Shown here piece after piece: positions 1 through 64,000 of a stretch of DNA of 64,000 nt. Source of the stretch: Clostridia bacterium. GTDB taxonomy: Bacteria > Bacillota > Clostridia > Acetivibrionales > DSM-27016. Both the position numbers and the translations under genes were made by a program. Every line of letters begins with the position of its first letter. Position 1 is the stretch's first letter. The notes below the pieces were generated by a model. That model saw only the letters and a list, made by a program, of their open reading frames with translations. It did no database searches and was not told the DNA's origin. Where the stretch lies: assembly GCA_026414765.1 (NCBI GenBank), contig JAOAIJ010000019.1:1-64000 (forward strand). Direction: 5' to 3'.

Positions 1-1
1 G

Positions 2-124
2 AAAGTTTTTGGGGATAGCTACAGGTATCGTCAGCAGTATAACGAGTACAAGAAAAAGAGGGCTGCAGAACAACGCGCCAAGGAGCGTGAAATGAAAAAC
101 GGAGAGCAAATGGAATTGGTTTAG
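2..124 (+). CDS. Hypothetical phage protein, C-terminal 40 residues
   Basis: An open frame enters from the left edge and ends at TAG 122-124. The visible residues are strongly basic and rich in Arg, Lys and Gln (motifs YRYRQQYNEYKKKR and EQRAKEREMK), which suggests a helical nucleic-acid-binding or coiled-coil tail. It lies 40 bases before the SpoVG-like gene in the same direction, so it belongs to the same early operon. The family cannot be told from this fragment. Confidence 0.5.
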   Translation, partial: KVFGDSYRYRQQYNEYKKKRAAEQRAKEREMKNGEQMELV

Positions 125-164
125 TGCATATTCCATACAAATAACGAAAGAGAGGTAAAAAAAT

Positions 165-464
165 ATGAAAATAACAGAGGTAAAAATACACCCGGTAAAT
201 ACAGAAGGAAACCTTAAGGCATTTGTAAGCATAACATTGGACAAGCAGTTTGTTGTCGGTGGGTTAGCTGTGATGAATGGCACAAAAGGATTGTTTGTAA
301 AGATGCCTAGCAGAAAAGTAGGGGATGAATATAAGGACACATGTTACCCGGTAACAAAGGAATTTAGACAGGAATTAGTTGATACTGTATTGGCAGAGTA
401 TAGGAGAGTGTCGGTTGATAGTTACCAGGATAATGTAGAAGTAGAGGAACCGTTACCGTTTTAA
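165..464 (+). CDS. spoVG: SpoVG family regulatory protein
   Basis: This 99-residue protein matches the SpoVG fold pattern: an N-terminal strand (MKITEVKIHPVNTEG), the block AFVSITLDKQFVV, then GLFVKMPSRK, a DTCYPVT segment and a C-terminal helix ending near EYRR. Length agrees with SpoVG (about 85-100 residues). Host SpoVG proteins are site-specific DNA/RNA-binding regulators of sporulation and cell-surface genes; phage copies occur in early regions of Firmicute phages. The start has AGAGAGG upstream. What this copy regulates is unknown; it could act on phage or host genes. It is probably co-transcribed with the following methyltransferase-like gene. Confidence 0.85.
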   Translation: MKITEVKIHPVNTEGNLKAFVSITLDKQFVVGGLAVMNGTKGLFVKMPSRKVGDEYKDTCYPVTKEFRQELVDTVLAEYRRVSVDSYQDNVEVEEPLPF

Positions 465-506
465 AGCGTAATAAATATAAAATGTGCAATGTAAAGGGTG
501 GTGCAA

Positions 507-1151
507 ATGAAAATATTAGTAGCTTGTGAGTATAGCGGAGTTGTAAGGGATGCGTTTAGAAAACTTGGGCATGACGCGTGGAGTTGCGATATTATCCCAA
601 CGGATGCAGACCCAACTTATCACATTCAGGGGGATGTAATTGAAATACTTGACCATGGCTGGGATATGATGATTGCTCATCCACCTTGTACATATTTAAC
701 ACTCGCCGGCAATAAGTGGTATAAGCCTGAGTACAAAGACAGGTTTCCAGATAGGTTAAAGCAAATGAAAGATGCGGCAGATTTTTTTATAAAGCTGGCA
801 AATGCACCAATTAAAAGAATCGCAATAGAAAACCCAATAGGAAGGATGTCAAGCATATTCAGAAAGCCAGACCAAATAATCCAACCATATCATTTTGGAC
901 ACCCGGTAAGAAAATCAACGTGTTTATGGCTTGAAGGATTGCCAGCACTCAAATCCACAAACATAGTGCCATTTGAAATTGATATATTCCCTTCTGGAAA
1001 CACTCAGTCAAAATGGCATACCGAAACCGGGCATATAAAGGACAGAGCAGAAAGAAGTAAAGCAAGGTCAAAAACATTTCAAGGCATAGCAGATGCAATG
1101 GCTCAACAATGGGGTGGATTAGTTGAAAAAGTAAATTCAATAAGTGCGTAA
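507..1151 (+). CDS. Phage DNA cytosine methyltransferase-like protein
   Basis: About 214 residues. The N-terminus (MKILVACEYSGVVRDAFRKLGHDAWSCD) resembles the SAM-binding first strand-loop of C5 cytosine methyltransferases, and AHPPCTYL near residue 58 resembles the PC catalytic loop. The ENPIGRMSS block near residue 114 is also conserved in this common phage family. It is shorter than classical C5 enzymes and no full target-recognition domain is evident, so catalytic activity is uncertain. An in-frame GTG at 498 exists, but AAAGGGTGG at 494-502 places ATG 507 at good spacing, so I chose 507. Possible role: phage DNA modification against host restriction. Confidence 0.65.
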   Translation: MKILVACEYSGVVRDAFRKLGHDAWSCDIIPTDADPTYHIQGDVIEILDHGWDMMIAHPPCTYLTLAGNKWYKPEYKDRFPDRLKQMKDAADFFIKLANAPIKRIAIENPIGRMSSIFRKPDQIIQPYHFGHPVRKSTCLWLEGLPALKSTNIVPFEIDIFPSGNTQSKWHTETGHIKDRAERSKARSKTFQGIADAMAQQWGGLVEKVNSISA

Positions 1152-1298
1152 TATTAAGACAAAGTGCAATACAAAATTAAAATAATGGGCTGTAGATAGA
1201 TAAATAAAAAATAAATAGAAAGTGAGGTGACAATACTTCTTCGAATTGAAAGACAAATATATTATATCTTGTGCAACTACAGCCCAAAAGGAGGATAT

Positions 1299-1481
1299 AT
1301 GAGTGATATAAGTCAGATAATTGGGATTATTATTGCAGTAATGTGTCTATTATTTGGAATTGGATTTAGCTTATATTGGAACAAAATCGCAGTTAACATA
1401 ATAGAATCCATTGCAGCAAAAATATGTTGTGTAGCAAGCACTTTAACAACAGCATTAATAATTGGATGGGCTATATGGTAA
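1299..1481 (+). CDS. Small membrane protein, 60 aa
   Basis: Two hydrophobic segments (about residues 6-25 and 38-59) separated by a short loop with Trp and Lys give a two-pass hairpin membrane protein. The start is set by AAAGGAGG at 1287-1294, five bases before ATG 1299; an in-frame GTG at 1227 would add 24 residues but has poorer support. The ribosome binding site lies directly after the right arm of a 10-bp inverted repeat (1186-1195 with 1277-1286). No family recognised. It sits between the methyltransferase-like gene and the HNH-type gene. Confidence 0.55.
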   Translation: MSDISQIIGIIIAVMCLLFGIGFSLYWNKIAVNIIESIAAKICCVASTLTTALIIGWAIW

Positions 1482-1494
1482 AGGAGGAATGTAT

Positions 1495-1866
1495 ATGAGT
1501 GAGTATAAGCCAATGTTCGGGAAAGGAGTGAAAAGGAAAAAGCGTAAGGCAAAAAATAATCCACGACCAACCGACCAAGATTGCTGTGCGATTACAGGTA
1601 AGCCTTACGCAGAACTACATGAAGTATTCTATGGGGTAAACAGACAAAAGTCAATACAGTATGGTATGCAGATAAGACTATCTCCGGAATATCATCGTAT
1701 TGGAGCTAATGCAGTACATAACAATCCAGCATTTGACTTACAGCTTAAGCAGGAATTCCAGAAAAATTTTGAAGCGGAACATGGCCACGATAAGTTTATG
1801 GCTGTATTCCGCAAAAACTATATAGGAATAACAGTAGAAGAGTATAAAAGGCAGGGGGTAGCGTAA
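1495..1866 (+). CDS. Putative HNHc-type phage nuclease
   Basis: About 123 residues. A CC-x-ITGKPYAELHEVFYG block is followed by RQKSIQYGMQIRLSPEYH, then a VHNNPAFD block and a helical C-terminus with HGHDKF. The spacing of Cys, His and Asn fits the HNHc nuclease family found beside recombination genes in Gram-positive phages. AAGGAGG at 1481-1487 is eight bases from ATG 1495; ATG 1489 is too close. The stop is immediately followed by the ATG of the next gene, so the two are translationally linked. Likely role: DNA end processing or recombination, inferred from family and context. Confidence 0.6.
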   Translation: MSEYKPMFGKGVKRKKRKAKNNPRPTDQDCCAITGKPYAELHEVFYGVNRQKSIQYGMQIRLSPEYHRIGANAVHNNPAFDLQLKQEFQKNFEAEHGHDKFMAVFRKNYIGITVEEYKRQGVA

Positions 1867-2277
1867 ATGGCATGTAATAGTAAAAGGAAAGGTGTAGAAG
1901 GTGAAAGAGAGTGGGCTAAATTTTGTCGGGAGCAAGGGTATGATGTGCGAAGATCGCAACAATATGCTGGCGGCACTGAAGAAAGCGCAGACTGTATCGG
2001 GTTACCGTATATACATCAAGAAGTAAAAAGGGTACAAGCACTAAATATTGATGAAGCGTTAGAACAGGCACAAGCGGATATAAGTATGGCAATAGATAAA
2101 GCTGTATTTGAATTTAAAGATATGTTTGAGCTAATGGCAATTGTAGCACACAGGAAAAATGGTAAGCGCTGGAAAGTGACCATGTATGCTGAAGATTGGT
2201 TTAAGATTTACAAAGAATATGAATCCAGTAAAGCAATTTGGAATAGAAAATATCCAGGGAAGAAAGAAGGTGCCTAA
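1867..2277 (+). CDS. PDDEXK-type (Hjc-like) endonuclease
   Basis: The 136-residue protein starts with KGVEGEREWAKFCREQGYDVRRSQQYAGG, the pattern of Holliday-junction-resolvase-like PDDEXK nucleases. Candidate catalytic residues are the early Glu, Asp in SADCIG and the Glu/Lys of HQEVKR (about residue 53). It starts directly after the stop of the HNH-type gene and overlaps the next start by one base (TAATG), so it is in a coupled string. In phages such nucleases resolve branched DNA during replication or packaging; that role is inferred. Confidence 0.65.
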   Translation: MACNSKRKGVEGEREWAKFCREQGYDVRRSQQYAGGTEESADCIGLPYIHQEVKRVQALNIDEALEQAQADISMAIDKAVFEFKDMFELMAIVAHRKNGKRWKVTMYAEDWFKIYKEYESSKAIWNRKYPGKKEGA

Positions 2278-2621
2278 TGGATAGCGGACAAGACCTTTTA
2301 CTAGCATTAAGACAACAAAGGACACTGTTGATTGACTGCGTAGATGCAATGAAAGTAGTCGGTAGAATGTTGGCACAGGCCACTAGAGATTATAAAGTTG
2401 CACTCAGGAAAGAGATCCTTAGATTACATGTAGAAGATAAAGTGGCATGGACTGCATGTTATGATCTGGCTTTAGGCGAAGAGAAGGTGGCTGAATTGCG
2501 GTTTAACCGGGATATTAAGCAGAGTGATTACGATGTATGTCAGGAAAAAATTGCACAAATTAAGCTAGAAATAAAGATACTAGAGGGCGAAATTAAAACA
2601 GACTTACAACACAATTATTGA
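2277..2621 (+). CDS. Phage helical protein with displaced 3' end
   Basis: This 114-residue protein is mostly helical (RDYKVALRKEILRLH, KIAQIKLEIKILEGEIK) and matches in outline a widespread unnamed family of about 100-residue phage proteins next to resolvase genes. Its last residues (TDLQHNY) do not fit that family. The original-looking ending (EIRLLESEINKEWG) occurs at 3439-3480, downstream of a homing endonuclease gene. Bases 2568-2598 align with 3439-3469. The frame is open and probably still translated, but with a substituted tail. Confidence 0.65.
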   Translation: MDSGQDLLLALRQQRTLLIDCVDAMKVVGRMLAQATRDYKVALRKEILRLHVEDKVAWTACYDLALGEEKVAELRFNRDIKQSDYDVCQEKIAQIKLEIKILEGEIKTDLQHNY

Positions 2622-2646
2622 AGTATTTCGAGTTTTATGGTATAAT
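2618..2646 (+). promoter_or_regulatory. Sigma-A promoter for the homing endonuclease
   Basis: TTGAAG at 2618-2623 and TATAAT at 2641-2646 are separated by 17 bases. It lies at the 3' end of the upstream gene and 35 bases before ATG 2681, so the endonuclease has its own transcription start. Confidence 0.75.
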
Positions 2647-2680
2647 TATGCTAATGGTATATCATAAAAGGAGAATACAT

Positions 2681-3454
2681 ATGCAGAAAAATGATTTGAC
2701 TGGTAAAAAATTTGGAAGATGGACAGCAATAAGTTTTGATGGAATAAAAAACAAACATACTTTTTGGGAATGCAAATGTGATTGCGGAAACACGAAAAGT
2801 GTGGATGCTTCAGTGCTGAGAAGGGGAGATAGCCTTAGTTGTGGGTGTTTGCGCTCAGAGATAATAAGCAACAGAACAAAAAAGTGGGTGGAGGGTAGAT
2901 TAGAGCAAATTTACAGAAATATGAAAAATAGGTGCTACAACCATAACGTCAAAGCTTATAAAAATTATGGTGGCAGAGGGATAAAAGTTTGCGAGGATTG
3001 GTTGAAAGATGGAATGAATTTTCAGGAATGGGCTTTAGCTAACGGATATGCCGAAAATCTAACAATAGAGCGGAAAGACGTTAACAAAGATTATGAACCA
3101 AGTAATTGCGTTTGGGTAAGCATGAAGGAACAACAGAACAATCGTAGGGATAACAAAAAAGTAAAATACAAAGGCAAAATAGTTACCATATCGCAATTGT
3201 CTGAAATTACAGGGATATTAGACAAGACTCTTTATTACTGGAAAGAAAAAGGATGTTTAAAAGAAAAACTTTCAAACGGCAAGATTGAAGCGAAAAAATA
3301 TTTATTTAATGGAGAACTTAAAACTTTAAGAGAATTGTCGGAACAACATGGGCTAGACGAAAAGCTTGTAAGAAATAGAATGCGAAGAGGTTGGAATTTA
3401 AAAGATTCTTTGCAACCTCCGAAAACTTCATGGAAGAGGAAATTAGGCTGCTAG
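2681..3454 (+). CDS. Putative free-standing homing endonuclease (zinc/HNH-like with HTH repeats)
   Basis: 257 residues from ATG 2681, preceded by AAAAGGAGA. N-terminus: LTGKKFGRWTAI, then Cys-rich ECKCDCGN and SCGCL (Cys31, 33, 35, 54, 56), probably metal-binding. The centre has NYGGRGIKVCEDW, then NLTIERKDVNKDYEPSNCVW (residues 126-145), a signature of phage HNH/AP2-like mobile endonucleases. The C-terminus carries two similar helix-turn-helix-like units (YKGKIVTISQLSEITG and FNGELKTLRELSEQHG), probably DNA-binding. An in-frame ATG at 2618 lies in the promoter and is unlikely. The gene has inserted at the 3' end of the preceding gene. Confidence 0.75.
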   Translation: MQKNDLTGKKFGRWTAISFDGIKNKHTFWECKCDCGNTKSVDASVLRRGDSLSCGCLRSEIISNRTKKWVEGRLEQIYRNMKNRCYNHNVKAYKNYGGRGIKVCEDWLKDGMNFQEWALANGYAENLTIERKDVNKDYEPSNCVWVSMKEQQNNRRDNKKVKYKGKIVTISQLSEITGILDKTLYYWKEKGCLKEKLSNGKIEAKKYLFNGELKTLRELSEQHGLDEKLVRNRMRRGWNLKDSLQPPKTSWKRKLGC

Positions 3455-3492
3455 AAAGCGAAATTAATAAAGAGTGGGGAAAGGTGGGGTAA
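3430..3492 (+). pseudogene. Remnant 3' end of the gene split by the homing endonuclease
   Basis: Frame 3430-3492 reads MEEEIRLLESEINKEWGKVG and matches the C-terminal part of the gene at 2277-2621 (EIKILEGEIK), at about three quarters identity in DNA over 31 bases. It overlaps the endonuclease stop and ends with TAA directly before ATG 3493, which would be the original coupling of the two phage genes. Whether the fragment is translated is unknown. Confidence 0.65.
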
Positions 3493-3690
3493 ATGATGTT
3501 ATTAACAATACCTAAGACCAACACTAATAAAGGGGACATAATAGCTTTTACAATGGATAACAGGACTGTAGATTATGGGGAAGTAATAACGGTAACAGAG
3601 AATACTACATTGGTAAGTGTAGGGAAAGGAATGGAGAAAATTTTAAACAACCTTCAGGGAGAAGCAATACCGTACAGTATAGATATATAA
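3493..3690 (+). CDS. Hypothetical phage protein, 65 aa
   Basis: A 65-residue frame with AAAGGTGGGG just upstream, beginning immediately after the stop of the displaced tail fragment. The sequence (KGDIIAFTMDNRTVDYGEVITVTENTTLVSVGKG) looks like a small beta-rich fold. No family is recognised. Its spacing suggests it was translationally coupled to the gene that the homing endonuclease disrupted. Confidence 0.6.
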   Translation: MMLLTIPKTNTNKGDIIAFTMDNRTVDYGEVITVTENTTLVSVGKGMEKILNNLQGEAIPYSIDI

Positions 3691-3719
3691 CCTGTTAAAG
3701 TGAGGTGACTAACTAACTT

Positions 3720-4217
3720 ATGAGAAGTATAACAGATATGCTAATGGAATATGCCACTGTAAATAAAGAGATATGCAGACAAAATGAAGCGTTACAAGTG
3801 GCGGTAAAAGCGCAACTAAATGCGGACGGAGGTATAAAAGCTAGTATAATGACAGATATGCCACACGGGTCTGGCGTTGGTAATCCTACATACGAAAAAA
3901 CTGCTAACCTGTTTGAGCATTTAGAAGAAATTTGCATAGAGCTTGCAGAATTAGCAGAGACAACAAAATATGAGATAAGGAGACTAGTTGATCTAAAGAA
4001 AGATATAGATTACGCATTTATGTATCTTACGTATGAGGAAAGAAACATAATAAAACTAAGGTACATTGATTATCCAGAGCCTAAATATACATGGGATAAA
4101 GTGGTGTCTGAATCTTATTATTGTAGGTCGCAATGCTTTGAAATCCACAGAAGAGCTATAGAGAAAATGGAAAAAGTTTTAAACATCGGACAAAATCGGA
4201 CTGCATCAGGCTTATAA
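3720..4217 (+). CDS. ArpU/RinA-type late transcription regulator
   Basis: 165 residues. MPHGSGVGNPT (about residue 47) is the typical entry motif of ArpU/RinA/DUF1492-like phage regulators, followed by a helical linker and a C-terminal sigma region 4-like helix-turn-helix: LTYEERNIIKLRYIDY, then a recognition helix around CRSQCFEIHRRAIEKM. These proteins activate late phage operons. It is the last gene before the terminase genes, the usual place for this role. AAAGTGAGGTGA is its ribosome binding site. Confidence 0.8.
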   Translation: MRSITDMLMEYATVNKEICRQNEALQVAVKAQLNADGGIKASIMTDMPHGSGVGNPTYEKTANLFEHLEEICIELAELAETTKYEIRRLVDLKKDIDYAFMYLTYEERNIIKLRYIDYPEPKYTWDKVVSESYYCRSQCFEIHRRAIEKMEKVLNIGQNRTASGL

Positions 4218-4275
4218 TTATATTGTGGAGATTTGGAATTGTTCTCACTTTAACATACTTAGCCCCTATGTAATT

Positions 4276-4301
4276 GCCCTGGTAAACAGACCGGGGCTTT
4301 T
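4276..4301 (+). terminator. Hairpin terminator or attenuator before the terminase genes
   Basis: GCCCTGGT at 4276-4283 pairs with ACCGGGGC at 4290-4297 around a 6-base loop, followed by TTTTG. AGCCCC at 4261-4266 can alternatively pair with GGGGCT at 4293-4298, so two exclusive folds exist. Confidence 0.55.
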
Positions 4302-4332
4302 GCATGTGCTGAAGTATTAACCGGAGGAATAT

Positions 4333-4443
4333 ATGAAAGACATAATAAAATGGGTAAAAACAAGCTGTATAGGATGTAAAAGAACAAAGGCTATGTTAAA
4401 GCGTAAGAGTTGTATAGGATGTAGGGAGATAAAGGTTGGGTGA
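4333..4443 (+). CDS. Tiny double-CxxC protein, 36 aa
   Basis: ATG 4333 has a strong CCGGAGGA ribosome binding site. The 36 residues carry two repeats of the same motif, SCIGCKRTK and SCIGCREIK, separated by 10 residues. The four cysteines could bind one zinc ion. It ends five bases before the small terminase start. Unknown function; position suggests expression with packaging genes. Its small size keeps confidence moderate. Confidence 0.5.
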   Translation: MKDIIKWVKTSCIGCKRTKAMLKRKSCIGCREIKVG

Positions 4444-4447
4444 TATT

Positions 4448-4954
4448 ATGGCAGATAAGTTGACAACTAAACAGAGATTATTTGTTAAAGAATACCTTGT
4501 CGACTTAAATGCTACTCAGGCAGCGATAAGGGCAGGATATTCAGAAAATACAGCAAGGTTTATAGCTGCTGAGAACTTAACAAAACCCAACATACAGGAA
4601 GCCATCCAGGAGGCAATTAAACAGCGCGAAGATAAAATAGACATAAATAGCCAATGGGTATTGAAAAGGCTTGTAGAACTCTCTGAGCGATGTATGCAAG
4701 GTACACCGGTATACGATAAAGAAGGAAATGAGACAGGAGAATGGAAGTTTGAAGCCAATGCAGCTAATAGGTCATTAGAGTTGATTGGCAAGCATCTAGG
4801 CATGTTCACTGATAAAGTAGAATCCAAAGTAACAGCCGAGAATACAAATGTTAACATAGACTACAGCAGTCTACCTGATGAAGCGTTGGCAGAAATAGAG
4901 CAGGCTAAGGGGCATGATGAGATAATGAAGATAGTAGCCAGGTATAAGAAGTAA
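4448..4954 (+). CDS. terS: Terminase small subunit
   Basis: 168 residues from ATG 4448; an in-frame TTG at 4436 is less likely. LTTKQRLFVKEYLVDLNATQAAIRAGYSENTA is the canonical N-terminal helix-turn-helix DNA-recognition domain of small terminases of this family, followed by ENLTKPNIQEAI and a helical oligomerisation region. It recognises the packaging site and loads the large subunit. Unusually, the large subunit is not next: about 1.9 kb with some ten small genes separates them. Confidence 0.9.
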   Translation: MADKLTTKQRLFVKEYLVDLNATQAAIRAGYSENTARFIAAENLTKPNIQEAIQEAIKQREDKIDINSQWVLKRLVELSERCMQGTPVYDKEGNETGEWKFEANAANRSLELIGKHLGMFTDKVESKVTAENTNVNIDYSSLPDEALAEIEQAKGHDEIMKIVARYKK

Positions 4955-4974
4955 TACAAGTGTAATACAAGGTA

Positions 4975-5004
4975 TTGCGTACGTAATACGACATATGGTA
5001 TAAT
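4975..5004 (+). promoter_or_regulatory. Sigma-A promoter of the small-gene island
   Basis: TTGCGT at 4975-4980 and a perfect TATAAT at 4999-5004 with an 18-base spacer, 27 bases before ATG 5032. Confidence 0.65.
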
Positions 5005-5031
5005 ATAAGTACATGAAAGGAGTGTGCTTAT

Positions 5032-5184
5032 ATGAATTTAAAGTGCGACAAAGAAAAATGTATTTGGTATTCTAAGTATCATGCTGCTGGATGCATATTA
5101 AAAGGCGAAGTAAGTATGACTTGTAGAAATAATGAATATTGCGAATATCAAGAAAGGCGGTCAACGGAGGTCTCAAATGGTTAG
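5032..5184 (+). CDS. Cys-rich small protein, 50 aa
   Basis: ATG 5032 follows GAAAGGAG and is the first gene after the promoter at 4975-5004. The 50 residues contain five cysteines (KCDKEKCIW, AGCIL, MTCRNNEYC), in a pattern common to short phage/MGE Cys-rich proteins. It overlaps the next gene's start by eight bases, supporting coupled translation. Function unknown. Confidence 0.5.
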   Translation: MNLKCDKEKCIWYSKYHAAGCILKGEVSMTCRNNEYCEYQERRSTEVSNG

Positions 5185-5512
5185 ACGTAAAAAAGACCAA
5201 CCTCCTATGCCAACATGGTCATTCAGATGTACGAAGGAATTTAGGGAAGAAACAATTCGTTGTGCTGAGATAGCAGACGAAAGTGATAGTGAGTATATAC
5301 GTAAGGCTGTAGAAATGAGAAATGCTCAGATGAAGAAAAGAGAATCGGACATACAATGGACTATTGACAAAGAAAAGGAGCTCGATGAAAAGTATGGTCC
5401 GGTTAAGCCGGAAATAAGTGAGGAAATCTGTAAAGACATTAAGAAAAATATAGATAAGGATATTAAGAAAGGTAAAGTTGAAGGGGTAAGGACTTACTTT
5501 AAGAAAAAGTAA
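5177..5512 (+). CDS. Probable ribbon-helix-helix-like small protein
   Basis: 111 residues from ATG 5177, preceded by ACGGAGG. After a basic N-terminus, the segment WSFRCTKEFREETIRCAEIADESDSEYIRKAVEMR looks like a strand plus two helices of a ribbon-helix-helix DNA-binding domain. The C-terminal half is very charged and Lys-rich (DIKKNIDKDIKKGK). It may regulate the small-gene island. Family assignment is by pattern only. An upstream in-frame ATG at 5132 lacks the ribosome binding site. Confidence 0.55.
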   Translation: MVRRKKDQPPMPTWSFRCTKEFREETIRCAEIADESDSEYIRKAVEMRNAQMKKRESDIQWTIDKEKELDEKYGPVKPEISEEICKDIKKNIDKDIKKGKVEGVRTYFKKK

Positions 5513-5548
5513 TGCTTAAATTACAGTATAGGTAAAGGAGAAGTAAGT

Positions 5549-5728
5549 ATGTTTACAACTGAAAAGTTTGATATTGTTGAGAGTTATGAAAAGGATGGAA
5601 GATATTACATAAAAACAGACGGGTATGGAACTATTGATACTGGAGATAAAGAACAATGGGAAAAGGCTGTTAAAGATGGCTATGTTGAAATTGATATAGC
5701 GCAAACATACGGAATGTATGGAGTTTGA
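5549..5728 (+). CDS. Small hypothetical protein, 59 aa
   Basis: ATG 5549 is preceded by AAAGGAGAAGTAAGT, the same leader found before the gene at 6045. The acidic 59-residue product (FDIVESYEKDGRYYIKTDGYG) has no recognised family. Its stop overlaps the first copy of a 27-base direct repeat (5728-5754) that encodes the ending of another gene at 6045-6260, so this 3' end looks like a recombination junction. Confidence 0.45.
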   Translation: MFTTEKFDIVESYEKDGRYYIKTDGYGTIDTGDKEQWEKAVKDGYVEIDIAQTYGMYGV

Positions 5729-5754
5729 GCCAATACCCACAATAGAGTAGTACA
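5728..5754 (+). repeat. 27-base direct repeat, copy 1
   Basis: Identical to 6238-6264. Here it is out of frame with the preceding gene, yet it still contains the PIPTIE-stop ending seen in copy 2. It is followed by a nearly identical AAGGAGTGAGTAA leader. Confidence 0.85.
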
Positions 5755-5768
5755 ATAAGGAGTGAGTA

Positions 5769-5849
5769 ATGAATAGAATAAAAAAGGGATATTCTATCGA
5801 AGAATCCTTAACAATACCACTGCATAAGGGTAAGAAAAACATACTTTAA
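5769..5849 (+). CDS. Very short basic peptide, 26 aa (doubtful)
   Basis: ATG 5769 follows AAGGAGTGAGTA, the same leader as the gene at 6284. The 26-residue basic product (MNRIKKGYSIEESLTIPLHK) could be a real micropeptide or the start of a gene whose body was lost in recombination. No homology can be judged. Confidence 0.3.
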   Translation: MNRIKKGYSIEESLTIPLHKGKKNIL

Positions 5850-5877
5850 GAAGTAATTGTGTAAAGGAGAGTAGGGG

Positions 5878-6042
5878 ATGATACCTAAAACAATAAGTTG
5901 CGAAAACTGTAAGTATTATATGAATGCGCCATATGGAGATCAAACGGTTTATTATTGTGATAAGCTATATACAAAATTTGATTGCGTGCTTTCGCAGCAA
6001 AAATGTGAACTTTTTGAGCCTGTAGAGGTAAAGGAGAAGTAA
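5878..6042 (+). CDS. Cys-rich small protein, 54 aa
   Basis: ATG 5878 follows AAAGGAGAGTAGGGG. The product has SCENCKYY, YYCDKL, FDCVL and KCELFEPVE, five cysteines in a metal-binding-like arrangement typical of small phage proteins. The FEPVE ending resembles the FEPKE and LEPKE endings of later genes in the island. The stop overlaps the leader of the next gene. Function unknown. Confidence 0.5.
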   Translation: MIPKTISCENCKYYMNAPYGDQTVYYCDKLYTKFDCVLSQQKCELFEPVEVKEK

Positions 6043-6044
6043 GT

Positions 6045-6260
6045 ATGAGAGGAATTTATATAAATAAGCCTGAAAAAGAATATTACAACTGCGACATATG
6101 TGAATCGGGCAAGAATGTACTAGAGGTAACAGGGGAAGCAAACTGTCATGAATACGGAAGCTGTTCAAGTTCTGTATGGATATGCATTGAATGCTTAACC
6201 AAGGTTGCTGATGGCAAAATGGTGATAAAAGAAGGGCAGCCAATACCCACAATAGAGTAG
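6045..6260 (+). CDS. Zinc-ribbon-like small protein, 71 aa
   Basis: 71 residues with YNCDICESGK near residue 16 and WICIECLTKV near residue 45, two CxxC pairs that can form one zinc site. AAAGGAGAAGTAAGT precedes the start. Its C-terminus (GQPIPTIE) is encoded by the second copy of the 27-base repeat. No named family is recognised. Confidence 0.6.
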   Translation: MRGIYINKPEKEYYNCDICESGKNVLEVTGEANCHEYGSCSSSVWICIECLTKVADGKMVIKEGQPIPTIE

Positions 6261-6264
6261 TACA
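6238..6264 (+). repeat. 27-base direct repeat, copy 2
   Basis: Identical to 5728-5754. Here it is in frame and encodes the last residues and stop of the 71-residue gene. Confidence 0.85.
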
Positions 6265-6283
6265 TTTAAGGAGTGAGTAAGTA

Positions 6284-6475
6284 ATGGATAATATTGTCGA
6301 TAGATATAATTATCTGATTAATAAAGGTCTTACATCTGAAAAAGCGTTAAAAAGATTGTTTGCCGAATATAATTTGCATTTAGTAAATAAAGCTAGATGC
6401 ATAGGTTATGATGATGTTATAGCGTTTTTATTGAGGCATGAGGAAAGAGAACTGCTTGAGCCTAAAGAGGAGTGA
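6284..6475 (+). CDS. Small helical hypothetical protein, 63 aa
   Basis: 63 residues, predicted helical: IVDRYNYLINKGLTSEKALKRLFAEYN and YDDVIAFLLRHEERELLEPKEE. AAGGAGTGAGTAAGT is the leader. The fold may be a small helical bundle. No family recognised. The end LEPKEE is shared in outline with the gene at 6483. Confidence 0.55.
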   Translation: MDNIVDRYNYLINKGLTSEKALKRLFAEYNLHLVNKARCIGYDDVIAFLLRHEERELLEPKEE

Positions 6476-6482
6476 GTAAGGA

Positions 6483-6602
6483 ATGAGTAAAGAGCAATTT
6501 ATTGGGAGAGTTTTAGGGTTTATAACATTTTTAATTATTATTATACCAATAATTAGATGGCAAATGAGGAAAACCTTTAAGGAGTTTGAGCCTAAAGAGT
6601 AA
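6483..6602 (+). CDS. Single-pass membrane micropeptide, 39 aa
   Basis: ATG 6483 follows GGAGTGAGTAAGGA. One strongly hydrophobic helix (about residues 8-24, with a run of isoleucines) is followed by a basic segment and the FEPKE ending. This is the layout of a small membrane-anchored peptide. It could act on the host membrane or simply be a hypothetical product. Confidence 0.45.
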   Translation: MSKEQFIGRVLGFITFLIIIIPIIRWQMRKTFKEFEPKE

Positions 6603-6619
6603 TACAGAGAGGTGAGAGG

Positions 6620-6721
6620 ATGAGTAGTAGAGGGAAGAAAAAGAAGCTGTTGAAACAAACTAAAAAGCCTTTAACGCTTGAAGATGTTATTTTAAAAACA
6701 AGCCGGCGATTATATATATAG
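6620..6721 (+). CDS. Basic micropeptide, 33 aa
   Basis: ATG 6620 follows GAGAGGTGAGAGG. The start (SSRGKKKKLLKQTKK) is extremely basic, suggesting nucleic acid binding; the rest is short and ordinary. The stop precedes another GAGGTGAT ribosome binding site. No family recognised and length makes it uncertain. Confidence 0.35.
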   Translation: MSSRGKKKKLLKQTKKPLTLEDVILKTSRRLYI

Positions 6722-6731
6722 AGGTGATAAT

Positions 6732-6884
6732 ATGGAACAAACAGGAAAAATAATTATATTTGACAGTGAAGAAACTGCAAAAATATGGTTTAAAACAATA
6801 AATGAGGTAAAAAAAGCTTCTAAAGTTGAAGCATTATACATGGATTTTAATGAATGGGTTAATAAGCAAGGCGATAGTGCATGA
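6732..6884 (+). CDS. Small acidic protein, 50 aa, coupled to terL
   Basis: ATG 6732 is preceded by GAGGTGAT. The 50-residue acidic product (IIIFDSEETAKIWFKTINE, then a helix) has no recognised family. Its stop overlaps the large terminase start in an ATGA arrangement at 6881-6884, so translation is coupled and the two are co-transcribed. Confidence 0.55.
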   Translation: MEQTGKIIIFDSEETAKIWFKTINEVKKASKVEALYMDFNEWVNKQGDSA

Positions 6885-8509
6885 ATACAGCAATAAGTAA
6901 AGAATCAGCATTTGTTGCGATAAGTAGAGCTAAGGCTGCGGAGGAAATAGAGAGAAGGAAGAAGTATATTGAGCAGCTATATGAGCAGACTAATGATAAA
7001 TTTATACCATTATACGATAATAAGTCCAGGTACTTAGTATTAGTCGGTGGTGGTGGTAGTGGTAAGTCAATATTTACAGGTAGAAAACTGTTACATAGAA
7101 CGGTGTCCGAAAAAGGGCATCGTTTTTTAGTTGTTAGAAAAGTTGCAAGGACGTTAAGGGAATCATGTTTCCAGCAGTTAAGAGGGCAAATAAGCGAGCA
7201 TTATAATTATAGCGACTTTGATATCAATAAAACAGACATGAAGATTGTACACCGGCCTACAGGAAATGAAATACTATTTGCTGGGTTGGATGATGTAGAA
7301 AAGCTTAAGTCGATATACAACATTACCGGGATATGGTGCGAAGAAGCTTCAGAGCTTGAAGAAGGTGATCTGAATCAGCTTGACATACGTTTAAGAGGTG
7401 AGACTAAATATTACAAACAAATAATACTAAGCTTTAACCCAATAGACATTAACCACTGGCTAAAGAAAAGGTTCTTTGATGCTGTACTGCCTGACACTAC
7501 TACGGTCCACAGCACATACAAAGACAATAAATTTCTTGACAATGAAGCAAAAAAGGTCCTAGAGACGTTTAAAGAGACAGACCCATATTACTATTCGGTT
7601 TACTGTCTCGGTGAATGGGGCGTACTTGGCAAAACAATATTTGATAAGCAAAAGGTAAGCGAAAGATTAAGCCAAATAAGAGATAAAAAACCTCTTAAAA
7701 CAGGATTTTTTGTTTGCGAAATGTTATACGATAAAATAGTTGATAAATCAATAAGGTGGGTTGATGATGAACAAGGCTATATCAAAATATATGAGGACGT
7801 CAAGACCAATTATCCATATGTAATAGGCGGAGATACTTCCGGGGAAGGTTCTGACTATTTTATTGGGCAAGTGATAGATAATACCAGCGGTAAACAGGTT
7901 GCGACATTAAGACATCAGTTTGACGAGGATTTATACGCTAAACAGATATATTGCCTTGGCAAGTATTACAATGAAGCGTTAATTGGTATTGAATCTAATT
8001 ACAGCACATACCCGATTAGAGAGCTTGAACGGCTTGGATATAGCAAGCAGTATGTTAGAGAACAAGAGGATAGTTACACACATAAAATTCAATCGTCATT
8101 TGGATTTAAGACAACATCATTAACAAGACCAATTATACTAGCAAACTTAGTTGAGATGGTACGTGAACACACTGAATTAATAAATGACGCTGTTACTCTT
8201 GAAGAAATGTTAACCTTTGTTCGTAACGAAAAAGGCCGTCCAGAAGCTCAAGAAGGGGCGCATGATGATTGCATAATGGGGTTAGCAATAGCGCATTACA
8301 TTAGACCACAACAAGGTCATAACATAATTAACGCGTTCAAGCCTAATCTACAAGGCATTAGTCCAGATGCATTACAAGACTACAACAGAGCAGATGATGC
8401 AGGCAAAAAACATTTGCTTGAACAATGGGGAAGGGCAGAACATCAGGTTATAGGTAAACAAAACGGATTGACTATAGTCAAGAAAAATGGGAAGAGGGTG
8501 TATGTATAA
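6881..8509 (+). CDS. terL: Terminase large subunit
   Basis: 542 residues, the packaging motor and nuclease. ATPase: Walker A GGGGSGKS at 56-63, Walker B with catalytic Glu in IWCEEA at about 151-156. RNase H-like nuclease: Asp318 in GGDTSGEGSD, Glu371 in IGIESN and Asp462/463 in HDDCIMG. Length and motifs fit the PBSX/phage_term_2-like family. It starts inside the stop of the preceding small gene and its own stop overlaps the next start (TAATG). It cuts concatemers and pumps DNA through the portal. Confidence 0.95.
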   Translation: MNTAISKESAFVAISRAKAAEEIERRKKYIEQLYEQTNDKFIPLYDNKSRYLVLVGGGGSGKSIFTGRKLLHRTVSEKGHRFLVVRKVARTLRESCFQQLRGQISEHYNYSDFDINKTDMKIVHRPTGNEILFAGLDDVEKLKSIYNITGIWCEEASELEEGDLNQLDIRLRGETKYYKQIILSFNPIDINHWLKKRFFDAVLPDTTTVHSTYKDNKFLDNEAKKVLETFKETDPYYYSVYCLGEWGVLGKTIFDKQKVSERLSQIRDKKPLKTGFFVCEMLYDKIVDKSIRWVDDEQGYIKIYEDVKTNYPYVIGGDTSGEGSDYFIGQVIDNTSGKQVATLRHQFDEDLYAKQIYCLGKYYNEALIGIESNYSTYPIRELERLGYSKQYVREQEDSYTHKIQSSFGFKTTSLTRPIILANLVEMVREHTELINDAVTLEEMLTFVRNEKGRPEAQEGAHDDCIMGLAIAHYIRPQQGHNIINAFKPNLQGISPDALQDYNRADDAGKKHLLEQWGRAEHQVIGKQNGLTIVKKNGKRVYV

Positions 8510-8823
8510 TGCTTGAAAAATGTCCTATATGTGAAGCAACACTAATCAATGGTACAGATAGTAAGCTTAAAATAACATATCCTCCTGAAAAGCTTCAGGA
8601 GTTTGCAGCAGGATTGTTGTCTATAGAACAATTAAACGAGTTTGCTTTATTTCACTATGAAAGGCATAGATTATGTCCTAATCATGGTAATAGAGACACG
8701 ATTATTGAGGATGGGGTAGAGAGGTTTATTGCTCCACCATGCCAGAATTATTACGGCATACGTGGCGGTACTATAGAGGTTCCTGACGTTGTAGTTGAAA
8801 TAATAAAAATTGAAGATAATTGA
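8509..8823 (+). CDS. Zinc-ribbon-like hypothetical protein
   Basis: 104 residues. KCPICEATL at the N-terminus and RLCPNHGN near residue 55 supply CxxC and C-x2-H ligands of a probable zinc site; CQNYYG is further on. The start overlaps the terL stop, so it is co-translated with the large terminase. No family is recognised; it may assist packaging or be a neutral insertion. Confidence 0.6.
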   Translation: MLEKCPICEATLINGTDSKLKITYPPEKLQEFAAGLLSIEQLNEFALFHYERHRLCPNHGNRDTIIEDGVERFIAPPCQNYYGIRGGTIEVPDVVVEIIKIEDN

Positions 8824-8832
8824 GGTATTTTT

Positions 8833-9219
8833 ATGAATGCCACAGAAGCGTTTAAAGTATTAGGGATAGAAAAGAAGTTTCCTATTTCTGAAGAAACTGT
8901 AAAGAAACATTACAGAGAAAAAGCAAAAGAAAACCATCCAGACATTACCGGAAACGATGAACAAATGAAAGTTATTAATGCGGCTTATGAATGGTTAAAT
9001 TTAAACTTAGATAAAGTTAATAATGCAAACACTCAAAACAAAGAGAAACAAAAATTTAAGTCAACAGATGATATGGTAAAAACATTTGCAAGCCTATATT
9101 TGATAGAGCAAGACATTAATAAACGAAAAAGAATGATTGATGATCTATTGAAAATGCTTGAGAATTATAAACTTGAAGAAAAGCTATCAATGTTTAGAGA
9201 CATACTTAATAAAAAGTAA
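8833..9219 (+). CDS. J-domain (DnaJ-like) phage protein
   Basis: 128 residues. The N-terminal 60 residues are a J domain: AFKVLGIEKKFPISEETVKKHYREKAKENHPDITG contains helix II and the invariant HPD motif (His-Pro-Asp at about 36-38), then a helix around AAYEWLN. The C-terminal half is helical and lacks Cys-rich or Gly/Phe regions of true DnaJ. J domains stimulate Hsp70 (DnaK). Placed between terminase and portal, it may recruit host DnaK to portal or capsid assembly; that is inference. Confidence 0.8.
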   Translation: MNATEAFKVLGIEKKFPISEETVKKHYREKAKENHPDITGNDEQMKVINAAYEWLNLNLDKVNNANTQNKEKQKFKSTDDMVKTFASLYLIEQDINKRKRMIDDLLKMLENYKLEEKLSMFRDILNKK

Positions 9220-9254
9220 GTTTCTTTTTTATTGCCTAAAACGGAGGTGAAACC

Positions 9255-11273
9255 GTGGGATTACTGGATAAACTTAAAAAAATAGGTGGTGATATGTTGG
9301 AAAAGGTAAAGGACAAAAAAGAAGAATATGAAAAGTCGGCCAAAGTTGCATCGATGCAAAATGAATTTATAGAAGCCAAGTCTAAGTATGATACTGAAAT
9401 AATGGATGAGCGCGAGTGGCTTTACCTTGGTAATAAAGAAGTAGACAGGAATATAAACAGCTCCAACAAGCCTACTAAAAAAGCCAATAACGTTATTAAT
9501 ATTATATATGAATTTATAGAGTCTCAAGTTGATACAACGATACCGCTACCTTCAGTAAAAGCAAAAAGACAAGGGTTTAGTGAACAAGCACAAATTATAG
9601 AAGATTCTATAAAGTCAGATTTAATGGAATCAGACATATATCGTATAAATGACGAAAATGAGCGTATAACGCCAATACAAGGGATATCTGTTATAACAGT
9701 AGATTGGAATCCGGACTTTATACATCACCTTTATAGGGGCGAAATTGAGCTAAATAACAAACATCCTAAGTGTTTAATTCCGGAGCCTGGTGTTTATGCT
9801 TTACAGAAAATGAGTAAGTTTTGGATAATGTCCTCTGAGACTAAAGAGTTTGTAAAAAACCGTTATGGAGTAGACGTATCGGATGAAGATGAAGAATATC
9901 CGGAAATAAATTCTTTAAACACTGATGGAAACGTTTCAAAACAAAGCGCAATGTTAAACTCTGATACTGCAAGGCTAAAAGGGTCCGGGTCTCCAAATGA
10001 CAAAGTAACTGTGATAACTAAATGGTATAAAGATAGCAAAGGTAAGATATGTAAATATACTTGGTGCGGCAATAAAGAATTAGAAGACATGCCAAACTTT
10101 TTTGCAAGGCGACTAAAACGGTGTGCTGAATGCAACTCTGTTGTTTACAGTGGGAAATGCGAGTGTGGCAGCAAAAAAATAAAAACATCTATTGAAGAAT
10201 ATGAGGAACTTAACCAAGATATTGCACTGTCAGACGGTACAGTTATACCGGCAATGTCACCTAAATATGATGAGTACGGGCAGCCAGAAATGGAAATGGT
10301 TACAGATGAAATGGGTATGCCTGTATTAGATATGATTGGACAACCTCAATTAAGACCTGTAATGGAGCCAACTAAAATAAAGTATTTTTGTCCAACTCGT
10401 TATCCTGTAGTTGTAAGAAAAAATGTTCCGGCTCAGTTTAGTTTTACCGGCCAGAGTGATGTTGATATTATACGCGATCAGCAGGACGCTATTAAAAAAG
10501 TTGTAACTAAAATAGAACGTAAAATAATAGACGGTGGGGCTTTGGTTAAACTTCCTGAAGATCCTAATATTAAAATTTCTGATGAAATATACAAAGTAGT
10601 TCGTGGAACTCCTGACAAATTAGGTCAAATTGGAGTAGAAAATATAGAAGCAAATATTGGTCAAGACATAACATTTATGCAACAACAGTATAAAGCGGCT
10701 CAATTTACATTAGGCATAACAGACAGCTACCAAGGTAAGCCTGACGCAACAGCTACAAGCGGGAAAGCTAAACAATTACAGATAGCGCAGGCAAGCGGCA
10801 GAATGCAATCTAAAGCTTTTAACAAGAGAGTAGCCTACAAGGAACTGTTTGAAATTATGTTTGAGTTCAAACTGGCATTTTACGATGAAATAAGGCCATT
10901 CTTAGCTAAAGATGAATACGGCAAGGACATATACAAGGAGTTCAACAAATATGATTTCCTAGAGCAAGATTCTTCAGGGGAATGGTTTTACAACACAGAC
11001 TATATATTTGATGCTGATGTAAACGGTGCCATGATGAATGACAAGCTTTGGATTCGAGAGCAAGCTATGGAGCTATTTGCAAGTAAAGCAATAGATGATA
11101 TGCAATTATTTACTATACTTGAATCAATTAATTTCCCTATGGCAAAGGAGATTAAACGCCAGAAGGAAGAACAACGCCAGCAAATGCAACAGCAGCAAGC
11201 ATTAATGCAACAGCAAGCTACACAAATGATGGGGGTATTACCTGGGGGAGGTGGTAATATTGCCCCGACATAA
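9255..11273 (+). CDS. Portal protein
   Basis: 672 residues from GTG 9255 (ACGGAGGTGA upstream). Size, position after terL and before scaffold, and the pattern of a long stem region (VDIIRDQQDAIKKVVTKIERK, then DKLGQIGVENIEANIGQDITFMQQQYKAA and TSGKAKQLQ) identify a portal of the podovirus-like type. A small zinc-ribbon-like insertion (CAEC at 290-293 and CECG at about 302-305) is embedded near the middle. The C-terminus is Gln-rich (about residues 635-660), likely the barrel. Twelve copies would form the DNA channel. Confidence 0.85.
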   Translation: MGLLDKLKKIGGDMLEKVKDKKEEYEKSAKVASMQNEFIEAKSKYDTEIMDEREWLYLGNKEVDRNINSSNKPTKKANNVINIIYEFIESQVDTTIPLPSVKAKRQGFSEQAQIIEDSIKSDLMESDIYRINDENERITPIQGISVITVDWNPDFIHHLYRGEIELNNKHPKCLIPEPGVYALQKMSKFWIMSSETKEFVKNRYGVDVSDEDEEYPEINSLNTDGNVSKQSAMLNSDTARLKGSGSPNDKVTVITKWYKDSKGKICKYTWCGNKELEDMPNFFARRLKRCAECNSVVYSGKCECGSKKIKTSIEEYEELNQDIALSDGTVIPAMSPKYDEYGQPEMEMVTDEMGMPVLDMIGQPQLRPVMEPTKIKYFCPTRYPVVVRKNVPAQFSFTGQSDVDIIRDQQDAIKKVVTKIERKIIDGGALVKLPEDPNIKISDEIYKVVRGTPDKLGQIGVENIEANIGQDITFMQQQYKAAQFTLGITDSYQGKPDATATSGKAKQLQIAQASGRMQSKAFNKRVAYKELFEIMFEFKLAFYDEIRPFLAKDEYGKDIYKEFNKYDFLEQDSSGEWFYNTDYIFDADVNGAMMNDKLWIREQAMELFASKAIDDMQLFTILESINFPMAKEIKRQKEEQRQQMQQQQALMQQQATQMMGVLPGGGGNIAPT

Positions 11274-11309
11274 CGGAAATAAAGTAAAAAAGAAAGGAGG
11301 GAAAAGACC

Positions 11310-11630
11310 GTGTTAGTTGAAAGCGAATTAATTAAACAAAAATTTGCCTATCTGAATCCTTTGCCTAAAATTAATACTTGGGCTATAGAAGATGAAGACG
11401 GCACAGTTTGCAAAACTCACACTTTCATTAATGGAAGTGACGTACCAGAAAATTATTACGAAGCAGAATATCCCAAATTCAAAACAATTGAAGAAGCTGT
11501 TGAAGCAACTGATAATGCAATAAAAAATGTCATTACCAACTATAAGAAGGTTTGGTTAAGAATATTTCCAATGTTAAAACAGCTTGATGATGGAACTTAT
11601 CTTATTAGGACTAGATTAGCTTACAAATGA
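11310..11630 (+). CDS. Hypothetical phage protein, 106 aa
   Basis: Starts at GTG 11310 with AAAGGAGGG upstream. The product has a beta-rich N-terminal half (INTWAIEDEDGTVCKTHTFINGSDV) and a helical middle (EEAVEATDNAIKNVITNYKKVW). No family recognised. Its place between portal and scaffold suggests a role in head assembly. Confidence 0.55.
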   Translation: MLVESELIKQKFAYLNPLPKINTWAIEDEDGTVCKTHTFINGSDVPENYYEAEYPKFKTIEEAVEATDNAIKNVITNYKKVWLRIFPMLKQLDDGTYLIRTRLAYK

Positions 11631-11646
11631 ATGGAGGTGAAAGACT

Positions 11647-11760
11647 ATGGCAAAAGGTTTCCCCAAAAACCCTAACGCAAAATGTGTAGGTGACAAAGTA
11701 TCAACCGACAACCCGCCTGTAAAAGTAAAAACAGGTAAGGACTTAAGATCAGGAAAATAA
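11647..11760 (+). CDS. Small basic protein, 37 aa
   Basis: ATG 11647 has GGAGGTGAAAGACT upstream. The 37-residue product is Lys-rich (MAKGFPKNPNAKCVGDKVST). It is directly followed by a terminator at 11777-11797. Unknown function; it fits the pattern of tiny genes before the scaffold in related phages. Confidence 0.45.
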   Translation: MAKGFPKNPNAKCVGDKVSTDNPPVKVKTGKDLRSGK

Positions 11761-11776
11761 CATAGAGCGAAGTTAT

Positions 11777-11797
11777 CCACTGTATAGTGGTTTTTTT
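11777..11797 (+). terminator. Rho-independent terminator
   Basis: CCACT at 11777-11781 pairs with AGTGG at 11786-11790, followed by seven T. The 19 bases at 11789-11807 recur exactly at 23165-23183 beside another terminator. Confidence 0.7.
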
Positions 11798-11850
11798 ATG
11801 CTCAAAATTCGCTTAAGCAAGCGCAAAAAGCTTAATTTACGGAGGTTATT

Positions 11851-12624
11851 ATGTTTAACATATTTAAGCAGCCCTACCTAGAAAACGATGATGGAGTAAA
11901 CATGGGAGGGTCAGTAGGCGCGACAGATGCACAGGTCGCCGATGTGCAAAACAATGATTCTGGCGTTGAAGCACAGACGGACACAGGCGCAAGTGATACC
12001 AATATAGGTAGTGATAGAGTCGCTGACCATAAACCAGTACAAAGTGATGAAGATAACGCCAAGTATGCAGCAGCAAGACGAGAAGCAGAAACACAAGCAA
12101 GGCAACTAAAAGAACGTCAAGATAATTTTGCTAGGCAATACGGCTATGAATCTTTTGAGGAAATGGAATACGCTCAACAAATCAAGACGTACACCGACCA
12201 GGGTGTAGACCCTGTTGTTGCTGAAATGAAAATAGAACAAGATAGAATAAAAAATCAGTTAGCTATGCAAGGCCACCAAGCTAGAATAGTAAACGAAAAA
12301 TCTATGTTGTCTAATCAAAAGTTTTTTAAAGATTTAGAGCCGTTAATTGATGCAACATTGACAGCAAATCCTACTTTGCCAGTAAAAGCAGTTTTTGACT
12401 TTATAAAAGGTCAAAAGATGGATGAATTACTAGCAAAGGAATCTAAAGCTGCGGCACAAAGACAGTTAAACAACATTAACAATAAATCACACATTCGGCC
12501 TGACGGTGGAGGTGTTGACATTGATAATGTAGTTGTTGATGAAAACGAGTTTAAACTAGCTAAAATTCTTAACAAAAACTTGACCCGTGATGAGTGGATT
12601 AAATTTAAAAAAACACAAAAATAA
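11851..12624 (+). CDS. Capsid scaffolding protein
   Basis: 257 residues, acidic and low-complexity at the N-terminus (about 20-70, rich in Asp, Ala, Gln), followed by a charged coiled coil (KYAAARREAETQARQLKERQDNFARQ) and a short C-terminus ending DEWIKFKKTQK that would dock on the capsid protein. Composition, size and position just upstream of the capsid genes match phage scaffolds. ACGGAGG is its ribosome binding site. Confidence 0.8.
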   Translation: MFNIFKQPYLENDDGVNMGGSVGATDAQVADVQNNDSGVEAQTDTGASDTNIGSDRVADHKPVQSDEDNAKYAAARREAETQARQLKERQDNFARQYGYESFEEMEYAQQIKTYTDQGVDPVVAEMKIEQDRIKNQLAMQGHQARIVNEKSMLSNQKFFKDLEPLIDATLTANPTLPVKAVFDFIKGQKMDELLAKESKAAAQRQLNNINNKSHIRPDGGGVDIDNVVVDENEFKLAKILNKNLTRDEWIKFKKTQK

Positions 12625-12639
12625 AAGGAGTGAATCATA

Positions 12640-13032
12640 ATGGCATTTGAAGTTATAAAATGCGGTGGAAGGTCAATTCCAATCGTAACAGAGTATTTAA
12701 TGGCAGATAATGAAGCTTGCACAAAGGGCGAAGGTCTTGCATTGACAAGCGGTAGATTAACAAAGGTTGCTGCAACTGCTGCGCCTGAGTTTATAGCACA
12801 GAAATCAGTAGCGGCTTCGGCTTCTCCTACTGTATTAGTACCGGTAATAAAAGTTGATGAAAATGTTCAGTTAGAAGTAATGTCAACAGGTCAGATAACT
12901 ACTCCTGGTGCAAAATATACTATTCACACTGACGGATTACAGATCACTACTACAACTACAAGCGGTGTGTTTGAAGTTGTAAGAACTGACGGAGCAACAA
13001 CATCTAAGGTAAGAGGATATTTTAATGTTTAA
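12640..13032 (+). CDS. Putative capsid decoration/stabilisation protein
   Basis: 130 residues, beta-rich with many Thr, Val and Ala (EGLALTSGRLTKVAATAAPEF, VQLEVMSTGQITTPG). Location between scaffold and major capsid protein, small size and beta content fit a head decoration protein. AAAAGGAGTGAATCATA is upstream; a terminator follows. Direct homology is not certain. Confidence 0.55.
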   Translation: MAFEVIKCGGRSIPIVTEYLMADNEACTKGEGLALTSGRLTKVAATAAPEFIAQKSVAASASPTVLVPVIKVDENVQLEVMSTGQITTPGAKYTIHTDGLQITTTTTSGVFEVVRTDGATTSKVRGYFNV

Positions 13033-13044
13033 TAGTTAAACAAG

Positions 13045-13067
13045 CGCTCAAATATGAGCGTTTTTTT
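13045..13067 (+). terminator. Rho-independent terminator before the capsid gene
   Basis: CGCTCA pairs with TGAGCG around AATA, followed by seven T. Partial read-through here would adjust decoration versus capsid levels, or a promoter upstream of the capsid gene is required; none is obvious. Confidence 0.7.
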
Positions 13068-13162
13068 ATTTGAAGGTTTTGCGGCATAGCCAGCCGCCCC
13101 CTTCTTCCAAATACAAACAGGGAAGGAGGATTGATAACAAAATTTAAGGAGAGTGAATTATA

Positions 13163-14182
13163 ATGGCAGTATTTTCAAAAGGCGCAGGATTAGCGGATTC
13201 TATATATGGTAAAGTCCAGGACCCTATCAAAAAATTTATTACGGATGCTGAAACGTTTGAAAAAAAGAACTCACAAATTGATAACATATTCAACGTTATT
13301 CCAATTGAAACTTATGGAGTAAGAATGGGAACAATGACCACATTTGGCGATTTTGAGCCTGTAGGAGAAGGTGGAGAATACCCCGAAACTTCAATGGTCG
13401 AAGGTAACTACAAATTTATTGAGCCTGACACTTGGAAGTCAATGAGAAAAGTTACTGAAGAAATGCTCATGGATTCTGACTCTATAGGAATGGTTAAAGT
13501 TAAGCAGCTATTTGCTGACTTTGTTCCTGCTTACTACAGAACAAGGGAAAAGTTTGGAGCTGGTATACTTAATGCCGGTAACGCAACATCAATGACATTC
13601 GGTGGAAAGACATACGACATAAAAGGTGCTGATAGCTTAGCGTTATTTTCTACTGCTCACACAAGGGCAAGCGGAGCAAGAGGAAGCGGAACACAGTCAA
13701 ATTATTTTGATGCTCCATTTTCATATGACAACCTTTGCAAAGTTGAAGAACTCATGCAGAAATTTACAAATGATGATGGAGATTATGCAGGAATTCAGCC
13801 GGATACTATAATAATTCCAAACAATGCAAGGATAAAAAAGCTTGTAGCTGATGCTCTTTGGGCTAAAGAAGATGGCAAGGCTGATTCTGCTGACAACGGT
13901 TACAACTACCAGGCTGGAAGATGGCATGTAATTACATGGAATTATCTTAACAACTATTCAGGGATAACGTCTGGTACAGATTGTTGGTTTGTAATGGACA
14001 GCAAGAGAAACGCAATTGACGGATTGACTTGGGTAGACAGAATGCCTTTGACTATTAAGTCATTTATAGATGAGTATACAGACGTAAATATATGGGCTGG
14101 TCGTGGAAGATATGCAGCTGCTCCGGTTAACTGGTTGCCAATAGCTGCTTGCGCGCCTGGTCTTGGAAGTTCAATAGCTTAA
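13163..14182 (+). CDS. Major capsid protein (HK97-like)
   Basis: 339 residues following the scaffold. The pattern is that of an HK97-fold capsid: an N-terminal arm (residues 1-50), E-loop area around TYGVRMGTMTTFGDFEPVGEGGEYPE, P-domain helix (ADFVPAYYRTREKFGAGILNAGN), and a C-terminal A-domain ending with MPLTIKSFIDEYTDVNIWAGRGRYAAAPVNWL. AAGGAGAGTGAATTATA precedes the start, and a second GGAAGGAGG lies 34 bases before it. Many copies would build the icosahedral shell. Confidence 0.85.
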   Translation: MAVFSKGAGLADSIYGKVQDPIKKFITDAETFEKKNSQIDNIFNVIPIETYGVRMGTMTTFGDFEPVGEGGEYPETSMVEGNYKFIEPDTWKSMRKVTEEMLMDSDSIGMVKVKQLFADFVPAYYRTREKFGAGILNAGNATSMTFGGKTYDIKGADSLALFSTAHTRASGARGSGTQSNYFDAPFSYDNLCKVEELMQKFTNDDGDYAGIQPDTIIIPNNARIKKLVADALWAKEDGKADSADNGYNYQAGRWHVITWNYLNNYSGITSGTDCWFVMDSKRNAIDGLTWVDRMPLTIKSFIDEYTDVNIWAGRGRYAAAPVNWLPIAACAPGLGSSIA

Positions 14183-14185
14183 TAA

Positions 14186-14207
14186 CTGAGGGGTGTTATG
14201 CCCCTCT
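14186..14207 (+). terminator. GC-rich hairpin after the capsid gene
   Basis: GAGGGG pairs with CCCCTC around a 7-base loop. Only weakly T-rich bases follow (TACTCTT), so it may stabilise the capsid mRNA 3' end more than terminate. Confidence 0.5.
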
Positions 14208-14230
14208 ACTCTTGAAAGGAGTTGTTAAAC

Positions 14231-14749
14231 ATGGGTTACACACATAATGATGGATATTCTGCAACCGGTACAGGATTTGCAGTGGGTAAAAAAGGTTCTG
14301 AAGTACAAGTAATTGACAGTACAGGTAATATCACTGTACCAGCAAGTAAAGAACTAAACTTGACAACAGGTCAGTTTGTGACAGGAGAAAAGTTCACTAT
14401 AAACTATCCCAACTTTGCAGCAGCAGATACTGCAAAACCTTTTTTTATTGCTCCGGCAGCGTGCCAAATAGTTGACGCTGATTTATGGTATGCAACAGCA
14501 GCAGGACAAGCAGGGACATTAAATGTTGAAAAATTGACATCAGGCCAAGCTATTGGCTCGGGTGTTTCTGTCCTTGCATCAGGTTTTAATATGGCAGCCT
14601 CTGCAACAGTACCGCAATCAGGAAATATTACATCTACAGCGGCAGATGCTTTAATGGCAGCAGGAAACGTGCTTGCATTAAAGGTTACTTCTGGTGCGGC
14701 TACTTCGTTAGCAAATGCTTCTTTAACATTAACTGGACAGTGGACGTAA
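14231..14749 (+). CDS. Beta-rich virion-associated protein
   Basis: 172 residues from ATG 14231, with GAAAGGAG nine bases upstream. The sequence is rich in Gly, Ala, Thr and Ser with repeated short strands (GNITVPASKELNLTTGQF, QIVDADLWYATAAGQAG), the look of a capsid-surface or fibre protein. It follows the capsid gene, so it may be an outer decoration protein. No firm family. Confidence 0.5.
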   Translation: MGYTHNDGYSATGTGFAVGKKGSEVQVIDSTGNITVPASKELNLTTGQFVTGEKFTINYPNFAAADTAKPFFIAPAACQIVDADLWYATAAGQAGTLNVEKLTSGQAIGSGVSVLASGFNMAASATVPQSGNITSTAADALMAAGNVLALKVTSGAATSLANASLTLTGQWT

Positions 14750-14752
14750 AAT

Positions 14753-14773
14753 GGGGCTTAAATGCCCCTTTTA
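14753..14773 (+). terminator. Short terminator-like hairpin
   Basis: GGGGC pairs with GCCCC around TTAAAT, followed by TTTTA. Confidence 0.5.
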
Positions 14774-14789
14774 TATTATGGAGGTAAAC

Positions 14790-15026
14790 ATGCTTCTTTA
14801 TATGTTAGAAAAAAGATTAAATGAAGTTATACAAGCTTTGTGCGGGTTATATACTCAAAAAGAAACAATTGACAGAGCGATTATGGAGCATAAAGCTATA
14901 GTTGGAGAATTGCAATTACAAATAAAAGCTTACAATGAAAAATGCAAAGCTGTTTCTTTTGACAAAAATGAAGTATTTGATGCTGTTAAAAGCATTGATA
15001 CTGATTTACCAGAGGTGAAAAAATGA
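14790..15026 (+). CDS. Small coiled-coil protein, 78 aa
   Basis: Start at ATG 14790 with ATGGAGGTAAAC upstream; an in-frame ATG at 14751 lies inside the terminator hairpin. The product is helical (LLYMLEKRLNEVIQALCGLYTQKETIDRAIMEHK) and could form a coiled coil. It overlaps the next start by four bases (ATGA). Unknown function in virion assembly. Confidence 0.55.
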   Translation: MLLYMLEKRLNEVIQALCGLYTQKETIDRAIMEHKAIVGELQLQIKAYNEKCKAVSFDKNEVFDAVKSIDTDLPEVKK

Positions 15027-15265
15027 AAAACATTATTCGTGATGAAGAAATAGATTTAATGAGATCTGACACAAAATTGTTGTATGACATAAGAGAATTA
15101 TTAAAAGAACTTATTTTTTATGTAAAATCACAAGAAGAAAACAAAGATGTTCCGTCCGGTGTTCATTGTCAATACTGCAATGGAACACATGACAATAGAT
15201 TTCAAGTAGCCGCTTGTGCAAAGAAAAAGAAAAAGGATGGTGTTAAAAATGAATGTAAATATTAA
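15023..15265 (+). CDS. Zinc-finger-like small protein, 80 aa
   Basis: 80 residues: a helical N-terminus (LLYDIRELLKELIFYVKSQ) and a Cys/His cluster VHCQYCNGTHDNRFQVAAC that fits a single zinc-binding site, then a Lys-rich end. It overlaps both neighbours (ATGA at its start, ATG 15249 of the next gene inside its end), so the three genes are translationally coupled. No family recognised. Confidence 0.55.
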   Translation: MKNIIRDEEIDLMRSDTKLLYDIRELLKELIFYVKSQEENKDVPSGVHCQYCNGTHDNRFQVAACAKKKKKDGVKNECKY

Positions 15266-15845
15266 GGGTAATTCGATATCTTACATAATCCCTTACTTTC
15301 AATTAACAGATTGGGCTAGTTTTACTAACCAGCCATCAAATGACGGGGTAGAAATAGTTTCGTCAAGTGCAAATGATACTCAAAAAATAACTATATTTGG
15401 CACAACTAACGGGACAAGTAATGTTGTATATGAGACTGTAACACTTACGGGTACTACAGCAGTTGCAACAACAAAAACCGATTGGGGTAATATTTACGGT
15501 GCATTTCTTGGTGATATATACGGGTTGAATTCTACGCCAGCAGTAGGAACTATAACGATAAGAGAAGCAAGCGGAGATCAAGCCATTACTACTATTGCAG
15601 CTACAAAGAGAAGCAAGGGAATGGTTAATTTATATTTGCCTGGAAGGACAATAGATATACATAATGTATCAGGGAATACATGGTTGATTGATAATGTTGC
15701 AAACACAACAACAACAGTCGCTACAGCTACAAATGGATTTCAATATACTGCAGGAATGGCAGACGAGATCAAAATAAATAAATATTTATCCCTAATTGGA
15801 GATTCAACCGGTTCTACAGTACAGATAAAAGTATTGGAGGAATAA
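15249..15845 (+). CDS. Beta-rich structural protein, 198 aa
   Basis: 198 residues from ATG 15249 (AAAGGATGGTG upstream). The sequence is dominated by Thr/Ser/Gly/Asn strands (KITIFGTTNGTSNVVYETVT, LPGRTIDIHNVSGNTWLID) typical of virion surface or fibre proteins. It lies in the run of genes between capsid and connector. No named family can be assigned. Confidence 0.5.
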   Translation: MNVNIKGNSISYIIPYFQLTDWASFTNQPSNDGVEIVSSSANDTQKITIFGTTNGTSNVVYETVTLTGTTAVATTKTDWGNIYGAFLGDIYGLNSTPAVGTITIREASGDQAITTIAATKRSKGMVNLYLPGRTIDIHNVSGNTWLIDNVANTTTTVATATNGFQYTAGMADEIKINKYLSLIGDSTGSTVQIKVLEE

Positions 15846-15847
15846 AT

Positions 15848-17002
15848 ATGGGTTTAAAAATTGGTAAAGTGACAGGTCAATACAATAGGTGGAGATATAC
15901 AGAGGACTTGTCGTATGCCGGGTATTCTACTGTAAACCTTACTAAAACCCCAGCTAATACAGTAACTATATATGATGGTATTACTCCAATAACTTTAGGG
16001 CAAATATCTTCTACAAATTACTATGGCAGCGTAACAACAAATTTATCAGGTTTAGGATTACAGCCGTTTGTAATAGGCAAGAAATATTTTGTTTCCGGAT
16101 ATGTAAAAAATGACGCAGATGTTGAGCGTTGGTTTTGGCCTAGATATGTAGGAGCAGGAGCAAACGCACACGGGTCTTGTTATATGAGTATTACCCCTAG
16201 AAGATACTGGACTTTATTAACTGCAACAGCAACTAACTTACCGCAGCCGTACTGGTTTTTTAATGGAAACGGAGCAATAAATAACGCTACTGTAACGGCG
16301 TATATTGGAGGGTTCCAAATAGAGCTTGTTCCGGACGATACCAAAATAGGCGTAAGCGTTATGGGTGATAGTACAGTTGCAGGAAGTTCCGGGAAAAAGG
16401 ATGCTGAAAATTCTGTAGAGTGGACAAGATGGGCTGAAGGATGGCTAAATGTGCCATTTTATAATCGTGGTGTTGGCGGTAATACAACTCAACAGATGAT
16501 TGACAGATGGGCGGCAGATATGACACCACTTGCTGGTGATCCATACTATGTAAAGTACACAATTATCCAGGGTGGTATAAATGACTTGCCGACACAAACT
16601 GCCGAGCAGATAGTTACCAACCTTACTACAATGCGTGATCTAGCTATAGCAGACGGTACAATTCCTGTTATGTGTACTATTTCACCATGTAATAAAACCG
16701 GTGATGAAGAGACTGTGCGAAACCAAGCTAACGCATTAATAAGAAGCAATTTTAATCTTGTTATTGACTTAGATCTTATTTTAAAAGACCCAGCAAACCC
16801 AAACCAACTTCATCCTGATTGGGTAGGAGATGGAACACACTTTACAGCACTAGGCAAAAAAGCGATAGGACAATATATAGCAAACTCAGGTATAATGAGT
16901 TTCTTGCAACCTAGCCCATATCAAAAACTTGCTACATCACCATTTTCACAATATACAGATGTTAGCTACAAGTTAAGTTTATCAAATAGCATTACTTTAT
17001 AA
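15848..17002 (+). CDS. Virion-associated SGNH/GDSL hydrolase
   Basis: 384 residues. Residues 1-160 form a beta-rich, carbohydrate-binding-like domain (VSGYVKNDADVERWFWPRY). The C-terminal part is an SGNH hydrolase: block I MGDSTVAG with Ser175, block II RGVGGNTT with Gly, block III GGINDLP with Asn245, block V GDGTHFTALG with Asp328 and His331. The set is complete, so it is probably active as an esterase/deacetylase on surface glycans. GGAGGAATAAAT is the ribosome binding site. No signal peptide is seen, which fits a structural location on the particle. Confidence 0.8.
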   Translation: MGLKIGKVTGQYNRWRYTEDLSYAGYSTVNLTKTPANTVTIYDGITPITLGQISSTNYYGSVTTNLSGLGLQPFVIGKKYFVSGYVKNDADVERWFWPRYVGAGANAHGSCYMSITPRRYWTLLTATATNLPQPYWFFNGNGAINNATVTAYIGGFQIELVPDDTKIGVSVMGDSTVAGSSGKKDAENSVEWTRWAEGWLNVPFYNRGVGGNTTQQMIDRWAADMTPLAGDPYYVKYTIIQGGINDLPTQTAEQIVTNLTTMRDLAIADGTIPVMCTISPCNKTGDEETVRNQANALIRSNFNLVIDLDLILKDPANPNQLHPDWVGDGTHFTALGKKAIGQYIANSGIMSFLQPSPYQKLATSPFSQYTDVSYKLSLSNSITL

Positions 17003-17023
17003 CGCTTTAAAGGTGGTGAAAAT

Positions 17024-17989
17024 ATGCAACTTTCAGAGATTTTTGACATTGCATACCGCTATATTAATGAAAAATCGGTTAACGGTACTGACATTAGCGA
17101 TACAAACGGGAATTACATAGATATAAAGAAACGAATGTATGGACCTGCTAACGCTTCACAAATGCGATTAGCGGGTTTTGTTAAAATACCGGATATTTAT
17201 TCTATAAGCCAAAATCCTATAACAAACTTGCTTGGCATACAAGGTTTTAATGAAGTTCAACACTTTCCAGGAGACAATAAAACATATACTTCTACAGGCG
17301 CTAAATCATTTTCCATAGAAGTGGATAAACCATGTGTAATAAGTTTTGATGAATCCGTATCAGGAGTATGGACTCCATTAGAAGGTACTTATTATGACGG
17401 TGATTCTACTCAAGCGTTTAGCGGTTCTATAACGGTTACAGGAATAAGTAAGTATACAAATTACAGAGGGTTATTAACGATTGCAAGTGCTTCTAATCTC
17501 ATAAGGATAACCGTAGTAGCTACCTACCCAATGAAATCAAGGTATAGGGCGTTATTTCAATATCCTTATGCAAGTGCTAATGATGTTCCTTGGTATAGGG
17601 CATATATTGAATATAGTTTGCCTGCGGATTATTGGCAGTTTAACAAAATGATGCGTACATATGACGAGCGCCAGTTTACAGAAAATAAAGACTACATTTT
17701 AACTTCTGACAACAAGATATATATTAATTGGCATCTTACCGGACAGTTTGATATTCATTATTGGAAGTACCCGACAGAAATAACACCTTCTACTTCAGAT
17801 AATTACGAATTAGAAGTAAGTAAAGAATGTCAAGCTTTAATGCCTTGGTTTATTGGTGGACAAGCAATAATGCCTGATGATAGCTCTATAGGGATACAAT
17901 TGCTTAATCAATATTACCAAATGGAATCTGAACTAAGCCAAGATATGCCTTATACTCAAGAAGAATCTGAAGATACTGACGGTTGGTAA
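17024..17989 (+). CDS. Head-to-tail connector/adaptor protein
   Basis: 321 residues. The N-terminus (QLSEIFDIAYRYINE) is helical and the rest mixed alpha/beta, with a beta insertion between about residues 80 and 170. The order capsid, adaptor, propeller protein matches the podovirus connector position. The PADYWQFNKMMRTYDERQF stretch and the acidic C-terminus (EEESEDTDGW) are typical of adaptor-like proteins. Assignment is by position and pattern. Confidence 0.6.
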   Translation: MQLSEIFDIAYRYINEKSVNGTDISDTNGNYIDIKKRMYGPANASQMRLAGFVKIPDIYSISQNPITNLLGIQGFNEVQHFPGDNKTYTSTGAKSFSIEVDKPCVISFDESVSGVWTPLEGTYYDGDSTQAFSGSITVTGISKYTNYRGLLTIASASNLIRITVVATYPMKSRYRALFQYPYASANDVPWYRAYIEYSLPADYWQFNKMMRTYDERQFTENKDYILTSDNKIYINWHLTGQFDIHYWKYPTEITPSTSDNYELEVSKECQALMPWFIGGQAIMPDDSSIGIQLLNQYYQMESELSQDMPYTQEESEDTDGW

Positions 17990-18001
17990 GGAGGTATTAA
18001 A

Positions 18002-19882
18002 ATGCCAGTTAGAAAACCAATACAATTAGAACAACCACCTCCGCCTGTTCCAGAGTATTTGCGCTTAGGCCAAAATGTTCCATTTTCCGGAATTAACCTT
18101 AAGAATGATGATTCGGCAATAAGTGACGGACAAACTCCTTATGGAGCCAAAAATTATAATTTGGATGATGGAGGGAAACCAGCAAAGCGAAAAGGTCTTA
18201 CTTATGTATACACTTCTTCATTAGGTTCCGGACAAATAAACGGGTTATACAAAGACGAATACAATGGTAAAAAAGTATTTGCATGGAATACTAAACTTTA
18301 TACTCAAATTGGGACTTCTGCGCCTGTGGAAATAATGAGCGGCCTTTCAAACACTAAAGGCTATTTTTATGTGTTTAATGACATATTGTATTACAAAAAC
18401 GGAGTTGACTTTGTAAAGGTTACATCTTCACACGTTGCATCAAGCGCATTAACAGGTGCGTATATTCCTACATTAACAGTAAGCACACCGCCTACAGGTG
18501 GAGGTACAACTAACGAAAGCAGAAATCTAATACAGCCAGGATTCAAACAAAAGTATAACGGCGATGGCAGCTCAACAGCTTACACTATAATATACACTTT
18601 ATTAGATGCTACAACAATAACAGCAACAGCAAACGGAGTAGCTAAAACTGAAGGAGTAGATTTTAGTGTAAACCGCACAACGGGAATTTTAACTTTTAAT
18701 GTAGCTCCTGTAAGTGGGACAAACAATGTTGAAATTACAGCGTACAAGACGTTTAGCGGTGATGCAGATAAAATTATTAAAGCAACACGGGCTACATTAT
18801 ACGGCGGTGGAACTAATGACAGCCGTATTTTTATTTGTGGGAATTCTGAATACCCAAATGTGTATTGGTATACAGGGCTTACAGGCTCAACAAACTACGA
18901 CGCTACATACTATCCTGAGTTTAACTTTAACAGAATAGGATCAGACAATAAAGCGATAAGTAATTGGAGTTACTTGTATTCTAGCCTTATAGCCTTAAAA
19001 GAAGATGGAGTTTACAAAATAACTTACTCAAGTTCAAGCGGTTCAGTAACTTTTCCGGTATCTATTCTTAATAGACAGGTTGGCTGTGATATGCCAGATA
19101 GTGTACAAATAATACAAGATAGCCCTGTGTTTGGTAATACGGTAAGCGGATTACATCGTATAGTGCCGACTTATATAGAGTCTGAAAAAAATGTAGCTTC
19201 AATTTCTTCTCTTATTAATGGAAGAGGTGTAACGGCTCCGGGATTGTTAGACCATGATATAAATGATCTGCAAAATTGTACAAGCGTTGACGATGGACAA
19301 AAGTATTACCTTATTGTTGGTGATGTTGCATATGTTTGGGATTATGAGTTAAGTCCATTTACAGGTAACCAAAATAACTTAATTTGGTATTACTACACCG
19401 GAATAAATGCTAATTGTTGGGCGTTTATACAGAGAGTATTATATTACGGCGATCGCACTAATGGATATTTAGTAAAATTCCAAGACAATAAAAATGATTT
19501 TGGAAATGCAATTAATGCAATATGGAGAAGCAAGTTATTTGATTTTAACGCACCTGAAAGGCTTAAAGACGTAACACAAATTTGGCTTACTACTAAAGCA
19601 TTAGGCGGTACAGCATTGACAATAAATTATTTTGATGAAAATAACACGCTTGTTGAATCTGCTATAGTAACGGCTAGTGAAACCAATTCGTATAGCTGGT
19701 CTAAATTTAGTTGGTCAGCTTTTACATGGTATGTTACTAAATACGCGCCTGTAATAAGAAAAAGGCCAAAGTTAAAAAAGATTAAGTATTTTCAGATTGA
19801 AATACAGAATAACGAAGTTAACCAAGATTTATCAATTATTAAATTGGTGATTGAGTACTTATTGAAAGGCAAGGTGAAATAA
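18002..19882 (+). CDS. Beta-propeller tail nozzle-like protein
   Basis: 626 residues. The opening (GINLKNDDSAISDGQTPYGAKNYNLDDGGKPAKRKG) is the characteristic start of short-tail phage stabilisation/nozzle proteins, followed by propeller-like blades (GYFYVFNDILYYKNGVDFVKV; WSYLYSSLIALKEDGVYKI). A beta insertion occurs at about 180-250. The C-terminal region (RPKLKKIKYFQIEIQ) is strand-rich. It would close the tail after DNA packaging. AAGGAGG is upstream and the following gene starts two bases after its stop. Confidence 0.7.
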   Translation: MPVRKPIQLEQPPPPVPEYLRLGQNVPFSGINLKNDDSAISDGQTPYGAKNYNLDDGGKPAKRKGLTYVYTSSLGSGQINGLYKDEYNGKKVFAWNTKLYTQIGTSAPVEIMSGLSNTKGYFYVFNDILYYKNGVDFVKVTSSHVASSALTGAYIPTLTVSTPPTGGGTTNESRNLIQPGFKQKYNGDGSSTAYTIIYTLLDATTITATANGVAKTEGVDFSVNRTTGILTFNVAPVSGTNNVEITAYKTFSGDADKIIKATRATLYGGGTNDSRIFICGNSEYPNVYWYTGLTGSTNYDATYYPEFNFNRIGSDNKAISNWSYLYSSLIALKEDGVYKITYSSSSGSVTFPVSILNRQVGCDMPDSVQIIQDSPVFGNTVSGLHRIVPTYIESEKNVASISSLINGRGVTAPGLLDHDINDLQNCTSVDDGQKYYLIVGDVAYVWDYELSPFTGNQNNLIWYYYTGINANCWAFIQRVLYYGDRTNGYLVKFQDNKNDFGNAINAIWRSKLFDFNAPERLKDVTQIWLTTKALGGTALTINYFDENNTLVESAIVTASETNSYSWSKFSWSAFTWYVTKYAPVIRKRPKLKKIKYFQIEIQNNEVNQDLSIIKLVIEYLLKGKVK

Positions 19883-19883
19883 T

Positions 19884-20402
19884 ATGTCAATAACACCTAT
19901 GGCTTTTAGTCCGGCAAATGGACTAAGAGATTCAACAACATATCCAACTACACCAGCAAATGAAGCAGCAGCAAGAGAACAAATTCAAGGCAGACTTGAC
20001 GAAATAAGAGATTATATTAACGATACTCTTAATGTAGAGGTTTTGCCTAAAGACGGAGGAGAAATAAAAAACTACTCTGAAACATTAACTACTATTGCAT
20101 CCGCGACAGGAACGGTAGATTTAGATATATCAAACGGCAATGTATTTGATGTAGCACTGTCAGGTAATACAACTTTTACATTCAGTAATCCTGCTGCTTC
20201 AGGAAAAGTTTGTTCATTTACTGTTATACTTAATCAGGATGCTACTGGAAGGACAGTAACATGGCCTGCAAGTGTAAAGTGGAGTAATGATACATCCCCT
20301 GACATAGCTACTGCAAACAAAACGTCAATCCTTACCTTTGTTACAAAAAATAGTGGTACTCGGTGGTATGGCTTTCTTGGCGGTAATAACTTTACAACAT
20401 AG
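19884..20402 (+). CDS. Tail/head fibre-like protein
   Basis: 172 residues. The N-terminus (PANGLRDSTTYPTTPANEAAAREQIQGRLDEIRDYIND) is a known attachment-type motif of phage fibre proteins with a coiled coil, and the rest is beta-rich (NVFDVALSGNTTFTFSNP, then TVTWPASVKWSN), like a collagen-less knob domain. AAGGTGA precedes it and it is coupled to the propeller gene. It may be a host-contact fibre. Confidence 0.6.
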   Translation: MSITPMAFSPANGLRDSTTYPTTPANEAAAREQIQGRLDEIRDYINDTLNVEVLPKDGGEIKNYSETLTTIASATGTVDLDISNGNVFDVALSGNTTFTFSNPAASGKVCSFTVILNQDATGRTVTWPASVKWSNDTSPDIATANKTSILTFVTKNSGTRWYGFLGGNNFTT

Positions 20403-20412
20403 GAGGTTTTAT

Positions 20413-21093
20413 ATGTTAGCAAATAGAATGTTGATGTCTCCTATAAGGTATAGTACAACAAAGCTACTTTTACACATGAATGGCTCGAATGGGTCTACTG
20501 TTTTTACAGACAGTTCAGTAATAACTAAATTAGTTACTGCAAATGGTAACTCTCAAATAAGTACGGCACAATATAAATTTGGTGGCGCAAGTGGATTTTT
20601 TGATGGTAGTGGGGATTATTTGTCTATTCCTACAAGCTCAGATTTTATTTTTAATATCCCTTGGTGCTTTGATTGTTGGTTTAGACCAGCACGACTTAGT
20701 AACGCAACATATTCACAATTTATATTTAGAAAAGGAGATAACACGCAAGGCATTTCGCTACATTTTGACGATCAATCAGGAACACGTTTGCGATTTAGCT
20801 ATGGTAGTGGTAGCGAACTTACATTTGCATGTACGCTGGTTTTAAACACTTGGTATCATGTGGAGGTTAGTTATGACGGGTCAAAACTATACTGTTTTTT
20901 AGATGGTACATTACTAAATACAGGAGGAACAAGTTGGACACCTCCTTCTAATAATTCACTTGACTTTTTTATAGGGAAAGGTGTTGTATCGCAGCAAGAT
21001 TATTCTGGATATATAGATGAATTAAGGTGGGTAAGCGGTGTTGCAGGACATACAAGTAATTTTACTCCTCCTACTTCAGAATATACCCCATAA
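20413..21093 (+). CDS. LamG/concanavalin A-like lectin-fold protein
   Basis: 226 residues from ATG 20413, with AGGAGG upstream. The pattern LLLHMNGSNGSTVFTDSS, YKFGGASGFFDGSGDYLSI, FDCWFRPA, TWYHVEVSYDGSKLYCFLDG and YIDELRWVSGVA is that of a laminin-G-3/ConA-like lectin domain, which often binds carbohydrates. It stands after the fibre-like gene, so a receptor-binding function is likely. It is the last virion gene before the cargo island. Confidence 0.75.
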   Translation: MLANRMLMSPIRYSTTKLLLHMNGSNGSTVFTDSSVITKLVTANGNSQISTAQYKFGGASGFFDGSGDYLSIPTSSDFIFNIPWCFDCWFRPARLSNATYSQFIFRKGDNTQGISLHFDDQSGTRLRFSYGSGSELTFACTLVLNTWYHVEVSYDGSKLYCFLDGTLLNTGGTSWTPPSNNSLDFFIGKGVVSQQDYSGYIDELRWVSGVAGHTSNFTPPTSEYTP

Positions 21094-21103
21094 ATAAAAA
21101 GTA

Positions 21104-21112
21104 TGATATAAT
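21104..21112 (+). promoter_or_regulatory. Extended -10 promoter of the protease gene
   Basis: TGATATAAT (TGN extension plus TATAAT 21107-21112) stands 24 bases before ATG 21136. The -35 region is poor. Confidence 0.55.
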
Positions 21113-21135
21113 TATATGTAAGAGGTGACAAATAT

Positions 21136-21972
21136 ATGAAAAAATATTTATCCGGATTACTTACAGGTATAATTATATCTTTATCTATTACCGGGTTTGC
21201 TGCTGTAAAATTAACTGCTCAATATAGTGAAGCAAGGGTAAAATTAGATGGCAACTATTTAGGTGGGAAAGTTGTAAGCGTAAATGATGGAAAGACCAGT
21301 AAAAACTATGTTAGTATAGATGCTATTGTAAAGGCTTTAAACGCTTCATATAAATGGAATGGAGCTACTAAGACAATAGAACTTACCAGGCCTAAACCAT
21401 TGACAGTGGAACAGGTAGCAAAGGATAATTTAAACAATTGTGTGTTGATCACTTGCTATAAAAACGGCGAGCAAATAGGTACAGGCTCCGGTGTAATTAT
21501 TGATGTAAAAGGAACAGCTTACATATTAACAAATAAACATGTGCTTGATATGGGTGTAGAATATGGCATATCTTATCAGTGGATAGCGGAGGATTTAGAG
21601 TATAAAACAAAGTCAGTAGTACAATTAGACACTGACCTAGATATTGGGCTTATACGCTCTCCTGTGACCCCTAAAAGCTATGCTAAGTTTGGGGATAGTG
21701 ATAAGGTAGTTATAGGCAATAATATAGTATTGATTAGTAGCCCTGGTGGTATGCGTAATACTGTAACAAACGGTATTGTGTCAAGTATTAGGACAGATTA
21801 CAATATGAACCACTTTCAAATTACAGCAAGAGCAACTCCCGGAAGTTCTGGCGGTGGATTGTTTAATATGAATGGTGAACTTATTGGACTAATGGAAAAA
21901 GGCCCAACTGAAGAAGAAAATTGCACAATCCAAATTAATGCAATAAAAAAAGTATTAGAAAAACTTCAATAA
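21136..21972 (+). CDS. Secreted trypsin-like serine protease
   Basis: 278 residues. An N-terminal signal/anchor (KKYLSGLLTGIIISLSITGFAA) is followed by a short stalk domain like copper-amine-oxidase N-terminal modules (about 30-85: VKLDGNYLGGKVV, YVSIDAIVKALNASYKW). A trypsin/HtrA-like domain follows with His135 (LTNKHVLD), Asp169 (DLDIGLI) and Ser238 (GSSGGGLF), so the triad is complete. No PDZ domain is present. It has its own promoter and a terminator at 22007-22031, so it is a separately expressed cargo gene, not a prohead protease. Confidence 0.85.
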   Translation: MKKYLSGLLTGIIISLSITGFAAVKLTAQYSEARVKLDGNYLGGKVVSVNDGKTSKNYVSIDAIVKALNASYKWNGATKTIELTRPKPLTVEQVAKDNLNNCVLITCYKNGEQIGTGSGVIIDVKGTAYILTNKHVLDMGVEYGISYQWIAEDLEYKTKSVVQLDTDLDIGLIRSPVTPKSYAKFGDSDKVVIGNNIVLISSPGGMRNTVTNGIVSSIRTDYNMNHFQITARATPGSSGGGLFNMNGELIGLMEKGPTEEENCTIQINAIKKVLEKLQ

Positions 21973-22006
21973 TTTTACTAAAACATGCTTGTGGATTTTT
22001 TACAAG

Positions 22007-22031
22007 AACGCTTATGTGGATGAGCGTTTTT
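22007..22031 (+). terminator. Terminator after the protease gene
   Basis: AACGCT pairs with AGCGTT, followed by TTTTTG. Confidence 0.65.
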
Positions 22032-22176
22032 GTATGCTGTCATGTTGTATTTGTACCGATATAAATTATATAGTGAATAAAGTCACAAGTCTTGTTAATA
22101 ATGCATATGTAATTGTAATAAAATAAGTATAGTAAGTATAATTCGGTTAAACGAAGTAAAAAACGGTAAATTATGG

Positions 22177-22205
22177 TTGCATTGTTGTACAAGGAGTGGT
22201 AATAT
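22177..22205 (+). promoter_or_regulatory. Probable promoter of the toxin-antitoxin operon
   Basis: TTGCAT at 22177-22182 and TAATAT at 22200-22205 with 17 bases between. If used, the transcript would begin inside the ATG 22207 region and favour the ATG at 22252. Confidence 0.4.
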
Positions 22206-22206
22206 T

Positions 22207-22440
22207 ATGCTACATAACAAATTTAAAGTATATAAAGGGGGAGCTGATAAAATGGAAGCAATTATTAAAAATAATGCAATGTCCATTAGTTCAGCGAAGT
22301 CAATTAAAGAACCGAAGACAGATTTGGAATATCTTGTTGAATGGGGAAACGCTGCTGCAAAAGAAAAGGGTTTGACTGAAGAAAGATCGAAAATATTATT
22401 GAAAGCAGCTAGGGATTTAATACGTGAAAATAGTTATTGA
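22207..22440 (+). CDS. Antitoxin of PIN-type toxin-antitoxin pair
   Basis: 77 residues from ATG 22207 (AAGGAG 10 bases upstream) or 62 residues from ATG 22252 (AAAGGGGGAG upstream); both starts are plausible. The product (LEYLVEWGNAAAKEKGLTEERSKILLKAARDLIREN) has a helical C-terminus typical of antitoxins that wrap the toxin. It overlaps the toxin gene by 17 bases, the standard type II arrangement. The DNA-binding part is not obvious. Confidence 0.65.
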   Translation: MLHNKFKVYKGGADKMEAIIKNNAMSISSAKSIKEPKTDLEYLVEWGNAAAKEKGLTEERSKILLKAARDLIRENSY

Positions 22441-22900
22441 TACTAATGTTTTTGTTAAGGCAATATTTCACAATGATAAATGGTGCCAAAAAGTACTTGA
22501 AAACGTTCAAAACGGTTTAGTAACGTATTATTTAAATGATGCTATAGATACAGAAATTAATTTTATTTTTATGTTTCATGCAATTGAAATAGGCAAAACA
22601 TTAAGGGAAATAATTGGGCCTCACAACAGGTTGCATAGATTGCTTTGGAAGGCAGAAAAAGTTTTTCATGTAACAAAGTCTTCATTATGTGTAGACGATG
22701 AAGACGATAACAAATTTATCGATTGTGCAGTTGACAGTAAAGCTAATTACATAATTACTCAGGATGGCAGCCATTTATTTGGACTGGAAGAAAGTATAAA
22801 AAAAGAATACGGAATTGCATTAAAGATATTAAGTCCTTATCAATTTATGATAGAGTTTAATGCAAATAAATACAATAAAAAAATTAGTATTAAAAAATAA
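22424..22900 (+). CDS. PIN-domain toxin (type II TA)
   Basis: 158 residues from GTG 22424. VIDTNVFVKAIF carries Asp6; Glu44 (DTEINF), Asp94/95 and Asp100 (DEDDNKFIDCAVDSKANYIITQDG) and Asp114 supply the acidic active site of PIN ribonucleases. The pattern matches the putative TA toxin PIN family of COG1569. It overlaps the antitoxin gene, so they are co-translated, and is followed by a terminator. It may stabilise the prophage or act in abortive infection. Confidence 0.8.
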   Translation: MKIVIDTNVFVKAIFHNDKWCQKVLENVQNGLVTYYLNDAIDTEINFIFMFHAIEIGKTLREIIGPHNRLHRLLWKAEKVFHVTKSSLCVDDEDDNKFIDCAVDSKANYIITQDGSHLFGLEESIKKEYGIALKILSPYQFMIEFNANKYNKKISIKK

Positions 22901-22904
22901 TTAA

Positions 22905-22964
22905 GCACTCAAAAGAGTGTTTTTAATTTTTTATAACCGTTGGTTAATTCCAGCGGTTTTTTAT
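22905..22964 (+). terminator. Two tandem terminators after the toxin gene
   Basis: CACTC-AAAA-GAGTG (22906-22919) with a following T-rich tract, and a 9-bp stem 22935-22943 with 22950-22958 followed by six T. Confidence 0.7.
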
Positions 22965-22980
22965 TGCAACCGTTTTATTC

Positions 22981-23086
22981 AAAGGTAATTTTAGGGACAA
23001 AGAAATAATCACCCTGCCAGCCCGCAGAGTGATTATATAGTTTAATCACGTATGTGGCAACCGCATCAGCGAATTCGATTACCTTT
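22981..23086. ncRNA. Candidate three-way-junction structured RNA
   Basis: No gene is seen here. A perfect 9-bp closing stem joins AAAGGTAAT (22981-22989) and ATTACCTTT (23078-23086). Inside are a long hairpin (8 bp at 23005-23012/23029-23036 extended by CTGC/GCAG across a mismatch) and a 6-bp hairpin (23052-23057/23061-23066). The strand is not certain. It fits no riboswitch or ribozyme consensus I could match. Confidence 0.4.
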
Positions 23087-23146
23087 AAATATATTATAGC
23101 ACATATGTAAAAAGTGTAAACAAAAACTTAATAATTATCAGCAAAT

Positions 23147-23174
23147 AACCGTTCAGGGATGAGCGGTTTTTTTA
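23147..23174 (+). terminator. Terminator before the ejection-protein genes
   Basis: A 9-bp stem with one wobble (23147-23155 with 23160-23168), loop GGGA, then a run of T. The 19 bases at 23165-23183 repeat those at 11789-11807. Confidence 0.7.
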
Positions 23175-23204
23175 TGCTCAAAAAACAAGAAAGGAAGTGC
23201 AAAT

Positions 23205-24656
23205 ATGGCATACATATACCCAAAAGAAAAAGAGCCAAACCCAAATGACGTTTTAAAAAAAATGCGTAGAAGTCCGACATACGGATATGGCGACACATCT
23301 ACAATGGGAGGGAAACCTACAAGTACAGTAAATGGTGAAATGACAGGTAGTGTATACACCCCTGGAAGTGCCACAAAAAAATTAGCCAATTCTCCACGAG
23401 GTGGATATTTTGGCGATGCTGATTTATTTGGAGTTCCGGTTACAGGTACAGTAAATGGTAAAAATGTAGGAGGTGGTAGTTGGGGATTACAGCCGACAAC
23501 AAGGACAGATCCATACGGACAAGATAAAGGCAGCCTAACCTACAAAACACCAGAGCCAGAAAAAGATCCGTCACTTGATATTAACGCATATATGTCAATG
23601 ATAGGTAATTGGCAAAATGCTCTAAGAGCTAATGAAATAGCTCAAATTGATGATGCTTATAACAAAGCAATGGGTATATACCAAAATGCTCCTGCTTCTA
23701 TTAACCAAAACGCTAATAATGCATTAAGTCAAAATGACAATATGTATTATACTCAAGCTTTACCGGCAATACAAGCAGCAGCAGAACAAGCCGGAGTATA
23801 TAGGGGTGGGGATGCATACCAGCAGAATACGCAGGCTATAGCTTCAAGGATGAATAATGCAAGCAGCATTGAGCGTGAAAGAGGGAACCAGTTAAACCAG
23901 GTTGCTAATGCATTAACTCAATTACAAGCACAACGACCAATTGACATAGCAAACGCTACTTCTAGTTTAGATGCAGCAGCTATTGCAAAACAAGTTGAAG
24001 CGTTACAAAATGTGTTTGGTAATAAGATGCAGTATGCTAATACCTTTGGTACTATGCCTGGAAGTAATCAACAGACATTAGCAGCGCAGAATCAAAATTT
24101 TAATAACGGTTTGGCATTAGCAGGAGTAACAGGGTACTATAACGGCGCTCCTACAATGGCAATGCAGCAGTTTAATGCAGATAACTCTTACAGGGATAAA
24201 ACGTTTGATTACCAAGTAAAGCAGGATAATAGAAATTACAATTATCAGGTATCTAGGGATAAAGTTCTTGATGACCAGTGGTTGAAACAATTTAACTACC
24301 AGCAGCAGCAAGATATATTAAATAGAGCCTTGCAGAACAAACAAATAAGTATTGATGAATATCAGGCAAAGACTAGCAGGATAAATGCTAATACGAATGC
24401 AACACAAGCAGTTAATCAACAGAATAATTATTTGGCGCAGCAGGAACAGGATAAAGTTAATTTAGCAAATCAGACATTCAACAACTATGTTGCCCAAATA
24501 GATAATAGTATGTATGTAAGACGTGACCCAGACACAAACGAAATTGTTGTTGCAAATCCAACAGCTTTAAGAAGTTACATATTAAGCCTATATCCCAACA
24601 CACCAGAATATGATTCAGCTACAGATAAACTACTTGCTAGATACGGATTGCTATAA
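23205..24656 (+). CDS. Internal virion/ejection-type protein
   Basis: 483 residues. The first 120 are Gly/Pro/Thr-rich and disordered-looking. The rest is Gln/Asn/Ala-rich helix (ALTQLQAQRPIDIANATSSLDAAA; NQQNNYLAQQEQDKVNLANQTFNNY). Composition and location in front of a very long protein resemble the internal ejection proteins of podoviruses, which leave the capsid before DNA. No enzymatic motif is seen. AAGGAAGTG is the start signal. Confidence 0.6.
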   Translation: MAYIYPKEKEPNPNDVLKKMRRSPTYGYGDTSTMGGKPTSTVNGEMTGSVYTPGSATKKLANSPRGGYFGDADLFGVPVTGTVNGKNVGGGSWGLQPTTRTDPYGQDKGSLTYKTPEPEKDPSLDINAYMSMIGNWQNALRANEIAQIDDAYNKAMGIYQNAPASINQNANNALSQNDNMYYTQALPAIQAAAEQAGVYRGGDAYQQNTQAIASRMNNASSIERERGNQLNQVANALTQLQAQRPIDIANATSSLDAAAIAKQVEALQNVFGNKMQYANTFGTMPGSNQQTLAAQNQNFNNGLALAGVTGYYNGAPTMAMQQFNADNSYRDKTFDYQVKQDNRNYNYQVSRDKVLDDQWLKQFNYQQQQDILNRALQNKQISIDEYQAKTSRINANTNATQAVNQQNNYLAQQEQDKVNLANQTFNNYVAQIDNSMYVRRDPDTNEIVVANPTALRSYILSLYPNTPEYDSATDKLLARYGLL

Positions 24657-24671
24657 CAAGGAGATGATATC

Positions 24672-27600
24672 ATGCCAAGCAAATATGCAAAAGAAAGAGA
24701 GGCACTAAGGCTATCTAGTGCCAATAATATTTCTAAGTATGATACAGAAAGAAATAAACTAAAAAATTCAGATGTAAGTAAATATGATGCAGAACGGAAA
24801 CAAATTAAGCAACAGACTAAGCCGGAGCAATCCGGCTTTTCTCCTGTTGAAAAAAGTCTTAAAGTAGAAGAAGTAAAGTCAAAAACTAAAATAACGCCTA
24901 ATATGATGGGTGATTACTTTGTAAATAATAAGACTACTGAGCAAGTATCCAAAGAAAAAAACACCACGCAAAACAAGGTAAAGTCATTGCTTACACCTGA
25001 AGAATACAATTCACTTCCTAAATACGGATATTTACCAGGGCAAACACCTGTTAAAACAAGGAATTTTTTAGGCATTGAAACAAAAGAAGGTAAGAAAGCA
25101 AGACAAGAATTAGACACTTGGTCAAAAAAATATCCTGAAGCATATTCAAAACTTAATAGCTATGATTTATCTAATAAAGATTATTCTAAATCAGATGCTG
25201 CAATACTTAGCTTTGGGGATGCTGCAACATTAGGAGCCGCAAGTACACTAGCAAATACTCTTTATAAAAATAATATGCCTGCCGGCACTGAAAATTTACA
25301 AATTGATCCTATGCAAAAAGCCAAAGAGCAACAGCCAGGTGCATATACAGCAGGCACATTATTAGGTTATGTTACACCAGGTTCTCTGGCTACAAAAGGC
25401 ACAGGTATGGTAGCAAAACCTATTATTAAAAAAATATCTTCTAATATAGGCAAAAAAGCTGCTGAAGGTGCAATTGCAGGCGCAGGATTAGAAACTGTTG
25501 AAGGTGTAATTCGTGGTGAAAGTGCTGCAAATATAGGTAAACGTGTTGCTGCTGGTGCTGCTTTAGGTGCTGCAGGAGATGTGGCAGCGTATGGTATAGG
25601 TAAAGGAATAAAAATAATAGCAGATAAAATAAAAACTGGTAAATTACATACATCAGCAGAAAAAGAAACAGTAAAAAATACGCTGATAGATGATGCCATA
25701 CCAGACACAAAAAAATATATAGCGACTAAAACTACTAAACCAAATACAAACATTAAGAATGTCTCACAAAAAGGCTATACATCATTAATTGATGATTTGT
25801 ATCCTATTAGCAAAACAAATGATGAAGCCTACATAAAAGCTTTGAATTCTAGGCAAGCTGACATGATAGCTCATAGATCATTGACTACTGGATTAGTTAA
25901 TAAAAACGGTGAAGTAGTTGGTAAAAGCTTGGCAGACATTACTAAAAGCATTCCAAAAGGCTTAGAAAATAATTTTGAGGATTATCTAATTAATAGGCGT
26001 GCTTCTTATTGGATGGAACAAGGCAAAAAAGTATTTCCAGACGAAGCAAAAATGACACCTGAAAAGTCCAGGGCTAAAGTTGCAGAATATGAGGCAATGC
26101 ATCCGCAATTTAAACAGTTAGGTGATGAGTATATAAAATATAACCAAGACTTAACTAAGACATGGCTTGTAGACTCTGGAATAATATCTCCTGAAGCTTT
26201 TGATAACATGGTAAAACTTGACCCGGATTATGTCCCGTTTCAAAGACAATTTGAAGATATTGAAAAGGGAGCAGGCATTTTTGCTAAAAAAGGATTTGTA
26301 AACCAGAAGAATCCAATAAAAAAAGCTACAGGAAGTCAGAGAAAAATAATTCCTCCAATAGAGTCTACAATACAAAAAACAGGCCAGTATATAAAAGCTG
26401 CAAAGCGTAACGAGGTTGCACAATCAATTTTAAATGATGTTCGTATGAATCCGGAAGAATATAGTGGAATAATTGAAATAGTTCCACCAAAAACAGCAAG
26501 CTTATCTAATGACGCAATAACTGATATAAACAAAATACTTCAAGAAGAAGGTATTGACGGACTAGTTAATAAGTTTAATGAGCCTTGGGAACGTCAACAA
26601 TTCTTTGCAAATAGAGGTGGAGCTATAGAAAGCGGCGCAAATATTGTTACTGTAATGGAGAATGGCGCACCAGTGCATATGAAAGTTAACGACCCTGATT
26701 TACTAAAGGCTTTGACAAATCTTAATCCGCAGCAAGCAACTGCAATTATTAGGGGTGTTGGTAAAATCACTGGTATGATGAAAACATTAACAACCGGTAT
26801 TAACCCTGTGTTTGGATTAGCTCGCAACGTGTGGAGAGACTTGGCGACTGGTTATATAAACAGTAAGACAATTGGCATGAATCCATTAGGGTATGCACAA
26901 TATTTATGGGACTTGACTAAGGCTATAGGGAATACAATAGCTGAGCCTTTAGGACGTTCAAAACTATTACCAGAAACATTTCAGGAACTTTTTGCCAAGG
27001 GTGGCGAACCTATGGCATACTTTAAAAATATAGGTGGAGGTGGGCATGTATCTTCTATATCAAGTGACAGAAACTTACTTGCAAAAGCTAAAGCAGACAT
27101 ATTGCCAAAATCAAATTTAAGAAAAGTGGCAAGTGTTCCAGGCAAAATCTACAGAGGAATAGAAAGTTTGAATAATACTCTTGAAGTTGCACCAAGGCTT
27201 GCCGAGTTTAAGCGTAATATTAAAAATGGAAACAGCATTGATAAGGCATTGTTTGAGTCGCAAGACCTGACTGTAAATTTTAGCAGAAAGGGAAACGTAG
27301 CAAAAGAAGCAGATGCGTTTATACCTTATTTAAACGCTGCATTACAGGGTTTTGATAAAGAAATTAGGGTATACAATCCAATGCGGGGGAATGGCAAAAA
27401 TGCGCTAAATTCATTAGTAAAATCTGTATATGCTATTACTATTCCAACAATGATACTTTACGCTATGAACCATGATGACACTGACTATAAAATGTTAAGT
27501 GACTATCAAAAAGACAATTACTATAACATACCAAAAGGTGACGGAACTTTTTGGAAAATACCAAAGCCAAGAGAAGCAGGTGTAATTTTTGGGGCGCTTA

Positions 27601-28253
27601 TAGAAAGACTATTGCGATCATTTAAAGACAATGACCCTCAAGCATTTAATAGGTTTGCAGATACTATAAAACAGAATTTTAAGCCACCAACAGAGCCAGT
27701 GTTTATGCCAGCATATGACATATGGTCAAGTCCTGAAGGTAAAGATTGGAGAGGAAATCCTATAGTTAATCAAAGTATGTTAAAGCTTTCACCAAGATAT
27801 CAATATGACGAAAATACAAGCGAGCCTGGAAAGTTTATTGGAAACCTGTTTAATATATCTCCAAAGAAGATAGATGCAACCGCGAAATCGTACCTTGGTG
27901 GAGTAGCGCAGCTTGGTTTACCAGCTACAACAAAAGGTAAAAGTGTAATTGATACTTTAAAATCTCAGTTTACAGTGGACCCGGCTTACAATAATGACAT
28001 TATGAATGATTTTTACAATAAGCTTAATTCGTTAGAGATTAAAGCTAATGATAAGGATTTTCTATCAGGTGTATCTGGTAAACTTGACACAAGACAAACA
28101 ACGTCTGAAGAAAAAGAAGTCAGCATAATGAGAAAGTACAAAAAACAAATTGATGATATCAATAAAATAATTAAGGCAACTGATAACATTGAAGAAAAAC
28201 GCAGATTAAGGTTACAAATGTTACAGATTGCTAAACAAGCATTAGAGGGCTAA
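24672..28253 (+). CDS. Large ejection protein with LPD38-like domain
   Basis: 1,193 residues. The N-terminal 150 are charged; about 175-320 holds Ala/Gly-rich, glycine-zipper hydrophobic segments (AAEGAIAGAGLETVEGVI, KRVAAGAALGAAGDVAAYG) that could enter a membrane. A central helical region (about 380-720) is followed by a part similar to large polyvalent protein-associated domain 38 (VFGLARNVWRDLATGYINS onward, about 715-980). The C-terminus is charged. It is probably the main DNA-ejection protein. AAGGAGATGAT precedes it, and it follows the 483-residue protein closely. Confidence 0.7.
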   Translation: MPSKYAKEREALRLSSANNISKYDTERNKLKNSDVSKYDAERKQIKQQTKPEQSGFSPVEKSLKVEEVKSKTKITPNMMGDYFVNNKTTEQVSKEKNTTQNKVKSLLTPEEYNSLPKYGYLPGQTPVKTRNFLGIETKEGKKARQELDTWSKKYPEAYSKLNSYDLSNKDYSKSDAAILSFGDAATLGAASTLANTLYKNNMPAGTENLQIDPMQKAKEQQPGAYTAGTLLGYVTPGSLATKGTGMVAKPIIKKISSNIGKKAAEGAIAGAGLETVEGVIRGESAANIGKRVAAGAALGAAGDVAAYGIGKGIKIIADKIKTGKLHTSAEKETVKNTLIDDAIPDTKKYIATKTTKPNTNIKNVSQKGYTSLIDDLYPISKTNDEAYIKALNSRQADMIAHRSLTTGLVNKNGEVVGKSLADITKSIPKGLENNFEDYLINRRASYWMEQGKKVFPDEAKMTPEKSRAKVAEYEAMHPQFKQLGDEYIKYNQDLTKTWLVDSGIISPEAFDNMVKLDPDYVPFQRQFEDIEKGAGIFAKKGFVNQKNPIKKATGSQRKIIPPIESTIQKTGQYIKAAKRNEVAQSILNDVRMNPEEYSGIIEIVPPKTASLSNDAITDINKILQEEGIDGLVNKFNEPWERQQFFANRGGAIESGANIVTVMENGAPVHMKVNDPDLLKALTNLNPQQATAIIRGVGKITGMMKTLTTGINPVFGLARNVWRDLATGYINSKTIGMNPLGYAQYLWDLTKAIGNTIAEPLGRSKLLPETFQELFAKGGEPMAYFKNIGGGGHVSSISSDRNLLAKAKADILPKSNLRKVASVPGKIYRGIESLNNTLEVAPRLAEFKRNIKNGNSIDKALFESQDLTVNFSRKGNVAKEADAFIPYLNAALQGFDKEIRVYNPMRGNGKNALNSLVKSVYAITIPTMILYAMNHDDTDYKMLSDYQKDNYYNIPKGDGTFWKIPKPREAGVIFGALIERLLRSFKDNDPQAFNRFADTIKQNFKPPTEPVFMPAYDIWSSPEGKDWRGNPIVNQSMLKLSPRYQYDENTSEPGKFIGNLFNISPKKIDATAKSYLGGVAQLGLPATTKGKSVIDTLKSQFTVDPAYNNDIMNDFYNKLNSLEIKANDKDFLSGVSGKLDTRQTTSEEKEVSIMRKYKKQIDDINKIIKATDNIEEKRRLRLQMLQIAKQALEG

Positions 28254-28270
28254 TAAAATAGTCCTCTTTT
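28243..28270 (+). terminator. Terminator overlapping the ejection gene stop
   Basis: AGAGG-G-CTA pairs imperfectly with TAG-T-CCTCT, followed by TTTATT. Confidence 0.5.
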
Positions 28271-28329
28271 ATTATAATTACCGCTATCAACGCAGCTACG
28301 ATATTACACAAGCGGATGGAGGTAAAGGG

Positions 28330-28698
28330 ATGCATGAATGTACACAACAAGAAGTTATAAGTGAAATAAGGGAATTAACTAGAGAGCTAAAAACGAGAAA
28401 CGAGTATTCAGCTAAACATGAAGAAAAAATGGATAAAATGGTGGAGGAACTTGTTAGAGCGCGGGAAGATCACGACAAACGCATAACGGCTCTTGAAGTA
28501 CTCCCGGGTAAAGTAAGTCAGTTAATTGATGATGAAACTATTAACATTAAGCGACTAGGCAAAGACAAAGTTCAAAAGCATATGTCAACTGGCCTGCTTA
28601 TAGTAATCATATTATCATCTTTAACCCTAGTTTCTGGTGTAGTAGGTACTTTATATGTTTTCTTAAATAAGGTAATACAGATTATTCCAACAAAATAA
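28330..28698 (+). CDS. XhlA-like lysis accessory protein
   Basis: 122 residues: a charged coiled coil (EVISEIRELTRELKTRNEYSAKHEEKMDKMVEEL is helical throughout) and one transmembrane helix near the end (LLIVIILSSLTLVSGVVGTLYVFL, about 93-116). This is the layout of XhlA/hemolysin-like holin partners. ATGGAGGTAAAGGG is upstream. It opens the lysis cassette with a holin (29749) and an amidase (29303). Confidence 0.65.
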   Translation: MHECTQQEVISEIRELTRELKTRNEYSAKHEEKMDKMVEELVRAREDHDKRITALEVLPGKVSQLIDDETINIKRLGKDKVQKHMSTGLLIVIILSSLTLVSGVVGTLYVFLNKVIQIIPTK

Positions 28699-28709
28699 GG
28701 AGGGTATTT

Positions 28710-29294
28710 ATGGAACTATTTATCAACATCTTATCAACAATTGTCGAGACATTATTTTTCTTTTTATTTGTTACAGTTATATGCCGTAAGAGCATGGTGT
28801 ATAACGAAGGAGAAAATTTGTTGCTAAAATTTATCTGCTCATTTTTATTGACAGTAGGGATGCTTATTCTGGTTTATATTTTTATGCCAGGGTACAGGGT
28901 ATTTATTGCTATACCTATAATTGCATTAATACTATGTTTAAGCTATAGCCGTATAACATGGGCTAACTTAAGTAACTACGTATTGGCTACGGCTTTAACA
29001 GTGTTAGGGTCTGCGTTAATCGAAAGTTCATATGTATTTTTGTATATGATTCTTAAGAGTATAACAACTTTTTCAACTGCTGAAATGTTTATTTTAAGTA
29101 TTCCCGAAAGGATAATCCAGTATACAGTGCTTGGTATAGTAGCGTATAAATGTTATCAAAAAGACTATCCAAAGCCAGTAATGAAAGCTATGAGCATTGG
29201 AATAACTGCATTATCTTCAAGGGTTGCTTTATGGCCTTCTATGCTTTGGCTATATCAACCTAAAGAGCCAAAATCTATAAGAAAGTTTAGTTGA
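28710..29294 (+). CDS. AgrC-sensor-like membrane protein fused to an AgrD-like pheromone precursor
   Basis: 194 residues. About five hydrophobic helices (roughly 5-25, 37-60, 62-80, 88-116, 134-149) resemble the membrane sensor half of AgrC-like proteins, but no kinase follows. Residues 160-194 instead match an AgrD-type precursor: an amphipathic stretch (MSIGITALSSRVAL), a five-residue core S177-MLWL-181 with Ser as possible lactone residue, and the charged tail YQPKEPKSIRKF. Clostridial AgrD proteins end similarly (core, then H/Y-QP-x-xPKSL). An internal ATG at 29184 has no clear ribosome binding site, so a fused product is likely. No AgrB gene is visible. Confidence 0.6.
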   Translation: MELFINILSTIVETLFFFLFVTVICRKSMVYNEGENLLLKFICSFLLTVGMLILVYIFMPGYRVFIAIPIIALILCLSYSRITWANLSNYVLATALTVLGSALIESSYVFLYMILKSITTFSTAEMFILSIPERIIQYTVLGIVAYKCYQKDYPKPVMKAMSIGITALSSRVALWPSMLWLYQPKEPKSIRKFS

Positions 29295-29302
29295 GGTGTA
29301 TT

Positions 29303-29746
29303 ATGCGAAATAATCCAAAATCTATAATAATTCACCATAGCCTTACTAAGGATGGTAAGGTTGTAGACTGGACCGCTATAACCAAATATCATATTGAACA
29401 TAATGGATGGAGCAACAACGGATATCACTGGGGTATAGAGCGTGTCGGTGATAAATGGGTAATACAGAAAGGCCGTGCAGAAAATGTACAAGGAGCCCAC
29501 ACCAAAGAACAAGGTATGAATGTAAAGTCTATCGGTATATGTGTAGTCGGGAACTACGACATTGACGATCTGCCTAAACAGGCGTTTGATTTACTTGTCA
29601 GCCTGATAAAGGATATAAACAAGCGGTACAAGAAGTCATTCCCTATAGAGTCACATAATAAATATGCTAAATATAAAACATGTCCCGGCAAAAAATTTCC
29701 TCTTAAAAAACTTATAAATGCTGTATATCAGAAAGGAGCTGCTTAA
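29303..29746 (+). CDS. N-acetylmuramoyl-L-alanine amidase (endolysin)
   Basis: 147 residues from ATG 29303 with TGAGGTG upstream. It is an Amidase_2/T7-lysozyme-like catalytic domain: zinc ligands His11 or 12 (IIIHHSLT), His118 (ESHNKY) and Cys127 (TCPGK), with Tyr41 and Lys125 at the usual supporting positions. No separate cell-wall-binding domain is present. It cleaves the amide bond between muramic acid and L-alanine. It lies between the Agr-like gene and the holin. Confidence 0.85.
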   Translation: MRNNPKSIIIHHSLTKDGKVVDWTAITKYHIEHNGWSNNGYHWGIERVGDKWVIQKGRAENVQGAHTKEQGMNVKSIGICVVGNYDIDDLPKQAFDLLVSLIKDINKRYKKSFPIESHNKYAKYKTCPGKKFPLKKLINAVYQKGAA

Positions 29747-29748
29747 CT

Positions 29749-30000
29749 ATGGATATTATGCAGTACATAACTAAAGAAGCTTTAATACTTATCCCTGTAT
29801 TGTGGGTAATAGGCTATATAATCAAGTCTATCCCTAATATAGCTAATTGGATTATTCCTATTGTTGTGATTGTCCTAGGGGCTATTTTGGGGCTTGTAGT
29901 AGTATCACAAGATGTTAATGGAGTAATACAAGGGATACTTGCTGGTGCTGCTTCAGTAGGGTTAAATCAGGTAAAAAGACAGGCCGAAAAACAGACATAA
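29749..30000 (+). CDS. Phage holin
   Basis: 83 residues with two transmembrane helices (ALILIPVLWVIGYIIKSI and WIIPIVVIVLGAILGLVVV), a short loop, and a basic C-terminus (KRQAEKQT). This matches the phage holin family common in Clostridia and Listeria phages. AAAGGAGCTGC is upstream, in the last codons of the amidase. It would permeabilise the membrane and release the endolysin. Confidence 0.8.
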   Translation: MDIMQYITKEALILIPVLWVIGYIIKSIPNIANWIIPIVVIVLGAILGLVVVSQDVNGVIQGILAGAASVGLNQVKRQAEKQT

Positions 30001-30028
30001 AAAATGGGTGGCTTAACTGTCACCCTTA
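29996..30028. terminator. Bidirectional terminator between the holin and a minus-strand gene
   Basis: GGGTGGC at 30006-30012 pairs with GTCACCC at 30019-30025 (one wobble). A T-rich tract follows on the plus side and six A precede it, giving T on the minus strand. Confidence 0.7.
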
Positions 30029-30259
30029 TTTCTTTTCAATATACCAATACCACGGCTCAGTTTTCATTATGTACTTTTCTATCTTCGCATCTCTTGTAAA
30101 TATACTTACTCTTTGCCCGCTTTTGTCATTTTTTATAAAAGTTACTATAAATCCTGGGCTGCCATCCTCCATACCACCAGCACATAAAAATATATAGTTA
30201 TTATCTTTAAACCACTGTAACGCAATTTTACATTGATTTAGGCTTGTTATTTCTTTCAT
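30026..30259 (-). CDS. Hypothetical protein, 77 aa, minus strand
   Basis: 77 residues (KIALQWFKDNNYIFLCAGGMEDGSPGFIVTFIKND, then KYIMKTEPWYWYIEKK), small alpha/beta. Upstream on the minus strand is AGAAAGGAG, itself just after a minus-strand terminator. So it may be controlled by read-through of that terminator. No family is recognised. It is transcribed against the phage late genes, as is typical of lysogenic cargo. Confidence 0.55.
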   Translation of the reverse strand: MKEITSLNQCKIALQWFKDNNYIFLCAGGMEDGSPGFIVTFIKNDKSGQRVSIFTRDAKIEKYIMKTEPWYWYIEKK

Positions 30260-30292
30260 GTATACTCCACTCTATCTATCTCCTTTCTTACT

Positions 30293-30320
30293 ATAAAAAG
30301 CAAGCCCAGCTGCACTTGCT
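30293..30320 (-). terminator. Minus-strand terminator before the 77-aa gene
   Basis: On the minus strand AGCAAG (30320-30315) pairs with CTTGCT (30304-30299), then TTTTTAT follows. Confidence 0.6.
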
Positions 30321-30326
30321 GCATGT

Positions 30327-30436
30327 CAGTAATGATTAGTCGGTATTATCCAATTCTCGGTAGATTCGATTGGAATCATACTGCTGGTCTACATTACTGG
30401 AATTTCTCCATATATACCCACACTATTAGATGTGGG
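30327..30436. other. Structured intergenic region (possible leader RNA or IS200/IS605-like scar)
   Basis: Contains CAGTAATG (30327-30334) paired with CATTACTG (30392-30399), an inner CCAAT/ATTGG pair (30350-30354/30369-30373), and hairpin CCCACA/TGTGGG (30419-30424/30431-30436). No gene is present. On the minus strand it lies between the 147-residue gene and the terminator of the 77-residue gene. Confidence 0.35.
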
Positions 30437-30447
30437 AAGTGGTAAAA

Positions 30448-30891
30448 CTACCATCCTGTAAACTCAGGTAATGCAATAAACTCTTTTTCAAGCATTTCAT
30501 TGCATTTTATCTTAAATACTCCTAGTTGTATTTCTTTTCCTAGTTCCATGTTTCCTATTTGTTCAATAAATGGGTTTATATCTTCTTTGCTATATCCACA
30601 TTCACTATTGCAATCTAATTCGTTTTCCAGTTCGTATTGAAATGATGTAGGTGTATTATCTGTCCAACCCATACCTTCGTCAGCGTGTTCTATGCTCCAC
30701 ACTTTTATTTTCTTTTCAACTCCCAGTAGTCTATAATCTTCGTCTGTTTCAGGTATAAACTTGCTCATGCATTTACCGCTAGGAGTAACATAGTAACCCC
30801 CACAATCACATTTCATTCCTTTTGCCATTACATCAAGTTCAGTTACATCATGTTCCTTATGGCAAGTAAAACAATAATTTATTACTTTCAT
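30448..30891 (-). CDS. Zinc-ribbon-like hypothetical protein, 147 aa, minus strand
   Basis: 147 residues. The N-terminus has CFTCHKEH and KCDCGGYY, CxxC-type pairs of a zinc ribbon; the rest is acidic with an ELDCNSECGYS cluster. GAGGTGAAAAG precedes its start, and a strong sigma-A promoter lies on the minus strand upstream. No family recognised. It may be expressed in the lysogen since it has its own promoter and opposes the late genes. Confidence 0.6.
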   Translation of the reverse strand: MKVINYCFTCHKEHDVTELDVMAKGMKCDCGGYYVTPSGKCMSKFIPETDEDYRLLGVEKKIKVWSIEHADEGMGWTDNTPTSFQYELENELDCNSECGYSKEDINPFIEQIGNMELGKEIQLGVFKIKCNEMLEKEFIALPEFTGW

Positions 30892-30910
30892 TACTTTTCA
30901 CCTCATAATA

Positions 30911-30939
30911 ATTTTATCATAATTTATTAAAATTGTCAA
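30911..30939 (-). promoter_or_regulatory. Strong minus-strand promoter
   Basis: On the minus strand TTGACA (30939-30934), 17-base spacer, TAAAAT (30916-30911), preceded by the extended TG motif. It drives the 147-residue gene. Confidence 0.8.
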
Positions 30940-30947
30940 ACACAATC

Positions 30948-30976
30948 TTTACAGAAATAAAACATTATGATATAAT
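30948..30976 (+). promoter_or_regulatory. Divergent plus-strand promoter
   Basis: TTTACA at 30948-30953, 17-base spacer, TATAAT at 30971-30976 with TG extension. TATCATAAT (30915-30923) and ATTATGATA (30964-30972) form a 9-bp inverted repeat over the two -10 regions, a possible operator. Confidence 0.75.
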
Positions 30977-31003
30977 TAGATTATCAAAAGGAGGATATAA
31001 GGC

Positions 31004-31192
31004 ATGAAAAAGACCATAGACTTATCAAGAGAAGCACTTGCAATATACGACAAATGGGGATATAAGAAGTCTGAAAATGTCTCACAGGCTATTATAGAGT
31101 TTGAGCAAAAAGACACTGTAAGCCTTGAAAATAGGGTATCTGATTTAGAAAAACAAGTTAAGGAACTAAAGGATATTATAGAAAGGAAGTGA
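31004..31192 (+). CDS. Ribbon-helix-helix-like/coiled-coil small protein, 62 aa
   Basis: 62 residues. KKTIDLSREALAIYDKWG followed by ENVSQAIIEFEQ resembles a ribbon-helix-helix strand and helices; a coiled coil (LENRVSDLEKQVKELKDIIERK) follows. AAAGGAGGATATAAGGC precedes the start and it is the first gene of the plus-strand operon. It could bind the inverted repeat between the divergent promoters, but this is inference. Confidence 0.55.
   Translation: MKKTIDLSREALAIYDKWGYKKSENVSQAIIEFEQKDTVSLENRVSDLEKQVKELKDIIERK
31156..31181 (+). repeat. 26-base direct repeat, copy 1
   Basis: Identical to 31387-31412. Here it is coding (VKELKDII of the 62-residue gene). Confidence 0.8.
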
Positions 31193-31196
31193 TAGA

Positions 31197-31388
31197 ATGA
31201 ATATTCCGAAGTATAGCTATTATAAAAAGTATAACATAAGCAGATTATCTTATCTGAAATGGTTATACCGAATAAAAGTTTTGAAACAGAAAGTTTGTAT
31301 CGGTATTGATTTACAATGCAATAACGGCATATGGACAAGAGGATATATAGACTATGACGGAGAATATAAAGTAACAGTTGTTAGGTAG
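31197..31388 (+). CDS. Basic small protein, 63 aa
   Basis: 63 residues, basic, rich in Tyr and Lys (YSYYKKYNISRLSYLKWLYRIKVLKQK), then a beta-like part (CIGIDLQCNNGIWTRGYIDYDGEYKVTVV). GAAAGGAAGTGATAGA precedes it. No family recognised. Its stop is followed directly by a copy of the 26-base repeat. Confidence 0.5.
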   Translation: MNIPKYSYYKKYNISRLSYLKWLYRIKVLKQKVCIGIDLQCNNGIWTRGYIDYDGEYKVTVVR

Positions 31389-31412
31389 TTAAGGAACTAA
31401 AGGATATTATAG
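31387..31412 (+). repeat. 26-base direct repeat, copy 2
   Basis: Identical to 31156-31181. Here it is noncoding and leads straight into GGAGGT, the ribosome binding site of the next gene. Confidence 0.8.
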
Positions 31413-31425
31413 GAGGTAAGTGAAG

Positions 31426-31587
31426 ATGAAATGTTTCACATGTAAAACCGAAATGAATTGCTATGATGATGTAAATGAAATATCAAAACGCATAGACTTT
31501 GTGGAATGTCCAAAGTGTCATTCAAAGGCAGATATTATATACTGCAACCATGGAGAATACATTGAAAGTGTAAACTGGAAACGGTAG
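31426..31587 (+). CDS. Zinc-ribbon small protein, 53 aa
   Basis: ATG 31426 with AGGAGGTAAGTGAAG upstream. MKCFTCKTEMNC at the start and VECPKCHSKAD near residue 28 give two CxxC pairs for one zinc ion. A small protein of this type often binds nucleic acid, but the role is unknown. Confidence 0.55.
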   Translation: MKCFTCKTEMNCYDDVNEISKRIDFVECPKCHSKADIIYCNHGEYIESVNWKR

Positions 31588-31596
31588 GAGGCAATT

Positions 31597-31761
31597 ATGA
31601 CTATTGAAGAAAAGAATGAACGAATTGAAGAAATATTAATAAAACTACAAGGACTATATTTTAGGGATTCAGATGTAGGGCTTTGTGGTTGTGAACGTTC
31701 TGAGGTATGGTATTTGGAAAAGGAATTAGAAGCTTTGCAATCTGAGGTTCAACCCAAATAA
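31597..31761 (+). CDS. Small helical protein, 54 aa
   Basis: ATG 31597 follows GTAGGAGGCAAT. The product is helical (EEKNERIEEILIKLQGLYF and EVWYLEKELEALQSE) with a central LCGC; it may be a helical hairpin. The last residues SEVQPK are encoded by a 20-base repeat shared with the next gene. Function unknown. Confidence 0.5.
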   Translation: MTIEEKNERIEEILIKLQGLYFRDSDVGLCGCERSEVWYLEKELEALQSEVQPK

Positions 31762-31762
31762 G
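31743..31762 (+). repeat. 20-base direct repeat at a gene end, copy 1
   Basis: Identical to 31922-31941; encodes EVQPK and the stop of the 54-residue gene. Confidence 0.75.
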
Positions 31763-31787
31763 GGGATATTATATGAGGTAAGGGAAG

Positions 31788-31940
31788 ATGAGGAAAGATA
31801 GAAATATTGAGCCATTAATAAACAACTTACTAAAGTTTTGTGAAGAAAACAACATTGATTTAGATGATGTAGCGGAATTGATAAAGTTTTTGAAGTGGAA
31901 AAATGAACAAGAAAAAACTGTTGAGGTTCAACCCAAATAA
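31788..31940 (+). CDS. Small helical protein, 50 aa
   Basis: ATG 31788 follows GAGGTAAGGGAAG. The helical product (PLINNLLKFCEENNIDLDDVAELIKFLKWKNEQEK) has a helix-turn-helix-like outline and ends with the same VEVQPK as the previous gene. Unrecognised family. Confidence 0.5.
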   Translation: MRKDRNIEPLINNLLKFCEENNIDLDDVAELIKFLKWKNEQEKTVEVQPK

Positions 31941-31941
31941 G
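31922..31941 (+). repeat. 20-base direct repeat at a gene end, copy 2
   Basis: Identical to 31743-31762; encodes EVQPK and the stop of the 50-residue gene. Confidence 0.75.
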
Positions 31942-31958
31942 AAAGGGGAATAGGTGAT

Positions 31959-32246
31959 ATGAGTGAACATAGTCCGTTACCATGGAGAACGTATCCACAT
32001 ATAAACAGTAGACATTATATAATTGATAACTACACAACCGGACTTGTTGCTGCGGATTGTGGGGTAGAAACTAATAAATATTCTAAAGCAAATGCTGAGT
32101 ACATAGTAGAAGCATGTAACAACTATCCAGCTTTAAAACAAGAGAATGATAAACTTAAAGAAGCATTTAAAGAATGTCTTGACGATATTCTAAGCGAAGG
32201 ATACAAAGGATATGAAAAATATAGAGAGTTATTGAAAGGAGAGTAG
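31959..32246 (+). CDS. Common phage accessory protein, 95 aa
   Basis: 95 residues. SPLPWRTYPHINSRHYIIDN, then GLVAADCGV, then the ANAEYIVEACNNYPALKQENDKLKEA segment, is the pattern of a very widespread unnamed family of small phage proteins (found in both Gram-positive and Gram-negative phages). The C-terminus is a coiled coil. AAAGGGGAATAGGTGAT is upstream. The biochemical role of the family is not known to me. Confidence 0.65.
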   Translation: MSEHSPLPWRTYPHINSRHYIIDNYTTGLVAADCGVETNKYSKANAEYIVEACNNYPALKQENDKLKEAFKECLDDILSEGYKGYEKYRELLKGE

Positions 32247-32251
32247 TGTAT

Positions 32252-32431
32252 ATGGATAAAAAGTGTGTAGGTTGCCCGGACCGCTCTAAATCTATAAATG
32301 AGTTTGATTGGTGTTTTTGTTTAAATATAGAAGTAAACAGGAAGTGTGGCAACACAGGTAAAAACTATCCGTCATGTCTCAGGGCTCAATCATATTATTG
32401 TAATAAAGATTATAGAAATGCTGTAGGCTAA
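32252..32431 (+). CDS. Cys-rich small protein, 59 aa
   Basis: ATG 32252 with AAAGGAGAGTAGTGT upstream (an in-frame GTG at 32246 is less likely). The product has seven cysteines (KCVGCPDR, WCFCLN, RKCGN, SCLRA, YYCNK), a small metal-binding or disulphide-rich layout. It ends converging with a minus-strand frame at 32428. Function unknown. Confidence 0.5.
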   Translation: MDKKCVGCPDRSKSINEFDWCFCLNIEVNRKCGNTGKNYPSCLRAQSYYCNKDYRNAVG

Positions 32432-32604
32432 AACGTTTTCATTCTTATCTGCTCATATCCAGGTTTCAGATCACACATATCTATACGTTTATCTACTTTA
32501 TCTAAACCATGATAATAATATAATGTTACTATACAATACCCGGTATATACATAGCGTATAATACCGGTATATTTTTTGTATATTATTGGGTCGCCTGGTT
32601 TTAT
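32428..32604 (-). CDS. Possible 58-aa protein with ATA in place of ATG
   Basis: On the minus strand a frame of 58 codons (IKPGDPIIYKKYTGIIRYVY at its start, ending EQIRMKTF) begins with ATA at 32604-32602, five bases after a good GAGGTG ribosome binding site at 32615-32610. The sequence looks protein-like (a KOW/SH3-like PGDPIIYKK-YTG opening). Either a rare ATA/ATT start or an ATG changed to ATA that silenced the gene. Overlaps the previous gene's end by four bases. Confidence 0.4.
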   Translation of the reverse strand: MKPGDPIIYKKYTGIIRYVYTGYCIVTLYYYHGLDKVDKRIDMCDLKPGYEQIRMKTF

Positions 32605-32660
32605 AATATCACCTCAATATGCAAATTCTATGAAAAAAAGCGTCGGTTTATTTTGCCTAA

Positions 32661-32699
32661 GAAAATAATAAAACCGCCTGCGCCTACGCACAAGCGGTT
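32661..32699 (-). terminator. Terminator of the tRNA-Arg gene
   Basis: On the minus strand AACCGC pairs with GCGGTT (32699-32694 with 32677-32672) and inner TGCG with CGCA; a T-rich tract follows. It lies within the phage side of the junction. Confidence 0.7.
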
Positions 32700-32705
32700 A
32701 TTATC

Positions 32706-32782
32706 TGGTGTACCCAAGAGGATTCGAACCTCCGGCCTGCGGTTTAGGAAACCGACGCTCTATCCTGCTGAGCTATGGGTAC
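32706..32782 (-). tRNA. tRNA-Arg (anticodon CCT), prophage attachment site
   Basis: The minus strand folds as a cloverleaf: acceptor GTACCCA with TGGGTAC, D-arm GCTCAGCAGGATAGAGC, anticodon loop TTCCTAA with anticodon CCT, T-arm GGAGGTTCGAATCCTC, and an encoded CCA. The tRNA is complete and its 3' end faces the prophage, so the phage presumably restored the 3' part on integration. The attachment core would be within the T-arm and acceptor; the other copy lies outside the window. Confidence 0.85.
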
Positions 32783-32957
32783 ATATAGCCACTAAAAAGC
32801 GGCGACTATTAGTATACTAAAAAAAGCTATACTTTTCAAGAGGAATTTTTTTCAATTTATTATATGCCTAATTACCTATTTATTCATATACCTATTCTGC
32901 CGATATTCTATAATAAATAGAGCCCATATATTCACTATGCTTCCCGGGGGAATATTA

Positions 32958-35306
32958 ATGATAAAGAGAATAAGTAATAATTTATTGATATACACGTTAA
33001 TAATAGCTATGATGGCGGTTATTTTTCCTGTGGGGGGGATATCGGCGGCAGCGGCGCCTTCTGCTCTTACACTGACTATTGTAGACGGCAGACAGATCAA
33101 ATTGACCTGGATCGATACTCTAAGTAATGAGACAGGCTATAGAATAGACAGGAAAGCCGATAACGGTACATTTACCGAGGTGGGTTCTACTTTTGCAAAC
33201 AGCAGGGAGTGGAATGATTACAATGCATCTGCGGGAGTGACTTATACGTACAGGGTAAGGTCTATTGACTCCTCGGGCAATTCTACAATACATACAGATG
33301 AGGTATCTGTAACTACTTCTATTATCGACAGGCCCGCTACATTGACGGTTACAGCAGTATCTTCATCACAGATTGACTTGACCTGGACATATCCGGGATC
33401 CAGAAGTTTTGACACAGTTGTAGAAAGAAGTCTGACAGGAGGAACAAACGGCTCCTGGCATGCTATTGCCACATTGCCGGCAGGAACCAACAATTACAGT
33501 GATAAAGGGCTAGGGACAAACATACAGTATTGGTACAGGATAAAAGCTGTATATAATTCAAATATTTTTTCAGCCTATTGTCCCTATGAATCAGGAAGCT
33601 GGGTATTTACAAAGCTGAATGCACCTATTGATATTTACGGCTATGCCGCATCATCGACACAGATTTTTCTATCATGGAAAGATACTTCAGACAGAACACT
33701 TTATTTTGATATAGAAAGAAAGGATGGGGAAGACGGAGAATTCCGGGTTGTAGGCACTGCAAGACAGGGCGCTGTCTCATGGGTTGATTCGGGATTGACT
33801 ACAAATAATACATATACATATAGAATCAGGGCTAAAAGTCCTGTTGCTATACCGGTTTTAAACTACTCCAATTATACAGAGGAAATCACAGTCAAATGTG
33901 TATACCTGATGGAACCGACCTACCTGACGGCAGTAGCTTCATCAAACTTTGAGGTGCAGCTTGAGTGGAAGGATAACTCAAACAACGAAACCGAATTTGA
34001 AATATGGAGGAAGGCAGGAACGGAGGCAAAGTGGGAAAAGTATGCTTCTGTTGACCGTAACGTAACAAGCTATACGGATAGCAACGTTTCTTCAGATTTG
34101 TCATATAGCTATAAAGTCAGGGGACACATGCTTTATAATGATGCTTACTCCGCTTTTACAAACGAGGCAGGTGTATGGACGGTACAGCTTAATCCGCCTA
34201 CAGGCTTACAGGCTTTAGTTTCTACGGGCGGGGAGATAAAACTTATATGGGAGGATAACTCAAGAAATGAGACAGGTTTTGCTGTCGAAAGAAAAGCCGG
34301 TATAGACGGGAAATGGATAGAAATAGCTTTTCTTCCCTCGAACACCAGCAGTTATACCGATAAGAACCTGAGTAATACAGAACAATACTTTTATAGGGTG
34401 AAAGTATATGAAAGCACATATTACAAATCTTTCACCTATAGTGAAGAAATACAGGCTTCTGCAAAGCTGCCGGCTTCACCGTCGGATGTTTCGGCAAAAG
34501 CCATATCTTCCAGCAATATAAAGATAAGCTGGAAGGATAACTATAATGATGAACTGGGTTTCAGAATAGAAAGAAGGCCCGGAAACTCATGGACTTACGA
34601 GGAGGTCGGACAGGCGCTCCCAAATACCGCCTCCTACCTGGACAGTGGACTGGCACCTGGTACGGGGTATTATTACAGAGTTTGTATGTTTGATAATTCG
34701 GGGGACTCGGCTTATAGTAAGGAAGTGTATGTCAGCACTCTCAAAGGTGTTTCATTTAAGGATGTTCCGGCTGCATACTGGGCAAAGAGCGAAATAGAAA
34801 ATCTTGCAAGCAGAGGAGTTTTCAAAGCTAAATCAGGAGGCTATTTTAAGCCGAATGAAAAGATAACAAGGGGAGAATTTGCATATATACTGGTAAAGGC
34901 CTTAAAACTGAATAAAACAGTAGCAGGCTCATTTGCCGATGTTACTTCAAAACATACATACTATAAAGAAATTATGATTGCAGATAAAATGGGTATTATC
35001 ACAAAAAGTAAAAACAACTGTTTCTATCCTGAGAGAGCTGTAACAAGACAGGATATGGCAGTGTTTGTTTCAAGGGCACTAAAAGCAATCGATAAACCTT
35101 TACGTGAGTTTGATTTGTCAATACTTGATGGATTTACAGACAAAAAGTATGTATCCGCCGGTGTTATAAATAATATTGCCTCCATGTTTGGTGAAGGTGT
35201 AATGACGGGGAAAACAAAGAGCGGGAAAAAGGTGATTGCTCCCTGGGATACTGTAACCAGAGCGGATGCGGCGGTGGTCATATACAAGATCATAGACAGA
35301 GAATAA
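32958..35306 (+). CDS. Cell-surface protein with six FnIII repeats and three SLH domains
   Basis: 782 residues from ATG 32958 (CGGGGG upstream; an in-frame ATG at 32937 is weaker). A signal peptide (about 1-32, ending GGISAAAA) is followed by six fibronectin type III domains of about 95 residues, each with a W-x-D type core (KLTWID, DLTWTY, FLSWKD, QLEWKD, KLIWED, KISWKD), and then three SLH motifs (FKDVPAAYWAKSEIENL; FADVTSKHTYYKEI; a third with FTDKKYVSAGVINNI). SLH domains anchor it to pyruvylated wall polysaccharide. No enzyme domain is seen; adhesion or scaffold role is likely. Confidence 0.9.
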   Translation: MIKRISNNLLIYTLIIAMMAVIFPVGGISAAAAPSALTLTIVDGRQIKLTWIDTLSNETGYRIDRKADNGTFTEVGSTFANSREWNDYNASAGVTYTYRVRSIDSSGNSTIHTDEVSVTTSIIDRPATLTVTAVSSSQIDLTWTYPGSRSFDTVVERSLTGGTNGSWHAIATLPAGTNNYSDKGLGTNIQYWYRIKAVYNSNIFSAYCPYESGSWVFTKLNAPIDIYGYAASSTQIFLSWKDTSDRTLYFDIERKDGEDGEFRVVGTARQGAVSWVDSGLTTNNTYTYRIRAKSPVAIPVLNYSNYTEEITVKCVYLMEPTYLTAVASSNFEVQLEWKDNSNNETEFEIWRKAGTEAKWEKYASVDRNVTSYTDSNVSSDLSYSYKVRGHMLYNDAYSAFTNEAGVWTVQLNPPTGLQALVSTGGEIKLIWEDNSRNETGFAVERKAGIDGKWIEIAFLPSNTSSYTDKNLSNTEQYFYRVKVYESTYYKSFTYSEEIQASAKLPASPSDVSAKAISSSNIKISWKDNYNDELGFRIERRPGNSWTYEEVGQALPNTASYLDSGLAPGTGYYYRVCMFDNSGDSAYSKEVYVSTLKGVSFKDVPAAYWAKSEIENLASRGVFKAKSGGYFKPNEKITRGEFAYILVKALKLNKTVAGSFADVTSKHTYYKEIMIADKMGIITKSKNNCFYPERAVTRQDMAVFVSRALKAIDKPLREFDLSILDGFTDKKYVSAGVINNIASMFGEGVMTGKTKSGKKVIAPWDTVTRADAAVVIYKIIDRE

Positions 35307-35355
35307 AATATGGAGTCAGATACAGAGAGTGTTTTTAGTCCGGCTCAATTGGGTA

Positions 35356-35997
35356 TTACCCTTCTATTTCTAAGAGTACGGCTCTTACGGGGGAGCCATC
35401 AACACCTGTTATCTTTAAAGGGAGACAGGATAGGAAATATTCTCCCTCCGGCACATCTTTCAGGAGCAAGCTTTCCATGATACCTATATTATTTCCCAGA
35501 AGTATATGGTGTGCAGGATGATCAGACGAGTCAAACTTATCTATAGCAAGGTAGTCTATGCCTACAGATTTGACTTTTTTACTTACCAGATAGTTTGCTG
35601 CAGACTCATCCAGATATACAAAACCTCTGGCAAATTTGCAGTCTTCAGGTAAATTACTGTTGGCTGTCTTAAAAAGTATTATATCATTTTCATTAATTGC
35701 AAGATTCTCTAAATCTCCAGCAGTGACAGCCTTTCTCGACTTTACCTCAAATACCTTTGCGTTTCCTATATACTTTGAAATATCCAATGAAGCTATATCG
35801 CAGCCTTCATCTATGAAATGGAAGGGTGCATCTATATGTGTACCTGTATGAAGACCCATTTCTATAGATGAAAGATTGCAGACATTGCCGTTTTTTATAA
35901 GGGCTTCCCTTTTTATTGTAACACTCCTGTCACCCGGCCATATGACCATATCCGTGTGTATTCTTCTGGTAATATCTATAACCTTCTTAATTTTCAT
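35356..35997 (-). CDS. Cyclase/kynurenine formamidase-like metal hydrolase
   Basis: 213 residues from ATG 35997. The signature HTGTHIDAPFH (His50, His54, Asp56, His60) is the metal site of the cyclase/KynB family. Conserved DITRRIHTDMVIWPGD opens the protein, and DYLAIDKFDSSDHPAHHILL is the second signature. Length fits single-domain formamidases. Substrate is unknown; no tryptophan-catabolism neighbours are present. A TTG six codons upstream is possible but the ATG is preferred. Confidence 0.85.
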   Translation of the reverse strand: MKIKKVIDITRRIHTDMVIWPGDRSVTIKREALIKNGNVCNLSSIEMGLHTGTHIDAPFHFIDEGCDIASLDISKYIGNAKVFEVKSRKAVTAGDLENLAINENDIILFKTANSNLPEDCKFARGFVYLDESAANYLVSKKVKSVGIDYLAIDKFDSSDHPAHHILLGNNIGIMESLLLKDVPEGEYFLSCLPLKITGVDGSPVRAVLLEIEG

Positions 35998-36229
35998 GGA
36001 AATCAGCCTTTCCAAGTGTTGTTTTCAAATATTTTATCACTTATTGTCAGTACATACTACCCTGGCATTGGAAATGTTACGTGCAATAGGTTATAATAGG
36101 GAAATAATATATTAGTTAGTTTAATATGCTTATAAATGAGGAAAATAAATGCTGAGCATATATCCGGTTGAAAAAAACAGGGAAAGGAATAATAAATACT
36201 ATAACCTGTAGTTTGATAAGGAGAGGATT

Positions 36230-36595
36230 ATGCATAATAAATATTTGGCAGCAGTGTTTTACATACTCATTGGTGTAGTAAGCTTATTTTTATCATTCTT
36301 TGTAGTGTTCAACTTTATGTTTTCCGACAGCGGAAGCACTGGTGAGAGGGTTGCTACATACATAATCGCAGCTGCGGCGTACGGTATCGTTGGTAGTGCG
36401 GGAGGTTTTATAAAGCCCGGGAGTTGGAAGACGGCAAGCATGTTGCTTATACTGCCTGTATTGGTAATCACATTTTTATATTCTGTTAGAGAGATTGAAA
36501 GCGTGGGGCTTAATATCGCGTATCTTATTACAGCTATTGTATTCGCATTTTCAGGAGCCTATATAGGGTCCTGGACAAAGCTTCGGAGAAAATAA
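36230..36595 (+). CDS. Four-helix membrane protein, 121 aa
   Basis: 121 residues with four hydrophobic segments (about 5-28, 42-60, 67-84, 93-112) and a basic end (KLRRK). AAGGAGAGGATT precedes it. The GSAGGFIKPGSWKTAS loop joins helices two and three. No family recognised; it is a small integral membrane protein lying 35 bases before pepF and may be co-transcribed with it. Confidence 0.6.
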   Translation: MHNKYLAAVFYILIGVVSLFLSFFVVFNFMFSDSGSTGERVATYIIAAAAYGIVGSAGGFIKPGSWKTASMLLILPVLVITFLYSVREIESVGLNIAYLITAIVFAFSGAYIGSWTKLRRK

Positions 36596-36630
36596 ATCTA
36601 AAATCAAATACATATAAGGAGGTACAGGAA

Positions 36631-38439
36631 ATGACAGAAAGCAAAGTAAACAAGCTTCCAAAAAGAGAGGAAATTGACAATAGGTATAAATGGAAACTTG
36701 AGGATATCTATGAAAGTATTGAAAAGTGGGAGGAAGATTTCAAAACCGTAAAGCAGCTGTTGGGAAAAGTAGCTGCATTCAGAGGGCATTTGGGTGAAAG
36801 GACGGATAAACTGCTTAGCTGTCTGAGGCTTAGTGATGAGCTTACATCCCTCAGCGACAAGCTTTTTGTATACTCAAGGATGAAAAGAGATGAGAATAAC
36901 ACCGATCCGGCATACCAGGCTTTGACGGAGCGCATATCAGCTCTGGCAACAGAGGTTTATGCGGCTGTCTCTTTCATTGTTCCCGAAATAATATCCATAC
37001 CTGAAAACTCCTTGAAGGAATTTATGGAAAGCAATAATGAACTCAGGATATATAGCCATTTCATAAACGAAGTATTAAGACAAAAGAAACACATCCTCTC
37101 CGAGCGGGAAGAAGAAATCCTGGCGTTATCTGCCGAGGTTGCACATGCTCCCCATGATATATTTACCATGTTTAATAATGCAGATATAAAATTCCCTTTC
37201 ATAAAGGATGAAAACGGTGAAGAAGTAGAGGTGACTAAAGGAAGATACATAAAATTTCTTGAGAGTAAAGACAGAAGAGTGAGGGAGGATGCTTTTCACG
37301 CTATCTACAGTTCTTACAAGAAGAATAATAACACTCTTGCCGCCTCATTGACCAGCAATGTAAAGAAAAACAGATTCTATACCATAGTCAGGAAGTATAA
37401 CTCATCCCTCGAGGCTTCCCTGGATTCAGACAATATCTCTGCAGAGGTATATGACAATCTGATTGAGACTGTCAACAAAAATCTGCATCTTTTACACAGG
37501 TATCTGAGACTGCGTAAGAAGGCTCTGAAATTAGACGAACTTCATATGTACGATCTTTATGTTCCTATAGTAGAAGAGCCAAAATCAAATATCCTGTATG
37601 AAGAGGCTCTTGAGATGGTGGAAAAAGGGCTTCACCCATTGGGGAGCGAGTACATAGGATATTTGAAAAAGGGTCTTACCGAGGGCTGGATAGATGTGTA
37701 CGAAAATGAGGGTAAGACCAGCGGCGCATACTCGTGGGGAGCATATAAAACGCACCCGTATGTACTGCTGAATTATCAGGGTACGATAAACGATGTGTTT
37801 ACTCTTGCCCATGAAATGGGGCATGCTCTCCATTCCTTCTATACTAATAAAACACAGCCTTATATATATTCGGAATATAAGATATTTGTTGCTGAGGTAG
37901 CGTCTACTGTCAATGAATCACTGCTTATGAAGCACCTGCTTGCAAATACTCAGGATAGAAAAGAGAAAGCTTATCTGTTGAATCACTACCTGGAGGAATT
38001 CAGGGGAACAGTATTCAGACAGGTGATGTTTGCTGAGTATGAAAAGATTATCCATGCAAAAGTCGAACAGGGAGAGGCGCTCACTGCCCAGGCTCTGTCT
38101 GCAATTTACAGGGAGCTGAATCTTAAATACTTTGGTAGTGAAGTGACGGTTGATGAGGATATTGATATGGAATGGGCGAGAATACCTCATTTCTATACGA
38201 GCTTCTATGTTTACAAATATGCTACAGGGTTCTCTGCTGCTGCTTCTCTGTCACAGCAGATACTAAATGAAGGGCAGCCCGCTGTAGACAGATATATAAA
38301 ATTCCTCAGCAGCGGCGGTTCCGACTATCCTATCGAACTGCTGAAAAAAGCTGGTGTTGACCTTTCCACACCAAAGCCTGTACAGGACGCTTTAAATGTA
38401 TTCGAAGGCTTGCTTGCAGAGTTGGAACAGCTGCTATAA
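36631..38439 (+). CDS. pepF: Oligoendopeptidase F
   Basis: 602 residues, the usual PepF length (M3 family). The zinc motif HEMGH at His394-His398 sits in TLAHEMGHALHSFY, followed by the third-ligand region EVASTVNESLL. Early conserved parts (RYKWKLEDIYESIEKWEEDF) and AGVDLSTPKPVQDAL at the end agree. It is a cytoplasmic zinc peptidase cleaving peptides of about 7-17 residues. AAGGAGGTACAGGAA is the ribosome binding site. It precedes an M29 aminopeptidase by 53 bases, forming a peptide-degradation pair. Confidence 0.95.
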   Translation: MTESKVNKLPKREEIDNRYKWKLEDIYESIEKWEEDFKTVKQLLGKVAAFRGHLGERTDKLLSCLRLSDELTSLSDKLFVYSRMKRDENNTDPAYQALTERISALATEVYAAVSFIVPEIISIPENSLKEFMESNNELRIYSHFINEVLRQKKHILSEREEEILALSAEVAHAPHDIFTMFNNADIKFPFIKDENGEEVEVTKGRYIKFLESKDRRVREDAFHAIYSSYKKNNNTLAASLTSNVKKNRFYTIVRKYNSSLEASLDSDNISAEVYDNLIETVNKNLHLLHRYLRLRKKALKLDELHMYDLYVPIVEEPKSNILYEEALEMVEKGLHPLGSEYIGYLKKGLTEGWIDVYENEGKTSGAYSWGAYKTHPYVLLNYQGTINDVFTLAHEMGHALHSFYTNKTQPYIYSEYKIFVAEVASTVNESLLMKHLLANTQDRKEKAYLLNHYLEEFRGTVFRQVMFAEYEKIIHAKVEQGEALTAQALSAIYRELNLKYFGSEVTVDEDIDMEWARIPHFYTSFYVYKYATGFSAAASLSQQILNEGQPAVDRYIKFLSSGGSDYPIELLKKAGVDLSTPKPVQDALNVFEGLLAELEQLL

Positions 38440-38492
38440 AACCGTGATAAAATCATACTGGGACTATAAATACTTAAAGGAGATACAGGACC

Positions 38493-39608
38493 ATGAAGGA
38501 CCCGCGAATAGAAAAGCTTGCAGAAAACCTAATAAACTACTCCGTAGAACTGAAGCCCGGGGAGAAGATACTTATTGAGACTATAGGTTTTGAAATACCG
38601 CTTGCAAAAGAACTGATCAGGCAGGCATACAAGGCAGGGGGCGTACCATACCTTACCATAAAGAATCAGGAACTGCTCCGTACGGTCCTGAGTGAAAGTA
38701 CAGAGGAGCAAATCAAGCAGATGGCTGAGTTTGAAATAATCCGGATGAAGGAAATGAAGGCCTATATCGGATTGAGATCCGGTGAAAATGTAAGCGAAAT
38801 GGGGGCGGTGCCTTCTGAAAAAATGAAGCTATATACCCGGCATTATCTGCACCCCCTGCACTCAGAGCAGAGGGTTAAGCACACAAAGTGGTGTATACTG
38901 AGGTATCCGAACCATTCTATGGCTCAGCTTGCAAGCATGGCTACAGATAATTTTGAAGATTTTTATTTTAAAGTGTGCAACCTCGATTACTCAAAAATGT
39001 CAAAAGCTATGGATAACCTTGTATCATTTATGGAAAGAACGGACCGGGTCAAAATCACTGGTAAGGATACGGATCTCTCCTTCTCCATAAAAGGACTTCC
39101 TGCCATTAAATGTGACGGAAAGCTTAATATACCCGATGGGGAGGTATTTACCGCACCTTTGAAAGATTCTGTCAATGGAGTGATATCCTATAATTCGCCG
39201 GCGGTATATCAGGGAGTGACATTTGAAAATATCCGTCTGGAATTCAAAGACGGGAAAATAGTCAAGGCCACAGCTAACGACACTGAAAGGATCAACAAGA
39301 TTTTTGATACCGATGAAGGCGCAAGATATGTGGGAGAGTTTGCAATAGGTGTTAATCCATATATTGAAAGGCCGATGAAGGATACTTTGTTTGATGAAAA
39401 GATCAAGGGAAGCATTCATTTCACTCCCGGGAGCTGTTATGATGAATGTGACAATGGTAACCAATCAGCCATACATTGGGATCTCGTGTTTATACAAAGG
39501 CCAGAGTATGGTGGCGGGGAAATATGGTTTGATGATACATTGATCCGTAAAGACGGGCTATTTGTGCCGGAAGAGTTGAAATGCCTGAATCCGGAAAACT
39601 TAGTTTAA
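38493..39608 (+). CDS. Aminopeptidase, M29 family
   Basis: 371 residues, the size of AmpS/AmpT/PepS-type metalloaminopeptidases. PRIEKLAENLINYSVELKPGEKILIE is the typical N-terminus. The metal-binding C-terminal half has FTAPLKDSVNGV, GVTFENIRLEF and conserved GELAIG-like GEFAIGVNP, a HF-containing IHFTPGSCYDECDNGNQSAIHWD block, and GGGEIWFDD. It probably finishes peptides made by PepF. AAGGAGATACAGGACC precedes it. A strong terminator is at 39669-39703. Confidence 0.9.
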   Translation: MKDPRIEKLAENLINYSVELKPGEKILIETIGFEIPLAKELIRQAYKAGGVPYLTIKNQELLRTVLSESTEEQIKQMAEFEIIRMKEMKAYIGLRSGENVSEMGAVPSEKMKLYTRHYLHPLHSEQRVKHTKWCILRYPNHSMAQLASMATDNFEDFYFKVCNLDYSKMSKAMDNLVSFMERTDRVKITGKDTDLSFSIKGLPAIKCDGKLNIPDGEVFTAPLKDSVNGVISYNSPAVYQGVTFENIRLEFKDGKIVKATANDTERINKIFDTDEGARYVGEFAIGVNPYIERPMKDTLFDEKIKGSIHFTPGSCYDECDNGNQSAIHWDLVFIQRPEYGGGEIWFDDTLIRKDGLFVPEELKCLNPENLV

Positions 39609-39668
39609 ACAGATGATATTTTCTTAATAAATCATATAGGAAAATCCGCCTGTCGCGGACATAAAAGG

Positions 39669-39703
39669 TGAGGGTTGCAAACTATCCGGCAACCCTCATT
39701 TTT
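39669..39703 (+). terminator. Terminator of the peptidase operon
   Basis: A perfect 10-bp stem TGAGGGTTGC/GCAACCCTCA followed by TTTTTG. Confidence 0.85.
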
Positions 39704-39800
39704 GCATCTCAATACAAATATAGTAAAAAAATAGTGGATAAATTGTTGATTATTGCCGATATAATTTACATATTATGTGGATTATTCGGGGGTCTTTATT

Positions 39801-42800
39801 ATGCCAAAAAAACTCAGAAAAGTAATGGCAGCATGTATAGCATTGATATACGCAGTCTCAATTATTACAAGTACTGTATATGCCGCACCTTCAGATATTT
39901 CAGGGCATCCTGCTGCAAGCACTATAAACAGGTGGATAGCAAAAGGGCTTGCAAAAACTCAGTCTGATGGTAAATTCAAACCTAACGAGATCATCAAGCG
40001 AATTGAATTCATTACTTTTATTAACAAAGTTTTTAATTTTACTGAAAAAGCAAAGATTAATGTTGTTGACGTTATATCCGGCTCGGATGATGGCAATGAA
40101 GTTGCAAAAGCCGTAGCAGCCGGTTATTTGCAGGCAGACGGCAAGAAAAAGGTATATCCCTACCAGCCTGTTGCAAAAGCTGATGCTGCCGTAATGCTGG
40201 CAAAGGTATTTGACTTGAAATCCTCAAATACCAGCAACCTGAATAAATACTCCGATTCCGATAAAATTCCCTATTCAAGCAAAGAAGCTATAAGTGCCTT
40301 AGACGAGAAGGGCTATATTTCCGGAAGCTCTGACGGCAAGTTTTCACCATGGAGCAACTTAACCAGAGCGGATGCGATAGTTATTATCGATAAAATTATC
40401 GGTGACCTCTTTAACGCAAAGGGTACATATAAGGGAAGCTATAAAGGCAATGTAGTCGTAAGTGCAGAAAGTGTTAACCTGAAAGATACGGTGATAGAAG
40501 GTGACCTGTATCTTACAGAAGGAATAGGTGACGGTGATGTTACCCTCGACAAAGTAACGGTAAAAGGAAGAACCATAGTCCGTGGAGGAGGTAAGCACAG
40601 CATAATCATCAGGAATTCCTCTCTATGGGGACCTGTTTCCGTTGCAAAAAGGGATGGTCTTATAAGGCTTGTAGCGGAAGGTACTACAAATATATATAAT
40701 GTCCAGCTTAATTCCGGTGCTATACTTGAGGAAAATGGAGTAAAGACTGCGACAGGATATAAAGGCTTTGAAGAAATACAGATAAACAGGGGAATTGCTG
40801 CAAACCAGGAAATGAAATTTGAAGGTGACTTCAGCAATATAAATATTGAAGCAGCTTCCGTAAATATACAGGTTGATGGCACTGTAGGGAAATTACAGCT
40901 GAGGGAATCCGGAGAAAATACGATCATAAAAGTAAGAAGCGGAACTGTAAGCGAACTCCTTACACAAGCTGATAAGACTGTAATAGAAGCTACAGGAGGT
41001 ACCATAACATCTCTGAAGGTAAGCAATACTGCGGCAGCCTCTACAGTTACAGTTGATGGGGCAAGTGTAGGAACTCTTGATGTTCAGGCAAGTTCAAATA
41101 TAAATATTAGCAATGGTACTATAGGTACTTTTAATATGCACAGCGGAGCATCAGGTTCTACAGTATCTATAGGAAAGGATGCCCGTGTTCCGTCTTTCAG
41201 TACTTCGGGAGTGGCAGTCAGGGACAACAGGACGATTACAACCGGCAATTCTACACAATATATATCCATAAGTGCACAGAATCTGACGGTTACAAAAGAC
41301 AATGTAGCAGCTGCAGTGGTAAATGTAACGCCCGTTGATGCCGTATTGAACTATAACTCTCTCAACCCGGCTATTGCCACTGTTAATCCGAATAATGGGG
41401 TAGTAAAGGGTGAAAGCCTTGGAACTGCCACAATTATCGTTACAGCTACAAAAACAGGATATACTACCGTAAGCACCACATTTACCGTAACAGTCAACGC
41501 TGTGAATAATAATCCTACAGCAGCCGGTACCTTGCTGGTTTCACCTGCGAATGCCAACAGAAGTGCAGTACAGAGTGTTACTTTATCATATACTCCCGGA
41601 GAGGCCTTGAGTAATGGTACGGTTGTGTTTACGCTGCCCACAGGCTTTACAGCATCGACAAGCGATACTGTCAGTATAGCAGGGGGGACAGCTGCAAGCC
41701 TTAATGCGTCACAGATATCAAACAGCGGTTCCACAATTACTATCACGGGACTCAACCTCACAACAAGTCAGACTGTGGTGGTTACTCTGGTAAATAAAAC
41801 GATTCCGGCAGCAAATAACTACACCTTCAGTGCTGCAGCTGATGCTGACGGTACTGGTACAAGAGGACCCTCATCAGGCTCTGGAAATGAAACAAAGATA
41901 TTCACATCAAATAGTGTGACACTGACACTGCCGGGCTCACTTGTTATTTCGCCTGCAAGCGGGGCAGCAGGTTCGACACAGGATGTTACACTCACATACA
42001 CGCTTGCTGAAAGCATGAACAGCGGTTCGGTAGTATTCACACTGCCTTCAGGTTTTACGCCGAATGCAGGCGACATTGTCTATGTAAATGGAGTGACTAC
42101 AAGTGCAATAACCATAGTAGGTCAAACTGTAACAGTAACAGGTGTAACAGCGGCATCGGGGCAGAATATAGTACTCATACTGGATGGCAGGACCGTACCT
42201 GCTGCAGGGAATTATGATTTCAGAGCAGTAGCTGATGCCGATGGTGTTGGCGGGACAAAAAACCCGAGTACAGGAACAGGCAGTGAAGCTAAAATATTTA
42301 CATCCAATACATCGGTTGCTCCCTCTGTAATAACTGCGGTAAATGCCACGGTTGACAGTGACTTTAATCTGACGTTTACGGATAATCCTGCATGGAGAAA
42401 CGGCATTACGGTAATTACGGTCGGAGGAACTGCACTTCCATCATCTGCCTACAGTATAACAAGTGCGGGAAGTATCACGCTAAAACCGTCACAGAGCCTA
42501 TTATTGCAGACACCAGGAACAAAGACGATTTCTATTTCATCTACTAACTTTGCCTCTGTAACCGTGAGTCAGGTGATTGCTCATGGAGCTGCAAAGAACA
42601 TCGTTATAACAACTCAACCCACAGCACCTGCTTCAAATGGCGGGGTTCTGGCAGCACAGCCTGTACTGAGGCTCAAAGACCAGTATAACAATGACTGCAG
42701 CACTGATAATACGACACAAGTAAATATATCCAGAGGAGATGCAGGCAATTGGAGTATAGGTGGAATTACAACCGTTTCAGCAGTGAATGGAACTGTAACC

Positions 42801-45800
42801 TTCTCTGATCTGACTGCTTCAAGTTCGATCCAGGTATCCGGTGCCAGACTCAGATTCAGCAGTACCGGGCTGGCAGATATGTTTTCAAATACATTTACCG
42901 TTCCAGCACCTTCTATAGTTGTGACGCCAGCTGCAAACGCTACAGTAGACGGAAATTTTGATATTACATTTGCGGAAAATGCAACATGGAGAGCTGCAAT
43001 TACTGCTGTTAGTGTCGGGGGTACGGTACTGCCTGCGGGTGCATACGACATTTCCAGTGCAGGGAGGATAACACTGCGACCTTCACAAAGTACACTTTTA
43101 CAGTCTTCGGGAACTAAAACGATTACTATTACAGCTGCAGGCTTTGCAGTGGTCAGCATAGATCAACCGATAAAGCACGGGGCTGCAACCAGGCTTGATA
43201 TTCAAGTGCAGCCACAGCCTCCAACCGCCAGTGGCACGCAGCTTTCCGTTCAACCTGTCATTAGAGTGCTCGACCAGTACAATAATATTTGTTCCACAGA
43301 CAACACCACACAGGTAGTTGCAGCAAAAGGTGACGGCGGCACATGGACATTAGGCGGGACACTAACTGCAACAGCAGTAAATGGAACAATTTCCTACACA
43401 AACCTTACTGCTGCCAGAAATGCGCAGACCGATAATGCATATATAAGGTTCACAAGCGGATCATTAACGGCTGCTAATTCCAATACCTTTACAATACTTG
43501 CCAACACGGGGAACGAGACTGCAGCTGTAACAAGCCCTGCAAATAACTCATATTCCAATGCTGACCTGACGACAATCACTGGTACTGCCACCAATACAAA
43601 CTCTGATTTGGTAAAGGTAGTCGTTCGCATAAAGGACAATGCAACCCAGAAATACCTTAGTGCCAACAACGGTGGATTGTTTAGCAGCAATACACCAGTT
43701 GACCTTACGGTTTCCGGTACTACAAGCTGGACTGTAACACTGAGCAGTATAAGTTTTTCAAATGGGAACTATACAATAGAAGCAATAGCCAATGACGGAG
43801 CAAATGGATTGACAGCTTTTTCGGTATTTACAATAGATAAAGCTGCTCCTTACAGAATTAATGCAGTTGCTTCCCAGCAAAACACAATTACAGGGAATAA
43901 TGGATACATTACATTAACTACGGTTAATGACCCGTTGTCGAATGCAACATGGATTAATATATTAAACGAAATAAAAGCTCATACAGCAGTAACTTCCGGC
44001 AGTTGGATCAGTGGTATAGATCCAAGCTATCTTGATATAGATCCCTCGGCTGATGGCGTGACTGCCAAGCTTATAAACAAAGACAGTGGCAATGCGGCTA
44101 TTGTTGCGGACTTTGTGATACCTGCAGCCAGAGTAGCAGATAGAGCCGGGAATGTAGCTTCAGGAAATATTACCATTGATGCCTATATCGGCGCTCCTGA
44201 GGTGGCAAGCATCACTGCTGCCGAAGGAGGGGCTGCTGAGCATGGCATAGGGCCCGGGGATACGCTGACAATAGTATTCAATGTAGCAACAAACAAGGCC
44301 GCAGCTACAGTGTATGCAGATAAAAATGCAGTTGATGCGGTAATCAATTGGGGAAGCAAATCCTTCGGTTCGGCATATACAGGTAACTGGACAGATAACA
44401 GGACATTGGTCATAACGTGCTCTAACGGGTCTGGGGCAACATTTATGGTAGGAGATACAATAGTAATAAAATCAGGTGCAGGAATAAAAACGCAGGACGG
44501 GTTGTCTGCTGCAAGCAGCGATACCAGTGAAGCAAGTACAGGAACCTTCAATCCTGCCCCAGCAATAGTAAGTATTTCAGCAGCAGAGGGAGGCCCGGCT
44601 TTGGATGGATTGGATGCCGGTGATACCATTACGATAAAGTTTGATGTAGCAACAAACAAGGCCGCAGCTACAGTGTATGCAGATAAAAATGCAGTTGATG
44701 CGGTAATCAATTGGGGAAGCAAATCCTTCGGGACTTCTTACTCGGGACAATGGACAGATAATAAGACACTTGTAATAACGTGTATAAACGGCTCGGGAGC
44801 TACCTTTGCAGTAGGAGACACAATCACAGTTAAAGTGGGGGCGGATATCAGAACTCTCGATGGAACTTCTCCGGCAAGTACTGATACAAGTGATCCAAGT
44901 GAGGGAACTTTTGATCTCATACCGCCTGCTCCTGTTGTATTGAGTATTACGGCAGCCGAAGGAGGGGCATCAGAGCATGGTATAGGGCCTGGGGATACGC
45001 TGACAATAATATTTGATACAGCAACAAACAAAACTGCAAGTACTTCCTACGCAGATAAGGCGGCAGTAGATACTGTTATTAACTGGGGAAGCAAATCTTT
45101 CGGGACATCATATACAGGGGTATGGACAAATAATACAACACTTGTAATAACATGTACCAACGGGGCGGGTGCTACTTTCACGATAGGCGATACAATTACA
45201 ATCAGGTCTGGTGCTGGGATAAAAACGCCGGACAACCTATCCCCTGCGAGTAATGATATCAGTGATGCGTGTACGGGAGCATTCAGCCCGGCGCCCGTAA
45301 TCGTGAGCGTGACAGCAGCAGAAGGCAATCCGGGCTCAAATGGATTGGATGCCGGTGATACCATTACAATAGTGTTTAATACAGCAACCAATAAAACTGC
45401 AGCAGTAACTTATGCGGATAAAGCTGCTGTAGATGCAGTAATAAACTGGGGAAGCAAATCCTTTGGCTTGTCTTATACGGGAGCGTGGACAGACAACAAG
45501 ACTCTGGTAATTACTTGTACGGATGGCTCTACAGCAGATTTTGCAGTAGGAAATACCATAACAATAAAAGCCGGAGCAGAAATAAAGACTTTGGATGAAT
45601 CCTCGCCCGCATCTACGGACACAAGTGATGCTGCAGAGGGGACTTTTGATCTTATACCTGCTGCTCCGCTGATTACGAGTGTAACAGCAGCAGAGGGAGG
45701 AACGGCTGAACATGGAATTGGTTCCGGCGATACGCTGACTATTGTGTTTAATGCAGCGACAAATAAGACCGGTGGTACATCATATGCAAACAAAACGGCA

Positions 45801-48800
45801 GTAGACGCAATAATCAACTGGGGCAGCAAGTCATTTGGCAGCGGATACACAGGGGCATGGACCGATAACAGAACTCTGGTAATAACCTGTACAAATGGAT
45901 CAGGGGCTACATTTACCGTTGGAGATACCATTGCAGTAAATTCAGGAGCTGATATTAAGACTCAGAATGGTCTGTCATCAGCAAGTACCGATACTAGTGA
46001 TGCAAGCACAGGTACCTTTAATCCTGCTCCACTTATAGTAAGCGTTACGGCAACAGAAGCCGGGGCGGAGGAGAACGGCATCGGACCTGGAGATATACTG
46101 ACTGTGGTATTTGACGTAGCTACTAACAAGGAAGGTGCAACTTATGCCAACAAGACTGCTGTAGATGCAGTGATCAACTGGGGGGGGAAATCTTTCGGTT
46201 CATCTTATACAGGGGCATGGACAGACAACAAAACTTTGGTAATAACGTGTGTAGATGGTTCTACAGGGGATTTTGCCGTAGGAAATACCATTACAGTAAA
46301 AACAGGAGGGGATATAAGAACTCTTGACGGAACCTCCCAGGCTTGTACAGATGTGAGTGATGCAAGCACGGGAACTTTCAGCCCTGTTCCTCTGGCACCT
46401 ACTGTTGTAAGTATAGCAACAAACGAAGCAGGAAGTGTTATCACAATAGAATTTAATAAAACCATGGCAAACCCGTCCGGGAAACATGCTCAGTTTGGCG
46501 TGCTGGTAGATGGGACGGCGAGAACTGTTTCAGCTGCAGCACTGAATACAGACAATAAGAAGATAGATCTAACACTATCAACACCTGTAGCAGTTGGTAA
46601 TACAATAACACTTTCATATACTCCGGGGACTGTTGCGGCGGCTGACGGAGGTGCCCTTGCGTTGTTTACGGGAAGCTCTGTAACCAACAGTGTAGTGGGG
46701 CCTGCTAAAATTGCCAGTGTAAGCTCATCTGTCACCAACAATACATATGGTGCAGGTCAGGTAATTACTATAACTGTAACTTTTGATACTGCGGTTGATA
46801 TTAGTACGGTCGGGGGTATTCCGACCTTGCGAGTGGAGACAGGTACAGTTGACGAAGAAGCCAGATATATAGACGGTAATAGGACAAATGTAACTACACT
46901 TACATTTGAATATACAGTCAAACAGGGAAATAACACTGCCGATCTTGAGTATGTCAGTACAGCATCCCTTGCACTGAACGGGGCAACCGTAAAAAACACC
47001 GGAAAGGATGTAGCGGCAATTCTCAGCCTTCCTGCATTGGGATCCATATATTCTCTAGGTGGACAGAAAAATATAGCCATCGATACAACAGCCCCTGTTA
47101 ATGCCACAGGATTTCCGAAAGCAGGTACCAAGACGGAAAATACTGCGAATGTACTGGTTCAAGTAAATGAAAGCGGAAAAGCTTATTATGTAGTGCTGGA
47201 TGGGGGAGCATCGGCACCGACAGCTTCTCAGATCAAAGCTGGAAGAGACGCTTCAAATGTCAATGTGGCTAAAAAAGGAGAAATCAACCTGACAGCCGGT
47301 ATGCAGGGGACAATATCCATAACCGGACTGGATATGCTGACTTCATATGATATATATGTAGTTAGCGACGACTGGGTAGGAAACCTGCAGTCAATCCCCG
47401 GAAAGGTATCAGTAATAACTACCAATGATATAACGCCTCCGGTTATTACTGGGTCTACGGCAACACCAGGGGGTATTACTGCTGATATAGAAATCATAAC
47501 TGATGAAGAAAGCAGGGTATACTATATTGTTATGGCGGGAGGATCACCAGCTCCAACGGCAGCCAATGTAAAAGCCGGAGCAGGTGCTCTGTCAGCGAGC
47601 TTAAAGGGATATGCGGATACAGCAGGAAATAGGGCGACTATTAATTTAAACGGACTGAACGGATTAACAACCTACGATCTCTATGTAGTATGTCAGGATA
47701 ATAATAACAATTTGCAGACCACTGCAACCAGGATACAAGTTACAACAGACCTTACAGGGGTGACGGCAGATGTAGCTGCAGGAAAGCTAAGCAATACTTC
47801 AAGGAATATGGAATACAGTCTTGATTCTACAAACGGCACAAACGGCACATGGACAGGGTGTACTGACGGTACCACTACAGTTCAGTTTACTGTAGGAGAT
47901 GTTTATATAAGAGATAAGAGCAACACTGCAACCGCACGCAGAGTAGCCACCGTTACACAGCAGCCAATGCCTACCACTGCTCAGATAAACGGCATAGGCT
48001 ATAACATAGCACAGGGGACACTTACCGGAACTTTAAGTTCAATGCAGTACAGAATAAATGGTGGAGCATGGATTGACATAACCACTGGAGGAGCTATTTC
48101 CGGAATAGCATTTGCAGCAGGGGATCTGGAATTCCGCATAAAAGCTACTGCTACTACACTGGCATCACTTCCGGTAACAAAGGTGACCATTTCAGCACCT
48201 GCATCTGCGCCGTTATTAATGTATGATGATGTCGTAAATACTATTTTAGATCTGAATAGCGTTAATGAGTTGGGAGAATTTATTTACGAATACAGGATAG
48301 ACACAGGGGGATGGACATCAGGAGGAGTTACGCCTGACCTGAGCGGAACAAAGACAGTTTATGTAAGAAAGAAGGCTACAGCGACAGAACTGGCAAGTCA
48401 GGTTCAAGTTATTAACTTTACAGTAAATGTAAACCTCAATACTGTAGGCATAAACATAGCAGTCGGTCAGATATACGGTACTACTACAGCTATGGAATAC
48501 AGCCTTAATTCAACTGACGGATATAACGGAACATGGAAGCCGTGTTCAAATACCAATACAAATGTAACTTTCGTAGAGGGAAATGTATACATAAGAGCAA
48601 GTGCTCAGCGTGATAATGTAAGGCTTATCGACACCCTTACAGCACCGGCTGCACCTGCTACCGTTAGTGCAAATGAGACAGGAGGACAAAATGCGGTAAA
48701 ACTTGTCGGAGCTACTACATCGATGGAATACAGCAGAGATGGCGGGATAACATGGTACGCTGTTTCTACAAGTATTGCAGCAGGTACACAGTCGATAGAT

Positions 48801-51749
48801 GTTTCAACCGCACCAAATAATGACCTGAGGGTCAGGTTAAAGGCTACCACCACAAAGCTTGCTTCAAGATCTACCGGGAAGCTCAACAACACCGGAACGA
48901 TAGCGGTATCTCAGCAGGCAGCTCTTACAATGACCGTTGTCGGAGCGAACCAGACTATACAGTTGAGTGATATGTGGAAGATAACTGCAGCAAAGGAGAG
49001 TGTGGTTTTAGACAGTATAAAAGTGGATATATCGGGTACTATGGATACCGTAAATGTTGATAATTTAGTACTTATGTATAGTACAAACGTTGCAATCGGC
49101 GATGCAGACGATGTTCAGATAGGAACGAGCCTTAACCCCGGAACAGGGGCCTCCGAGCTGGAGTTTACAGCTTTATCAAAAACTGTTGCAGTAGGCAGCG
49201 GCTATATATATATACTCGGACAGATATCAAGTTCAGCATCGACAGGACAGAATATAGCTTTGGGAATCCCGGCAGAGGGAATTACCGCAACAGGAGTTGT
49301 TTCATCGAGAGCCATCAAGTCCACCGGGATAGATGCAGGTACGGTAGTAACCCTTGATAATACACCCCCAACGGCTGCAATAACCTATAACCTGAACCGT
49401 GCCGTCAAGTCAGGAGATACGCTGGTCATAACGGCAACCTTCAACAAAGCTATGGCAAATGCACCTGTTGTACAGATAAGCATATCGGGGGCAAATACGC
49501 TGGCGTTGACCAATATGACAAAGGTGGATGCGACACACTATACTTGCACATATACAGTTGGCGCAGGTGACGGTGCTGCAACAGTGGCTTTGGCTACAGG
49601 CACTGACTTGTCAGGTAATGTTATTACAGCTGCACCTGTAAGCGGAGCAACTTTTACAGTTGATAATACTGTTCCCGGAACTCCTGTTATTACTCTCGCA
49701 GAAGCTAAAGGAAATTCTGAAATACCGGGTTATATGAACAGTTCTAATCTTAACCTGCAGATTGATGCAAATATAAACGGCAGCAGTGCAGCAGGAGGAA
49801 GTGCGGAATTGTTGATAGACGGTGTTCCCTTCAGCACACCGGTAATTGACAGTACAATAGGTCCGATGGATACTTCCGTAAGCTTCCTGGTTGCTCCAGG
49901 TGTTATTGGACAGGGTACGCATACATTCTCAATCAGGCTGAAGGATGAAGCAGGAAACAGCGCAACCAGTATGGCTTCATCACCTGTCATAGTTGATTAT
50001 TCTTTACCGTCAAAGCCTTCAGTCTCTTATACTGTTGTTGGAGGAAGTGTAGTTGCCGGATATATAAACGATACCAATACTGGAGTTAATTTTTCGGCTG
50101 ATATAGTTGCTGGCGAAGCGACTGGAGGAACAGCAGAATTACTGCTTGGTACGACAGTAGTCGGTACACAGCCGATATCAGCAAATGATACGACTATTTT
50201 ATTAACTGTTTCAAAAGCGGTAATAGGTACTGAAGGAAGTAAAAGCTTTACGGTGAGGGTAACCGATGTGGCAGGAAACACAGTAACAAGCAATGCTATA
50301 AGCTTAGTTGCAGACTTTACTTCGCCCGGGGCCCCAACAGCTCCTTCGATAGCGGGAAACGATAATATTAAGGTTTCAGGGTATGTAAACGGAACAAACA
50401 GCCAGATTTCTGCATCATCCACCATAATTAAAGGTGATGCTGTAGGGGGACGGGCAGAATTGCTGATCGACGGTGTTTCATTCAGTGTGAAAGTACAGGA
50501 TTTGTCGATAGGCTCAAATGATATTGCAGTTTCATTGCTTTCTGCCTTTGCAAGTGTAAATGAGCTCAGGAATACAATAGATGCAGGAACTCATAAAGTT
50601 AAAGTAAGGCTGTTCGATGCAGCAGGAAATTATACGGATAGTTCCGAAACATCATTTACAGCAGACTATACTTCACCCTCAGTACCGGCTAATGTTGCAA
50701 TCAGTGCACAGGGGAACAGTGTAGTTGCCGGATACTTCAACATTTCAAATAACGGTATTGTTGCGGCTGTTGATGTTATAGCTGGTCAGGCAGAAGGCGG
50801 ATATGCGGAGCTTATAATTGACGGGCGTTCCTTCGGCACACCGATAAAAAGCAGCCTGATAGGGGCAGTTACCACTCATGTAGCCATAACATACAATTTT
50901 GCCGATCTAAATGAACTGAAAGCTTTGATACCGGCTGGTACCCATACCTTTGCAGTGAGAGTGTATACCTTAGCAGGCAACTTTGAGACAAGTTCAACTG
51001 TCAGTCTGATTGCGGACTATACAGCACCCGGCGCACCGTCATCCGTTACAATTTCCGGTACGGGAGGAAAATCAGTAACAGGATATCTGAACGGAACCAA
51101 CAATCAGATTTCCGCAAATGTAAGGATCACAGCAGGGCAAGCTACAGGAGGAAGGGCAGAATTGGTTATAGGAAGTACTGTAGTTGCAACATATAATATA
51201 AATTCAGGGGACAGTAATATAGCCATAGTATCAAATTATCTAAACAGTACACTGCTTCAGGCAGCAATACCGGATTCCGGCGCCGGCAGCGGAGAGAGAA
51301 GCTATACAGCAACTGTGAGGATAGTTGATGCAGCTGGTAACAGTGTGAATAGTACGCCTGTTTCATTTAAAGCTGATTACATAGTGCCCGATGAACCTGC
51401 AGGAGGATTTACAATTACGGCCAGCGGAGGAACTGTTGTTTCAGGACGGATAAATGAAACAAATATGTATATCAAGGTCAATAGCATAAGTATTACTTCA
51501 AATCAGGCAATCGGCGGAAAAGCTGAGTTGGTTATGGATAAGGGTACACCAGGTCAGAGGATTATTGCGGTAGATAATATTATTAATACTTCAGACACCA
51601 CCCTTACGCTAAGCTCAAACTTTTCCAATCCTGCAGCACTACAGGCGGCAATACCGGAAGGAAGCCACGAGTTTGTAATAGTACTGTATGATGCGGCAGG
51701 TAACAGTGTAGAGACGGCAGCAACAGTACTGATTGCCGATTACCCATAA
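39801..51749 (+). CDS. Giant SLH surface protein with multiple repeat families
   Basis: 3,982 residues from ATG 39801 (GGGGGTC upstream). Order: signal peptide (1-29); three SLH motifs (about 30-200); a strand-rich beta-solenoid-like part (about 205-480); a Big2-like domain (about 490-565); two domains around 570-835; two DUF1533-like domains (DNPAWRNGITVITVGG) to about 1240; six tandem 120-residue repeats (about 1468-2197) ; SwmB-like and Ig-like domains; a series of EYSLDST-type repeats (about 2650-3030); and six Ig-like repeats at the C-terminus (AELLIDGVPFS, AGNS). N-terminal SLH anchor, free C-terminus. A large adhesin, S-layer component or spacer. Confidence 0.9.
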   Translation: MPKKLRKVMAACIALIYAVSIITSTVYAAPSDISGHPAASTINRWIAKGLAKTQSDGKFKPNEIIKRIEFITFINKVFNFTEKAKINVVDVISGSDDGNEVAKAVAAGYLQADGKKKVYPYQPVAKADAAVMLAKVFDLKSSNTSNLNKYSDSDKIPYSSKEAISALDEKGYISGSSDGKFSPWSNLTRADAIVIIDKIIGDLFNAKGTYKGSYKGNVVVSAESVNLKDTVIEGDLYLTEGIGDGDVTLDKVTVKGRTIVRGGGKHSIIIRNSSLWGPVSVAKRDGLIRLVAEGTTNIYNVQLNSGAILEENGVKTATGYKGFEEIQINRGIAANQEMKFEGDFSNINIEAASVNIQVDGTVGKLQLRESGENTIIKVRSGTVSELLTQADKTVIEATGGTITSLKVSNTAAASTVTVDGASVGTLDVQASSNINISNGTIGTFNMHSGASGSTVSIGKDARVPSFSTSGVAVRDNRTITTGNSTQYISISAQNLTVTKDNVAAAVVNVTPVDAVLNYNSLNPAIATVNPNNGVVKGESLGTATIIVTATKTGYTTVSTTFTVTVNAVNNNPTAAGTLLVSPANANRSAVQSVTLSYTPGEALSNGTVVFTLPTGFTASTSDTVSIAGGTAASLNASQISNSGSTITITGLNLTTSQTVVVTLVNKTIPAANNYTFSAAADADGTGTRGPSSGSGNETKIFTSNSVTLTLPGSLVISPASGAAGSTQDVTLTYTLAESMNSGSVVFTLPSGFTPNAGDIVYVNGVTTSAITIVGQTVTVTGVTAASGQNIVLILDGRTVPAAGNYDFRAVADADGVGGTKNPSTGTGSEAKIFTSNTSVAPSVITAVNATVDSDFNLTFTDNPAWRNGITVITVGGTALPSSAYSITSAGSITLKPSQSLLLQTPGTKTISISSTNFASVTVSQVIAHGAAKNIVITTQPTAPASNGGVLAAQPVLRLKDQYNNDCSTDNTTQVNISRGDAGNWSIGGITTVSAVNGTVTFSDLTASSSIQVSGARLRFSSTGLADMFSNTFTVPAPSIVVTPAANATVDGNFDITFAENATWRAAITAVSVGGTVLPAGAYDISSAGRITLRPSQSTLLQSSGTKTITITAAGFAVVSIDQPIKHGAATRLDIQVQPQPPTASGTQLSVQPVIRVLDQYNNICSTDNTTQVVAAKGDGGTWTLGGTLTATAVNGTISYTNLTAARNAQTDNAYIRFTSGSLTAANSNTFTILANTGNETAAVTSPANNSYSNADLTTITGTATNTNSDLVKVVVRIKDNATQKYLSANNGGLFSSNTPVDLTVSGTTSWTVTLSSISFSNGNYTIEAIANDGANGLTAFSVFTIDKAAPYRINAVASQQNTITGNNGYITLTTVNDPLSNATWINILNEIKAHTAVTSGSWISGIDPSYLDIDPSADGVTAKLINKDSGNAAIVADFVIPAARVADRAGNVASGNITIDAYIGAPEVASITAAEGGAAEHGIGPGDTLTIVFNVATNKAAATVYADKNAVDAVINWGSKSFGSAYTGNWTDNRTLVITCSNGSGATFMVGDTIVIKSGAGIKTQDGLSAASSDTSEASTGTFNPAPAIVSISAAEGGPALDGLDAGDTITIKFDVATNKAAATVYADKNAVDAVINWGSKSFGTSYSGQWTDNKTLVITCINGSGATFAVGDTITVKVGADIRTLDGTSPASTDTSDPSEGTFDLIPPAPVVLSITAAEGGASEHGIGPGDTLTIIFDTATNKTASTSYADKAAVDTVINWGSKSFGTSYTGVWTNNTTLVITCTNGAGATFTIGDTITIRSGAGIKTPDNLSPASNDISDACTGAFSPAPVIVSVTAAEGNPGSNGLDAGDTITIVFNTATNKTAAVTYADKAAVDAVINWGSKSFGLSYTGAWTDNKTLVITCTDGSTADFAVGNTITIKAGAEIKTLDESSPASTDTSDAAEGTFDLIPAAPLITSVTAAEGGTAEHGIGSGDTLTIVFNAATNKTGGTSYANKTAVDAIINWGSKSFGSGYTGAWTDNRTLVITCTNGSGATFTVGDTIAVNSGADIKTQNGLSSASTDTSDASTGTFNPAPLIVSVTATEAGAEENGIGPGDILTVVFDVATNKEGATYANKTAVDAVINWGGKSFGSSYTGAWTDNKTLVITCVDGSTGDFAVGNTITVKTGGDIRTLDGTSQACTDVSDASTGTFSPVPLAPTVVSIATNEAGSVITIEFNKTMANPSGKHAQFGVLVDGTARTVSAAALNTDNKKIDLTLSTPVAVGNTITLSYTPGTVAAADGGALALFTGSSVTNSVVGPAKIASVSSSVTNNTYGAGQVITITVTFDTAVDISTVGGIPTLRVETGTVDEEARYIDGNRTNVTTLTFEYTVKQGNNTADLEYVSTASLALNGATVKNTGKDVAAILSLPALGSIYSLGGQKNIAIDTTAPVNATGFPKAGTKTENTANVLVQVNESGKAYYVVLDGGASAPTASQIKAGRDASNVNVAKKGEINLTAGMQGTISITGLDMLTSYDIYVVSDDWVGNLQSIPGKVSVITTNDITPPVITGSTATPGGITADIEIITDEESRVYYIVMAGGSPAPTAANVKAGAGALSASLKGYADTAGNRATINLNGLNGLTTYDLYVVCQDNNNNLQTTATRIQVTTDLTGVTADVAAGKLSNTSRNMEYSLDSTNGTNGTWTGCTDGTTTVQFTVGDVYIRDKSNTATARRVATVTQQPMPTTAQINGIGYNIAQGTLTGTLSSMQYRINGGAWIDITTGGAISGIAFAAGDLEFRIKATATTLASLPVTKVTISAPASAPLLMYDDVVNTILDLNSVNELGEFIYEYRIDTGGWTSGGVTPDLSGTKTVYVRKKATATELASQVQVINFTVNVNLNTVGINIAVGQIYGTTTAMEYSLNSTDGYNGTWKPCSNTNTNVTFVEGNVYIRASAQRDNVRLIDTLTAPAAPATVSANETGGQNAVKLVGATTSMEYSRDGGITWYAVSTSIAAGTQSIDVSTAPNNDLRVRLKATTTKLASRSTGKLNNTGTIAVSQQAALTMTVVGANQTIQLSDMWKITAAKESVVLDSIKVDISGTMDTVNVDNLVLMYSTNVAIGDADDVQIGTSLNPGTGASELEFTALSKTVAVGSGYIYILGQISSSASTGQNIALGIPAEGITATGVVSSRAIKSTGIDAGTVVTLDNTPPTAAITYNLNRAVKSGDTLVITATFNKAMANAPVVQISISGANTLALTNMTKVDATHYTCTYTVGAGDGAATVALATGTDLSGNVITAAPVSGATFTVDNTVPGTPVITLAEAKGNSEIPGYMNSSNLNLQIDANINGSSAAGGSAELLIDGVPFSTPVIDSTIGPMDTSVSFLVAPGVIGQGTHTFSIRLKDEAGNSATSMASSPVIVDYSLPSKPSVSYTVVGGSVVAGYINDTNTGVNFSADIVAGEATGGTAELLLGTTVVGTQPISANDTTILLTVSKAVIGTEGSKSFTVRVTDVAGNTVTSNAISLVADFTSPGAPTAPSIAGNDNIKVSGYVNGTNSQISASSTIIKGDAVGGRAELLIDGVSFSVKVQDLSIGSNDIAVSLLSAFASVNELRNTIDAGTHKVKVRLFDAAGNYTDSSETSFTADYTSPSVPANVAISAQGNSVVAGYFNISNNGIVAAVDVIAGQAEGGYAELIIDGRSFGTPIKSSLIGAVTTHVAITYNFADLNELKALIPAGTHTFAVRVYTLAGNFETSSTVSLIADYTAPGAPSSVTISGTGGKSVTGYLNGTNNQISANVRITAGQATGGRAELVIGSTVVATYNINSGDSNIAIVSNYLNSTLLQAAIPDSGAGSGERSYTATVRIVDAAGNSVNSTPVSFKADYIVPDEPAGGFTITASGGTVVSGRINETNMYIKVNSISITSNQAIGGKAELVMDKGTPGQRIIAVDNIINTSDTTLTLSSNFSNPAALQAAIPEGSHEFVIVLYDAAGNSVETAATVLIADYP
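44202..46390 (+). repeat. Six tandem repeats of about 365 bases in the giant gene
   Basis: Each unit encodes about 120 residues with ITAAEGG, GDTLTI, NWGSKSFG, YTGxWTDN, TLVITC and VGDTI motifs. Units alternate between two subtypes (GIGPGD...TFNPAP and GLDAGD...TFDLIP), so the array is three copies of a double unit. Bases 44281-44368 are identical to 44644-44731. Confidence 0.85.
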
Positions 51750-51760
51750 GAAAAGATAAA

Positions 51761-51793
51761 AAACTGGCTTATGACAAATAGGCCAGTTTTTTT
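51761..51793 (+). terminator. Terminator of the giant gene
   Basis: AAACTGGC pairs with GCCAGTTT, followed by TTTTTTA. Confidence 0.85.
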
Positions 51794-51878
51794 ATTTCAT
51801 GGGAAAGTAAGTTTATTAATGTATGTTATGAGCCATAAATACCTCCCCATATTTCCAGTACTTAATTTGCTCATTATG

Positions 51879-52178
51879 TGATATACTGGGTTTATACATT
51901 AAAGTCATATTGGTTCTAACAATCCAATTGTAGATATATACTTAAGGAGTATATACACTGAAAATTCCTGATTTTACTACTACTATCGTTATTCTACCAA
52001 AATTCTTACAAGATGTATCCTAAAAAGATAATATATAAATTATCAGTGCGGCGATGCACAATAACTTCAAAATAATGTTATTAGATTAATTAATCAGTGC
52101 AACAGATTAATTTACTGAATATTGGGAATATATCAGTACGTGCATGAAAATATGCCTATAAAAAAGTGAGGTTTTATT
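51879..52178 (+). promoter_or_regulatory. Promoter and long leader of the rnf operon
   Basis: An extended -10 (TGATATACT, 51879-51887) is a plausible promoter. The about 290-base region to rnfC contains no convincing gene and several hairpins: TATATAC/GTATATA (51935-51941/51949-51955), GTGC/GCAC near 52045-52060, and TTAATC/GATTAA near 52090-52113. It matches no known riboswitch I can recall. Confidence 0.45.
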
Positions 52179-53492
52179 ATGCTGTTTTCAAAAAAAGGCT
52201 TCAAAGGCGGCGTAGCTGTACCCCACAAGAAGAATACCACAAGCTGTGAGACTGTTAAAATGAGCTTGCCGGAAAAAGTAGCCATTCCCATGGTGCAGCA
52301 TATAGGAGCACCATGTGAGCCTATTGTAAAAAAGGGTGATTATGTAAAGGTTGGGCAGATTATCGGCAGTTCTGATGCATTCGTTTCATCCCCTGTGCAT
52401 TCCAGCGTTTCCGGGACTGTAACCGATATAGCTTCCAGACTTGGTGCAGGAGGGGCCCGGGTAACTACAATAGAGATCAAAACAGATGGGGAGCAGGTAA
52501 TTCATGAGGATATAAAGCCACCACACTACTCAGACTATAAAGAATTTTTAGGAATTATCCGGAAATCAGGATTAGTTGGCCTTGGAGGAGCAGGCTTTCC
52601 TGCCCATGTCAAGCTTTCACCTCCGCCTGATAAGGTAATTGACACGCTTATAATAAACGGTGCTGAGTGTGAGCCTTTTATAACTGCCGATTACAGGGAG
52701 ATTGTAGAGAATTCCTGGAATATAATGTGTGGAATAGAAATTTTGCTGGGTCTTATGAGCTTCAAAAATGTATATATCGGTATCGAAGATAATAAGCCGG
52801 ATGCAATTAAGATAATGAATGATATGGCAGATAACCATAAGAATATAAATGTAGTTAAGTTGATGTCACGTTTTCCACAGGGCGCTGAAAAAATGCTCAT
52901 TTATACGGTTACCGGCAGAAAAGTGCCTTCAGGGAAGCTTCCGGCAGATGTAGGCGTAATTGTTATGAATGTAAACAGTGTATCTTTTATAGCTGAACAT
53001 ATAAAAACAGGTATGCCCCTGATTAAGAAAAAAGTTACTGTAGACGGCTCAGCAGTGAAAAAGCCTGCAAATTTGGAAATACTAATTGGAACACCTTTGG
53101 AAGATGTATTCAACTTTTGCGGAGGCTTCAAATCAGAACCGAAAAAGATTTTAATGGGTGGGCCTATGATGGGAATAGCACAGTATTCTTTACAAACTCC
53201 GGTACTAAAGCATACAAATGCATTACTGGCGTTTGACGGAAAGGATGCTGCCCAACCTGCTGAAACAGCTTGTATACGGTGTGGAAAGTGTGTGGAAGCG
53301 TGTCCCATGAATCTTATACCGCTTAGTTTGAACCAGAATTCTATAATCCGTAATATAGACGCTCTTAATAAGTATCATGTGGCTGATTGTGTTGAATGTG
53401 GGAGCTGCTCTTATGTATGCCCCGCAAAGAGACATCTGGTACAGTCCATAAGACTGGGTAAGGCCTTATTAAGGCAGACAGGGACGAAATAG
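52179..53492 (+). CDS. rnfC: Rnf electron transport complex subunit C
   Basis: 437 residues. The N-terminus (KGGVAVPHKKNTTSC) and the NADH/FMN-binding Rossmann-like part (GLGGAGFPAHVKLSPP, ING-AECEPFITADYR) are typical of RnfC. Two [4Fe-4S] motifs end the protein: CIRCGKCVEACPMNLIP and CVECGSCSYVCPAKR. It is the peripheral NAD-binding subunit. AAAGTGAGGTTTTATT precedes it. First gene of the C-D-G-E-A-B operon; the complex couples ferredoxin oxidation to NAD reduction and ion export. Confidence 0.95.
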   Translation: MLFSKKGFKGGVAVPHKKNTTSCETVKMSLPEKVAIPMVQHIGAPCEPIVKKGDYVKVGQIIGSSDAFVSSPVHSSVSGTVTDIASRLGAGGARVTTIEIKTDGEQVIHEDIKPPHYSDYKEFLGIIRKSGLVGLGGAGFPAHVKLSPPPDKVIDTLIINGAECEPFITADYREIVENSWNIMCGIEILLGLMSFKNVYIGIEDNKPDAIKIMNDMADNHKNINVVKLMSRFPQGAEKMLIYTVTGRKVPSGKLPADVGVIVMNVNSVSFIAEHIKTGMPLIKKKVTVDGSAVKKPANLEILIGTPLEDVFNFCGGFKSEPKKILMGGPMMGIAQYSLQTPVLKHTNALLAFDGKDAAQPAETACIRCGKCVEACPMNLIPLSLNQNSIIRNIDALNKYHVADCVECGSCSYVCPAKRHLVQSIRLGKALLRQTGTK

Positions 53493-53539
53493 TACTTATG
53501 CAGCAGTTGTTGCCAATCAATTTAAAGGAGGTAAATAGT

Positions 53540-54499
53540 TTGGAAAACCTTTTGTTAGTTTCTTCTTCTCCTCACATAAGAGGTTCAAACAATACAAGAA
53601 AAATAATGCTGGATGTAATTATCGCCCTTTCACCGGCTATACTGGCTAGCGTATATTTCTTCGGTATAAGGGCACTTGTGGTTATCCTGATTACAGTTGC
53701 TGCCTGTATTACTGCTGAGTATGCTGCCCGTAAAGCTATGGGGAGGGAAAATACAATATCCGACTTAAGTGCAGTTGTCACAGGTATTCTGCTTGCTCTT
53801 AATTTTCCGGTAACACTGCCGTTATGGATAGCAGTTGCCGGAGGAGCAATAGCAGTTATTATTGTAAAACAGTTATTCGGGGGATTAGGGCAAAATTTTA
53901 TGAATCCTGCTGCAACAGCAAGGGTTATACTGCTGGTGTCATGGCCTGCACATATGACAAAATGGGTTGCACCTGGGCCTGATGCTGTATCTTCAGCTAC
54001 ACCTCTGGAACTGGTTAAGAAAGGAAAAGAAGCTATAGAGGGGAGTATGCCGGGTTATTTTGATCTCTTCATTGGCAATACTGGCGGATCCTTGGGTGAA
54101 ACTGCGGATATTGCATTGCTTTTGGGCGCAGCATATCTTTTGTACAGGAAGGTTATTTCTCCTGTTATTCCTGTCACTATTCTTGGCACAGTAGCATTAC
54201 TGACGTGGATATTCGGAGGAGACTCTCTTTTTACCGGCGACTTCATTTATCATGTTTTTTCGGGTGGTCTTATGCTTGCGGCATTTTTTATGGCTACTGA
54301 CTATACGACCTCACCCGTAACACTTAGAGGTAAGCTAATAATGGGTGTAGGCTGCGGGGTACTGACAGCCGTTATCCGCTTATATACCAATTACCCTGAA
54401 GGGGTATCATTTGCCATACTTCTTATGAATATTGCCACGCCGTTAATTGACAGATACACAATTCCAAAAAGCTTCGGAGGTGAGAAAGCAAGTGCGTGA
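53540..54499 (+). CDS. rnfD: Rnf electron transport complex subunit D
   Basis: 319 residues from TTG 53540, since AAAGGAGG at 53524-53531 fits it; an ATG at 53498 would overlap less plausible upstream bases. Multi-pass membrane protein with the FMN-attachment motif in GPDAVSSATPLE: Thr154 would carry covalent FMN. SSSPHIRG near the start is typical. The end overlaps the rnfG start region. Confidence 0.95.
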   Translation: MENLLLVSSSPHIRGSNNTRKIMLDVIIALSPAILASVYFFGIRALVVILITVAACITAEYAARKAMGRENTISDLSAVVTGILLALNFPVTLPLWIAVAGGAIAVIIVKQLFGGLGQNFMNPAATARVILLVSWPAHMTKWVAPGPDAVSSATPLELVKKGKEAIEGSMPGYFDLFIGNTGGSLGETADIALLLGAAYLLYRKVISPVIPVTILGTVALLTWIFGGDSLFTGDFIYHVFSGGLMLAAFFMATDYTTSPVTLRGKLIMGVGCGVLTAVIRLYTNYPEGVSFAILLMNIATPLIDRYTIPKSFGGEKASA

Positions 54500-55079
54500 T
54501 ATAGTTAAGCAGGCAGTTGCGTTGTTCATTATTTGTATTGTTGTGTCGGCTACCCTTGCTTTTACATACTCGGTGACAAGGGAAAAGATCGAAGACCGTG
54601 CACGCATGGATGCAGAAGCGGCAAGAAAAGAAGTTCTGGCTAGCGCTGAAACCTTTGAGAAACTTGAGGCGCCTACACAGCATAACTCCGCTTTGTCCCA
54701 GGTCAAGGAAGCCTATAAAGGTATGAAGGCAAATGAAACTAAGGGATATGTATTCCTGGTAGAGACAAAAGGCTATGGTGGAATAATGAAAATTACTGTT
54801 GGGGTTGGCACTAAAGGTGAAATAACCGGGATGAAGATAGGGCAGAACAATGAAACACCTGGTTTGGGAACAAAAGCAGCAGAAGCCCCATTTAGGACTC
54901 AGTTGATTGGGATTAGGCCCTCTGTGCCGTTAAAGGTAATTAAGGTCGGAAAGACGAAACCTGAAGAAGTAGAAGCAATCAGCGGGGCTACAATAACCTC
55001 CAGAGCTGTTGTTGAGGCTGTTCAGGCAGCCATAGATATGTCAGTGAGACTTGCACGGGGGGAGGGAACGGCAAAATGA
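54492..55079 (+). CDS. rnfG: Rnf electron transport complex subunit G
   Basis: 195 residues from GTG 54492, with GGAGG at 54476-54480. One N-terminal membrane helix (VALFIICIVVSATLAFTYS) and an extracytoplasmic domain whose SGATITSRAV motif near residue 165 holds covalent FMN on Thr. It overlaps rnfD by eight bases and rnfE by four (ATGA). An in-frame TTG at 54447 is unlikely. Confidence 0.93.
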   Translation: MRDIVKQAVALFIICIVVSATLAFTYSVTREKIEDRARMDAEAARKEVLASAETFEKLEAPTQHNSALSQVKEAYKGMKANETKGYVFLVETKGYGGIMKITVGVGTKGEITGMKIGQNNETPGLGTKAAEAPFRTQLIGIRPSVPLKVIKVGKTKPEEVEAISGATITSRAVVEAVQAAIDMSVRLARGEGTAK

Positions 55080-55762
55080 GCGGTAAGAACAACAGAAACA
55101 CAAATGCAATGAAGACGCTGAGCAATGGTATTGTTAAGGAAAACCCGATATTCAGGCTTGTTCTGGGTACATGTCCCACACTGGCAGTAACTACTTCTGC
55201 AATTAATGGAATAGGTATGGGGTTAGCAACGACTATAGTACTGATAGGTTCGAATGCAGTTATTTCGCTAACCCGCAAGCTGATACCAGATAAAGTGAGA
55301 ATCCCTGCTTATATTACTATTATAGCAGGGTTCGTAACAATAGTTCAGCTGTTGTTAAAGGCATATCTGCCATCTCTTGATAAGGCGCTTGGAATATATA
55401 TTCCTTTAATCGTAGTTAATTGTATTATCCTAGCAAGAGCAGAGATGTTTGCAAGCAAAAACAGTGTTTTCATGTCTGTCATGGACGCGGTTGGCATGGG
55501 CGCCGGGTTTACACTGGCTCTTATGGCAATAGGTTCTATGAGAGAGCTTTTTGGCAATGGGACTCTATTTGGGTTGACTGTAACCGCAAATCTATTTGAT
55601 CCTGCAATAATCATTATTTTGCCTCCAGGAGGTTTTTTGGTTTTTGGGATAATTATCGGGATTCTGAACAAGTTTTCATCTATTAAAGTGAAAAAAACGG
55701 GATGCCACTCCTGTGATGTCCCGTGCAGCTCTTGTCAGGGACATAAGGAGGTGGGTGCATAG
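55076..55762 (+). CDS. rnfE: Rnf electron transport complex subunit E, with Cys-rich tail
   Basis: 228 residues. Membrane subunit with RnfE motifs (NPIFRLVLGTCPTLAVTTSA; VVNCIILARAEMFASKNS). An extra C-terminal tail (KKTGCHSCDVPCSSCQGH, Cys210, 213, 217, 220) adds four cysteines in a possible metal site not needed by the basic RnfE fold. Overlaps rnfG and rnfA by four bases and one base. Confidence 0.93.
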   Translation: MSGKNNRNTNAMKTLSNGIVKENPIFRLVLGTCPTLAVTTSAINGIGMGLATTIVLIGSNAVISLTRKLIPDKVRIPAYITIIAGFVTIVQLLLKAYLPSLDKALGIYIPLIVVNCIILARAEMFASKNSVFMSVMDAVGMGAGFTLALMAIGSMRELFGNGTLFGLTVTANLFDPAIIIILPPGGFLVFGIIIGILNKFSSIKVKKTGCHSCDVPCSSCQGHKEVGA

Positions 55763-56343
55763 TGAAAGAATTAATTATAATAATTATGGGAGCCATATTG
55801 GTTGATAACTTTGTTGTATCGAAGTTTTTAGGCATCTGTCCATTCCTTGGGGTGTCGAAAAAATTGGATACTGCCGTTGGAATGAGTGGTGCAGTTATTT
55901 TTGTTATGACTATAGCATCAACGGTGACATGGATAATAAACAGGTATCTGCTTGTACAATTCGGACTGGAATATCTGCAAACTATAGCGTTTATACTGGT
56001 TATTGCTGCGCTTGTCCAGTTTGTAGAGATAGTGCTGAAAAAGTTCTCACCCTCCCTTTACAAGGCACTTGGGATATTTCTTCCCTTAATTACAACAAAC
56101 TGTGCGGTTCTTGGTGTAGCGCTGATTAACATACAAAAAGGGTATGATCTGTTAAAGTCTGTACTATACAGCATTGGTGCAGGAGCGGGATTTATGCTGG
56201 CACTGGTGTTGTTTGCAGGGGTAAGGGAGAGGCTGGAATACAGCAGCATCCCTGAGTCTCTTAGAGGGCTTCCTATAACATTGATTGCTGCAGCATTGGT
56301 TTCTGTTGCGTTTTTTGGATTTCAGGGGCTGTTTGCGAATTGA
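55762..56343 (+). CDS. rnfA: Rnf electron transport complex subunit A
   Basis: 193 residues from GTG 55762, overlapping the rnfE stop. An integral membrane protein with conserved LVDNFVVSKFLGICPFLGVSK-type start and LITTNCAVLGVAL, the paired half of RnfE. RnfA and RnfE bind a shared iron-sulfur centre through these conserved cysteines in the membrane. AAGGAGGTGGGTG is upstream. Confidence 0.95.
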   Translation: MKELIIIIMGAILVDNFVVSKFLGICPFLGVSKKLDTAVGMSGAVIFVMTIASTVTWIINRYLLVQFGLEYLQTIAFILVIAALVQFVEIVLKKFSPSLYKALGIFLPLITTNCAVLGVALINIQKGYDLLKSVLYSIGAGAGFMLALVLFAGVRERLEYSSIPESLRGLPITLIAAALVSVAFFGFQGLFAN

Positions 56344-56413
56344 TAAAGTAGCTGCCTGAAGGAGCACTGCTTGCAAGTTTGTATTTTACATTGCAGCTGT
56401 ATGGAGGTAAATT

Positions 56414-57208
56414 ATGATGGATTTGCTGGTGCCCGCTTCGGTTATTGGCGGGCTGGGTATAATTTTTGGATTGGGGCTTGCGTTTGCCTCGAAAAAGTTT
56501 GAAGTTAGGGTTGACGAGAGGACAGCACGCATAAGAGAGGTTTTGCCGGGGGCTAACTGCGGAGGCTGCGGGCAAACAGGCTGTGATGCTTTTGCTGAAG
56601 GAGTGGCTGCAGGAAAATGTACTGTAAACGGATGTCCGGTGGGCGGTGCTGATGTTGCAGAAAAGGTAGCTGCGATAATGGGTATGGCTGTAGGCAACAT
56701 AAGCAAATCAGTCGCCAGAGTTTCGTGTAACGGCTCCATCAATAACTGTAAAAGCAAGTTTAATTACTCGGGTATTGAAGATTGTACTGCCGCAGCAAGT
56801 CTTTACGGGGGAGCACCAGGTTGCTCCTATGGCTGTATAGGCTTAGGCAGCTGTGCAAGAATCTGTGATTACGGGGCTATTGTAGTGGAGGAAGGGGTTG
56901 CAAGGGTTATACAATCCAAATGCACCTCCTGCGGGAAGTGCGTAAAGGCTTGTCCCAAGAAACTCATTTCATTAATATCTGCAGAGAGTGAATATACGGT
57001 GAGATGCAGGAGCTTTGACAAGGGTAATGAAGTTAGAAAAAGCTGTAGCGTAGGCTGCATAGGCTGTGGAAAATGCAGCAAGGTATGCGCGCAGGGCGCC
57101 ATCAAGCTGGAAGGGAACCTTGCCGAAATCATGTATGACCGGTGTAAAAATTGCGGCGAGTGTATAAAGGTCTGCCCGACCGGATCAATAAACAGGTATT
57201 TTACTTGA
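56414..57208 (+). CDS. rnfB: Rnf electron transport complex subunit B
   Basis: 264 residues. A membrane anchor (VIGGLGIIFGLGLAFAS) precedes the [4Fe-4S] CGGCGQTGCDAF motif, then several ferredoxin clusters including CTSCGKCVKACPKKL and a C-terminal CKNCGECIKVCPTGS. It receives electrons from ferredoxin. GGAGGTAAATT precedes ATG 56414. Last gene of the operon, followed by a bidirectional terminator. Confidence 0.95.
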   Translation: MMDLLVPASVIGGLGIIFGLGLAFASKKFEVRVDERTARIREVLPGANCGGCGQTGCDAFAEGVAAGKCTVNGCPVGGADVAEKVAAIMGMAVGNISKSVARVSCNGSINNCKSKFNYSGIEDCTAAASLYGGAPGCSYGCIGLGSCARICDYGAIVVEEGVARVIQSKCTSCGKCVKACPKKLISLISAESEYTVRCRSFDKGNEVRKSCSVGCIGCGKCSKVCAQGAIKLEGNLAEIMYDRCKNCGECIKVCPTGSINRYFT

Positions 57209-57233
57209 GAACTGTCCCAGGATTATCAATTAA

Positions 57234-57259
57234 TAAGGGTGGACTTGCGTCCACCCTTA
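57234..57259. terminator. Bidirectional terminator between rnfB and leuS
   Basis: TAAGGGTGGA pairs with TCCACCCTTA around CTTGCG. A-rich and T-rich flanks suit both strands. Confidence 0.8.
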
Positions 57260-57265
57260 AAATAT

Positions 57266-59713
57266 TTATTTCGCAACTATATTTACCAGTCTGCCCTTTA
57301 CAACGATAACCTTCTTTATTTCCTTACCGTCTGTATATGTCTTTACCATACTGTCTGCAAAGGCAATAGCCTTTATCTCTTCATCATCGGCAGCGGAAGG
57401 CACTTCAATCCTGCTTCTTACAACACCGTTTATCTGCACTGCAATTTCTATAGTGTCCTTAACTAAAGCGCTCTTATCCCAGGCAGGCCATTTTTCATTG
57501 AATACAGAGTATTCATACCCCATCTGTTCCCACATCTCCTCTGCAAAGTGTGGAGCAAAAGGGGCTATAAGCCTTATAAGGTCAGCCAGTGTCCCTTCAA
57601 GCGTGTTCAGATTCATAGGATCAACATCGGCATTATACTTGTATAGTGCATTTACAAGCTCCATTAATCTTGAGATGGAAGTATTGAACTGGAATTTCTC
57701 TGCATCCTCAGATACTCCTTTTATTGCAAAGTGTTTTGCATAGTTCAGCTCCTTTTCATCCTTACCGGCCTCAGTTTTTCCATTATTACTATGCCTGATA
57801 ACACTAAAATCTTCTACAAGCCTTTCAATTCTACCTATGAATCTGGAAATAGCCTTTATTCCATCATCGTTCCATGGGCCTCCTTCAGTATAGGAAAAGC
57901 CGAACATCAGGTAGAGTCTGAATACGTCGGAACCGTATTTTCTTACATACTCATCGGGAGAAATAATATTTCCCTTTGATTTACTCATCCTGTTACCATC
58001 CGGTCCCAGTATGATACCTTGGTGGACAAGAGAAGTAAACGGCTCGTCAAACTTCAGGTAACCCAAATCTCTCAAGGCTTTTGTAATGAACCTTGCGTAT
58101 AGAAGGTGCATTGCTGCATGCTCAGGGCCGCCTATATACTTGTCTACGGGAAGCATTTTATTTATCCATTCAGTATCAAATGCCTTATCATCATTTTTAT
58201 TGTCCGGATACCTGAGATAGTACCAGGAAGAACATACAAAAGTATCCAGGGTATCAGGGTCCCTCTGTGCAGGTTTACCGCATGCCGGACAACTGACATC
58301 CATAAATTCCCTGCTCTTTTTTAGTGGGGACTCTCCGTCGGGAGTGAACTCCACATTGTATGGAAGTGTCACCGGCAAATCCTTTTCAGGTACAGGTACA
58401 GCTCCACAGTCCTCACAGTGTATTACTGGGATAGGCGCACCCCAGTATCTCTGCCTTGAAACAAGCCAGTCCCTTAACCTGTAGTTGATTCTCAATGAAC
58501 CGCTGCCGGACTTTTCAAGCTTTTCAACTATTTTGGTTCTTGCTTCGGAAGAAGCTACTCCATCAAACTCTTCACTATTTACCAAAACTCCGTATTCCAC
58601 AAAAGGAAGTGCATCATCTTTACCTTCACTTCCCTTTATTACACGCTTTATGGGAAGTTCATATTTCTGGGCAAACTCGTAGTCCCTTTCATCATGTGCA
58701 GGAACTGCCATTACGCATCCGGTACCGTAGCCTGCAAGAACATAATCAGCTACCCAGACAGGAACCTTTTCTCCTGTAATGGGGTGTATTGCATAGGAAC
58801 CCGTAAATACGCCGGTCTTTTCCCTTACCGTGGACATTCTTTCTATTTCTGTTGCTTTTTTTGAGCTTTCCTTGTATTCTTCTACCTTGTCCTTGAAATC
58901 AGGTGTAGTAATCATATCTACTATAGGATTTTCAGGAGCGAGTACGACATAGGTCACCCCATAGAGGGTATCAGCCCTTGTAGTAAAGACTTTAAATGAA
59001 ATATCCCTGTCGGCTACCTTGAACTCAATTTCTGCACCTTCTGATTTGCCGATCCAGTTTATCTGGATCTTTTTAGTCTTTTCAGGCCAATCAAGACCTT
59101 CCAGCTTTTCTATAAGCTCTTCTGCATATTCTGTAATCTTGAAGAACCACTGGGTCAAATCTCTCTTTGTTACTTCTGTGCTGCATCTTTCACAGCTCCC
59201 GTCTATAACTTGTTCATTTGCAAGGACAGTCTGGCATTTCGGGCACCAGTTTACAGGTGCATTTTTTCTGTATGCAAGCCCTTTTTCATATAGCTTGAGA
59301 AACAACCATTGTGTCCACTTGTAGTAATCAGGCATACAGGTTTTGATTTCATAGTCCCAATCGAAGGTAGCACCCATTTCCTGAAGCTGGCCTTCCATAG
59401 TTTTTATATTTTTAAGCGTTGAGTCCTGTGGGTGTATCCCTGTTTTAATCGCATAGTTTTCAGCAGGCAGACCAAATGCATCAAAACCCATTGGCTGAAA
59501 TACCTCATAACCCTGCATTCTTTTCATGCGAGCCCAGGAGTCGCTCGGACCATAGTTGTACCAGTGCCCTACATGCAGATTGGCTCCTGAAGGATATGAG
59601 AACATTTCCAGGCAGTAAAGCTTTTTGTCTGCATTTTCCGGCTTAAATTTGTATATTCCTGTATCTGTCCATTTCTTTTGCCACTTCTTATCAATATCTG
59701 TTGAGTATGGCAT
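57266..59713 (-). CDS. leuS: Leucyl-tRNA synthetase
   Basis: 815 residues, full length for bacterial LeuRS. HVGH at 47-50 in [10 protein letters not shown] is the HIGH motif, and RMSKSKGN carries KMSKS. The editing domain ([11 protein letters not shown]-like, [16 protein letters not shown]) and zinc/anticodon regions are present. It joins leucine to tRNA-Leu. Transcribed against rnf, with a Leu T-box upstream (59740-60015) that would raise transcription when uncharged tRNA-Leu accumulates. Confidence 0.97.
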
Positions 59714-59739
59714 CTTATATATCCACTCCTTAATCTATT

Positions 59740-60015
59740 TATTACACTAAAAAACCCGTCTCTGCAAGAGACGGGAACTATTCCGCGGTACCACTCTAAT
59801 TGATTTCCGAAAAGAAATCCTCTTTAAAAAGCAGTTGTTTTTATGATTTGGCTGCTCTATGTTCCTTTAACGGGGAAGTCCGGCATACCTTAATATTATT
59901 CGGGCAGCAGTTCCCGGGTGAGTTCAAAGCCTAGGAAATACCGGTTTTCACCTGCTCCGGCTCTCTATAAGTTCCTCGCATCTTTTACTACTCCCATTCA
60001 TTACTTTTAGCTATT
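59740..60015 (-). promoter_or_regulatory. Leucine T-box leader of leuS
   Basis: On the minus strand the T-box core GTGGTACCGCGG is at 59794-59783. The terminator CCCGTCTCT/AGAGACGGG plus six T is at 59775-59749. Stem I upstream has a specifier CTC (Leu) at 59922-59920 in GAACTCACC, matching the downstream gene. Uncharged tRNA-Leu would favour the antiterminator. Confidence 0.9.
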
Positions 60016-60035
60016 AAAGTGACTCGTTTCCTGTG

Positions 60036-60064
60036 ATTTTACCACAAGACAGGGCAGTTTTCAA
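60036..60064 (-). promoter_or_regulatory. leuS promoter
   Basis: On the minus strand TTGAAA (60064-60059), 17-base spacer and TAAAAT (60041-60036), just upstream of the T-box. Confidence 0.8.
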
Positions 60065-60078
60065 CTATAGTTTTTTAA

Positions 60079-60210
60079 ATGAATATGGAATTTAGTGGAG
60101 CAGTAGTTTTGGCGCTTATGTTTATACTGTTCATTTTTTACTTGATATTATATACTGGAAACAACAGAGTTTATACTGATAAAAAGCTTTTTGAAAATAA
60201 GTGGGGGTGA
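60079..60210 (+). CDS. Possible single-pass membrane peptide, 43 aa
   Basis: ATG 60079 (or 60085) opens a frame for 43 residues with one hydrophobic helix (AVVLALMFILFIFYLILY) and a charged tail. No clear ribosome binding site is present and it lies just upstream of the deacetylase gene. Hydrophobic composition is as expected for a real small membrane protein, but the evidence is weak. Confidence 0.35.
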   Translation: MNMEFSGAVVLALMFILFIFYLILYTGNNRVYTDKKLFENKWG

Positions 60211-60234
60211 AGGGGCTTATAGCCCTGATAGTAT

Positions 60235-61182
60235 ATGAAAGTCAATAAGATTATTTTTCTTATGTCAGCCATAGCGGTGTCCGTTGCAATTATTACACTA
60301 AGCGCATTTTCCTATATTAATAACACAAAGGCTGTTTCACTCCAGACAGATGTCTACAGTCTTAATGACCTTAACAGGAGCCTTAGTAAAAAGCTGCTTT
60401 CACTCGAAAAGGAGAGGGAAGACCTGCTGGTAAAGATAGAATCGGGGAATAAGGAGAAAGGTGAACTGAGCATAAAAATCCGTAGCCTGGAAGAAAAGCT
60501 TATGGCACTTGAGGAGCAGAAGAAAATTGAAGAATCAAGCAGCTTTGCTTCTGTAAAACCAAGAAAGAAGGTAGCATACCTTACTTTTGACGATGGGCCT
60601 TCAGTACATACTGAGAAAATTCTTGAGATATTGAAAAAGTATGGGATAAAAGCAACTTTCTTTGTTAACGGAAGAGACACCATGGGAGATATATATAAGA
60701 AAATCCTTGACGAAGGGCATGTTATAGGCAACCATACTTATTCACATGATTATGAAGTTTCATATTCATCTTTGGAAAGCTTTTTTGCAGACTTTGACAG
60801 GCTGAAAACCCTGCTCAAAGACGTTGCTGGTTATGAAACAGACATTTTCAGATTTCCGGGAGGGTCAAAGAATGCTTCGGGTAAAAAGTATGGAAACCCC
60901 GATATTATGAAGCAGATAATAGCGGTGCTTGAGGAAAGAGGGATCAAATACTTTGATTGGAACGTAACCTCGGCAGATGCGGACATTTCCGGTAAAACTG
61001 TCGATAAGGACCTTATAGTAAAAAATATTCTTTCGGGTGCACAGTACAAGAGGAATGCAATAATTCTCATGCATGACAGTAAGGGGAAGGAAACAACAGT
61101 AGAAGCTCTTCCCGAGATAATTGAAGGACTAACGGAACAGGGCTTCAAGTTCAGTGTTCTGACAAAAAACACATCCTACTAA
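60235..61182 (+). CDS. Membrane-anchored polysaccharide deacetylase
   Basis: 315 residues. N-terminal membrane helix (about 7-27), coiled coil (about 45-100), then a NodB deacetylase domain: TFDDGP with Asp119/120, HTYSH with His167 and His171, RFPGGS, FDWNV and LMHDS. All five motifs are present, so it is probably an active metal-dependent deacetylase of peptidoglycan or wall glycans. The start at 60235 has only a weak ribosome binding site. Confidence 0.9.
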   Translation: MKVNKIIFLMSAIAVSVAIITLSAFSYINNTKAVSLQTDVYSLNDLNRSLSKKLLSLEKEREDLLVKIESGNKEKGELSIKIRSLEEKLMALEEQKKIEESSSFASVKPRKKVAYLTFDDGPSVHTEKILEILKKYGIKATFFVNGRDTMGDIYKKILDEGHVIGNHTYSHDYEVSYSSLESFFADFDRLKTLLKDVAGYETDIFRFPGGSKNASGKKYGNPDIMKQIIAVLEERGIKYFDWNVTSADADISGKTVDKDLIVKNILSGAQYKRNAIILMHDSKGKETTVEALPEIIEGLTEQGFKFSVLTKNTSY

Positions 61183-61198
61183 GGCTGCCGGTTTCGGG

Positions 61199-61227
61199 CA
61201 AAAAAAGGGTTAGTCTTTCGACTAACC
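61199..61227 (-). terminator. Terminator of the shikimate kinase gene
   Basis: GGTTAGTC pairs with GACTAACC (61208-61215/61220-61227). A run of A on the plus side gives T on the minus strand, so it serves the minus-strand gene. Confidence 0.75.
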
Positions 61228-61324
61228 ATGTAAAGGGGGTCAAAATGTATTTTGTGAGGTCATTTATATTATTGACCCTCTATACAGTTTTTATTCAACA
61301 GAATAAAAAAATTATTTATAAATA

Positions 61325-61873
61325 TTATTTAGTTGGTTTGCCCGGCTGGTTGATTTTATTGAAGATCGGTTCTTTTTGCAGTATCCTGCTTATATCTGCA
61401 ACAATTTCCTCCATATGCTTACCGGAGCAGTTTATAGTAATATCTGCATGTTCCTCATACAAAGGCGTTCTTTCGATATATATATCCTGTAGGCTCTGAT
61501 CTTTTTGCATTGCAATTCCCCTGCTGGTAATATTCGTTATTCTTTTTTGTATTTCATCATAATCCAATTTGAGGTAAACAAGGACACCATCCTCCTTCAG
61601 GTGCCGTATGGCAATACTGCTGTAAATAACACTTCCTCCTGTAGCAATTACATGATTTTGAAGCTTTGTATCCAGTACTACATTTTCCTCCAGCTTAAGG
61701 AATTCTTTTATACCATTTGTGTCAATGATATCCTGTAGAAACCTGTCTTCCTTTTGTTGAATTAACAGATCAGTATCAATGAAAGTCATTTTGAGGGTTT
61801 TTGCAAGGAGAACTCCTATAGTGCTTTTGCCAGCACCGGGCATGCCTACTAATACTACGTTTGATTTATTCAT
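61325..61873 (-). CDS. aroK: Shikimate kinase
   Basis: 182 residues. P-loop GMPGAGKS at 10-17, DTD shikimate site (FIDTDLLI), ATGGSVIY with the GG of the shikimate-binding motif, and the lid region ERTPLYEEHADI. It phosphorylates shikimate on O3 in chorismate biosynthesis. Some lid residues around SRGIAMQKDQS replace the usual RPLL motif, so it could be a divergent member. It stands alone on the minus strand with its own terminator. Confidence 0.8.
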   Translation of the reverse strand: MNKSNVVLVGMPGAGKSTIGVLLAKTLKMTFIDTDLLIQQKEDRFLQDIIDTNGIKEFLKLEENVVLDTKLQNHVIATGGSVIYSSIAIRHLKEDGVLVYLKLDYDEIQKRITNITSRGIAMQKDQSLQDIYIERTPLYEEHADITINCSGKHMEEIVADISRILQKEPIFNKINQPGKPTK

Positions 61874-61993
61874 TATTCACTCCGCTTATTACTATTCTAC
61901 CTATTTTACTATTCCACCCGTTTTCATGCACACGAAAGTGTACTTTACATGTATTATATGAAATTTTTTTGAGAAAATAAAGGAGGAGTAAGT

Positions 61994-62245
61994 TTGTTTA
62001 TGGAGGTAACGGTAGTGGATAATCATGGAAAGATCATAAATGCAGAAAGTGTTACAAATGTAGAAACAACCCTTGAGGATATATCCAAGGAGCTCAGGCC
62101 GGGCGAGACACTTGTACTTGATATAGGGAACAACTACTTTCATCAGACTGATAATATATATGATACATTGGTTATGCGTGGATTTGACGTTAAGAAGAGC
62201 TTTAAAAACGGAAGAAATCAGATACTTGTCCATAAAAAGCCATAA
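61994..62245 (+). CDS. Small hypothetical protein, 83 aa
   Basis: 83 residues from TTG 61994 (AGGAGG at 61981-61986, seven bases upstream); ATG 62000 is an alternative. The outline (TTLEDISKELRPGETLVLDIGNNYFHQTDNI, then VMRGFDVKKSFKNGRNQILVHKK) resembles the TusA-like alpha/beta two-layer fold without the sulfur-relay Cys. The 3' 44 bases overlap the end of the opposite prepilin peptidase gene. Function unknown. Confidence 0.55.
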   Translation: MFMEVTVVDNHGKIINAESVTNVETTLEDISKELRPGETLVLDIGNNYFHQTDNIYDTLVMRGFDVKKSFKNGRNQILVHKKP

Positions 62246-62756
62246 TATAAAATACAAGTGTTCCACACGCGACAGCATAACTGAAGCGGAACAATGAGCC
62301 GTCACTTTTGTTGCCGAATTCATTATATGGAAGAAGTGAAAAAGTCAGGATACTTACCTTTATGTATTTTAAAAGATGAATTAGTCGCTGTATTCCGTTT
62401 TTCCTTATGAGGATCAGTATTAAAGCTATTATGCCCCCGCATAGAAAAGAATAAACCATTATATACAGGACAGGCTTTAGCCCCAGTATGGCTCCAAGGG
62501 CAGAAAAAAGCTTTATATCTCCTGCTCCCAGCATTCTTAGCAAAAAAAATACTATTAACAAAGTTATGGGGAGCATAATTCCGGCAAAAGCGCGCAACGC
62601 GCCGGAAAATCCACCGGTCATGGAATTAACCGCAACACCCAGCAGGATAAAGGGAAACACAATCCCATTTTTAATTTTGCAGGTCTTAATATCACATACC
62701 AGTGATAGAATAACAAGTAATACAACCGCAATATGATTTATAAATATAATATTCAC
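62202..62756 (-). CDS. A24 family prepilin peptidase
   Basis: 184 residues, about six membrane helices. The two catalytic aspartates of the A24 family are Asp22 in VCDIKTCKIKNG and Asp80 in GAGD (MLGAGDIKLFSALGA). Length matches the short CpaA/TadV type. It cleaves leader peptides of type IV pilin-like proteins; no pilin genes are in the window. Converges on the 83-residue gene. Confidence 0.85.
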   Translation of the reverse strand: MNIIFINHIAVVLLVILSLVCDIKTCKIKNGIVFPFILLGVAVNSMTGGFSGALRAFAGIMLPITLLIVFFLLRMLGAGDIKLFSALGAILGLKPVLYIMVYSFLCGGIIALILILIRKNGIQRLIHLLKYIKVSILTFSLLPYNEFGNKSDGSLFRFSYAVACGTLVFYIMAFYGQVSDFFRF

Positions 62757-62826
62757 TCCTACTTAAGCAGAGTTGTCTATATCCATACCGTAAGTTTATA
62801 AGTTTTATCAAACACAATATAAAAAA

Positions 62827-63420
62827 TTACAACCTATTAAGGATTAATCCTTTTATTACTGATAATATCTCTCTTGCCTGATAATACAGTTTTAAATACC
62901 ATACTGTCTGTGCAGGAGCGCCTGAGGCGTGTATACCAAACTTCTTTGCAATCCTTAAGGACCTGAATATATGAAAATCATTTGAAACAATAATTGCTGA
63001 TTTAAAACTGCTTTTGTCCATATATTCCTTTGAAAACCTTATATTTTCATATGTACTTGAGGATTTATTCTCTTCTATTATTGCATTACTGCTTACTCCG
63101 TTGTTTACAAGCCAGCTTTTCATCACACTTGCCTCACTGACTATTTCGTTGTCTCCCTGTCCGCCGCTGACTATTATACTGGATGCATACCCTGATTTAT
63201 ATAGATCCAGAGCCTTTTTGAGCCGGTATTCAAGTGAAAGGCTGGGAGATTTTTTGTATATATGGCAGCCCAAAACAATAATTACGTCAGATTTCTCAGG
63301 TGTAGAGAAATGACTGTAATACAAAATGTTAGCATATATTGTCAGGAAAAAAGCTGCAATAATAGTGATTACCAGCAAGATAAGCTTCTTTATGATCTTT
63401 TTATTCCCTGTTTTCAACAT
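62827..63420 (-). CDS. DUF218/SanA-like membrane-associated protein
   Basis: 197 residues from ATG 63420 (GGAG upstream). One N-terminal membrane helix (KKLILLVITIIAAFFLTIYANI), then a DUF218 domain: DVIIVLGCHIYKKSP, YRLKKALDLYKSGYASSIIVSGGQGDNEIVSEA, and IIVSNDFHIFRSLRIAKKFG. This ElyC/SanA/YdcF group is linked with envelope integrity; the reaction is not settled. Confidence 0.8.
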   Translation of the reverse strand: MLKTGNKKIIKKLILLVITIIAAFFLTIYANILYYSHFSTPEKSDVIIVLGCHIYKKSPSLSLEYRLKKALDLYKSGYASSIIVSGGQGDNEIVSEASVMKSWLVNNGVSSNAIIEENKSSSTYENIRFSKEYMDKSSFKSAIIVSNDFHIFRSLRIAKKFGIHASGAPAQTVWYLKLYYQAREILSVIKGLILNRL

Positions 63421-63441
63421 ATTAACAACTCCACTCAAAGT

Positions 63442-64000
63442 TTATTGTTTTCCCAATATTGCAGCTGTCTCTTCTCTTAGTATTTTTATCAATTCTTTTT
63501 CCAGGAGTACTCTTTCCGGCCCTTGTCCTGCTGTCTTCGGTATGTTTTCCGGATCGTCAATATTAAGTGTTACTGTATATACTGTTGAGTCCGAAACACT
63601 CTGATTCTCGGATTTTGCGTAAGCATCTGAAGTAAAAGCCAAAAGCTTGCCAGAGGATGACCAATCAAGCTTGCCTGTGGAGAACATACTCTGGGTCAGC
63701 TGTTCATTTAAAACACCGTCTCTTTTTACGATCCAGACATCAGACTCTTGACCTTTCCCACCGGAGTATGCTATCCAGTTGCCATTTGGCGACCATTCCA
63801 TACCTGATATTTTTCCCTGGGTGGCAATTTTCCTTTTTTTATTGTCGTCTAAGCCGGTAATATGAAGCTCGTGGCCTGATTCCTCATCTGAGTTTTTTCT
63901 TATATAGGCTATGGAATCTTCTGTCGGAGAGATGGAAAAATCCAGTATATTATCGTCAACTAGAAGGAACTCTTTGGAATACAGATCAAATGTATAAAGG
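63442..64000 (-). CDS. TolB-like beta-propeller protein, C-terminal part
   Basis: The open frame enters from the right edge and ends at the stop 63444-63442; about 185 residues are visible. Blades such as FSISPTEDSIAYIRKN, GMEWSPNGNWIAYSGG and DVWIVKRDG, LDWSSSGKLLAFTSDA are WD40-like/PD40 (TolB) repeats. The N-terminus is outside the window, so the full domain order and any signal peptide are unknown. Function likely surface or periplasm-like sensing/binding. Confidence 0.75.
   Translation of the reverse strand, partial: LYTFDLYSKEFLLVDDNILDFSISPTEDSIAYIRKNSDEESGHELHITGLDDNKKRKIATQGKISGMEWSPNGNWIAYSGGKGQESDVWIVKRDGVLNEQLTQSMFSTGKLDWSSSGKLLAFTSDAYAKSENQSVSDSTVYTVTLNIDDPENIPKTAGQGPERVLLEKELIKILREETAAILGKQ

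Follow-up and report, generated by a model that had tools for sequence, protein, structure and literature searches.

A fusion of an AgrC-sensor-like membrane domain with an AgrD propeptide in the lysis cassette of a clostridial prophage

Agr genes have been reported beside phage lysis genes in the C. difficile phage phiCDHM1, where the lysis genes are followed, on the other strand, by an agr3 locus with separate agrB, agrD and GHKL kinase genes (PMC3901668). A different phage-encoded peptide signal is used in the arbitrium system (AimR-AimP) of SPbeta-like phages, a lysogeny switch that is based on a linear hexapeptide and a cytosolic receptor and that works via MazF (PMC10769878). In C. thermocellum, Verbeke et al. 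detected a cyclic pentapeptide AIP in the supernatant by LC-MS (m/z 642.3292) and reported no agr operon around the AgrD; this orphan, Clo1313_2818, is a stand-alone precursor of a Ser-lactone pentapeptide, and its peptide is proven (PMC5322536).

The gene analyzed here differs from each of these systems. It encodes a protein of 194 residues (P0001) in which a membrane half and an AgrD-like tail form a single chain. As in phiCDHM1, AgrD lies beside lysis genes and AgrA is absent, but here the cassette has neither agrB nor a kinase gene and the fusion is located inside it (PMC3901668). The tail is of the same AgrD type as Clo1313_2818, which is neither phage-borne nor fused (PMC5322536), and the gene would share with arbitrium the principle of a phage-encoded peptide signal, although here it takes the form of a membrane fusion in a lysis operon (PMC10769878). 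The AgrC histidine kinases (HPK10) have a distantly similar membrane sensor half, whereas the fusion protein contains no HisKA-like or ATPase domain. If the reading proposed below is true, Agr-type peptide signalling and phage lysis would be connected here through one gene.

The fusion gene in the prophage lysis cassette

The window, which is the whole stretch of 64,000 nucleotides that was analyzed, corresponds to contig C19:1-64000 of a 4.56-Mb clostridial genome, and its first ~32 kb are prophage. The features that place the gene are as follows.

4436 and 6881, small and large terminase, prophage part of the window
9255, portal, prophage part of the window
13163, head protein, prophage part of the window
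24672..28253, plus strand, large polyvalent phage protein (LPD38) of 1193 aa, ahead of the lysis cassette
28330..28698, plus strand, 122-aa coiled-coil protein with one TM helix, directly upstream of the fusion gene, XhlA-like by layout only
28698..28703, plus strand, Shine-Dalgarno AGGAGG of the fusion gene, overlapping the upstream gene's stop codon (duplex -11.6 kcal/mol)
28710..29294, plus strand, fusion gene, five-TM AgrC-sensor-like domain plus AgrD propeptide, 194 aa
29293..29298, plus strand, amidase ribosome site GAGGTG, overlapping the fusion gene's stop TGA (29292-29294)
29303..29746, plus strand, endolysin, Amidase_2 (PF01510), downstream of the fusion gene
29749..30000, plus strand, holin, Hol44 family (PF16079; phrog_1129), after the amidase
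32706-32782, tRNA-Arg in the window

The 122-aa protein, the fusion, the amidase and the Hol44-type holin form a tight lysis operon right after the LPD38 gene, which bears out the original prediction that the gene lies within a phage lysis cassette. That prediction had named an XhlA-like protein and an amidase as its neighbors. Both genes are where it put them, but the name XhlA is a matter of layout, as an XhlA profile search of the 122-aa protein gave no match. For the amidase, a start at TTG 29291 in a mechanical ORF list was rejected in favor of ATG 29303, which has a ribosome site. The phage has no close relatives in viral contigs or in the host's order, and phage records resemble it at less than 30% identity only. 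Beyond the prophage, the window contains a 3990-aa ORF (39777-51749) whose start is signal-peptide-like.

The position of the gene between a one-TM protein and the amidase and holin, together with its five TM helices, would suit a membrane protein that times lysis, of the antiholin or signal-arrest kind, in which the AgrD part tunes topology or serves as a sensor contact rather than as a pheromone. We regard this as very improbable. The protein matches no holin, antiholin or other lysis family in Pfam or PHROG, the cassette has a holin already, and the full conservation of the ring core and the AgrB-recognition tail would be left unexplained.

The Shine-Dalgarno sequence of the fusion gene is the strongest among the four cassette genes. 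Within the gene, no Shine-Dalgarno sequence precedes the AgrD part at Met158 or Met161; the duplex at Met158 amounts to -1.1 kcal/mol, whereas five host AgrDs that were compared gave -5.3 to -9.3 kcal/mol. With no ribosome site there, an internal start at Met158 was rejected. Because the AgrD part, unlike those five, has no ribosome site of its own, it seems to be produced solely as a piece of the fusion, to judge from these translation signals.

The AgrD domain and the membrane half

The C-terminal domain and its parts are located as follows.

29181..29285, plus strand, AgrD domain, residues 158-192 (TIGR04223 positions 7-38)
29238..29252, plus strand, predicted ring core S177-M-L-W-L181 (cyclic lactone, calculated [M+H]+ 631.327)
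29253..29291, plus strand, post-core recognition tail YQPKEPKSIRKFS, which begins Y182-Q-P-K-E-P187-K-S

The last 35 residues had been described as AgrD-like, with an SMLWL core from Ser177 followed by YQPKEPKS, and the sequence reads exactly so. The pattern of a Cys or Ser ring core followed by H/Y-Q-P-x-x-P-K is present as S177-MLWL-YQPKEPK, and the Y, Q, P and second P of the tail are invariant across the AgrD alignment. A profile match of the C-terminus, which the original prediction had named among its checks, was obtained with TIGR04223 (quorum_AgrD; curated cut-off 19 bits), which scores 21.2 bits at residues 158-192 of the whole protein and 26.5 bits (E 5e-6) against the 38-aa tail alone. 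An independent profile of 15 other AgrDs, with the fusion protein left out, gives 29.0 bits (E 2.7e-7). The whole-protein score lies only 2 bits above the cut-off, as a chance resemblance might, but we give such a resemblance next to no credence. The independent profile contradicts it, and so does the joint match, in that the homologues of the other half are the very proteins whose genes adjoin agrD elsewhere. A TIGR04223 scan of 14 control genomes at E<=0.01 produced no match in any of them, and hence chance is not a serious explanation.

The layout is not the canonical one of a separate short ORF with its own start, since the AgrD is fused in a 194-codon ORF, and its leader is ~5 residues shorter than in the host paralogues. 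The protein does not match AgrB (PF04647), and the cassette contains no agrB. Thus, by its profile matches, the fusion contains an AgrD domain without being a canonical AgrD gene, and it counts neither as an AgrC nor as an AgrB.

The membrane half is described by two features.

28710..29159, plus strand, membrane domain (residues 1-150) with five predicted TM helices, of which the profile matches residues 10-144
29097..29120, plus strand, family hallmark SIPERIIQ, residues 130-137, at TM5

The helices are predicted at residues 2-28, 36-58, 62-78, 84-115 and 123-149 in a low-confidence structure model (pLDDT 53.6). A profile built from 34 family members, with the fusion protein left out, matches residues 10-144 with 22.8 bits; the N-terminal half alone scores 21.0 bits, which none of 4000 local shuffles reached (best shuffle 11.5 bits). 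The family motifs are (S)IPEE in TM1 and SLPERxxQ in TM5, the latter conserved at P in 32, at R in 30 and at Q in 26 of the 34 members. The fusion protein keeps SIPERIIQ, while its TM1 motif reads TIVET and has lost the proline, which may mean that the receptor-like half is altered. Outside the family, the highest scores in the fetched loci belong to AgrC-type kinases (24.4 bits for the host AgrC, then 19.4 and 16.5), which makes the family AgrC-sensor-like even though it lacks a kinase. No DHp or ATPase domain was found in the fusion protein with Pfam, and the ORF ends after the AgrD part. On profile evidence, therefore, the membrane half is homologous to a kinase-less, AgrC-sensor-like family that has no Pfam model, in line with the earlier suggestion of a sensor-like half without a kinase. 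Fold searches against PDB and BFVD with models of the fusion and of a viral 7-TM relative (pLDDT 67.5) gave no significant match, and a sequence search of solved structures returned chance matches only.

Full-length family members appear, in our reading of the predictions, to contain seven hydrophobic segments, with a short tail in the cytoplasm. The membrane half of the fusion stops after the fifth segment and runs on into AgrD, so that TM6, TM7 and the tail are absent. This could be a deletion remnant, in which an in-frame deletion in an ancestral phage pair of 7-TM protein and AgrD took out the intergenic region along with TM6, TM7 and the tail and left an intact but functionless chimera. 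The shortened leader and the missing TM1 proline are in keeping with such an event, as are the facts that the fusion is the single known case and that every other family member and its AgrD are separate genes. However, short 5-TM proteins of 151-180 aa stand alone directly upstream of agrB-agrD in three other genomes.

L144 2514-2969, stand-alone 5-TM short version
L146 3019-3546, minus strand, stand-alone 5-TM short version
L149 3337-3879, minus strand, stand-alone 5-TM short version

These cover profile positions 6-165 and the fusion protein reaches position 160; the membrane half thus ends where they end, which argues that TM1-5 is a natural unit and makes a random truncation less likely. 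The 194-codon ORF has also stayed intact at ~27% identity to the nearest host homologue, the ring core, YQPKEPK and SIPERIIQ are all preserved, and the gene is tightly packed behind the strongest ribosome site of the cassette. On balance we consider a remnant rather unlikely, if deserving of some weight. A viral scan using the short 5-TM proteins found nothing.

No second fusion of receptor-like protein and AgrD was found among the ~155 AgrDs of the host's order that were among the matches listed, among ~17 viral modules, or among the AgrDs listed for 391 genomes of the class; in all of these listings, rare cases with weak matches could be missed. The fusion has no relatives in phages, viral contigs or GTDB contigs and no significant ones in its family; a class-level search with it gave 13 weak matches (E 5e-4 to 9e-3), many of which cross stop codons. 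Long open frames at the AgrDs of five genomes (G160, G413, G411, G252 and G111) looked like fusions but were rejected as stop-free agrB overlaps or AgrDs with their own ribosome site. Separately, at L144 2971-3780 an AgrB frame of 269 aa continues stop-free into AgrD; the AgrD start is preceded by an A-rich run and a ribosome site, and the arrangement is either a fusion or a lost stop. Our search, which covered the open literature and few subscription papers, turned up no account of either the kinase-less pair or the fusion. What is new here, as far as the genomes compared indicate, is the fusion itself, while the receptor-like protein and AgrD are paired widely, in modules of two or three genes.

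Agr components of the host and a hypothetical mechanism

In addition to the fusion, the host genome encodes six AgrDs, five of which are directly preceded by a membrane protein of 270-312 aa without a Pfam match. Only the AgrD on contig C47 belongs to a classical agrBD locus, in which AgrC and a response regulator are also encoded.

C25:33874, C12:37081, C52:158682, C18:35919 and C43:264839 of the host genome G000 (L013-L017), five AgrDs, each directly behind a kinase-less AgrC-sensor-like protein

AgrB had been said to be absent in cis, as it is, and the search of the host genome revealed two agrB genes (contigs C17 and C47), with His and Cys seven residues apart in both. The C17 AgrB is a candidate processing enzyme for the orphan AgrDs, and with two AgrBs encoded in the genome the suggested hijack of a host AgrB is feasible.

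We now put forward a hypothetical mechanism, in which we place middling confidence, whereby the fusion is a prophage-borne, single-chain version of the clostridial kinase-less AgrC-sensor-like/AgrD module that would be matured by host AgrB during lysis-gene expression. The fusion would be translated along with the late lysis genes, and its five TM helices, with the leader facing the cytoplasm, as the positive residues after TM5 suggest, would present the AgrD part to host AgrB. The latter, acting in trans, would remove the YQPKEPKS tail and close the Ser177-Leu181 lactone. As AgrD is fused to the membrane half, the ring would stay on a 5-TM anchor unless there is a second cut, and we propose that the SMLWL ring is then cut off its membrane anchor. 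The freed ring could act as an AIP on the host's AgrD/receptor modules or on other lysogens, and a peptide signal would thereby be coupled to the late phase of the phage. It is doubtful, though conceivable, that the membrane half binds a cyclic peptide, whether its own or that of siblings or the host, so that the start of lysis is tied to a population signal, again with host AgrB maturing the peptide.

The same components would also serve a decoy or inhibitor, where host AgrB is taken up by the fusion, or the host modules are blocked by its AIP or by its receptor-like half, silencing host signalling at lysis. Five host modules and two AgrBs are available as targets, a membrane-anchored AgrD could hold AgrB, and in the membrane half both a kinase and the C-terminal part of the receptor-like protein are missing. 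We think this quite improbable, as the sequence gives no means of telling an inhibitor from a substrate.

The paired module in the host's order and in viral contigs

Among 58 genomes of the host's order, the family occurs in 35, AgrD in 53 and AgrB in 50, and for at least 43 of the fetched AgrDs a family member is the next gene upstream. The three genes stand in one row, agrB-7TM-agrD, in G026, G137, G202, G243:C63, G295:C19, G402, G407 and G427:C72, where the receptor-like gene lies between those of the processing enzyme and the pheromone. Both components of these pairs are homologous to those of the fusion and follow the same order, and they have in common with it a Ser or Cys ring core, a YQPKxPK tail and the SIPER/SLPER motif. 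They are, however, separate chromosomal genes that keep TM6-7 and the cytoplasmic tail, in contrast to the one ORF in the phage lysis operon that is without both.

One of the pairs leads to the C. thermocellum peptide.

L114 (G349:C1:2570000-2573500), AgrD with predicted AIP SFFIF and an upstream family member

The AgrD of G349 has the core SFFIF (calculated [M+H]+ 642.329), with a family member directly upstream, and its S25, F29, Y30 and P35 and its mass agree with the C. thermocellum AIP (PMC5322536). Since this AgrD corresponds to the detected peptide, the pairs include at least one that produces a real AIP. Tracing the fusion also reveals a widespread receptor-like family paired with AgrD, whose member at this locus is a candidate partner for the orphan, so far receptor-less C. 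thermocellum cyclic peptide, as judged by gene order.

The kinase-less receptor-like family is also found in an operon with AgrD, PemK and AgrB at what seems to be the lysogeny locus of SPbeta-like viral contigs.

L119-L123, L126-L137 and L139-L141 (IMG/VR), contigs with the 7TM-AgrD-PemK/MazF-like-AgrB operon

By the family and AgrB scans, 15 viral contigs (12 distinct) carry 7TM-AgrD-PemK-AgrB in that order, many of them with a second 7TM gene. A YopQ-like gene follows the module in all 15, and then an MrpR-like gene in every case where the fetched DNA reaches far enough; the corresponding place before yopQ-mrpR in phage phi3T is taken by the arbitrium genes aimR-aimP-aimX. The contigs are metagenomic, and a terminase search in three of them gave one weak match. 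From this gene order, they seem to carry an Agr-type circuit at the SPbeta lysogeny locus, along with a MazF-like protein, and this may be a cyclic-peptide switch between lysis and lysogeny in SPbeta-like phages. Agr homologues in SPbeta-like phages receive one sentence in a 2025 review (PMC11945551), so that agr genes in these phages may not be entirely new. As no match to an MrpR-like protein was found in the host genome, the window phage is placed outside the SPbeta-like group. The AgrB on host contig C17 (L019 5391-6044), an orphan near the contig end, is 36% identical to the viral AgrB of L122.
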